DNA of 35,131 bases, taken from Bacillota bacterium (GTDB lineage Bacteria; Bacillota; Sulfobacillia; Sulfobacillales; Sulfobacillaceae). A program made the translations under genes and the position numbers. The notes beneath the pieces are model-generated. The model searched no databases. It saw only the letters and a program-made list of their open reading frames with translations, and was not told where the DNA came from. Shown here piece after piece: positions 1 through 35,131 of the stretch; the first letter of the stretch is position 1, and every line of letters starts with the position of its first letter. The stretch covers positions 1-35,131 of the forward strand of contig JAIMAE010000015.1 in NCBI GenBank assembly GCA_023512105.1, given 5' to 3'.

Positions 1-1898
1 ACTTCCCCCTCGACCATCACCGAAAGCGCGTCTGGAGGCGGCGGGCTGTCCGCCATCGCCTTTTCAATCGCGGTCAGGATGTGCTCTCGAAGCCGGGCGT
101 AATCGCCCTGCGCGAGTACCGCGTCCGACAGTTCCGCCAGCACCTGGTGCGCCCACTGGCCGCGCAGCCAGGCCGGAGCGCTCTCGTCCTGAGCGGGCAC
201 CTCGCCGAGGTTGAGGTGATAACGGAGGAAAAAGGCAAACGGGCAACGCCCGTACCGCTCCAGAGCGGTGGGAGAAAGCGGCCGTTGCAGCGGCTCTACC
301 TGAAGCTCGCCCGCCCACGCCCCCCGGCGGGCGGGAGCGCGCCGATGCCGATACCAGTCGCGGATGGTGGGAAGCTGGCGGCCGGGGAGAGGCAGGTAAC
401 GGCCAGGGGGTGCAGGCCACGCCTCCCACTGGTCGGGTCCGGATATCGCCGGCCAGCTCACCTCTCCCCAGCTGTTGCCCACGCCCACCGCCACCACCCA
501 GTCAGCCTCGGCCACGGCGCCCTGCAGCCAGGCTGCGGCACCATCGCCCCGACTCCAGCCCACGCCCATCAGCCAAGGGTTGTCCTCCGCCGGGCGATCC
601 TCCCGCGGGCCCACCAACACCACCGCCCGGCGCACGATCGGCCCTAGGCTCTCTCGGCCGATGGCCAACACGCCTTCGGGGGGATTGAGTACTTCGGGGT
701 CGGGGAAAGGCCATTGCATGAGGTCTCGGAACAGGCCGCGGCGGCGCGCCACCTCGGGGGGAGCAAACCGGTCCCACACTTCCATCCGCTCCCACAAAGG
801 CTGCCAACGACTCTCTTGCAGGTGGTCGGCCAAAAGGCGCGCGGCCAAAGCCACCTCTGCCCACCGCTGCGCCGAGCAAAGACGCTGATACCCCTGCTCC
901 AACCAGTCCGGAAGTGCGCCCGCCGCAGCGCCCGACCGCGAGCCGGGAAGCGTGGCCAGCCACTGGCGAAGCCGCGAGGGGGGCATGGCGCCTTCCGCGG
1001 CCTGCCACAGTTCCAACCAACGTCGAAACCCTCCGCCTGGCGAGGTGTTGGGCCCGCTTACGGTCACCGGGACTCCCAGGCGGCGACCCAGCCGTTGCAC
1101 CTCCACCGCATCTTCCGACCGCTCCTCCACCACCAAGAGGTCGTCTGGCTTGAGCCCCCAGTCGGCGATCATTCGCTCCATCACCGCCGCCACCTCGGCC
1201 GACACCGCCGCTGGGCCCCGGGCCAAGCAGGACCACCGGTGGCCAAGCCCGCCCGAGCGCAGCTCACGAGGCAGGGCGCCTTGCCGAATGGCCTCCGGCA
1301 TGAAGCCGGGGCCGGACCCTTGCGGTACTAACAGTTCGACCGACCGCCCCTGGGCCAGCTCGGCTAACATCTGGTAGAAGGCTTCCGGCATGCGGGGGAA
1401 TCCGTAGAAGATCACGGTCGCAGTGTCCGCAAGCAGGCGCCCCGCATATTGATACACCCGACTCCCCACCACCAGGTCGGGAGGAATGGCGTCGGCCACC
1501 CAGGCCTGAAGCTCCTTCCAGGCGGGATAGCGGTCGGCCAGGCGCCGAGCGAGGTCGGGATCGGCCATCGCCTCCAGGGCGGCGACGACCGCATAGGTGG
1601 CCGGGCGCAAAAATTGGGGAGCGCCGGTCAAGCCCAAGGCGTTTACAATGGAGTCGGGCATGTCTACGGTCAGGATGGGCTCCCAGCCGGGCGGGGGCAC
1701 AAGCACGGCAGGGCCAGGGCGGCGCAGCAGCGCGGACCAGGAGAGGACGTGGAGGTTGGGGTGAGGCGATCGGCCCCGTAACCACAGCGCCTGGTGGGCC
1801 GCCGGGGTGATGGTGAGGAGGCCTGGGACCTGAAGCGACCGCTGGATCCAGTACTGCAACAGCGAGCGGGAACCTCCTGTCACCACCTGCAGCGCCAT
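1..1898 (-). CDS. AddB-like PD-(D/E)XK nuclease/inactive helicase subunit, 5' part only
   Basis: The frame is open from an ATG at 1898, preceded by AGGAGG, to the left edge, giving about 632 residues with the C-terminus missing. Near residues 546-556 it reads LERYGRCPFAFF, followed by RGQWAHQVLAEL. This is the entry to the RecB/AddB-type PD-(D/E)XK nuclease fold, in which the Cys (here Cys552) is the first ligand of the iron-sulfur cluster. AddB pairs with AddA to resect double-strand breaks and recognise Chi. The N-terminal part resembles a decayed helicase: where AddB has a P-loop this protein has only VTGGSRS near residues 6-12. The nuclease domain also starts some 200 residues earlier than in Bacillus AddB. 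The catalytic nuclease residues and the last three cluster cysteines would lie outside the window, so AddB is likely but not proven. addA would be expected just beyond the left edge. Confidence 0.7.
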   Translation of the reverse strand, partial: MALQVVTGGSRSLLQYWIQRSLQVPGLLTITPAAHQALWLRGRSPHPNLHVLSWSALLRRPGPAVLVPPPGWEPILTVDMPDSIVNALGLTGAPQFLRPATYAVVAALEAMADPDLARRLADRYPAWKELQAWVADAIPPDLVVGSRVYQYAGRLLADTATVIFYGFPRMPEAFYQMLAELAQGRSVELLVPQGSGPGFMPEAIRQGALPRELRSGGLGHRWSCLARGPAAVSAEVAAVMERMIADWGLKPDDLLVVEERSEDAVEVQRLGRRLGVPVTVSGPNTSPGGGFRRWLELWQAAEGAMPPSRLRQWLATLPGSRSGAAAGALPDWLEQGYQRLCSAQRWAEVALAARLLADHLQESRWQPLWERMEVWDRFAPPEVARRRGLFRDLMQWPFPDPEVLNPPEGVLAIGRESLGPIVRRAVVLVGPREDRPAEDNPWLMGVGWSRGDGAAAWLQGAVAEADWVVAVGVGNSWGEVSWPAISGPDQWEAWPAPPGRYLPLPGRQLPTIRDWYRHRRAPARRGAWAGELQVEPLQRPLSPTALERYGRCPFAFFLRYHLNLGEVPAQDESAPAWLRGQWAHQVLAELSDAVLAQGDYARLREHILTAIEKAMADSPPPPDALSVMVEGE

Positions 1899-1965
1899 GG
1901 CTCGCCTCCTTGCCTCGGCCACTCCCCTGACCCCAGCCCAAGGATCGGACAGGGAGGGATGACGG

Positions 1966-2823
1966 ATGATTCGATTGGTGGCCTGCGACTTGGACGGCAC
2001 CCTGTTGGATGCCGAAGCCCAGGTTATGCCCAAAAGCGCCGACCTCTTGCGGCGGCTTTGGCTCTCCGGCACCACCGTGGCGTTGGCCACCGGGCGCAGC
2101 TGGCGCACCGCCTTGCGGGTCCAGCGCGAGATCGGGATCACCGGTCCCATCATCGCCCACAACGGTGCCTACCTGTTCGATACCCAGCTCGACCAGGATC
2201 TCTACCGCCGTCCGGTGGCCCTCAGCCAGGCTCGGAAGATGTTGGCTTGGGCCGATGATATGGGTATTATGTTGCGATGCTACCTCGGCTTTCAATATCC
2301 TGTCTATTTTAACCGCTTCACCGAGGCCCACCGGCGCTACTGGCTGCGCCCGGAAGACGTCGCGGTGCCGGGACTGGCCTACGTGTTGCCGGCGGCTCCG
2401 CTGGAGATGTTCCTCTTCGGCTCGTGGGAGGTCGACCTCTTCATGGAACGATGGGGGATGCGCGGACCGGGATACGAGTTGAGCGTCTTCTATCACGGCG
2501 ATTCCCGCGAGGTCAACATCTGCGCGCCGCTGGTCGACAAGGTGGAGGCCTTGGCCGCGCTCTGCCGCCACCGCCATTTCAAGCCCGACGAGGTTTTGGC
2601 GATCGGCGACGGGACCAACGACGTGCGCATGCTGAAGTGGGCCACCTGGAGCGCGGCGGTGGGCACCGGAAGCCCCGAGGCCCAGGCCGTGGCCTCCTAC
2701 GTGACTCAGCAGGTCGGGGTCGAACCGGTCGAGGAAGCCTTGCAGTGGGCCCGCGAGCACGGGTTGTTCTCCTCGCCTCCCCGCCTCCCGCTCGGTCAAG
2801 CGGCCTGGGCCGCTGGCGATTAG
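1966..2823 (+). CDS. Cof-type HAD-superfamily sugar/nucleotide phosphatase
   Basis: This 285-residue protein has all the landmarks of the Cof/type IIB HAD hydrolases. Motif I is DLDGTLLD near residues 8-15, with the nucleophile Asp and the second, acid/base Asp. Motif II is ATGRSW near residues 44-49. The acidic motif IV is GDGTNDVRML near residues 217-226. Such enzymes dephosphorylate small metabolites such as sugar phosphates or flavin and pyridoxal phosphates; the substrate cannot be read from sequence. The ATG at 1966 follows GGGAGGG. An ATG six bases earlier is in another frame and is not used. The gene is divergent from the AddB-like gene, with 67 bases between the start codons, and its TAG overlaps the TAA of the convergent M16 gene. 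It may have been left alone here by operon shuffling, since no neighbour shares its pathway. Confidence 0.9.
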   Translation: MIRLVACDLDGTLLDAEAQVMPKSADLLRRLWLSGTTVALATGRSWRTALRVQREIGITGPIIAHNGAYLFDTQLDQDLYRRPVALSQARKMLAWADDMGIMLRCYLGFQYPVYFNRFTEAHRRYWLRPEDVAVPGLAYVLPAAPLEMFLFGSWEVDLFMERWGMRGPGYELSVFYHGDSREVNICAPLVDKVEALAALCRHRHFKPDEVLAIGDGTNDVRMLKWATWSAAVGTGSPEAQAVASYVTQQVGVEPVEEALQWAREHGLFSSPPRLPLGQAAWAAGD

Positions 2824-4109
2824 GGCCCAGGCTCGGCCAAAGGCCGAATCACCGAGACCGCTCGGCGCTCGGGCCGGGTGAACAGCTGCCGGAACGCTTC
2901 CACCCGCTCCAAGGTGACCCCTTCCAACACCTCGGGGTATTGGAGCAGGTCAAGCCCGCGAAAGTGTAGATGGTTGTATAGGTAGGCCAGGTCTTCCGGG
3001 ATTTGAAAGAGGGTCACGAACGAGCCGAGCTCCTTGCGCTTCAACCGTTCCAGGTCCTCTTCGCGCAGCGGGGCCAGAGGCAGTTCGCGAGTCAACGTCT
3101 CCTCCAGCCGGTCCGGGTCTGGAGTCTCCCCGCCCAGGGCGGCGAAGGCAAAGCTGTCGTCCTGGGTGTAGCGGGCGGAGAACCGTTCGTTGATCAGCCC
3201 CTCCCCGTACAATCGCTCGTAGAGGGGACTGGAGGGACCGACCAGCATCCCGAGGGTCAGTCCCGCCACCACCTCTCGCTCCAGCCGAGACCACCCCGGG
3301 ACCTCAGGCACGTCCTTGTACCCCACCATCAAAAGCGGCCGGGCCACCGACATCCGATGCTCGACCCGGGGTGTGGCCACCTCTGCCGGCTCGGGAGGAA
3401 AAATCCGCTCGATCCGGCCCTTGGCGGAAAGCCCGCGACGCTCCTGGTCTCGAGCCACCGTTTCCACCACCTGTTGGGGATCCACGTCCCCGATCACGGT
3501 CACCAACATGTTGCTGGGATGGTAGAAGGTCTGGTAGCAGCGGTACAGCGCCTCGGGCGTAATGGTGCGAATCGATTCCACCGTCCCGGCGATGTCGATG
3601 CGAGCCGGGTGCACCTGGTACAGGGCGCGCATCAGATGGGAGTGCAGGCGATCCGAGGGCATGTCGAGGTACATCCGGATCTCCTGCTCGATGATCCCCT
3701 TCTCCTTTTCCACGTTTTCCGGCGTAAAGTACGGGCGCTGGACAAACTCCAGGAGCACCGAAAAGGCCTCCCAGAAGTGTTGGGTGGTAGAAAACAAAAA
3801 GGTGGTGGTACTGTAGTCGGTGTAGGCGTTGGCCGAGGCACCCACCCGGGCAAAGTCGTCGAAGACGTCTCCGCCGTCCGCCTTCTCGAACATCTTGTGC
3901 TCCAGAAAGTGGGCGATCCCGTCCGGCACCTCGACCGCTGCTTCCCCGGGAGGCCGAAAGTGGTTGTCGATCGACCCGTAGTGGGTGGCAAAGGTGGCGT
4001 AAATCTTTTTAAACCCTGGACGGGGAATCACCGCCACCGCCAACCCCGACGGCACCGTAAAGGTATGTAGGGTTTCGTTGATCAATGGCAGCGCCTTCTG
4101 CGGACTCAC
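2820..4109 (-). CDS. ymfH: M16-family zinc metalloprotease, YmfH type
   Basis: A 429-residue insulinase-like protein. Residues about 67-71 read HFLEH, the inverted zinc motif HxxEH (two His ligands and the catalytic Glu), so this member should be active. Downstream the usual EKGIIEQEI segment supplies the third, Glu, ligand. The start is a GTG whose GTGA overlaps the stop of the preceding YmfF-like gene, implying translational coupling. M16 peptidases work as clamshells of two halves. In Firmicutes YmfF/YmfH-type pairs, one partner carries the zinc site and the other does not, and the pair cleaves short peptides inside the cytoplasm. Relatives such as EqfBC and AlbEF process signal or antimicrobial peptides, but no peptide precursor is visible next to this pair. 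The family call is firm; the substrate is unknown. Confidence 0.9.
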   Translation of the reverse strand: MSPQKALPLINETLHTFTVPSGLAVAVIPRPGFKKIYATFATHYGSIDNHFRPPGEAAVEVPDGIAHFLEHKMFEKADGGDVFDDFARVGASANAYTDYSTTTFLFSTTQHFWEAFSVLLEFVQRPYFTPENVEKEKGIIEQEIRMYLDMPSDRLHSHLMRALYQVHPARIDIAGTVESIRTITPEALYRCYQTFYHPSNMLVTVIGDVDPQQVVETVARDQERRGLSAKGRIERIFPPEPAEVATPRVEHRMSVARPLLMVGYKDVPEVPGWSRLEREVVAGLTLGMLVGPSSPLYERLYGEGLINERFSARYTQDDSFAFAALGGETPDPDRLEETLTRELPLAPLREEDLERLKRKELGSFVTLFQIPEDLAYLYNHLHFRGLDLLQYPEVLEGVTLERVEAFRQLFTRPERRAVSVIRPLAEPGP

Positions 4110-5431
4110 GTCGATTGGCCCTCCCCTTTCTCCTCGCCGGTGAGAAAGTACGTGGTGTCGAGCAGGACCTGCCCGGCGACCCGTTCGATATCGGTCCGCT
4201 GGACGCGCTCCAGGACGGAAATCAAGTCGACCCCGCTCAGGCCCCCGCCCACCAACACCGTCTCCAACTTGCGCCCGATGATGAGGTCGGGCGAATCTTG
4301 CTCCGCCTCGATCTCGTTGCGATAGGCCTCCCGGGTAAACTGCAGCTCCGCTTCGCTGATCTGCCCCTCGGCCATGCTCCGCACCTGGGCCTCGATGATC
4401 TGGCGAGCCCGGGCATAATGGGCCGACTCGATCCCCGCCCCCACCATCATCAGGCCGAGCGCGCCATCGAGGCGGGCATAGGCGTAGTAAGCCAAGCTGG
4501 CCTTCTCGCGGACGTTGACAAACAGCTTGGAATGGGGAAACCCGCCCAGCACCCCGGCGTACATCATCATCGCCGGATAGTCGGGGTGGGCCGCGGTCAT
4601 TCCGGTGGCGTAGGCCTGCTGAAGCTTGCCTTGGCTCACCGGTTGGCGCTCCACCACCTCGGCGTCGCGATGGAGCGGCTCATAAGGACGCAACGCGGCC
4701 AGCTCGGGAGCATCGCCTTGGTCGGAAATCAGCTCGCGGGCGGCCGCCGCCACCTCGTCGGGGTCGACCGCCCCCACCGCCAGCACCAACAACGGGCGCG
4801 TCGCCCGCAAGGTCAGGTAGTAGGAGTACAACGCCTCGGGCCCCACCGCCGAAACCTCCTCGGGCTGGCCCCACTTGCGAAGCCCAAACGGCCGTCCCCC
4901 CGCCACCGACTCTAACAGCCGCAGCGCGGCGTACTGGCCCTTGTCGTTGATCACCGCCTCCATCCGCCGCAGCAGCAAGGTCTTCTCTTGCTCGACCAGC
5001 GTAGGGTCGAAGTGTCCGGCGGAGGTGACCAGCGGCCGGCGCAGGACTTCGGTCAAAAAATCCAGCCCAAACGCCAGGGTGTTGGGCTTGCCGGGCAGAA
5101 AGCGGCCGTCCACCAGCTCCAGGTGGAAGGAGATCAGCTGGCGGTCGGCGACCTTGCCGACATCGGCGCGAAAGTGCGCCCCATACAGCTCCTCCAGCCG
5201 CTGGTGCAACCGGGTGGTAGACGGCCAACGCTGGGTGGCGCGTTTTAAGACGGCCGGCACCAGCGCCCCCAAGGACGCCTCGGCAGCCGTAAGCGGATTG
5301 ACCCACACCGCGTGCAGGCTGATGGTTTTAAACCGGTCGGTGGTGTAGCAGTAGGTAACCCCTCGACCGTGGGTGCGGGTTTCAAAGCCGCCTGCCACCG
5401 CCGAGGCCTCCGATCGCCCTTCTTGACCCAC
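4106..5431 (-). CDS. ymfF: M16-family peptidase-like protein without zinc motif, YmfF type
   Basis: About 441 residues with the M16 fold pattern but no HxxEH where the active partner has it; the equivalent helix runs near ALVPAVLKRATQRW. This matches the non-catalytic half of YmfF/YmfH pairs, which binds substrate and closes the chamber. The likely start is the GTG at 5431, which has GGAGGAG six bases upstream; the ATG at 5446 lies in front of that ribosome binding site and has none of its own. The gene follows ftsH by 32 bases and overlaps ymfH by four, so ftsH, ymfF and ymfH are probably cotranscribed. Co-location of two proteolytic systems is notable, but no shared substrate is evident. 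Confidence 0.85.
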   Translation of the reverse strand: MGQEGRSEASAVAGGFETRTHGRGVTYCYTTDRFKTISLHAVWVNPLTAAEASLGALVPAVLKRATQRWPSTTRLHQRLEELYGAHFRADVGKVADRQLISFHLELVDGRFLPGKPNTLAFGLDFLTEVLRRPLVTSAGHFDPTLVEQEKTLLLRRMEAVINDKGQYAALRLLESVAGGRPFGLRKWGQPEEVSAVGPEALYSYYLTLRATRPLLVLAVGAVDPDEVAAAARELISDQGDAPELAALRPYEPLHRDAEVVERQPVSQGKLQQAYATGMTAAHPDYPAMMMYAGVLGGFPHSKLFVNVREKASLAYYAYARLDGALGLMMVGAGIESAHYARARQIIEAQVRSMAEGQISEAELQFTREAYRNEIEAEQDSPDLIIGRKLETVLVGGGLSGVDLISVLERVQRTDIERVAGQVLLDTTYFLTGEEKGEGQST

Positions 5432-5463
5432 GCGCTTCTCCTCCATCCCTGGGGTCGGCGCCC

Positions 5464-7278
5464 CTACGACACTACTTCTGATCCTTTGACAATCGCCAGG
5501 AGTTCATCCGCGAGCAGCGTCTCTTTTTCGATCAGGGCCATCGCCAAACGGTTGAGGATCTGTCGGTGGGTGGCCAAAAGCTGCTTGGCCCGTTCGTATT
5601 GTTGCATGATAATGGTGCGCACCTCGTGGTCGATGGCCGAGGCCACATCCTCCCCATAGTCGCGCTCGCGCACGATGTCGCGACCCAAAAACACCTGTTC
5701 GTAGCGGCGCCCATAGGTGATGGGGCCCAGTTCGTCGGACATCCCGTATTCGGTGATCATCTGGCGCACCATGGTGGTCGACTTCTCCAAATCGTCCTGG
5801 GCCCCGGTGGAAACCTGACCAAAGACCAGGTCCTCGGCGGCCCGGCCTCCTAAGGCCATCGCCACCTTGTCGAGGATCTGCGACTTGGTCACCAGGTAGC
5901 GGTCTTCCTCGGGCAGCGGCATGGTGTATCCCATGGCCATCCCGCGGGGGATGATGGTCACCTTGTGCACCGGGTCGCCGTGGGGCACCAACATCCCCAC
6001 CAAGGTGTGGCCCGACTCGTGATACGCCACCGCCCGCTTCTCCTTTTCGGAAATGACCCGGGTCTTTTTCTGAGGGCCGGCCATCACCCGCTCGGCCGCC
6101 TCCTCGAAATGGGACATGTGAATCTCCGTCGCCCGCTCGCGGGCCGCCAACAGGGCGGCCTCGTTGGCCAAGTTGGCCAGGTCGGCTCCGGTAAATCCCG
6201 GCGTCCGCTTGGCGATGATATCGAGGTTGACGTCGGCGGCCAGCGGCTTCCCCCGGGTGTGCACTTCCAAGATGGCCCGCCGCCCCTTGACGTCAGGCCG
6301 ATGCACCACGATTTGCCGGTCAAAGCGCCCAGGCCGCAACAAGGCGGGGTCGAGGACGTCGGGGCGGTTGGTGGCGGCAATCACGATGATGCCCTCGTTG
6401 ACGCCAAAACCATCCATCTCCACCAGCAGCTGGTTGAGCGTCTGCTCCCGCTCGTCGTGCCCGCCGCCGTAGCCGGCGCCCCGCATGCGGCCAACCGCAT
6501 CGATCTCGTCGATGAAAATGATACAAGGGGCGTTCTTCTTCGCCTGGTCAAACAGGTCGCGCACCCGGGCGGCGCCCACCCCCACAAACATCTCCACAAA
6601 GTCGGAGCCGCTGTCGGAGAAGAACGGTACGCCTGCCTCTCCAGCCACCGCCCGCGCCAGGAGCGTCTTCCCGGTTCCCGGCGGGCCGGACAACAACACC
6701 CCTTTGGGAATGCGGGCGCCTAGTTCCAGGTATTTTTTGGGATAACGCAGGAAGTCGACTACCTCTGCCAACTCCTGCTTCTCCTCGTCGACGCCGGCCA
6801 CGTCGTCAAAAGTCACCCTCCGCCGGTCGTCGGTGTTGAGGCGGGCCCTGGACTTGCCAAACTGCATCACTCGGTTGCCCCCGCCTTGAGTCTGGCTGAA
6901 GAAGAAATACAACATCACCAAGAGCAGCAGGAAGGGTAACACGTTGCCCAACAAGCTCAGCCAAAACGAGGTCGACGCCGGCTGGGAGATCTCCACCGTC
7001 ACCCCGTCGGCGACTAAGGTGTTGGCCAGCGCCGCGGTCCCCCCGGTGGCATAGGTGGTCTCAAAATGCTTGCCGTTGGTGGTGACGGCGAAGACCGTAT
7101 GCGACTGTGGGTCGAGACGGGCGTGCGCCACCTGATGCGTCTGGGCCATGACCAACAGTTGAGAATAACTTTCTGTTGCTGTGGGCTGGGTCTGGCTGTT
7201 CATCAACTCGACCACGGTGGCCATGAACAGGACGGCCAAGACGATGACTAAAATCGAACGCACCCAGCGATTGTTCAC
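5464..7278 (-). CDS. ftsH: ATP-dependent zinc metalloprotease FtsH
   Basis: This 604-residue membrane protease degrades misassembled membrane proteins and short-lived regulators. An N-terminal membrane helix ([18 protein letters not shown]) is followed by a short extracytoplasmic domain and a second helix ([18 protein letters not shown]). The AAA+ domain has GPPGTGKT (Walker A), [11 protein letters not shown] (Walker B), and a second region of homology ending in RPGRFDRQI. The M41 protease site is HESGH. The order and length match a typical FtsH. I chose the GTG at 7278, which gives VNNRWVRS and has GGAGGGGGAACC before it; the ATG at 7317 would add a low-complexity Gly stretch encoded by that purine-rich ribosome binding site. 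tilS-ftsH is a conserved Firmicute order. An extended -10 promoter lies 54 bases upstream of the GTG. Confidence 0.97.
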
Positions 7279-7331
7279 GGTTCCCCCTCCCCCGCCCCCG
7301 ACCAAGCTTGGGCCCAAGGCCGGGTCACTCC

Positions 7332-7340
7332 ATTATATCA
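7332..7340 (-). promoter_or_regulatory. Extended -10 promoter for ftsH
   Basis: On the minus strand the sequence reads TGATATAAT, a perfect TATAAT with an upstream TGn. The expected transcription start is near 7325, giving a leader of about 47 bases before the ftsH GTG. No good -35 hexamer is present 17 bases upstream, which is tolerated in extended -10 promoters. It allows ftsH to be expressed independently of tilS. Confidence 0.6.
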
Positions 7341-7384
7341 CGACCAAAAACCGCCATTCCGGTGACGGCCGGCCCACTGCCGGT

Positions 7385-8713
7385 TCAACTCTGAGGCGGC
7401 CAGTAGCCGTATAGCCACTCCGTGCCCGCCGCCGATTCGTCGACGGCCAAGCCCACCACCGCCAGCACCACCTCGGGGCGCTCGCGGGGAACCAAAAGCG
7501 GCCAGCCGGGGCGCTGCCCGCGAGGAATCTTTAGGTCGACAAACAAATCCTGAAGCTTCTTGGTTCCGTGCAACCCCACCGGTCGCAAGCGGTCGCCCGG
7601 ACGCCAAAAGCGCACCGCCAATTGATCCGGACTCCTACTCAGCCGGGAGTGAAACGGCGCCCCCTCGCCCCCGACCACCAGTCGCCCTCCCCGCGGCAAC
7701 TCCACCTCCGAGCCCCGGATGGGGAACAGCTGGTCGAGCCAAGGGGTGGCTTCAGAAGGCATCAGTGCGCCCACCCGCAGGCCCCCAGTGGAAAAGTGTT
7801 CCACCCCGGTGCCCCCCGGCCACTGGGTGGTCGCTCGCAGTGCTTGGCGGACGTGAACCTGGGAGAGGCGAATCCCCCGCGCTTGGGCGTATCGCAGCAA
7901 CAAGTGAGCCCGCACCGGGCGCGGCAAGGCATGGAAGCTAGGAGAAAGGCGCCACTCGGAATCGCCGGGGCCAAGCCCCTGCGACTTCAGCCAATCCTCC
8001 GCCACCGCCTCCACCCACTCGGCCCACTCCTGGGCCTCTTCCGCCAGGCGCCAGAGGGCCCGCTCCACCGCAGGATTGTAGTGCTGCCGCAGCAAGGGCA
8101 TCAGCTCGTGCCGCAGCCGGTTGCGCAGCCACCGCGGATCTTGGTTGGTGGGGTCCTCCAGCCACTGCAATCCCAGCTCCTGCAGGTAAGCCCGCAAGGT
8201 GGCCCGGCGCTCCGGCAAGAGAGGGCGGAGAAGCGGACCGCGGCGCACCGCCATCGCCCGCAGCCCAAAGATTCCGGTCCCAGAAAGCACCCGCATCAAC
8301 ACCGTTTCCGCTTGGTCCTCCCACTGGTGGGCGAGCAAAATCGCCGCCGAGCCGCTAGCGCGCCGGAACTCCTCCAGACATTGATAGCGCTGGCGGCGCA
8401 GCGCCCCCTCCAGCGACTCTCCGCCAGACCTGGCTACGGCGATCCGGGCCACCCGCACCGGCCAGCCAAACTGCCGATAGCAATACTCCTGCACCCACCG
8501 GGCCTCGGCCGCGCTCTCCGCCCGCATCCCATGGTCCACGTGCAGCGGCCTAAGCCGCCAGCGCAGCGCCGGGCGAAGCCGGGAGGCCAAGGCCAGCAGG
8601 GCCATGGAGTCTCCGCCTCCGGACACTGCCACCACCACCGATGCTCCGGGTTCCACATGCCGAGACAACCGCTCCAATACGCGGCGCTCCAATTCGCGGC
8701 TTGACTGTGCCAC
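7385..8713 (-). CDS. tilS: tRNA(Ile)-lysidine synthase
   Basis: TilS attaches lysine to C34 of the CAU-anticodon tRNA(Ile), using ATP, so that it reads AUA as isoleucine. The PP-loop is SGGGDS at residues 31-36 of the chosen reading (usually SGGPDS), followed by the family HVDHGMR segment and the NRLRHELMPLL helix. The C-terminal RPGDRLRPVGLHGTKKLQ stretch is typical of the tRNA-binding tail. At about 442 residues the length fits. The frame is open to a GTG at 8776, but that codon sits at the -10 element of a good promoter (8767-8794). The GTG at 8713, ten bases after GGGGGAG, is therefore the better start. A GTG at 8731 is a weaker alternative. Downstream is ftsH. Confidence 0.93.
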   Translation of the reverse strand: MAQSSRELERRVLERLSRHVEPGASVVVAVSGGGDSMALLALASRLRPALRWRLRPLHVDHGMRAESAAEARWVQEYCYRQFGWPVRVARIAVARSGGESLEGALRRQRYQCLEEFRRASGSAAILLAHQWEDQAETVLMRVLSGTGIFGLRAMAVRRGPLLRPLLPERRATLRAYLQELGLQWLEDPTNQDPRWLRNRLRHELMPLLRQHYNPAVERALWRLAEEAQEWAEWVEAVAEDWLKSQGLGPGDSEWRLSPSFHALPRPVRAHLLLRYAQARGIRLSQVHVRQALRATTQWPGGTGVEHFSTGGLRVGALMPSEATPWLDQLFPIRGSEVELPRGGRLVVGGEGAPFHSRLSRSPDQLAVRFWRPGDRLRPVGLHGTKKLQDLFVDLKIPRGQRPGWPLLVPRERPEVVLAVVGLAVDESAAGTEWLYGYWPPQS

Positions 8714-8766
8714 CTGCGGCTGCTCCCCCACCTCGTTCGGCCTTGAGAGGTCCCTCTCTGCGAGAG

Positions 8767-8794
8767 AGCATAACACAGCCTCGCCCCGTCACAA
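8767..8794 (-). promoter_or_regulatory. Promoter for tilS overlapping the end of asnB
   Basis: Minus strand: TTGTGA (8794-8789), 16-base spacer, TATGCT (8772-8767) with an upstream TGT that makes an extended -10. The -35 hexamer shares a base with the asnB stop codon at 8789. The expected transcription start near 8760 leaves about 47 bases of leader before the GTG at 8713 and argues against starting tilS at 8776. Confidence 0.5.
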
Positions 8795-10690
8795 GATGGG
8801 GCGGCTGAGCGGGCGATGGCGCCTTCCTCCTTGGGGCAGGCGAGCCCCCCGGGAAAGAAAGGCTTGATGCCACAGCACCAACATCAGGAGCGCGTAGAGC
8901 TTGCGGCCGGCGGCCGACCCCTCCGGCCTTACCGAGGTGGCCAAGCGGGATACCAAGGCGGGGTCGTACCAACCTAGGCCCAGGGCCGCGGAGTCGGTCA
9001 GCACCTCCACCGCCAAGGGGGCGAGCGACTCCTTGAGCCACAACCCGAGTGGCGTGGGAAATCCCCGCTTTGGGCGCCGAGCCAACTCAGGGTGGCGCTT
9101 TCTGACCGCCCGGCGCAAGACCCGCTTGTGTTCGGTGCCGCGCAGCAGGAAAGAGGGAGGGAGCCTCCAGGCCCATTCCACCACCCGGTGATCTAAGTAG
9201 GGGACGCGCACTTCCAGCCCGTAGGCCATCCCAATGCGGTCGGTCTTCAGCAAGGCGTCGTCGGCCAAATACCACAACAGGTCGAACGCCAACATCTGCT
9301 TCAGACGGGGGCAGGCGGCTAAGTCGGAGAAGAGCGCTTGCACTTCTTCGGTCGCCGGGGCGGAGGAGAGGCCAAACTCTCCGGGGTCGGCAAAGGTGAC
9401 TCCGACCCCCCGGTAACTCTCGCCGGGAGCGCGCAGTGCGGCCATCAGCCGACGGCTTCCCCACCGTTGCGAAGACAGCCAGCGCCGGGCTAAGCCTAGG
9501 CGAGCTAACAGCCGGGCCCAAGGGTACAGCCGGGAGAGCCACTGCGCCTCCCGGTAGTGCGGATAGCCGGCCAACACTTCGTCGGCTCCCTCTCCGGAGA
9601 GCATCACCGTCAGCCCGGCTCCGGCCGCCCGGGCCGCCACCGCCTCGAAACTGAAGACGGTGGGGTCGCCGAGCGGCTCGTCCAGCCGCTCGGCCATGGA
9701 TTGCAGCGCCGTCAGGTCAGGCGCCGGCAACCCCGCGGTAACCCAGGGCAGGTGCAGCGCTTCGGCCAAGGCCTGGGCCTGGGAGGCCTCGTCGTAGGCG
9801 GCTCCCCACTCCCCGCTGTCGAGGATGACCGCCACCGGTCGCGAGCCGGGATGGCGCACCGCCTCGGAGGCCAACCACCCGGAGTCGACTCCCGCCGAGA
9901 GGAAAATCCCTACCCGCCGCTCTCCGACCAAATGGTCCCGGACCACCGTCTCCCAGAGCGCGGCAAATTCCTCCGCCGCCTCTTCCAAACCCAGCTGGGG
10001 GGAGCGTTCCGGCTCAGGAGAGAGGCGCCACCACCGATGGCGGCGAACCTCTCCATCCTGGTCGATCTGCCAGTAGTGGCCCGGCAGGACCTTGTCCACC
10101 CCAAAGAGCAAGGTGTGAGGGGCTGGCACAAAGCGGTAGCTGAGATAGTGGGGAATCAGTTCGTGCCGGAGGCGGGGAGGAAACCCCGGCTGTCCTATAA
10201 ATGCCTTCAACTCCGAGGCAAACCGCCATTGGCCAGGTTGCGACCAGACGTAGAGCGGTTTAATTCCCAGGCGATCGCGGGCTAAGTACAGCCGCCCTTC
10301 CCTGCGGTCGTAAATCGCGATGGCGAACATCCCCACCAACCGGTCTAACATCGCCATGCCGTACTCTTCGTATAGATGAGGAAGGATGGCCCCGTCGCTC
10401 TCTCCCTCGAGGCGGTGCCCGCGCTTAAGCAACAGGAGACGAAGCTCCCGGTGGTTGTAGATCTCGCCGTTGAACACCGCCGCCACCAGCCCATCTTCAG
10501 ACCGGTAGGGACCCGCGGGGTCGCCCCGGCCTTGAACCGCCAGCCTGGCCACCCCAAAGGCCAGGAACCGGTCCTCCACCGTCCATCGCGTCCCGTCCGG
10601 TCCGCGGTGGCGCAACGCCTCCAACATCGCCCCGACCTCTCCGCCGGCGTGATGCGCCCCTTGTCCCGCCACCCCCGCGATTCCGCACAC
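8789..10690 (-). CDS. asnB: Glutamine-hydrolysing asparagine synthetase (or AsnB-like amidotransferase)
   Basis: About 633 residues. Translation begins at a GTG (10690) giving V-C-G-I-A-G, so processing exposes Cys as the N-terminal nucleophile of a class II glutamine amidotransferase; GGGGAGGG precedes it. The glutaminase domain shows RHRGPDG (near residues 29-35), NGEIYNHRELR and the GESDGAI segment. The synthetase domain has LSAGVDSG as its PP-loop, a small departure from the usual SGGxDS, then GEGADEVLAGY. The usual reaction is ATP-dependent aspartate to asparagine using glutamine ammonia. AsnB paralogs also amidate surface polysaccharides or act in sporulation (AsnO), and sequence alone does not decide. 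The frame stays open upstream to 11146 only because the DNA is GC-rich; that part lacks family similarity and lies before the Cys. Confidence 0.9.
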   Translation of the reverse strand: MCGIAGVAGQGAHHAGGEVGAMLEALRHRGPDGTRWTVEDRFLAFGVARLAVQGRGDPAGPYRSEDGLVAAVFNGEIYNHRELRLLLLKRGHRLEGESDGAILPHLYEEYGMAMLDRLVGMFAIAIYDRREGRLYLARDRLGIKPLYVWSQPGQWRFASELKAFIGQPGFPPRLRHELIPHYLSYRFVPAPHTLLFGVDKVLPGHYWQIDQDGEVRRHRWWRLSPEPERSPQLGLEEAAEEFAALWETVVRDHLVGERRVGIFLSAGVDSGWLASEAVRHPGSRPVAVILDSGEWGAAYDEASQAQALAEALHLPWVTAGLPAPDLTALQSMAERLDEPLGDPTVFSFEAVAARAAGAGLTVMLSGEGADEVLAGYPHYREAQWLSRLYPWARLLARLGLARRWLSSQRWGSRRLMAALRAPGESYRGVGVTFADPGEFGLSSAPATEEVQALFSDLAACPRLKQMLAFDLLWYLADDALLKTDRIGMAYGLEVRVPYLDHRVVEWAWRLPPSFLLRGTEHKRVLRRAVRKRHPELARRPKRGFPTPLGLWLKESLAPLAVEVLTDSAALGLGWYDPALVSRLATSVRPEGSAAGRKLYALLMLVLWHQAFLSRGARLPQGGRRHRPLSRPIL

Positions 10691-11029
10691 TCCAAAGCTC
10701 CCTCCCCGAAAGCCGCTGCAAAAACCGTTTTTACGGTATGGGCGGCGGCTGTGAACGGGTTGAGATGAAGATAAAGGGTGTCTTAAGGGAACGGGGTGTC
10801 GGCCGACCATCGAAGGTCCCAACCCGCGCCTGGACGTGGGGGCGTGGGCGCGGCAAGGTCTCGCAGCGCCTCGGACCTGCCGGCATGGCCACAAGGGGCG
10901 CGCGCCCTGAGCCTGGTGCGACCGGGTGGCCCGCCTCCACCCGGTGCGGCCGGCCTCGGCCGGTGGCCCTGGAGGGGTGAGGTAGGTGCAACCAGCTGAC
11001 TTTTCCGGCCAGCAGGGGACACGCGAAAG
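10691..11029 (-). other. Non-coding leader region of asnB with several GC hairpins
   Basis: About 340 bases lie between the hairpin after the NiCoT gene and asnB, with no convincing gene. Going toward asnB there are inverted repeats: CCGGCC/GGCCGG near 10950-10963; ACCGGGTGG (10921-10929) with CCACCCGGT (10937-10945) around a 7-base loop; and a 12-base palindrome GGGCGCGCGCCC near 10905-10916. I could not match these to a T-box (no T-box consensus GGTGGNACCGCG) or any other known leader. Confidence 0.4.
10720..10732. repeat. Inverted repeat AAAAAC-C-GTTTTT just upstream of asnB
   Basis: Six-base arms separated by one base, an AT island in very GC-rich DNA, centred about 36 bases before the asnB GTG. 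The position suits an operator or part of a core promoter, but no specific regulator can be named. Confidence 0.35.
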
Positions 11030-11052
11030 CGCGCCGGCAGACACCCGGCGCG
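11030..11052 (-). terminator. Hairpin after the NiCoT gene, possible terminator
   Basis: CGCGCCGG and CCGGCGCG pair perfectly over 8 bases around a 7-base loop, starting 24 bases after the NiCoT stop. On the minus strand only CTTTC follows, so the U-tract is poor; termination may be partial or Rho-dependent. Confidence 0.4.
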
Positions 11053-11075
11053 TTCGCCAGAGCCTGGGCTCGCGG

Positions 11076-12173
11076 TTAGAGACCTGGCCCTTCTTCCGGC
11101 GACAGTTTTCGCATCTGCTCCGTCCAGCGCTCCTCGATCCGCCCATAGCGCCAGACCGCCAGGGCCACCGCCCAGGTCAGCACAAACAACCCGACGATGT
11201 AGAAGCCGGCTTGGTTGATGTTGAAGTTGGCTATCCATCCCCAAAGCCCGCCGTTTAAACCGAGCTCGCCGCCCACCACCGAGGCCAGTTCAATGGTGCC
11301 GATGCCCAAGGCCACCGCCACCGAAAGCCCAGTGACGGCGAGATTGTAGTAAATCTTGCGCACCGGCTTGGCAAACGCCCAGCCGTAAGCCACATTCATA
11401 AACGTCCCATCCAGGGTGTCAAAGAGGCTCATCCCGGCGGCAAACAAGATGGGCAGGGCCAAGATGGCGTACCAGGGCAGGCGCGAGGCCGCGGCTCCCC
11501 CGGCCAGGAACAACAGCGCCACCTCGCTGGCGGTATCAAACCCTAACCCAAACAAGACCCCCACGGGGTACATCTGCCATTCCCGGGTAATGGTGCGCAT
11601 CAAGCGGCCCAACACCCGATTAATCGCGCCCCGCGCGTCCAACAGGGCCTCGAGTTCCTGTTCCTGGTACCGCCCCCGCCACATGGCCCGGGTTACCCGC
11701 ACGATGCCTGACAACGTGACCAGGTTGATGGTGGCAATCAGGTACAAGAAGAAGGCGGAGATCAGCGTACCTAAGATCCCCAACTCGTCGTTGATCGGGC
11801 CGTGGGTCCAAGCCGCCGCGGCCTGGACCCCGAGGGCCAAGACGGCGGACAGGCCAAAGACGATAGTGGAGTGGCCCAAGGAGAAAAAGAAGCCGACCGC
11901 CAACGGCCGCCGCCCGTCGTTGATCAGCTTGCGGGTGGTGTTGTCGATGGCGGAGATGTGGTCAGCGTCAAACGCGTGACGCACGCCCAAGGTGTAGGCG
12001 GTCAGGGCCAGGCCCAAACCAAACACCTTAGTTCCGACAAAATAGTGATGCGGCATCACCAGCGCCCACACGATGGCAAACCCAACCACGTGCAGGGCCA
12101 AAATCACCAAGCCAATGGCGGTGAGTCGTAGCCGCTCCCCAAGGCTAAGCGGGGGTTGGTGGCGAAGGTTCAT
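11076..12173 (-). CDS. NiCoT-family high-affinity nickel/cobalt permease
   Basis: A 365-residue inner-membrane permease of the NixA/HoxN/NhlF family, with about eight hydrophobic helices. The NiCoT signatures are present: RHAFDADHISAIDN in helix 2, which carries the metal-selecting His/Asp residues, FSLGHSTIVF, LGFDTASEVALL, and GMSLFDTLDG. Nickel versus cobalt preference cannot be decided from sequence. The upstream regulator has a Nur-type box, which favours nickel and enzymes such as hydrogenase or urease (inference). I prefer the ATG at 12173, with AAGGGG about 12 bases upstream, over the ATG at 12203, which has no usable ribosome binding site. The regulator gene ends 50 bases upstream, so the two are probably one transcript. 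Confidence 0.95.
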   Translation of the reverse strand: MNLRHQPPLSLGERLRLTAIGLVILALHVVGFAIVWALVMPHHYFVGTKVFGLGLALTAYTLGVRHAFDADHISAIDNTTRKLINDGRRPLAVGFFFSLGHSTIVFGLSAVLALGVQAAAAWTHGPINDELGILGTLISAFFLYLIATINLVTLSGIVRVTRAMWRGRYQEQELEALLDARGAINRVLGRLMRTITREWQMYPVGVLFGLGFDTASEVALLFLAGGAAASRLPWYAILALPILFAAGMSLFDTLDGTFMNVAYGWAFAKPVRKIYYNLAVTGLSVAVALGIGTIELASVVGGELGLNGGLWGWIANFNINQAGFYIVGLFVLTWAVALAVWRYGRIEERWTEQMRKLSPEEGPGL

Positions 12174-12223
12174 CGAGGTCTCATCCCCTTGAAGAAGATC
12201 CATCCCTGGTGGGGACCGGCCGC

Positions 12224-12673
12224 CTACTGCGGCTCATCGCATCGCTCGGCGCGGTCGCGGCAGCGCGGGCACAGCCCCGCTCCTCCCAGCTGCACGCCGA
12301 ACCATAGCGCCTCTGGTTCTACGGCCAATTTGACCAGCTGATTGACTTGCTCCCAGAGCCCAGGCGGGAAATGCTGGACTTCGCCGCACCGGCTGCAGAC
12401 CCAGTGTCCATGCTCGTCGGCCCGGCCTTCCACCACCCGCACCCCGTTGGGCAGTCGGGACTCTCCGGCCAATCCCGCCTCGGTCAAGGCCTGCACGACT
12501 CGGTAGAGCGTCGAGAGCTCGATTTCCGGCGCGGACTCCTGCACCCGTCGCCACAACTCTTCCATGGTGTAGTGACGCCCGGACTGAGCCAGTACCCCCA
12601 GCACCAAGGTGCGGGGCAAGGTCGCCCGCAAGCCGCGTTTATGTAGTTGCTTCTCTACGTTGTATCGTTCCAT
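12224..12673 (-). CDS. Fur-family metalloregulator, probably Nur-like (nickel-responsive)
   Basis: About 149 residues from the ATG at 12673 (MERYNVEKQL). The N-terminal winged helix matches Fur proteins (HYTMEELWRRVQ, then STLYRVVQALTEAGL). The C-terminal dimerisation domain has EHGHWVCSRCGEVQHF and, near the end, CPRC, the two CxxC pairs that bind structural zinc. The fold is shared by Fur, Zur, PerR and Nur, so the protein alone does not give the metal. Context does: the next gene is a NiCoT permease, and the promoter contains TTGCGT-N5-TTGCAA, close to the Streptomyces Nur box TTGCAA-N5-TTGCAA. Autoregulation is likely, because the box covers the -10. An in-frame start nine codons upstream exists, but it would place the promoter inside the gene. 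Confidence 0.88.
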   Translation of the reverse strand: MERYNVEKQLHKRGLRATLPRTLVLGVLAQSGRHYTMEELWRRVQESAPEIELSTLYRVVQALTEAGLAGESRLPNGVRVVEGRADEHGHWVCSRCGEVQHFPPGLWEQVNQLVKLAVEPEALWFGVQLGGAGLCPRCRDRAERCDEPQ

Positions 12674-12674
12674 A

Positions 12675-12691
12675 TTGCAAATCGTACGCAA
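12675..12691. promoter_or_regulatory. Nur-type operator
   Basis: Plus strand TTGCAA-ATCGT-ACGCAA; on the minus strand TTGCGT-ACGAT-TTGCAA. This matches 10 of 12 defined bases of the Nur consensus TTGCAA-N5-TTGCAA. It overlaps the -10 hexamer and abuts the start codon of the Fur-family gene, the expected place for metal-dependent repression. Confidence 0.6.
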
Positions 12692-12709
12692 AAAGACCAC
12701 TCACGTCAA
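12681..12709 (-). promoter_or_regulatory. Promoter of the regulator-NiCoT operon
   Basis: Minus strand TTGACG (12709-12704), 17-base spacer, TACGAT (12686-12681). The predicted start of transcription falls at about 12673-12675, on or next to the ATG at 12673, so the regulator may be translated from a leaderless message; no GGAGG precedes the ATG. Confidence 0.55.
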
Positions 12710-12766
12710 GAGTTTTTTGGATCAAAGTATTAGAGGGGGATAAAGGACTATCTAGGCTTGGCGTGG

Positions 12767-14980
12767 TTAGAAGCGGCGAAGATAGGCGTCTAATCCCGTA
12801 GGTTCCAACAGCGGCCCCACCGCCTCGCCTTCGACCGCCTCGCAGCCAAGCCGCGCCAAGAGCTCCAAGCTTCGCGCATCGTCAACCCCGTCCGCCACCG
12901 CGGGCACCCCCAGCCTGCGGGCCAAGTCGATCACGCCGGCGACCAAGGCTTGGTCGCGAAGGTTGTCCAGGGCGGCCCGAGTCCACTCGGGGGCAATCTT
13001 GACCAAGGCCACCGGAAGGTGGCGCAAGGCCAGGAGGGATGCCGACCCTCCGCCGAAGGCATCCAAAGCCACCGCCACTCCCAACTCGGCCAAGGTTGCC
13101 ACCTGCTCCTGGGATTGAGTCAAGTCTCGCAAGGGGGCCGCCTCGGTCACCTCCACCACCAACCGCCCTCCCCATCCCGGCTCGGCTGGCGGGTTGAGCT
13201 CTCTGAGGTCTGACGGAAAGCGCGGGTCGAGAAAATAGTGGGCGCCTAAATTGACGTGGAGGTCAAGCGACCAGCCTTGCTCGCGCAGATGGATCGCCGC
13301 GCGCCGAGCCGCCTCCAGGACAAACCGGCCCAACGGGCGGGCCAGGCCGGCGGAGTCCAGCAAGGCTTCGGCCAACAGCTCCCCTTCCGGCCCGGCCGGC
13401 AGGATCTCCAAGGCGAAGGGCCGGTCCAGGGTCCCCGCCGACCCCAGGCGCACCAGCGGTCGAAATCGCACCTCCAGCCGCCCATCGGAGAGCCATTGGG
13501 CTGCCTGGTGGCGCACCCAGGTCTCATGGGCCACCTCCTCCTCCAAGGCGGCGCGATAGAGCTGGTATTGGTCTCGCCCCTGGTCCTTGGCCGCGTACAA
13601 GGCGAGGTCGGCGTGGCGCAACAAGCTGGAGGGGTCGCCAGCGTCGGTGGGGAAGTAGGTCATTCCCAGGCTGGCCGAGATGTAGACCGACTCCCCATCC
13701 AGCCGGAAGGGCAGGCGCAGGCCTTGGAGCAGGCGGCGAGCGATGGCGTCGAGTTCCTCGGCCCGATTCAGGCCGGTGAGCAGGACGGCAAACTCATCCC
13801 CGCCCATCCTCCCCACCCGGTCGGCTTGCCGCACCAGGGAGGTAATCCGTGCCGCCACCAGCTGCAACAGCCTGTCTCCGGCCTGGTGGCCCAAGGTGTC
13901 GTTGACGGACTTAAAGCCGTCCAAGTCCAGCATCCCCACCCCCACCCCGGTGGCCTGCCGGCGAGCTTGGTCGCAGGCCTGCCGCAACTGTTCAAAGAAG
14001 AGGCGGCGGTTGGCCAGGCCGGTCAACGGGTCGTAGAGCGCCAACTGCTCCAACTCGCGTTGGCGTTCAAAGGCTTCCAACCCAAGCCCCAAGCTCAAGG
14101 CGATGTGCTCCAACAGCTCTAACAGGGGCGCGGAGAAGAACTGGGGGTCGCGGGCCCGCACCCCCATCACCGCCACCACCTCCCCAAACCGCCGAATCGG
14201 GATGGCGGCCACGGCGCGGATGCCGTGGCGCCGATACTCTTGGAGCATAAACGCCAGCACCGGATCGCTCTCGACGTCGAGCGAAACCTCGGTGGTTCCC
14301 TCCCGAACCGCCTTGGCCGCCGGGGTCTGACCGGTCGGAGCGTTGGGGTCTAAGCTCAGATCGAGGTCCTCGTACAACGCTTCCAGGCCCGGCGTGGGAG
14401 CTGGAATCAGCCCGCGCAGGCGGCCTTCGGCCTGCTCCACCCACCCGATCCACACCAGCAGCGCACCGACCCGCCGCTCCAGCACCCGCGCCGCCGCCTG
14501 GAGCAGTTCGGAAGGCTCAAGGGCCGGATGCCGGGCCACCAGTTCGTTGACTTCGGCCAGAGCGGCGTAGAAGTCTCGAAGGCGCTCGGCCTCCCGTTGC
14601 GCCTGTTCGCGGTCGTTCACGGCCGAGATGATGCTCAGCAGCGCCAGTTCCCGACCTTGACGGTCCTTCAAGGGAATCTTGAAGGTGTGAAAGACCTGCT
14701 GGCCGAGCCGCTCGATGCTCTCGACCGGCCGCGCCCCCTCCCAGGCCGGATGGTCGGAGGCGGCGCAGGCGGAGGCCGCCTCCGGGCTTAGGAGCTCCCA
14801 GTCGGTCTTGCCTTTCCAGTCCCGGCCCTCAAGCCCAAACCACTGCAGCACCTGCTGGTTGGCAAACCGCCAACCACCGTTCCGGTCCTTCAACAAGACC
14901 CCGTAGGGCAGACTGCCAAGATGGCGCAACAACAAAATCCACGAGGCCAAAAGGTCGGGCTGCCTGCGCCGCCTGTGCAT
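12767..14980 (-). CDS. PAS-GAF-GGDEF-EAL protein; intact diguanylate cyclase, degenerate EAL
   Basis: About 737 residues, starting at the ATG at 14980 behind AGGAGG. Order of domains: a PAS-like sensor (about 10-120), a GAF-like domain (about 150-300), GGDEF (about 310-470) and EAL (about 480-735). The GGDEF site is RMGGDEF (Asp395), with an RxxD (RQAD) five residues before it, so it should make cyclic di-GMP and be product-inhibited through the I-site. The EAL domain has lost key residues: LEIL replaces EAL, DAFGGGSASL replaces DDFGTGxSSL, VKIA replaces LKID, and ADGVDD replaces AEGVE; only VEVTE looks normal. Phosphodiesterase activity is therefore unlikely. The protein is probably soluble, as no clear membrane segment or signal peptide is seen. 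It is a single-gene unit with its own promoter. Confidence 0.93.
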   Translation of the reverse strand: MHRRRRQPDLLASWILLLRHLGSLPYGVLLKDRNGGWRFANQQVLQWFGLEGRDWKGKTDWELLSPEAASACAASDHPAWEGARPVESIERLGQQVFHTFKIPLKDRQGRELALLSIISAVNDREQAQREAERLRDFYAALAEVNELVARHPALEPSELLQAAARVLERRVGALLVWIGWVEQAEGRLRGLIPAPTPGLEALYEDLDLSLDPNAPTGQTPAAKAVREGTTEVSLDVESDPVLAFMLQEYRRHGIRAVAAIPIRRFGEVVAVMGVRARDPQFFSAPLLELLEHIALSLGLGLEAFERQRELEQLALYDPLTGLANRRLFFEQLRQACDQARRQATGVGVGMLDLDGFKSVNDTLGHQAGDRLLQLVAARITSLVRQADRVGRMGGDEFAVLLTGLNRAEELDAIARRLLQGLRLPFRLDGESVYISASLGMTYFPTDAGDPSSLLRHADLALYAAKDQGRDQYQLYRAALEEEVAHETWVRHQAAQWLSDGRLEVRFRPLVRLGSAGTLDRPFALEILPAGPEGELLAEALLDSAGLARPLGRFVLEAARRAAIHLREQGWSLDLHVNLGAHYFLDPRFPSDLRELNPPAEPGWGGRLVVEVTEAAPLRDLTQSQEQVATLAELGVAVALDAFGGGSASLLALRHLPVALVKIAPEWTRAALDNLRDQALVAGVIDLARRLGVPAVADGVDDARSLELLARLGCEAVEGEAVGPLLEPTGLDAYLRRF

Positions 14981-15096
14981 GTAGGCGCGTCCTCCTCGCT
15001 CCGGCGCGTCCGCCGCGCGCAAAAACCTCCCAAAGAGGCGGGGTGTCCCAACGCAAACAGAGGATAAAAACCGCTCGGACTGAAAACTCCGTGCGG

Positions 15097-15125
15097 ATTG
15101 TAACACGAGCGGAGGGAAGCGTCAC
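15097..15125 (-). promoter_or_regulatory. Promoter of the GGDEF-EAL gene
   Basis: Minus strand GTGACG (15125-15120), 17-base spacer, TACAAT (15102-15097) preceded by TGT, i.e. an extended -10. It gives a leader of about 110 bases before the ATG at 14980 and follows the terminator of the prkA operon. Confidence 0.6.
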
Positions 15126-15149
15126 GTCCTGGGGGCGATTTGCGTGAGA

Positions 15150-15184
15150 CGAAAGATACCCGTCCAACCCAGGGGCTGGACGGG
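15150..15184 (-). terminator. Terminator after prkA
   Basis: Minus strand CCCGTCCA, 10-base loop, TGGACGGG: an 8-bp perfect stem directly after the prkA stop, followed by TATCTTTCGTC. It closes the yhbH-spoVR-prkA operon. Confidence 0.65.
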
Positions 15185-15190
15185 CCAGTC

Positions 15191-17092
15191 TTACTCGCGC
15201 TGCAAGAGGCTTCCGGCGTAGTCCAAGAGGGCCGCCGCGCAATGTTCACAGTAGCCGTCCTCGATCAGCCGCTCCTTGACCGCCTTCAGCTTTTCCTCCT
15301 GCTCCTTGTCCGGGGTCTTGGTGGAGGTGGTGGTGCGCACCAAATTGCGCACGTCGGCGAACAGCCGCCGCTCGATTCCTTCCTGCAGCCGGGGGTGAGA
15401 GTCCCATCGGAAGGGCCGCCCTTGGCGCGCGGCCGATCCGGCCTTGAGCAAGATCTCCTCCCGGAAGGCGCGGGCGGCCCCTTCGCTGACCCCGACTTGT
15501 TCCTCGATTTGGCGTAAGAAAGTCACGTCGGGCTCGCGCGGCTCTCCGGTGATGGGGTCCGCCACCTTGGTCTTCTGGATGTCCGCCTCGGCGTGGAGGA
15601 GGTAGTTTTCGAACAAGGTCTGAGCCGCCTGGTCAAAGGCATGGACAAACGCCTTCATCACCGTCTTCTTCACCGTCTTGTCGTATTCGCCCCGCACCAG
15701 CGCGATGAAATCGACCAGCCGCTGCTGATCTTCGCGCGTGTGATGGCTCAAGAAGCGCCCGGTTTCGGCAAAGGTCTTGGCCGCCCGCAAGTAGTCGATG
15801 GGATTGATGCACGGGCGAGCGGTTTGACCCATCGCATGGGTCAGCACGTTCATGGCGTCGCGGGGGGAGAGGCCGGTCAGCCCCTCCCGCGGGTCCTCCC
15901 GGCGAAGTTGCTGGACTTGGTGGTCGCTGTACTCCTTGATGCGGTCGCCGTTGTACAGTTTGGCCTTGTCCAGCAAGGTCAAGCTGGCGTCCTTGGGTTT
16001 AGACAGTCGAGACAACACCGAAAGCCAGGCCGCGGTCTCCAGCACGTGGGGGGCGATGTGGGTGTCGTGGAGCAGCCCCTCGGATAGCATCTTGCGGTAG
16101 ATCGCCACCTCATCGTCCACCTTGAGGGCATAGGGCAACTGCACCACGTAGACCCGGTTTTTCATCGCTTCGTTCTCGGGATTGGCGATGAACTTCTCGT
16201 ACTCGTGGAGGTTGCTGTGGGCGATCACCGTCTCGTCGGCGTAGATCAGCGCGTACCGCCCGGTCTTGATGTTTTGCTCCTGGGCCAAGGTCAACAACAG
16301 CGCCATGAAGTCGCGCGGCTGCTTCAGCCATTCCTGTTCTTCCATCAACCCGCGGTTGGCCACGTTAAACTCTCCATCAAACCGAAAAGCCCGGGGATCG
16401 GATTCCGACCCGTACTCCGCGATCTTGGAGAAGTCCAACGACCCGACCAGAAGCGCGGTGTCCAAATCCTTGGGGTCGCCAGGGGTAAAGGTCCCAATCC
16501 CCACCCGGTCGCGCTCCGAGAACAAGACCCGCTCCACCCGAAATTGCCTCCAGTCCTGTCCGCTGTCGCGCCACCGCCACTGGCAGAGCGGACAGAGGTC
16601 GCCCTCGATCACCACCCCGAGTTCTCGTTCCACCTCCGGCCGCAGCTCGTGCGGGATCAGGTGCAGCGGTTCTTCGTGCATCGGACAGCCCTTGATCCCG
16701 TAGAGCGCCCCCGCGTCGGTGCGGCTGTACAGTTCCAGTCCGCGCTTGAGATGGATCAACAGCGTGCTCTTGCCGGTGCCGGGCGGGCCGATGAGGAGCA
16801 GCACCCGCTTGCGCACGTCCATCCGCGCCGCCGCCGCCCGGAAATATTCCATGATGTCGCGAATTTGGGGAGCCAGGCTGAACAGCTTGCCATCGAAGAA
16901 CCGGTATTCCGGGCCGTCTTCGGTCTCCCTCACCCCGGCTTCCATGATCATGTCGTAGATGCGAGCATGGCTGAGTCGGGCCACCTTGGGCTGGCGGCGC
17001 ACGATGTCAAGGTACTCCTCGAACGATCCCTCCCAGTGTAGCCTTTGGGCCTGCTCGCGATAGGCGTTCAACCTTTCTGTGATCTCGTTCAT
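15191..17092 (-). CDS. prkA: PrkA-family serine protein kinase / AAA+ protein
   Basis: About 633 residues, matching the usual 630-640. The start is the ATG at 17092 with GAAGGAGGGG upstream. The N-terminal AAA+ part has a Walker A of GPPGTGKS near residues 106-113 and a CPxC (CPLC) zinc-like motif inside an insertion. The C-terminal third is the PrkA domain, ending in a YCEHC pair. Bacillus PrkA is needed for normal sporulation and has been described both as a serine kinase and as a Lon-like ATP-dependent protease; the E. coli homolog YeaG acts in stress responses. It follows spoVR by 26 bases and ends the operon. The substrate is unknown. Confidence 0.95.
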   Translation of the reverse strand: MNEITERLNAYREQAQRLHWEGSFEEYLDIVRRQPKVARLSHARIYDMIMEAGVRETEDGPEYRFFDGKLFSLAPQIRDIMEYFRAAAARMDVRKRVLLLIGPPGTGKSTLLIHLKRGLELYSRTDAGALYGIKGCPMHEEPLHLIPHELRPEVERELGVVIEGDLCPLCQWRWRDSGQDWRQFRVERVLFSERDRVGIGTFTPGDPKDLDTALLVGSLDFSKIAEYGSESDPRAFRFDGEFNVANRGLMEEQEWLKQPRDFMALLLTLAQEQNIKTGRYALIYADETVIAHSNLHEYEKFIANPENEAMKNRVYVVQLPYALKVDDEVAIYRKMLSEGLLHDTHIAPHVLETAAWLSVLSRLSKPKDASLTLLDKAKLYNGDRIKEYSDHQVQQLRREDPREGLTGLSPRDAMNVLTHAMGQTARPCINPIDYLRAAKTFAETGRFLSHHTREDQQRLVDFIALVRGEYDKTVKKTVMKAFVHAFDQAAQTLFENYLLHAEADIQKTKVADPITGEPREPDVTFLRQIEEQVGVSEGAARAFREEILLKAGSAARQGRPFRWDSHPRLQEGIERRLFADVRNLVRTTTSTKTPDKEQEEKLKAVKERLIEDGYCEHCAAALLDYAGSLLQRE

Positions 17093-17118
17093 GCTACCCC
17101 TCCTTCGTCTGGCCATTG

Positions 17119-18441
17119 TCAGCCGCGGCGACGCGGCTCCACCCGGTACGGCTTGGCGTTGGCGTCGTACAACACCACCCCCGCCCCCCACAGGTCGCGA
17201 ATCGCCTCCAAGGTCAGCTGCGTCCATTCCGGGTCGAGTTGGCTATCGTCCGGCGTGTGGCGAAGCTCCAACACCCCGTTGACTCCGACGTCGACCACCT
17301 GGATCTCCGGAGGACCGACCGCCAACGCATTGGCCAAGGCCGCGCGCAAATCCTCCACGTCGCTTTCCTCGTAGATGGCGTCCCAGGTCGGCAAGGGCCC
17401 CCGCGGCGTGCGCACCTCGCCTTGGACCCAGCGGTAACGGTACAACTGCAGTCGGCGGACCCGCTGGGAGTCCAGGTAGTTGCGGACCAAGCCGGCGTCG
17501 GTCTCCTCCATCCAGATCTCCCGGGCGCGGGCAAAGCCGAACTCTTCCACCAACGATTCGGCGAACTGCCAGCCAAACCAGTAGGGGTTGAGGCGCAAGG
17601 GGTCGGGCGTCGCCACCTGGGCGTGCACGCGGGCCACCTCGATCGCCTCGCCCGGCTCCAGCTCGAGACGGGGCAACAGGTGGTGGTGGCAGTAGGTCGC
17701 CCACCCTTCGTGCAGGATCTTCACCTTGCGCTTCGGGGCGTGGTACAGGCCTTCGAGGCGAACCACCTCCAGGACATCCCGCTCCCAGTCCTGCAAGACC
17801 GGAGAGTGTCGGGCGATGAAGCCGAGCAGGTCGGAGGTGGGCAGAGAGTACCGAGGAGGCCGGCGGCGAGCTGCCGGCTTCTCCTCTCCCCACAGGTCCA
17901 GGTAGGGGTTGGGCCGCGAGGGGGGATTGGTCGGCTCGGCGCGTTCTTGGGGCTCGACGGCGACCTGATCCTGGATCGACAAGGCCCGGTCCAAGATCGC
18001 CTCCACCGCATCCGCTCCATACTCGCGGGCGTACTGGGCAAACCGCTCGCGACTGGCGGCCAAAGTGTGATGAAACTGCTTGGGCCCGTCCTTGAGCAGC
18101 AGATGGTTCTTGAACAGGTCGGCGTGCCCGAGCACGTGGGCCATCACCAGCTTCTGCGCCGCCACCGTGTTGGAGTCCAGCAGATAGGCGATGGCCGGTT
18201 CGGTGTCGATCACCATCTCGTACAGCCGCCCCTGTCCGCGATCCATCCGCTGCTTCATCCGCCAGTAATCGCGACCGTAAATCCAGTGGCTGTAATGGCC
18301 AGGCATCCCGTAGGCGGCCAACTCGTAGATGGCGTGAGCCGGCACGATCTCGAAATCCACCGGCACCGGATCGATGCCGAAGGCCAGCGCCTCCTCCCAC
18401 AGTCGGCTTAAGAACCCCTCGAGTTCCGCTTTCAGGCTCAC
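17119..18441 (-). CDS. spoVR: SpoVR-family protein
   Basis: A 440-residue member of the SpoVR/YcgB family. Family hallmarks visible are the N-terminal FEIVPAHAIYELAAYGMPGH stretch, the DSNTVAAQKLVMAHVLGHAD block and the KILHEGWATYCHHH block with its His/Glu-rich cluster. SpoVR affects spore cortex in Bacillus, but its molecular activity is not established; the conserved HExxxxxHHH-like residues suggest a metal site (inference). The start is a GTG at 18441 preceded by GGAGAGGGGGG. It sits between yhbH and prkA, a trio conserved from Bacillus to E. coli (ycgB, yeaH, yeaG). Confidence 0.95.
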   Translation of the reverse strand: MSLKAELEGFLSRLWEEALAFGIDPVPVDFEIVPAHAIYELAAYGMPGHYSHWIYGRDYWRMKQRMDRGQGRLYEMVIDTEPAIAYLLDSNTVAAQKLVMAHVLGHADLFKNHLLLKDGPKQFHHTLAASRERFAQYAREYGADAVEAILDRALSIQDQVAVEPQERAEPTNPPSRPNPYLDLWGEEKPAARRRPPRYSLPTSDLLGFIARHSPVLQDWERDVLEVVRLEGLYHAPKRKVKILHEGWATYCHHHLLPRLELEPGEAIEVARVHAQVATPDPLRLNPYWFGWQFAESLVEEFGFARAREIWMEETDAGLVRNYLDSQRVRRLQLYRYRWVQGEVRTPRGPLPTWDAIYEESDVEDLRAALANALAVGPPEIQVVDVGVNGVLELRHTPDDSQLDPEWTQLTLEAIRDLWGAGVVLYDANAKPYRVEPRRRG

Positions 18442-18468
18442 CGCGCACCCCCCTCTCCGGGCTTCTCC

Positions 18469-19611
18469 TCAGGCCGAGGCCTCTTCCTCCTGCAACAGCA
18501 ATTTGATCGCCTGCAGGACATCCGAACGCTTGTTCAACAGCACGTGGCGATAGGGGGGCCGTGGCAGCTCCTCCAGAAGATGGCTCAGGCGAGACGGGCT
18601 GTGCAGGAAATAGTTGGGCGGCTGCAGCTCGACCAAGCCAAACCACCGCACGTTGGCGCACAACTGCTGCGCCGCCTCAAAGGCCGCATGGCCGTCGGCG
18701 ACGTCGCCATCGGTGAAGTGAAAGACAAAGGTATTCCACTGGCTGGACGGATGGTGCACCTGCATGTACTGCTGAATGGCTTGATAGGCAGGGGCCGCCA
18801 ACGTCCCTCCACCTTCCGCCAGCCCGAAAAATTGCGCCTCGTCGGTTTTCTGGGCGGAGACGTCGTGGACCCAGAACTCGACCGCCACCGTTTGGTACTG
18901 TTGACGCAACCAGGTGACAATCCAAAAGGTCAAGACCCGGCTGAGGTACTTGCGCTCGCCCCCCATCGAGCCGCTGATGTCCCTCAGCAAATAGATGGCC
19001 GCCTGCGTGATCGGCTCCGGCTCCTCGCGTGCAGCCCGAAACCGGAGGTCATCCGGGGTAAAGTTCAGGGGCTTGCCCTCGGCCAAACTCCTGGCCAAGG
19101 CCTCCTTCAAGGTCGCCCTCCGCGAGAGCGTGGGCAACGTCCCATGCCGCCGGCGGCTGTTCCACTGCAGCTTGGGTCGCCAGAGGTCCTGACCCCCGCG
19201 GTCCTGCAGGTTGGGCAGCTGCAGGTCCTCGAAGACCATGGCAATGGCCGTGCGAATGTCGAGCTCCACCTCGATCTCGTGCTCTCCAGGCTGGTCCCCG
19301 GGTTGTTGGTCGCCCCCGCCCTGCCCTTGGCCGCCTCGGGGAACCCGAGCGATGATGTCCCCCGGTTCTCCCGGACCTTGGCCCACCCCGCCGGTGGGCG
19401 CGCTGGGCATCTTGGGGCGGAATCGCGGCAATTCCAGGACCTTGACCGGAACTTTGACCTTCTGGGTCTGGCCTTCGATGAGCGGAGTCTCGGCGACCAC
19501 GACTGGCAGTTTTTGCCTGATTGCCTCCCGCAGCCGATCCAGATGACGGGCCTGGTCCAACGACCCCCGTCCGGCTAAGTCCCAATTTCCTTCCGATACG
19601 CTGCCCGGCAT
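18469..19611 (-). CDS. yhbH: YhbH/YeaH family protein (DUF444, von Willebrand A-like)
   Basis: This 380-residue protein starts with an ATG at 19611 behind AAGGGGGAT. The N-terminal half has a charged segment and a Gly/Gln-rich linker (about 85-115). The C-terminal half is a vWA-like domain with DISGSMG near residues 225-231, the MIDAS metal-binding motif DxSxS, and FTDGD further on. Homologs are required for sporulation in Bacillus and belong to the nutrient-stress unit yeaGH in E. coli; a scaffold role for PrkA and SpoVR is plausible but inferred. First gene of the operon. I could not find a convincing sigma-A or sigma-E promoter upstream. Confidence 0.93.
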   Translation of the reverse strand: MPGSVSEGNWDLAGRGSLDQARHLDRLREAIRQKLPVVVAETPLIEGQTQKVKVPVKVLELPRFRPKMPSAPTGGVGQGPGEPGDIIARVPRGGQGQGGGDQQPGDQPGEHEIEVELDIRTAIAMVFEDLQLPNLQDRGGQDLWRPKLQWNSRRRHGTLPTLSRRATLKEALARSLAEGKPLNFTPDDLRFRAAREEPEPITQAAIYLLRDISGSMGGERKYLSRVLTFWIVTWLRQQYQTVAVEFWVHDVSAQKTDEAQFFGLAEGGGTLAAPAYQAIQQYMQVHHPSSQWNTFVFHFTDGDVADGHAAFEAAQQLCANVRWFGLVELQPPNYFLHSPSRLSHLLEELPRPPYRHVLLNKRSDVLQAIKLLLQEEEASA

Positions 19612-20380
19612 GGCGATCCCCCTTTTGGCGGCTCCTTAGCCCCAAAGACGCCTGCGACTCGCCGACCCATAGGCCGCGGCGCGGGTTGCGTGCTCCTCTC
19701 GTCGCTATCGATATATGGTGGTTTTTGGCAAAAGGTGTGGTCCTACCCTCGGCCTGGCCCTCGAAATCCCGGGGTGGTGCGACGAAGAACTCGCTCCCCC
19801 GCGTCAAGGCGGGGCCAGGACGGTGGTTGTCGGGTATCCGGGTTCGATGCTTCCGCCACGTTGGCGCGTGTGCAGCTGACAGCTAACTGGTTGCAGTGTG
19901 CGTTGGGTATTCGGGTCAGAGTCGTTGACGTGCCTGATTGTCCGTTTCCTGCACCTTCAAACGGTAATCGCCGGATCGCTGGTCGTCGCGTTGAAAACCT
20001 CACAAGCCTTTGCCAACGGTTCAAAACGGTTTGCCGCGAACGCCTCGAGCTATGGAAGGTTGACAAGATTGTGCGCCATCGACCTCTGCCAACGAGCAAA
20101 CGGACTGCATAACGATACGATTCCGACTCGATCATAACGGGGAATCCCCTATCCGAGTCAAGTCATTATGCACATTCTCTTTCGGGAAATACTGGGAAAT
20201 ACGCAAGGGCGCGGGCTCTTGCGGCGTTTTTGGCCCAGCCTCGGAAGCCATCGATATTCTCTGCCGCGTCGCTGGCGTCTAGAGGGAGATGAGAATTCTT
20301 TTAGCCGACAATTAGCCTCTCCCCACTCCCGGCCGCCATCATGGCGGGAGGCGAAGTTTCCAACCCCAGAGGAGGTACCC
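19612..20380. other. Long intergenic region without a recognised gene
   Basis: Seven hundred and sixty-nine bases lie between the divergent starts of yhbH and the DUF2231 gene. The frames open here encode Arg/Ser-rich products with no family resemblance, no good ribosome binding site and a base composition lower in GC than the flanking genes. The segment should hold both promoters. It contains a compound hairpin (20125-20159), tandem GGGAAATAC repeats (about 20184-20201), and CCGCCAT/ATGGCGG (20333-20347) just ahead of the DUF2231 ribosome binding site. No tRNA or known small RNA was recognised. Confidence 0.5.
20125..20159. repeat. Compound inverted repeat
   Basis: Outer arms GACTCG (20125-20130) and CGAGTC (20154-20159) enclose inner arms GGGG/CCCC (20139-20142 and 20146-20149) around AAT, with an additional AT/AT pair beside a bulged C. 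It has no T-run on either side, so it is more likely RNA structure or a protein site than a terminator. Confidence 0.4.
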
Positions 20381-20884
20381 ATGACCGAGCTTTGGGCACG
20401 CATCGGCTCCCAGCTGTTTCCGCCCACAATCCACCCGATGGTGGTCCACTTTCCCATCGCCCTGCTGTACTTGACCACCCTGTTCGACTTCTTGGCGGTG
20501 GTCTTGCCCCACCGCCGCTCGCGGACATTCCACCAGGTCGGCCTGTGGCTGCTTTCCCTGGGGCTGGTCTCGTTGGTAGCCGCCGCTCTGGCGGGGATCA
20601 TCTCAGAGAGCGCCGCCCACTTTACCCCGGCTACTCGGGCCCTGTTGTCCGTCCACCAGCGTGACGCCTTCCTGACCGGCCTTTTGGCCTCTGGCGCCTG
20701 GATTGTGCAGGTGATGACGCCGTTTGCCCCCGCCGCGTCCAAGGAGAGTTGGAGCCTGGCGGGTCGGGGCCGGGTCTCCTGGGTCGTCTTGGCCTTGGTG
20801 GCCTCCGCCACCGCCATGGTCAGTATCACCGGCAGCTTAGGCGGCACCATGGTCTATGGCCACGGGGTCGGCGTCGGAGGATAA
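20381..20884 (+). CDS. DUF2231-type small integral membrane protein
   Basis: 167 residues from the ATG at 20381, behind GAGGAGG. Four hydrophobic segments are apparent. The first begins with the family hallmark HPMVVHFPIALLY, and a later HQRDA and the terminal YGHGVGV add further His residues. Proteins of this family are predicted membrane proteins, often near redox genes; a heme or electron-transfer role has been suggested from the conserved His but is unproven here. The open frame starts at 20168, but the first 71 codons are basic and unrelated. It converges on spoIIE with seven bases between stops, leaving no room for a terminator. Confidence 0.8.
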   Translation: MTELWARIGSQLFPPTIHPMVVHFPIALLYLTTLFDFLAVVLPHRRSRTFHQVGLWLLSLGLVSLVAAALAGIISESAAHFTPATRALLSVHQRDAFLTGLLASGAWIVQVMTPFAPAASKESWSLAGRGRVSWVVLALVASATAMVSITGSLGGTMVYGHGVGVGG

Positions 20885-20891
20885 CCGGGGC

Positions 20892-23069
20892 TTAGGGTTG
20901 GCGGGAGAGGGCGGCCCGATGGGCACGCCCCGCGGTGGAGGGGGTGACCCGCCGCCACTCCCGCACCGCCACCTCGGACCACACCTTGCCCAGGGTGTCT
21001 CGGACTCCCCGAGGCAGGAAACGCACCACCGCCACCGTGGCGTCATCGCGCCCGTCTTGGTCGTGACCCAGCATGAAGCTTAAAATCGTCTCAGCCATCA
21101 CCTGGGCGTCGGACAGCGGCAGTTCGCGTAGAAAGTCGCGCAGACGCTCCTCTCCCCGGGTGGGGTCGCGCTCCATCACGCCGTCGGTGACCATCACCAC
21201 CAGATCTCCCGGCTCGAACAAGCAGCGTTGGGGCTCCACCCGGATCGAGGGAAGGATTCCAACCGGCAGGCTCTGCGCGCTGACCACCTCCACCTGTCCC
21301 CGCCGCACCAGGAAGGTGGGAGGGGCCGCCACCTTGACGATCTCCCCCCGTCGGGAGATGCGGTCGACCACCAGCAAGTCCAAGGTGGCAAACTTCTCCT
21401 CGTCCAACGACCGCAACAACAGGGTGGAGTTTACCGCCCGCACCACCAGCTCGGGGGAAAACCCTGCCTCCAGTAACTTTTCCGCCAAGGCCACGGCGGT
21501 CCCGCTCTCCCAGGCCGCCCGCGGACCTACCCCCATGCCGTCGGAGAGGCCGATCGCCAGCTGGCCCCCGGCCAGTTCCTTCACCAGTTCGGTGTCCCCC
21601 GAGACGTAACCGCCGGCGCGCGGCCGTTTGGCAATTCCGATTGCGTAGTCTAACGTCACCGGCCGCGCCCGGTAGCGGACCTGAGCGGGACGCCAGTCGC
21701 GCGCCATCTCCTGCAGCAGTTCCGCCACCCCCCTGAGCTGACGTTGGGCCAGGCCGCGGGTCTCCTGCACCCGCAGCTTCAAGTCGGCGCGACTTTTCTC
21801 GTGGGCCACCGCCCGGTTGACCTCCTGGGCCACCACCTCCGGCCGAATGCAGCGCTGCCCGAAGAGGTCGCTCAAGGCCTCGGCCTTGATAGGGCTTTCC
21901 GCCGCCCGGCTCACCACTTCCTGCAGGGCGCGGTAGGACCGATAGAAGTCGCGCTCCCAACACCCTCGGTACAGCGAACACTTTCGGCAGACCGCCGCCA
22001 CCACACGCTCGGCGACTTGGCTTTCCGTCCGCGGTTTTTCCTCAGACACCTCAAAGGCCCGGGCGATCTCGTTCATCACCCCGGCCAACCGTTCCAACCG
22101 CTGGGGCAGGTCCTGCGGGTCCTCCCCCGCCCACAGCAGGTTGGCCCAGGAGGCCACCCGCCGTACCGCGGCACCCGGAACCAGTTGCCAGGCGCTGGCG
22201 GCAGCGGCCAGGGAAACCCAGGTGGCGGTGGGATGCTCCGGCATGTGCACCAAAACGGCATACGCCAAGGAACCGAACACCAGCCCCAGACTGCCCCAAC
22301 GCCAGTGATAGCGCTCGAGCCAACCGGCGGCAAACCCGGCCGCCACCAGCGCCCCCACCCCTCCGGTGGGAGCGACCCCGCGCAAGGCGAGGGTAATCCC
22401 CAGCGTGGCCCCTCCCAGCGCGCCGCCTCCGGGGCCGCTGGCCACCCCGCCGAGCAAGATCAACAGGCCCCCGGCGAACAGGCTAGGCCAGAACAGCCCG
22501 GCGTGTACCGCCGCCAAGCCCGCAATCAAGGCCCCTCCGGCGGTCAGAAAGAGCACCAGGCTGGCCCGGTCTCCTTCCCCGCTGCCAAAGCGCCTCCACT
22601 CCCGTACCGCGGCGGCGTACAGCAAGGCCGCCCCGACGCCGACGGCGACGTCTAAGATGGCACCTTCCCAGGTCCAGGCTTGTCCGACCGCAAACAGCGC
22701 CACCGCCCCGAGCCCGACCATCGGCCAGGTCATCCACCCCCATCCCGGTCGCCGGTAGGGCAAGGGAACCAGCAGCACCAACAGGCAAAAAAGCCCCGCC
22801 GCGACCGGGCCCACCCCCAAGGCGGTCCCTAGAACGGCTCCCCCGGCGGCGGCCAAGAACGTGCCGCGGTTGGTTCGCCAGACCCACAGCGCGTAAACCC
22901 AGGCGAACGGTGCGGCGTGGTGGTAGATCAGAGCTTGTCCCAGCACCACCCCGACCAACGCCACCATCAGGTGGCGCCCCAGTCGGACCTGGTCTCCATC
23001 GGCCGACGCCGACCGGCGGCCGTCTTTGGCCGGGACCTCAGCTCGCCGAAACCATGCTCCCTCCGCCAC
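20892..23069 (-). CDS. spoIIE: Stage II sporulation protein E (membrane-bound PP2C phosphatase)
   Basis: SpoIIE dephosphorylates the anti-anti-sigma factor SpoIIAA to release sigma F in the forespore and also sits at the polar septum. This 725-residue version (Bacillus: 827) begins with about ten hydrophobic segments. The central regulatory region has a conserved Cys cluster CRKCSLYRGC near residues 365-374. The PP2C/SpoIIE phosphatase domain has GLSDGMGVG, VTDGVMER and GRDDATVAV, which contain the metal-binding aspartates. The start is a GTG at 23069 following AAAGGGGGAAAAG. The upstream region has two promoter-like elements and Spo0A-box-like sites. Monocistronic by position, because the DUF2231 gene converges from the other side. 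Confidence 0.97.
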   Translation of the reverse strand: MAEGAWFRRAEVPAKDGRRSASADGDQVRLGRHLMVALVGVVLGQALIYHHAAPFAWVYALWVWRTNRGTFLAAAGGAVLGTALGVGPVAAGLFCLLVLLVPLPYRRPGWGWMTWPMVGLGAVALFAVGQAWTWEGAILDVAVGVGAALLYAAAVREWRRFGSGEGDRASLVLFLTAGGALIAGLAAVHAGLFWPSLFAGGLLILLGGVASGPGGGALGGATLGITLALRGVAPTGGVGALVAAGFAAGWLERYHWRWGSLGLVFGSLAYAVLVHMPEHPTATWVSLAAAASAWQLVPGAAVRRVASWANLLWAGEDPQDLPQRLERLAGVMNEIARAFEVSEEKPRTESQVAERVVAAVCRKCSLYRGCWERDFYRSYRALQEVVSRAAESPIKAEALSDLFGQRCIRPEVVAQEVNRAVAHEKSRADLKLRVQETRGLAQRQLRGVAELLQEMARDWRPAQVRYRARPVTLDYAIGIAKRPRAGGYVSGDTELVKELAGGQLAIGLSDGMGVGPRAAWESGTAVALAEKLLEAGFSPELVVRAVNSTLLLRSLDEEKFATLDLLVVDRISRRGEIVKVAAPPTFLVRRGQVEVVSAQSLPVGILPSIRVEPQRCLFEPGDLVVMVTDGVMERDPTRGEERLRDFLRELPLSDAQVMAETILSFMLGHDQDGRDDATVAVVRFLPRGVRDTLGKVWSEVAVREWRRVTPSTAGRAHRAALSRQP

Positions 23070-23093
23070 ACCTTTTCCCCCTTTACTGTTCCG

Positions 23094-23127
23094 ACCATAG
23101 CAAATAAGGACTACCGGGATTTGGCAA
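23094..23127 (-). promoter_or_regulatory. Spo0A-type (long-spacer) promoter of spoIIE
   Basis: Minus strand TTGCCA (23127-23122), 22-base spacer, TATGGT (23099-23094) with an upstream TGC. Spacers of 21-22 bases are the mark of Spo0A-activated sigma-A promoters such as spoIIG and spoIIE of Bacillus. Two imperfect 0A boxes, TGCCAAG and TGCCAAA, ten bases apart, overlap the -35. Confidence 0.5.
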
Positions 23128-23150
23128 AGCTTGGCAGCTCAGGCAGGGAG

Positions 23151-23160
23151 TTCTCGACAA
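23151..23160 (-). promoter_or_regulatory. Spo0A box-like site
   Basis: Minus strand TTGTCGAGAA, with one mismatch to the 0A box core TGTCGAA. It lies about 65-73 bases before the predicted start of the long-spacer promoter, a position used by Spo0A activation sites. A weaker TTGACGAGA lies at 23209-23201. Confidence 0.45.
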
Positions 23161-23223
23161 GGCTGCAGGCCACCGGGCAAATCGCCTCGGCTTGGGACCT
23201 CTCGTCAATGGCAGGGACAACCC

Positions 23224-23251
23224 TTTATAATCACCTTGGAAGCGTTGTCAA
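23224..23251 (-). promoter_or_regulatory. Strong sigma-A-like promoter upstream of spoIIE
   Basis: Minus strand TTGACA (23251-23246), 16-base spacer, TATAAA (23229-23224). This would give a transcript with a leader of about 150 bases before spoIIE. On the plus strand the same bases include TATAAT (23226-23231), which could serve as the -10 of the divergent prenyltransferase gene, although it has no good -35. Confidence 0.5.
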
Positions 23252-23342
23252 ACCGATGGGGAAGGGCGCAGGAGGATTCGCTTTGGGTCGAGCGGTCGGG
23301 TTGCCGGCGTTCATCCTTGGGTTGAAATGGTAGGGGGTCCAG

Positions 23343-24230
23343 ATGGGTAAGTCTTTGGCCACGTGGGTAGAGGCCGCTCGGCCTTTCTCCTTGACCGCCT
23401 CGTTGATTCCGGTTTTGGTGGGCGTGGCGTTGGCGATGGGGACCGGAGTGACCATCGCGTGGTGGCGGTTCGCCATGGTGCTGGTGGGTGGCGTGCTCCT
23501 CCAAGTCGGCACCAACATGGTCAATGATGCCTACGATTATTGGAAAGCGGTAGACTCCGAAATCACGCCGCGGGCCAGCCGGGTGGTCATCGAAGGGCGG
23601 TTAGATCCCCGGCGGGAATTGCGCGGGGCTTACGCGGTGTTCGGCTTCGCCTTGGCCTTGGCCATCGTCCTGGCCTGGGCCGGCACGCCTGCCGTCTTGA
23701 TTCCGGTGCTCATCGGCATCATCGCCGGCTTCGGCTATACCGCCCCGCCCCTGGAGTACAAGTACCGGGGGTTGGGAATCCCGGTGGTGTTCGTGATGAT
23801 GGGGCCGCTGATGGTCTGGGCCGCCTACCTGGGAGTCGGGGGGCAGGGGTGGTGGCTTCCCACGCTGGTCGCCCTGCCGGTAGGATTTTTGGTGGCGGCG
23901 ATTCTGCATGCCAACGACTTGCGAGATTGGGAAGATGACCGCCAGGCGCACATCGTCACCCTGACCGGAGTTTTGGGATTTGTCCCCGCCTGGTGGCTCT
24001 ACGCGTTCCTGCTGTTGGCGCCGTACTTGACGGTGACGCTTTTGGTGGTCGGCCATTGGCTGTCGGCCTGGTCGCTGGCGGCCTGGATCACCTTCCCCGC
24101 CGCCTGGCGCTCGATTCGGCAGGCGCGGTGGCCCGGTCGGGAACGCTTGGCGATCTTGGACCAGCGGACGGCGCAACTCCATCTGCTGTTTGGCTTGCTG
24201 TTGGCCTTGAGCTTAGGAGTGCCGCGGTGA
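23343..24230 (+). CDS. menA: UbiA-family prenyltransferase, MenA-like
   Basis: A 295-residue polytopic membrane enzyme with about eight hydrophobic helices. The two Mg-diphosphate motifs of UbiA proteins are present: NDAYDYWK...D near residues 63-75 and ANDLRDWEDD near residues 197-206. The second resembles the MenA motif, so the best reading is 1,4-dihydroxy-2-naphthoate polyprenyltransferase of menaquinone synthesis. Ubiquinone- or heme-type substrates cannot be excluded, and no other men gene is in the window. The start is an ATG with AGGGGG five bases upstream. Its last codons overlap the CPBP gene (GTGA), so the two are coupled. Confidence 0.88.
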   Translation: MGKSLATWVEAARPFSLTASLIPVLVGVALAMGTGVTIAWWRFAMVLVGGVLLQVGTNMVNDAYDYWKAVDSEITPRASRVVIEGRLDPRRELRGAYAVFGFALALAIVLAWAGTPAVLIPVLIGIIAGFGYTAPPLEYKYRGLGIPVVFVMMGPLMVWAAYLGVGGQGWWLPTLVALPVGFLVAAILHANDLRDWEDDRQAHIVTLTGVLGFVPAWWLYAFLLLAPYLTVTLLVVGHWLSAWSLAAWITFPAAWRSIRQARWPGRERLAILDQRTAQLHLLFGLLLALSLGVPR

Positions 24231-24859
24231 GCGAGGGCGGCTGGCCTCTGACCACCGACCGCTTGTGGCGCATCCTTCCCGTTCCCGTTGTCCTCTGGTT
24301 TATCGTCTTTGGCTGGAAGCCCTGGCCATTCTGGGATCTGATGATACCGGCGATGCTGGTGCTCTTGGGCATCGCCTGGAAACTGGGAGGCCGGGAATTT
24401 TTGCGCCGCCCCTTCACCCTGTCCGACGTGGCCCTGGGAGTGGGGTCGGCCGTGGTGTTGTACGCGGTTTTTTGGGTAGGAAACGCGGTGGCTCCCCTGA
24501 TCTTGCCAGGGGCTCACCAGGACGTCGGCAACGTCTATGGGTTAAAGAGCGGGTTTTCCCCCTGGCTGGTAGGGGCCGCCTTGGTGGTGGTCTTTGGTCC
24601 CGCCGAGGCCAGCTTCTGGCAGGGGACGGTACAGGCGGCCTGGATGCACCGATACGGAAAGAACCTCGGTTGGCTCCTGACCTCAGCCTTTTACGCGGCG
24701 ATTCATACCTTCTCCCTCAACCCGATGTTGGTGACGGCCGCCCTGGTGGCCGGGCTCGGCTGGGGCCTACTCTATCGGCTGACCGACCGCCTGTGGGCGG
24801 TGATGATCTCGCACAGTCTGTGGGATCTGGCCATCTTGGTGCTCTTTCCGATCCGTTAA
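24227..24859 (+). CDS. CPBP-family intramembrane protein with altered catalytic motif
   Basis: 210 residues from a GTG at 24227, with AGGAG nine bases upstream and overlapping the menA-like stop. Five to six hydrophobic helices. The C-terminal half follows the CPBP (CAAX protease and bacteriocin-processing/Abi) pattern: FYAAIH for the second motif and ISHSLWD for the third, both with their His. The first motif, normally EExxxR, reads EASFWQG: the second Glu is Ala and the Arg is Gln. Family members cleave prenylated or bacteriocin peptides or act in immunity. This one may have different chemistry or be a non-catalytic membrane partner. Coupling to a prenyltransferase gene is suggestive, but no peptide substrate is nearby. 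Confidence 0.7.
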   Translation: MSEGGWPLTTDRLWRILPVPVVLWFIVFGWKPWPFWDLMIPAMLVLLGIAWKLGGREFLRRPFTLSDVALGVGSAVVLYAVFWVGNAVAPLILPGAHQDVGNVYGLKSGFSPWLVGAALVVVFGPAEASFWQGTVQAAWMHRYGKNLGWLLTSAFYAAIHTFSLNPMLVTAALVAGLGWGLLYRLTDRLWAVMISHSLWDLAILVLFPIR

Positions 24860-25205
24860 GCCCGTAGGTAACGCGTTCCACCCCAGATAAACCACGCAGG
24901 TCTGGCGTTCGGTCCGCCGACCCACCTGGACGGCCTCAAAGCGATGTCCACCCGCCGCTCCTCTCTCCTATGGCCCAGAGGCCTTCGAGACCGGCGGCGA
25001 CAGCGGAGGGCAGAGGACCTGGGCCCGCTGCCCGTGCTTCGGGCCCTGGGACTGGAGAGGCGAACCACAAGGGACTCGTCCCCCGGCGGTCATAAAACCG
25101 TTGACCCCGTTCCCAGGGCCCTGGGGAATAGCGGAGCTGCCTTAGGGAGAGGATTCGGATCGGGCGCTTATCCCCGAACACCTCGACCTCGGGAGCGATG
25201 CGGAG
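24860..25205 (+). other. Structured intergenic region upstream of the glycosyltransferase
   Basis: Three hundred and forty-six bases with no supported gene. It holds a strong hairpin, GGGCCCG (25021-25027) with CGGGCCC (25040-25046) and flanking CC/GG pairs across a T-T mismatch. Further on is the near-palindrome TTCCCAGGGCCCTGGGGAA (25110-25128), whose core CCAGGGCCCTGG is perfect. A TTGACC at 25101-25106 could be a -35, but the -10 17 bases on (GGGAAT) is poor. I could not match the fold to a known riboswitch or T-box. Confidence 0.4.
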
Positions 25206-26408
25206 ATGGGCAAGGCCGCCTTTCTGGTCCCCTTGGGGGAAGGCCACGTCAACCCTGCCTTGGCATTGGCGCAGGAGCTAGGACGCCGCGGCCACGCGGT
25301 GGCCTTTTACGCCGACCAAGCCTTTCGGTCTCGCATCGAGCGGTCAGGAGCCAGCTTTCGGCCGTTGGCCAGCCTGATCCACGCCCCCTCGGCCTTCGAC
25401 TGGCTGCAGCACCCGCATCTCATCTCGCGGGCCAAAATCCAAGAGCGCCTGGTGGATTGGGTGATGGCAGTGGCCGACGCGTTGTTGCACCGCCTCGGCC
25501 AGGATCAACCCGATTATCTGGTCTGCGACAGCGCGGTTGGCCTGCTCGGGGCCGTTGTCGCCCGTCGGCTACAGATTCCCCACATCGGCCTTTGCACCAC
25601 CTTCGCCTGGACCGCCGGCATGCCCCCTATCTTCCCCGCCGCGGACGACCGCCCAGCCGCCGGGCGGGGCGAACCGGGAGGGTATGAGGAATTCGCAAGC
25701 CGCTATGGGTTTTGGCCTCCAGAGTTTCCCGAAGGCTGGTTTTCGCTGGCGGAGGTGACCCTGGTCCTGACATCGCGCCTGTTCCAACCGGATTCGGAGC
25801 AGTTTGATCAGCGCTTCCATTTCATCGGCCCTTGCATAGGAGAGCGCTTTGAGGCCGGCGATTTTCCCTTGCAGACATTAGACCGCCAGCGGGTGCTCTA
25901 CATCTCCCTGGGAACCCTGTTCAATCACAAGCCGGCCTTCTACCAGCGCTGCGTAGAAGCCTTCTCCGACTTTCCCGGGGTGGTGGTGATGGCAATCGGA
26001 CGCCGGACCGACCCCGAAACCCTACCGGCCGTACCTCGTCATTTCATCCTCCGCCCTTACGTCCCCCAGCCGGCCGTTCTCCAGCGGGCTGCCGCCTTTC
26101 TCTCCCACGGCGGAATGAACAGCGTCAACGAGTCCTTGTACCACCATGTGCCGCTCCTACTCTACCCCATCTTTGGCGACCAGCCGGTGGTCGCCCGGCG
26201 CGTGGTCGAACTCGGCGCCGGCCTTTGCCTTTCCCCCGACCCTAGCGTCGAGGAGATGCGGGACCGACTCCAGACCCTGTTGGCCAACCCCGGCTACCGA
26301 GCCCAAGCCGCCCGCATCGGCGCCTCCCTGCGCGCCGCCGGAGGGTGCACCCACGGGGCGGACGTGATTGAACGTTACGCGCGCACCGCGCCGTTGCAGA
26401 TGCATTGA
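25206..26408 (+). CDS. MGT-type (GT1) glycosyltransferase, YjiC-like
   Basis: 400 residues with the two-Rossmann GT-B layout. The N-terminal acceptor domain opens with LVPLGEGHVNPALALAQEL, including the catalytic-type His of GEGHVNP. The C-terminal donor domain has SLGTLFNHKP and, near residues 301-310, LSHGGMNSVNESL followed by PIFGDQPVVARR, the nucleotide-sugar binding block of macrolide/flavonoid-type GT1 enzymes. Such enzymes use UDP- or dTDP-sugars to glycosylate lipids, antibiotics or other small molecules. The acceptor is unknown; no resistance or polyketide gene is near. The ATG at 25206 follows GCGGAG closely. The long structured leader upstream may contain its promoter. Confidence 0.9.
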   Translation: MGKAAFLVPLGEGHVNPALALAQELGRRGHAVAFYADQAFRSRIERSGASFRPLASLIHAPSAFDWLQHPHLISRAKIQERLVDWVMAVADALLHRLGQDQPDYLVCDSAVGLLGAVVARRLQIPHIGLCTTFAWTAGMPPIFPAADDRPAAGRGEPGGYEEFASRYGFWPPEFPEGWFSLAEVTLVLTSRLFQPDSEQFDQRFHFIGPCIGERFEAGDFPLQTLDRQRVLYISLGTLFNHKPAFYQRCVEAFSDFPGVVVMAIGRRTDPETLPAVPRHFILRPYVPQPAVLQRAAAFLSHGGMNSVNESLYHHVPLLLYPIFGDQPVVARRVVELGAGLCLSPDPSVEEMRDRLQTLLANPGYRAQAARIGASLRAAGGCTHGADVIERYARTAPLQMH

Positions 26409-26604
26409 GGCGCCGGTCCGCTCCCCGCCCTACCGCCCCCTCACCATCCCCTGTCGGCGATGCGGCTCCCGACCAACCCCCGCCCCGCGGTGCCGGTTTG
26501 CAGACCTCGCACAAAAAGGAGGAACTGAGCGTCCTGCGCAGTATTGTGGAGATAGGGTAAGGAATCGGCCGGATCCGTCAGCCCAAGGACAAGGGGGGAT
26601 GGCC

Positions 26605-27237
26605 GTGGAGGAGGGTTCAGCCGCGCACCCGCCCTCCCCTCCGGAAGGGGAAGCGGTGACCTTCTCCGTCTCCGGGGTTCAAGGCATCGGCACCGTGTTG
26701 TCGGTCGGTCCCGCCGAAGGAGAGGAATTGCCCATCGTGGTGGGGACTGCGGCGTCGGTGGCCCGGCAGGTGGTCAGCGACGGCCGCGGCTGGTTGGTCT
26801 GGCCCCGGCCGGAGATGGCTCGGGTATGGCGTCGCGCTTGGGTGATTGAAGCCGTCACCTCCCACACGGTCCATGGGCGGCTGGTAGGGCCGGTGATCAG
26901 TGGACTGGCCCGCGCCCCCCGGCTTACCTTGACCTTGCCGGTGGAATTGTGGCAAGGTGACCGCCAGTGGTCCGGAACCACACTAGACCTCTCCTTGTCC
27001 GGGGTGCGGGCGTTGTTCCTGGAAGCCCCGAGCGCCGATGCATCAGCCCATTGGCGCCTTTCCCTGCCTCCTCCCCATCGTCCGCTGGTGTTGGCAGGAC
27101 GCGTGGTGCGGGTCGAGCCGCGGGCCAACCGGGTGGAGGTGGCAGGTCAGTGGGAGCGGTCAAGCCCGGCCGACGTACAGGCATTCGAAGTGCTCAAGGC
27201 GTTTTATCTGGAGGCGATGTCGCACGCCTCGCGGTAG
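26605..27237 (+). CDS. PilZ-domain protein, probably cyclic-di-GMP binding
   Basis: About 210 residues. The N-terminal half looks like the YcgR-type N-domain (a beta-rich segment ending in VTSHTVHGRL). The C-terminal half is PilZ-like, with DLSLSGVRALF near residues 132-142 matching the D/NxSxxG motif. The Arg motif that precedes it, normally RxxxR, is only RAPR near residues 100-103, so ligand binding is uncertain. Start choice: AAGGGGGG touches the ATG at 26599, but it sits six bases before the GTG at 26605, which is favoured. The frame is open upstream to 26368 without family similarity. The target might be envelope or motility functions; a GGDEF protein is encoded about 12 kb away. Upstream AAAGGAGGAAC at about 26514-26524 has no matching start codon. 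Confidence 0.7.
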   Translation: MEEGSAAHPPSPPEGEAVTFSVSGVQGIGTVLSVGPAEGEELPIVVGTAASVARQVVSDGRGWLVWPRPEMARVWRRAWVIEAVTSHTVHGRLVGPVISGLARAPRLTLTLPVELWQGDRQWSGTTLDLSLSGVRALFLEAPSADASAHWRLSLPPPHRPLVLAGRVVRVEPRANRVEVAGQWERSSPADVQAFEVLKAFYLEAMSHASR

Positions 27238-27268
27238 AAGTCAGGGGCCCGCCGCCCACAGTCGGCGC

Positions 27269-27703
27269 TCAGAGGAACACCCGCATCCCCGCCGCCACCG
27301 CCAATGCTCCCAACACCGCCGTCCCCAGGTGAAAGACCAGTTGCCCGGGGGTCTTGCGGCGGTCCGGCTTGCGGTGGTGCAGGACCAGTCCCGCGATGGT
27401 GGCCGCTACCAGCAGCCCTCCCCCGGCCAAAAAGGTGAGGAACTGGGAATAAGCCACCCGCCCCTGCCACAGCTCCCAGTCGATCTGCCAAAAATACCAG
27501 GTGCCGAGAAAGGCGAGCCAGACCAACGTCGCGGTGGCCAGGTGGATTCCGGCCACCACCACCGACCGGCGTCGGCGAATGAAGCGCAGTCCGGCGTATA
27601 CGCCCATGCCCAGGGCCAACGCCAACAAGATGTAGTCCATCCACGCCAAGACCCGCATCTCGGCTAAGAAGAGCTGCAGGCGGGAATGAAAGATGTGGGT
27701 CAC
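27269..27703 (-). CDS. Small four-helix membrane protein of unknown function
   Basis: 144 residues from a GTG at 27703 that overlaps the galU stop (GTGA), with GGAGG ten bases upstream. Four hydrophobic stretches alternate with basic loops (RFIRRRRS, HHRKPDRRK). A His in helix 2 (IHLATATLVW) and HLGTAVLG near the end are the only notable polar residues within the helices. I do not recognise the family; a DUF420-like or cytochrome-like arrangement is possible but unsupported. Its tight coupling to galU suggests a role in the envelope or in export of a sugar product (inference). It converges on the PilZ gene. Confidence 0.65.
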   Translation of the reverse strand: MTHIFHSRLQLFLAEMRVLAWMDYILLALALGMGVYAGLRFIRRRRSVVVAGIHLATATLVWLAFLGTWYFWQIDWELWQGRVAYSQFLTFLAGGGLLVAATIAGLVLHHRKPDRRKTPGQLVFHLGTAVLGALAVAAGMRVFL

Positions 27704-28599
27704 GATGGGGAGGCCTCCACCTCCACCCGTTCCAAGAGCTCGCGCAAGTAGGCCAGCAGCGGCTCCCGCAGGTCGGCCCGGCGGAGGGCCACCTCGATGG
27801 TGGCTTTGACAAACCCCAATTTTTCCCCCACGTCGTATCGGACCCCGGAAAACGGCACCGCGATCAGTTGACCGGCCTGGGCCAAGACGTCCAACGCGTC
27901 GGTGAGCTGAATTTCTCCGCCGGCCCCCGGCTTGAGATCTTTGAGCGCCGCGAACACTTCGGGGCTGAGGATGTATCGCCCCATGATGGCCAGCGGCCGC
28001 ACGTCGGGGTCGAGGCGATCCGGTTTCTCCACCAAGTGGCGCACCCGGATGGTGCCGTCGGCCCGCTCCTCCCCAAACACGATGCCGTATCGGCTGGCTT
28101 CTTCGCGCGCCACCGGCTGCACCGCCACCACCGACAGCCCGGGCTCCCATTTCGCCATCAGCTGGCGCAGCACCGGAGGATCGGCCACCATCACGTCGTC
28201 ACCCAAAAGGACGCAGAAGGGGTCGTCGCCCACGTGGCGGCGGGCCGCCAACACCGCGTGCCCCAGTCCCAGTGGAACCTTCTGGCGGATGAAATGCAAG
28301 TCCGCGATGCGGCTTACCCTTTGGACGACTTCCAGCAGTTCCTGCTTGCCCCGTTCCCGCAGGAACTCCTCGAGTTCCGGGGCGCGGTCAAAGTGGTCTT
28401 CGATGCTCCCCTTGTCGCGGCCGATGATGACCAAGATGTCATCGATCCCGGAGGCCACCGCCTCTTCCACGACAAACTGGATGGTGGGCGTGTCAATGAG
28501 CGGCAACATCTCCTTGGGCTGCGCCTTGGTTGCCGGCAAGAAGCGCGTTCCCAGGCCGGCGGCGGGAATCACCGCCTTTTTCGGTTGCACCGCGTACAC
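27700..28599 (-). CDS. galU: UTP-glucose-1-phosphate uridylyltransferase
   Basis: GalU makes UDP-glucose from UTP and glucose-1-phosphate for polysaccharides, glycolipids and teichoic acids. This 299-residue protein has the nucleotidyltransferase signature AAGLGTRFLPATKAQPKEMLP near residues 12-32, then the GRDKGSIEDHFD and LGLGHAVLAA segments and VEKPD, all GalU hallmarks. I use the GTG at 28599, with GGGGGGGGAGATC before it, rather than the ATG at 28626, which lies upstream of that ribosome binding site. It is third in a minus-strand series lysC, manC-like, galU, small membrane protein. Confidence 0.96.
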   Translation of the reverse strand: MYAVQPKKAVIPAAGLGTRFLPATKAQPKEMLPLIDTPTIQFVVEEAVASGIDDILVIIGRDKGSIEDHFDRAPELEEFLRERGKQELLEVVQRVSRIADLHFIRQKVPLGLGHAVLAARRHVGDDPFCVLLGDDVMVADPPVLRQLMAKWEPGLSVVAVQPVAREEASRYGIVFGEERADGTIRVRHLVEKPDRLDPDVRPLAIMGRYILSPEVFAALKDLKPGAGGEIQLTDALDVLAQAGQLIAVPFSGVRYDVGEKLGFVKATIEVALRRADLREPLLAYLRELLERVEVEASPS

Positions 28600-28634
28600 G
28601 ATCTCCCCCCCCTGGAATGGCCACATCCCTTGAC

Positions 28635-29684
28635 CTACAAAAGGTGTTCGTGCTGGGCTTCCTTAAGCGCTTGAACTACCTTGCGCACCTCCTGGGCCCG
28701 GTCTGGCGACAAGATCAACACCGCGTCGCGGGTGGCCACCACCACCAGGTCCTTGACCCCGATAAAGGCCACCACCGGACCGTCGCTGATCGCGGTGACG
28801 TTTTGGGCGTCGACAAACACCGCCTGGCCACGAGCCGCGTTGTGGTCGTCGTTGCGCGGGAGATGTCTGGCCAGGGCACTGAACGTCCCGACGTCATCCC
28901 ACCCGATGTCGGCCGGAATCACATAGACGTTTTGCACCTTTTCCATGATCCCGTGGTCGACGGAGACGCTGGGGAGCTCAGGGAAGACCACGTCCAGAAG
29001 GGCGGGATCGCGGACCACCGCCTCAATCCCCCGAGCCACCTCGGGCAGCAAGGTGCGAACGGCGTCGATAAACTCGCCTACCCGGAAGGCAAACATTCCG
29101 GAGTTCCAATAGTACCGCCCCGAGGCCACCATCTCGGCCGCCACCGCCTCCGGCGGCTTTTCCACGAACCTCCGCACCTTCAGCGGTCCAAAGCTCAACC
29201 TCGCCCCATCCCATTCGATGTAACCGTATCCTGTCTCCGGATGGTTGGGCACGATGCCAAACGTGTAAAACCCGCCCTCTTGTTCGGCACAGCTCAACGC
29301 CAGTTCGACCAACTCGCGGAACCGCTGCTCCCGTTGGATGAGGTGGTCGGAAGGGAGGACCAACATCACCCCCTCCGGGTCCCGCCGCGCAATCGAATAC
29401 GCCGCCCAGGCGATCGAGGGAGCGGTGTTGCGCCCTACGGGCTCTCCCAGGATCTGGGACAGCGGAACGTCCGGAAGGTTTTCCTCCACCTTGGCAACGT
29501 AGTCGCGCCCCGTGACCACCCAGGTGTGTTCGGCGTCAATCAGCGGTCGCACCCGCTCCCGAGTGCCCCGGATCATACTGTGTTCGCCCATCAAGCTGAG
29601 AAATTGCTTAGGATGCATGGCCCGGGACAGGGGCCAGAACCGCTCTCCGCGACCACCTGCCAAAATCACCAGCCATCGTGCCAA
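28635..29684 (-). CDS. manC: Mannose-1-phosphate guanylyltransferase (GDP-mannose synthase)
   Basis: 349 residues, the length of single-domain ManC/RfbM enzymes without the isomerase half. The signature GGRGERFWPLSR, followed by MHPKQFL, is at the N-terminus, with later GEPVGRNTAPSIAWAA, FVEKP and WNSGMFAFR blocks and IGWDDVG near the C-terminus, which define the GDP-mannose pyrophosphorylase group. The reaction is GTP plus mannose-1-phosphate to GDP-mannose. The start is a TTG (29684) with AAGGAG nine bases upstream; an ATG at 29813 would read through the lysC end and lacks similarity. Phosphomannose isomerase is not in the window. Confidence 0.94.
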   Translation of the reverse strand: MARWLVILAGGRGERFWPLSRAMHPKQFLSLMGEHSMIRGTRERVRPLIDAEHTWVVTGRDYVAKVEENLPDVPLSQILGEPVGRNTAPSIAWAAYSIARRDPEGVMLVLPSDHLIQREQRFRELVELALSCAEQEGGFYTFGIVPNHPETGYGYIEWDGARLSFGPLKVRRFVEKPPEAVAAEMVASGRYYWNSGMFAFRVGEFIDAVRTLLPEVARGIEAVVRDPALLDVVFPELPSVSVDHGIMEKVQNVYVIPADIGWDDVGTFSALARHLPRNDDHNAARGQAVFVDAQNVTAISDGPVVAFIGVKDLVVVATRDAVLILSPDRAQEVRKVVQALKEAQHEHLL

Positions 29685-29727
29685 CCGTCTCGACTCCTTA
29701 CCTTCCCCGCGGCCTCGGGCCGTCGGC

Positions 29728-30957
29728 TCAGTCCGTGGCGAGTCGCCCCGACTCGTGCAGCCCAAAGGCCTCGTGAATCGCGGAGAGCGCCTTTTCCGCC
29801 TGATCGCGAGCAATGATGCAGGATATCTTGATTTCAGAGGTCCCTATCATCTGAATATTAACTCCGGCGTCGGCCAACGCCCGGAACAATTTGGCTGCTA
29901 CTCCAGGGCGACCCAACAGCCCAGAGCCCACCGCGGACACCTTGGCCACTCCGCGGTCCACCACCAGGGACTCTCCTCCCAACTCCTCCAAGGCCTCCTG
30001 GCTCAGCCGCTCGGCCAGCTCGGCGTCGTCCAGTGCCACCGTAAAGGCGATGTCGTTGAGCTGTTCGTGGGAGAGCGACTGGATCACCAGGTCGATGTTG
30101 ATCCCCGCCTTGGCCAGCTTCTCAAACAGGTAGGCGGCTACGCCCGGCGCGTCGGGCACCCCTTTCAACCCGATTTTGGCGATCCGCTTGTTGAGCGCCA
30201 CCGCCGTCACCGCCTGCTGACCGCTGGCCCCATGGTGGTCAATCACGGTCCCAGGAGCGTCTTGAAAGGTAGAACGGGCATGGATCACGACATGTTTCCC
30301 CCTTGCGTAGTCGACCGCCTGGGTCTGCAACACCTGTGCCCCCTGGCTGGCGAGCTCCAGCATCTCATCGTAACTCAGCTGGGCCAACGGCACCGCCGTC
30401 GGCACCACCCGCGGGTCGGCGGTGAACACCCCAGCCACGTCGGAATAGATCTCGCAACGGTCCGCCTTGAGCGCACTGGCCAAGGCAATCGCGGTCAGGT
30501 CGGAACCCCCCCGCCCCAGCGTAGTGACGTCATCGCGGCCGTTGACCCCCTGAAAGCCCGCCACCACCGGCGTCACCCCGGCCGCCAAGGCTTCGCTGAC
30601 CTTCTGGGGATGGACCGCCAGGATGCGGGCCCGACCGTGGTCGTAGTCGGTGAGGATTCCGGCGTCGCGCCCGGTGAAGGAGCGCGCCGGCACCCCCAGC
30701 GCCTCCAGCGCCATCGCCATCAGCGCCGTCGACTGAATCTCCCCGGTCGACAACAGCACATCCATCTCCCGCGCCGGCCGAGTATTGCTCACCGCCTCGG
30801 CCAAGGCCACCAGCTCATCGGTGGTGTCGCCCATCGCCGACACCACGACCACCACTTGGTGGCCTTCGTCAATCGTCGCCTTGACCTTCTGCGCCACTCG
30901 ACGGATGTGATCCGGCGTGGCCACTGAACTTCCGCCAAACTTTTGCACGAATAGCAC
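29728..30957 (-). CDS. lysC: Aspartate kinase
   Basis: Phosphorylates aspartate, the first step toward lysine, threonine and methionine. About 409 residues, as in Bacillus LysC. The N-terminal kinase domain starts VQKFGGSSVAT (the KFGGSS substrate/ATP motif) and carries SAMGDTTDELVALA; the C-terminal third holds two ACT domains for feedback inhibition (about 265-400). The GTG at 30957 is preferred because GGAGGGA lies just upstream of it and inside the longer frame that begins at 30972. No lysine riboswitch fits in the short gap before it. Downstream are nucleotide-sugar genes, an unusual partnership. The inhibiting amino acid cannot be told from sequence. Confidence 0.95.
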   Translation of the reverse strand: MLFVQKFGGSSVATPDHIRRVAQKVKATIDEGHQVVVVVSAMGDTTDELVALAEAVSNTRPAREMDVLLSTGEIQSTALMAMALEALGVPARSFTGRDAGILTDYDHGRARILAVHPQKVSEALAAGVTPVVAGFQGVNGRDDVTTLGRGGSDLTAIALASALKADRCEIYSDVAGVFTADPRVVPTAVPLAQLSYDEMLELASQGAQVLQTQAVDYARGKHVVIHARSTFQDAPGTVIDHHGASGQQAVTAVALNKRIAKIGLKGVPDAPGVAAYLFEKLAKAGINIDLVIQSLSHEQLNDIAFTVALDDAELAERLSQEALEELGGESLVVDRGVAKVSAVGSGLLGRPGVAAKLFRALADAGVNIQMIGTSEIKISCIIARDQAEKALSAIHEAFGLHESGRLATD

Positions 30958-30998
30958 GCGACTTCCCTCCACCCAGGATGCGGTGCGACCTGATTCCT

Positions 30999-31012
30999 AT
31001 CATACCAAAAAA
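30999..31012 (-). promoter_or_regulatory. Extended -10 promoter of lysC, with T-run ending the methionine operon
   Basis: Minus strand TTTTTTGGTATGAT: TGG-TATGAT is an extended -10, expected to start transcription near 30992, about 35 bases before the lysC GTG. The six T residues (31012-31007) follow a weak 5-bp stem and may also end transcription from the methionine operon. No good -35 is present. Confidence 0.45.
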
Positions 31013-31036
31013 GCTCGTCTGCTCGGCGAACAGCTC

Positions 31037-32908
31037 TCAGCCGCTGCTTTTGAAGCGCTGAAGATGGGATAAAATCGGCAGCAATGGTTCCACCCGGTTG
31101 AAGGAGGGAACCAAGTAGACGCCTGCCACCGCGGCGCGAATTTGCTCGATGAACTCGAGGGCCAATTCGATTCCCTTCTCGGGGGTGTCCTGGCCTTCCA
31201 TGCGGGCCATCACCGCGTCGGGGATGCGAATCCCGGGGACCTCGTTGTTGAGATACTGCGCTTGCCGGTAGGAGATCAGAGGCATCACCCCGACCAAAAT
31301 CGGGATCGCAATCGGTCCAAAGCCCTCGAGGAACTGCAGCAGCTGCCAGGGCTCGTAGACCGGCTGGGTCATGATGAACATGGCCCCCGCATCCAGTTTC
31401 TGGCGCAGGCGTTCGTACTCGACTTCGACCGGCTCCACGTTGGGGTTGAGTCCCACCCCCAGACAGAATTGGGTGGCACTGCCCAGTTTGAGGCCCACCG
31501 CGTCCTCCCCTTGGTTGAAGCGCTGCAGCACCTTGACCAGGCCAATCGAGTCGATGTCCCAAACCGCGGTGGACTGGGCGTAGTCGCCGAGTCCCGGCGG
31601 ATCCCCAGTCAGGCACAAGACGTTGCGGATGCCTAGGCTCCACGCTCCCAACAGGTCGCTTTGCAACCCCATCAAGCTGCGATCCCGGGTGGTGAAGTGC
31701 AAGATCGCCGAGATCTGAGCCTCTTCCTGGATGATGCGGCTGGCGCCTAGGGCCGACATCCGCACCCGGGCCATCGGGCTGTCCCCAATGTTGACAAAGT
31801 CCGCCCCGGCCTCGGCCACGCGCTTGGCCGCTTCCACCAAGCGGTGGGTGTTGACCCCGCGCGGCGGGTCTAACTCGACGCTGACCACGAAGCGGCTTTG
31901 ACGAATCCGCTCCACCACCGTCTCACCGGTGGTCGCTGGGGCCGGGGAACGCTCCTCGGCCGGAGGAACGGCGGTAACAAATCGCACCGTCCCGCTCGCC
32001 GGGGCCGCCCCCCGGTCCAGACCTTGCGCCATGGCGGCGATGTGTTGCGGACCAATCCCGCAGCAGCCCCCGACCAAGGCGCAGCCGGCGTCGCGCAGCA
32101 GGGGAACCAGGTGGGCCACGTACTCTGGAGTCGCCTGATATCCCACCCGCCCCTCCATCCAATGCGGCTGGCCGGCGTTGGGAAAGGCCGCTAGGCCGAT
32201 CCCGTGGGCGCGGGTAATCGGGGCCATCCGCAAGACGGCATCCAGCAGCGGCGCCGGACCGCTACCGCAATTGGCCCCCACCAGCCAAGGCGGTCCCCCG
32301 GGCAGATGGGCGGCCGCCTCGGCGGCCGCCTCTGGAGTCACGCCATAGAGCGTAGTCCCCTCAGGGGAGAAGGCAAAGGAGACCACCACCGGCAGCACGC
32401 TCTCCAAGCGAATGGCCCGTACCGCAGCCCGCATGGTGCCAAGGTCCGACAAGGTCTCGACGATAAACCCGTCCACCCCACCGGCCAAAAGCCCGGCCAC
32501 CGCTTCGCGATAAATCGCCACCGCCTCTTCTTCGGAGATCGAGGATTTCAGCGGCGCCTCCACCGGTTCCGCCAACGGGCCGAGCGCGCCGAGGATAAAG
32601 ACGGTTTCGCCGAACATGTCCCTGGCGTAACGGGCCAGTTGGGCGGCCCGGCGGTTGAGAGCAAACACGTCGGCGCTCTGCCCCAAGGTTTGGAGCTTGC
32701 TCCGATTGGCGGAGAAGGTGTGCGTCTCCAACACCCGGGCCCCGGCCTTGAGGTATTCCAGGTGCAGCCCGACCAATTGGTCGGGGTCCTTAAAGACCAC
32801 CAAAGGCAGGTCTCGCAAAGACACCCCTCGGTTAAGAAAGTAGGTGCCGATGGCGCCGTCGGCCACTAAGCAGTGGCCTTCTCGGATAGCCACTTGAAGT
32901 TCACTCAT
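31037..32908 (-). CDS. yitJ: Bifunctional homocysteine S-methyltransferase / 5,10-methylenetetrahydrofolate reductase (YitJ-like)
   Basis: 623 residues in two parts. Residues about 1-285 are a homocysteine-binding barrel: DGAIGTYFL near the start, ETHTFSANR, GANCGSG and VGGCCG give the three zinc Cys. Residues about 330-615 are a MetF-type barrel with FVVSVELDPPRG, NVLCLTGDPPG and TQPVY. It is the YitJ arrangement of Bacillus, which is also S-box controlled. MetF reduces methylene- to methyl-tetrahydrofolate with FAD; the Hcy domain transfers a methyl group to homocysteine, with an uncertain donor because no cobalamin domain is present. The ATG at 32908 overlaps the end of the core MetE gene (ATGAGTGA), so translation is coupled. 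Confidence 0.94.
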   Translation of the reverse strand: MSELQVAIREGHCLVADGAIGTYFLNRGVSLRDLPLVVFKDPDQLVGLHLEYLKAGARVLETHTFSANRSKLQTLGQSADVFALNRRAAQLARYARDMFGETVFILGALGPLAEPVEAPLKSSISEEEAVAIYREAVAGLLAGGVDGFIVETLSDLGTMRAAVRAIRLESVLPVVVSFAFSPEGTTLYGVTPEAAAEAAAHLPGGPPWLVGANCGSGPAPLLDAVLRMAPITRAHGIGLAAFPNAGQPHWMEGRVGYQATPEYVAHLVPLLRDAGCALVGGCCGIGPQHIAAMAQGLDRGAAPASGTVRFVTAVPPAEERSPAPATTGETVVERIRQSRFVVSVELDPPRGVNTHRLVEAAKRVAEAGADFVNIGDSPMARVRMSALGASRIIQEEAQISAILHFTTRDRSLMGLQSDLLGAWSLGIRNVLCLTGDPPGLGDYAQSTAVWDIDSIGLVKVLQRFNQGEDAVGLKLGSATQFCLGVGLNPNVEPVEVEYERLRQKLDAGAMFIMTQPVYEPWQLLQFLEGFGPIAIPILVGVMPLISYRQAQYLNNEVPGIRIPDAVMARMEGQDTPEKGIELALEFIEQIRAAVAGVYLVPSFNRVEPLLPILSHLQRFKSSG

Positions 32909-33884
32909 GCCAGCCCTCTGCATTCCGGATCTCGCGCACCGCTTGCACCACGACCGCGAGCTTATCCCTCGCCTCATCCCAGGTCCGCGTCTTGAGCCCA
33001 CAGTCCGGATCTACCCAAAGCCGTTCCGGGGGCACGATCTCCAGCGCGCGGTAGATTCCGGCCTTGACCTCGTCCACCGTCTCCAGCCGATGTCGATGTA
33101 CGTCGACCACCCCAATCGCCAACTCTTTATCCTTCGGCCAAGGGTGGCGCTTGAGGAGGTCCAGCAACGCAAAGTGTTGGTTGGCCGCCTCCAAGTCGAG
33201 CTGGGTCACCGGCAAGTCCAACAATCCCGGAAAGATGGTCTCGAACTCGCCGTAACAGACGTGGCTGATGGTGTAGGCGGAAAGCCCCTGGGTCACGATT
33301 CCCATCGCCTCGATGGCCAAGTCGAGTTCCTGGGGGCGGGTGGAGATGGCCGGTTCATCGATCTGGATGTAGGACGCTCCGGCCGCCACCAAGGCCTCCG
33401 CCTCCGCCCGCACCAGATGCGCCAAATCAAGGACCAAGCTGCGACGGTCGGGATACGCCGCGTTGTACGACCAGTCGCAGATGGTGTAAGGACCGGTCAG
33501 CATGCCCTTGACCGGCTTTTGGGTCAAGGCTTGGGCCTGGCGCCAATACGGGACGGTGAGTCCAGGCTCGGCCTGGACCCGGCCCACCACCATCGGCTTG
33601 CGGTAGTAGCGGTTACCGTACGAGCGGACCGGTAAGGACTCCTCGAACCCCTGCCAGTGCTCGGCAAAGTAGGCCACCATGTCCCCTCGTTCCATCTCGC
33701 CGTGCACCAGGATGTCCAGGCCCAACTCCTCTTGGAGGCGGATCACCGCCGCGGTGGCCTTGCGCTCCTCCTCAGCCAGCGCCTCCCGGCTGATCTCGCC
33801 CCGGCGAAACCGCCCGCGGGCCACCCGCAACGCCTCCGGCTTGGGGTAACTTCCCACGCTGGTGGTGCGTAACATGCGTGTCAT
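32901..33884 (-). CDS. metE: Core MetE-type cobalamin-independent methionine synthase
   Basis: About 327 residues, equal to the catalytic C-terminal half of MetE only. TTSVGSYPKP opens it. HGEMERGDMVAYF is the MetE catalytic segment. IDEPA follows, HVCYGEF gives zinc His and Cys, and DPDCGLKTR gives the last Cys. With all zinc ligands it should activate homocysteine. The folate-binding N-terminal half of classic MetE is absent; short core MetE proteins in archaea and some bacteria take methyl groups from other donors. The start at 33884 (MTRMLR) has GGGGGA ten bases upstream. The neighbour upstream is a second MetE-like protein without zinc ligands, so a split enzyme is possible. Confidence 0.9.
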   Translation of the reverse strand: MTRMLRTTSVGSYPKPEALRVARGRFRRGEISREALAEEERKATAAVIRLQEELGLDILVHGEMERGDMVAYFAEHWQGFEESLPVRSYGNRYYRKPMVVGRVQAEPGLTVPYWRQAQALTQKPVKGMLTGPYTICDWSYNAAYPDRRSLVLDLAHLVRAEAEALVAAGASYIQIDEPAISTRPQELDLAIEAMGIVTQGLSAYTISHVCYGEFETIFPGLLDLPVTQLDLEAANQHFALLDLLKRHPWPKDKELAIGVVDVHRHRLETVDEVKAGIYRALEIVPPERLWVDPDCGLKTRTWDEARDKLAVVVQAVREIRNAEGWHE

Positions 33885-33924
33885 CTGCTCTGTTTCCCCC
33901 ATTTCTGTCACAAGATTGGCCCGG

Positions 33925-34908
33925 TTACTGCACCGGCGAGCGTCCGGTCACCAGGTCGCGGGTCTTGGCGAGACACTCGACCTTGGCGATGGCCCGGTCA
34001 GGTGGCAACAACTCCAGGCCGCTGGTCGGGCAGAGAATCACCCGCTCTTGCCCTTGTCGGGCCAACACGGGCTCCAATTGCTGGGCCAGTTGGGTTGGCT
34101 CTTCCAGGCGGGCATCGCGGGCGTCAATCGCCCCCACCCCCAGGACAAACGGCAAGCGCGTCGATTGAGCGACCTTCCAAAGTCCAGGATCGGCCACGAA
34201 GTCGAGATAGATGGCGTCCCAGCCGAGGCTGGCCATCGGCTCAAGCCAATTGGCGCTGGGCCCCCAGTACAAGGCCAGCGATTGGGCAACCGGGGCGGAA
34301 ATCCCCTGCTTGAGCTGCGTCATCCCCTCCACCACTTCGCTGACCGTAAACTGGCCGCGGGTCAGGCTGGGCTCGTCCCACTGGATCTCGGCCACGCCCA
34401 GTTCGGCCAAGCTTTCCACCTCTAACTGCAGGATCTCGATCCAGTCCGCCAGCAGGCGTTCCCGGCGGTGGTAGGTCAGGTCCTCGGACAGGTCCAAAAA
34501 GGTGAACGGGCCGGGCAAGGCCACTTTGAGGGGCAGACGGGTCATCCGCAAGGCCTGCCGCGTCCACTCGGCCAACGTCCCGCCTTGAAACTGCACGTAG
34601 CCGCGGATCACCGGATGGCGGTAGTAGAAGTTGTTGTCATAAAGGCGCAGTAGTCCCTCGGCCGATACGTTGTCGACGTCCCGCACCAACGGGTCAAAGA
34701 GGTCGTTCCAACGAATTTGCCCATCTGTGGTCCGGTCGATCCGGTGCTCCTCGGCCAAGCGCAGGACGCGCTCGGTGACTTGCCGAAAGGTGGCGTCGAG
34801 CTCCCGAGGGCCGATTTGTCCGCGCTCGAACCGGTTGATGGCAGAGCGCACGCTGGGCCCGGGGCCGGCCGGAATCTTGGGGAAGGAGCCTTGCAACGCC
34901 GTTTTCAT
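33925..34908 (-). CDS. MetE-like paralog lacking zinc ligands
   Basis: About 327 residues, of the same length and barrel pattern as its neighbour: LQGSFPKIP in place of TTSVGSYPKP, YRHPVIRGYV, LPGPFTFLDL, IQWDEPSL. At the HxC position it reads ALYWGP instead of HVCYGE, and ILCPTSGLELL replaces DPDCGLKTR, keeping a Cys but not the full zinc site. This resembles the non-catalytic N-terminal half of MetE, which arose by duplication and binds the folate tail. It may partner the core MetE next door. The start at 34908 (MKTALQ) has GGAGG 11 bases upstream; the open frame further up is the riboswitch expression platform and is not coding. Confidence 0.85.
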   Translation of the reverse strand: MKTALQGSFPKIPAGPGPSVRSAINRFERGQIGPRELDATFRQVTERVLRLAEEHRIDRTTDGQIRWNDLFDPLVRDVDNVSAEGLLRLYDNNFYYRHPVIRGYVQFQGGTLAEWTRQALRMTRLPLKVALPGPFTFLDLSEDLTYHRRERLLADWIEILQLEVESLAELGVAEIQWDEPSLTRGQFTVSEVVEGMTQLKQGISAPVAQSLALYWGPSANWLEPMASLGWDAIYLDFVADPGLWKVAQSTRLPFVLGVGAIDARDARLEEPTQLAQQLEPVLARQGQERVILCPTSGLELLPPDRAIAKVECLAKTRDLVTGRSPVQ

Positions 34909-34948
34909 GCTGGTCTGGGCCTCCAATCGCAGAACATTCTCCGGACAG

Positions 34949-34972
34949 AAAAAGACGCCTCGAAGAGGCGTC
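34949..34972 (-). terminator. Riboswitch-controlled intrinsic terminator
   Basis: Minus strand GACGCCTC-TTC-GAGGCGTC followed by TTTTT: an 8-bp perfect stem and a U-tract. Its 5' side can pair instead with 34991-34981 (GAAGAG/CTCTTC plus GCGT/ACGC with one bulged T) to form an antiterminator. Confidence 0.85.
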
Positions 34973-34987
34973 AAAGCGGTACGCACT

Positions 34988-35105
34988 CTTCTCATCTTGA
35001 GCACCGCAATCTAGTGCCGTGCTCGGGAGTTGGCACCGTCTAACCACCAGGGTTAGGGTTGCCGGGCTTCATCGGGCCGTTCCCTCCGCCGCTCTGGATA
35101 AGAAG
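34988..35105 (-). ncRNA. SAM-I (S-box) riboswitch aptamer
   Basis: On the minus strand the aptamer reads TTATCCAGAG, GGCGGAGGGA, CCCGATGAAGCCCGGCAACC, GGTGCCAACTCCCGAGCACG and GATGAGAAG, the S-box core in order, including the kink-turn and SAM-pocket elements. P1 forms from CTTCTTATC (35105-35097) and GATGAGAAG (34996-34988), nine base pairs. With SAM bound, P1 frees the terminator and the three methionine genes are off; without SAM the antiterminator forms. Possible promoter material (TATTAA) lies at the right edge and is cut by the window. Confidence 0.95.
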
Positions 35106-35131
35106 GCGTATTTCACCGGATTCTTAATACG

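Follow-up and report, generated by a model that had tools for sequence, protein, structure and literature searches.

A Fur-family regulator and a NicT permease gene behind a Nur-box-like operator: a candidate self-regulated nickel uptake operon in the Sulfobacillus group

The segment from 11.1 to 12.7 kb of the window (the whole stretch of DNA that was analysed, 35,131 nucleotides, contig C21 of a 3.48-Mb genome in 404 contigs) probably constitutes a self-regulated operon for the uptake of nickel, possibly cobalt. This reading is supported at the sequence level by the operator, the promoter, the leaderless layout, the gene order, conservation and the ligand residues of a Fur-family regulator. 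The source genome belongs to the same family as Sulfobacillus thermotolerans Kr1 (G023; 3,317,203-bp chromosome, CP019454), and the locus is a candidate nickel switch for the Sulfobacillus group of Bacillota. A 2019 review (PMC7055735) names Nur as the Fur-family sensor for nickel, and according to a 2016 paper (PMC4866751) Nur was known from Streptomyces alone.

Operator, promoter and gene order

The features of the locus are as follows.

12675..12691, minus strand: operator TTGCGTACGATTTGCAA, TTGCGT-ACGAT-TTGCAA, an exact match; element kept in three orthologues
12681..12686, minus strand: -10 hexamer TACGAT, 17 nt from the -35 and 7 nt upstream of the ATG
12704..12709, minus strand: -35 hexamer TTGACG; TTGAC[AG] is common to the four orthologues
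12224..12673, minus strand: Fur-family regulator, 149 aa, ATG at 12673; PF01475 3e-19
11076..12203, minus strand: NicT, NiCoT-family nickel/cobalt permease; NF052500 equivalog, 501.8 bits (cut-off 450); PF03824 7.5e-93

The preliminary description of this DNA had taken TTGCGT-N5-TTGCAA to agree with the Nur box at 10 of 12 positions, to cover the -10 and to stand before a Fur-family gene next to a NiCoT gene. All of this is borne out: the motif lies at 12691-12675 on the minus strand with TACGAT (12686-12681) inside it, the regulator scores 69.8 bits against PF01475 (Fur superfamily, winged-helix and dimerisation domain; cut-off 23.1), and NicT, with the equivalog score given above, is the next gene 3' of the regulator on the minus strand. 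The likelier start of NicT is the ATG at 12173, which is preceded by AAGGGG at 12190-12185, and the gap between the two genes is 20-50 nt, depending on the start chosen; regulator and NicT would thus be carried on one transcript as one operon. A GGDEF-EAL gene lies upstream of the regulator, with the promoter between both.

The operator is a 17-bp palindrome, TTGC-N9-GCAA; in the 7-1-7 notation of Fur boxes it is TGCnnAT-N-ATnnGCA, with TGCnnAT as half site. It ends 1 nt upstream of the regulator ATG, overlaps the -10 and extends to the predicted transcription start, which, as read from the letters, is the placement of a classical repressor site. TTGACG-N17-TACGAT is the only sigma-70-like promoter within 10900-12900, and since the -10 is only 6-7 nt from the ATG in all four orthologues, the regulator mRNA is predicted to be leaderless here and in the three others.

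We infer that the regulator binds this operator, that metal loading is the cause of the binding, and that nickel, not cobalt, is the metal concerned. In the proposed mechanism, the metal-loaded dimer would bind TTGC-N9-GCAA and block RNA polymerase at the -10 and transcription start, silencing both the leaderless regulator mRNA and the downstream NicT gene; when the metal is scarce, the dimer would release the operator and NicT would be made.

The 10 of 12 match to TTGCAA-N5-TTGCAA is, by itself, at chance level: with TTGCRTN5TTGCAA and up to two mismatches, 2.5 sites are expected per shuffled window, and with one mismatch there are 12 sites in the whole genome as against 6 when the pattern is reversed as a control. 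Shuffling gives p = 0.0006 for an 8/8 match to TTGC-N9-GCAA within 75 bases before the window ATG, and the same test on the orthologous promoters gives p = 0.039 for genome G009, 0.0004 for S. thermotolerans and 0.0086 for genome G041. The operator stands out from chance because four divergent orthologues all have it at the same position. These are confined to 4 of the 42 genomes of the order (the window genome and the three just named; 230-250 bits), and a search of 398 Bacillota genomes gave a best other score of 84 bits versus 230-250 for the true ones. The three orthologues are 41-51% identical to the window regulator. In each of the four promoters, TTGC-N9-GCA[A/T] lies exactly 1 nt before the ATG within the same leaderless promoter, TTGC closely precedes the -10 and GCA closely follows it, while the spacer from the -35 to the box has mostly diverged. 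The promoters read as follows.

Window: TTGACG-N17-TACGAT-TTGCAAT, then ATG
G009: TTGACA-N17-TATGAT-TCGCATC, then ATG
S. thermotolerans: TTGACA-N17-TATGAT-TTGCAAC, then ATG
G041: TTGACG-N17-TTCGAT-TGCAAC, then ATG

A plasmid of Rubrobacter marinus encodes a fifth homologue, which is more distant (43-48% identity). The box of this gene, TGCGAAT-T-ATTCGCG, lies 5 nt before the ATG; read as a 7-1-7 palindrome it pairs at 6 of 7 positions (p = 0.06 by itself), with only 5/8 on the TTGC/GCAA test. On this plasmid (NZ_CP045122; L139 4001-5203) the regulator and the NicO-like gene behind it both seem frame-shifted and are not listed as such; the frame shifts seem to be either sequencing errors or signs of a decaying operon.

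Box scans of the window genome found no wider regulon beyond the regulator's own promoter: with TTGCNNATNATNNGCAA and up to one mismatch, the own operator is the sole match in the whole genome, and the regulon looks local. A perfect TTGCAA-N5-TTGCAA (TTGCAAGATCATTGCAA, G000:C112:19561-19577) was set aside, as its region holds neither nickel genes nor a clear promoter; this palindrome (L002 1501) lies downstream of a glycosyltransferase-like gene and is probably due to chance. Three one-mismatch sites inspected in S. thermotolerans were likewise rejected, two being intragenic (in a leuS-like gene and an ABC-transporter ATPase gene) and one having no clear target. The expectation that a motif scan would lead to nickel genes such as hydrogenase or urease was not realised: a Pfam search found neither urease nor NiFe hydrogenase in the window genome (97% completeness), and the box search matched neither of the two in S. 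thermotolerans, where both are present. A match on contig C109 was not counted as a NiFe hydrogenase, being a hydrogenase-4/Nuo-like subunit below the cut-off; the cluster around it (L106 3771-9390) is a membrane one of hydrogenase-4/Nuo-like type, and inspection by eye of its large-subunit-like protein showed no evident pairs of Ni-binding Cys. In G009, a family search found neither urease nor NiFe hydrogenase.

The regulator and its predicted metal site

Ligand positions were assigned by alignment with PerR (2FE3) and Nur (3EYY), both reference sequences having been confirmed letter for letter. The predicted regulatory site consists of H34, E82, H88, H90 and H101, which align with PerR positions 37, 85, 91, 93 and 104, and the predicted structural zinc site of C93, C96, C135 and C138, two CXXC motifs that are invariant in the four orthologues. 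In PerR and Fur the five ligand positions hold three His and two Asp/Glu (PMC4866751). At the position equivalent to PerR-104, each of the five clade members carries His (H101), whereas the 26 other Fur-family proteins in the comparison all have Asp or Glu. In the Rubrobacter copy, His34, Glu82, His90 and His101 are retained, but 88 is Arg and Cys93 is replaced by Phe. At the positions of the Ni-site residues His70, His72 and His126 of Nur (3EYY), the window regulator has Glu71, Arg73 and Gln128, and none of these is His in the four orthologues. According to the review cited above (PMC7055735), the Ni-site of Nur may have arisen as an artefact of crystallisation.

A maximum-likelihood tree unites the five regulators in a single clade (100/96; present in 100% of bootstrap trees), which falls on the side of PerR; a 96/97 branch separates it from the references for Nur, Zur and Fur, the branch of Nur being long and its exact place unsure. 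An AlphaFold model (four sequences, mean pLDDT 77), used for the fold alone and not for metal-site geometry, aligns to Fur structures with a best Z of 14.4 over 130 residues. Alignment and tree place the regulator in a branch of its own within the Fur family, apart from Nur. It would work like Nur in its box and its target, yet we do not class it as Nur because it falls in a separate clade and the Ni-site histidines are absent. The genome encodes two other Fur-family proteins, one PerR-like (contig C267; Asp at the PerR-104 position) and one Zur-like (contig C248), which leaves nickel or cobalt free for the window regulator.

We also put forward, with a confidence that stops a little short of even, that Sulfobacillales and an actinobacterial plasmid share a second, independent nickel-sensing line of Fur, which would use the operator of Nur, bind metal in a new site of four His and one Glu that arose by a carboxylate-to-His swap, and repress its own leaderless promoter.

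NicT neighbours and competing explanations

NicT reaches the equivalog score in 2 of the 42 genomes of the order, those of the window and of G041, and in both it lies directly behind the regulator; the two proteins are 70% identical. In Rubrobacter the gene next behind the regulator belongs to the NicO family (35.8 bits, cut-off 27.7), so that, across two phyla, three of the five regulator loci have NicT or another NicO-family gene in this place. In G009 and S. thermotolerans there is no NicT, and an amino-acid permease gene follows the regulator. These two loci count against the nickel reading, as does the failure of family searches to find urease or NiFe hydrogenase in the window genome and in G009. 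In S. thermotolerans (L094 6922-6990), the stretch from regulator to permease contains the half site TTGCAAAT and the hairpin-like TATCAAG...CTTGATA, possibly a terminator or attenuator. The G009 locus (G009:C149; L102 3785-7391 and 9937-11862) has the permease behind the regulator and a ZnuABC-type metal ABC transporter operon nearby, divergent and about 2.5 kb from the regulator. A site in the znuA-like promoter (TTGCATTAGCATAGAAA, 7/8 to the box) was discarded, as it is rather -35-like and not a convincing box.

The closest plasmid-borne relatives of the window NicT are actinobacterial (57-60% identity), and the two NicT proteins of the order are about 51-59% identical to their closest actinobacterial counterparts. 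Upstream of 5 of 12 actinobacterial plasmid NicT genes there is a 7-8/8 match to TTGC-N9-GCAA, one of them perfect (TTGCACACAGTTTGCAA), and all five boxed genes are among the seven whose products are at least 53.6% identical to the window NicT. Four of the five have their box 62-66 nt upstream of a start that is in part estimated. Taken singly, the p-values are modest (0.007-0.21), and the argument rests on position and repetition rather than on these. An upstream box was absent from five more distant actinobacterial, five Thermus/Proteobacteria and nine Bacillota NicT genes; the nine NicT-like loci of Bacillota were rejected as further cases, having neither an adjoining regulator homologue nor a box. 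The fifth boxed case is Mycobacterium intracellulare, in which NicT and a Fur-family gene diverge and the region separating them has box-like sites in tandem. On its plasmid NZ_CP012886 (L144 1792-3577) these tandem TGC-N9-GCA boxes are CTGCAAAAGCCTTGCAA and CCTGCAAATGACCTGCAT, the NicT is 59% identical to that of the window, and the Fur-family regulator has neither the Ni-site set of Nur nor His101 and may, from its residues, be of a third kind. The plasmid collection also contains 2.17-Mb Neisseria gonorrhoeae 'plasmid' records of chromosome size, which may be misfiled.

A serious alternative to nickel, although on balance an unlikely one, is that the regulator senses cobalt and NicT imports cobalt for cobalamin, with a mechanism otherwise the same. 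NiCoT proteins span a range from nickel-only to cobalt-preferring (PMC2667541), the genome is without urease or NiFe hydrogenase by family search, and a His-rich site would suit Co(II) equally well; yet the transporter matches the NicT (nickel) model, and the box is the nickel box of Nur, which also precedes actinobacterial NicT genes. We consider it quite improbable that the protein is a Zur-like zinc sensor placed beside NicT by chance, its box being a variant zinc box. The ZnuABC-type operon near the G009 regulator would fit such a sensor, as would a Thermomicrobium homologue (34%) that directly precedes a metal ABC transporter, and histidine-rich sites bind zinc. However, Zur is marked by a Cys ligand where PerR has Asp85, together with the lack of a His37 equivalent (PMC4866751), whereas the window regulator has Glu82 in place of the Cys and keeps the His37 equivalent as His34. 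Moreover, no ZnuA-family protein was found in the window genome or S. thermotolerans, the znuA-like promoter of G009 has no convincing box, and a separate Zur-like protein is encoded on contig C248.

A PerR- or Fur-type sensor of peroxide, iron or manganese would agree with the place of the regulator on the PerR side of the tree and with its His/carboxylate residues at 34, 82, 88 and 90, which are as in Fur and PerR. We hold this to be very improbable: the carboxylate of PerR Asp104 and Fur Glu108 is a His in 5/5 clade members and 0/26 others, the PerR-like protein of contig C267, with Asp there, already exists in the genome, and the window box is of neither the TGATAAT nor the TTATAAT type, the box types of Fur/PerR-type sensors. 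Scarcely to be expected is a purely autoregulatory box next to which the neighbouring gene merely varies, NicT here and an amino-acid permease in Sulfobacillus, nickel having no special part. The box is indeed conserved before the regulator in 4/4 genomes whichever gene follows, and the window genome yielded no further site, but three of the five loci, which span two phyla, have NicT or another NicO-family gene next. Nickel uptake under the control of the regulator remains our preferred reading of the locus.

Comparison with known systems

The window transporter is a full member of NicT (NF052500, NiCoT), at 501.8 bits versus 450, while differing in its rarity, as no more than 2 of the order's 42 genomes contain one. 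NikR is likewise a metal-loaded repressor of nickel uptake genes but is a ribbon-helix-helix protein of an unrelated family. PerR of Bacillus subtilis (2FE3) shares the side of the tree and has counterparts of His37, His91, His93 and the four structural Cys kept in the window regulator, in which the Asp85 position is Glu. Unlike PerR, the window regulator has His for Asp104 and adjoins a nickel permease gene, and its box differs from that of PerR, whose half site is of the TTATAAT type.

Nur of Streptomyces coelicolor (3EYY) has the Fur fold in common with the window regulator, the same palindrome and spacing over the promoter (the published consensus of the Nur box is tTGCaa-N5-ttGCAA; PMC3919588) and, by prediction, the control of nickel uptake, and three of its four M-site histidines (33, 88 and 90) have counterparts. 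The window regulator differs in belonging to a separate clade, in having Glu82 and His101 and no equivalents of His70, His72 and His126, and in preceding NicT with a predicted leaderless autoregulation, whereas the published targets of Nur are nikABCDE and sodF. The earlier suggestion of Nur-type control in a Firmicute thus holds for an operator with the layout of the Nur box and for the coupling of a Fur-family gene to a nickel importer, but not for the identity of the regulator, which by clade and Ni-site histidines is not Nur. If the proposed reading is true, a separate branch of Fur with the same box and a carboxylate-to-His swap would suggest how the change of one residue can re-tune a Fur protein to a different metal.
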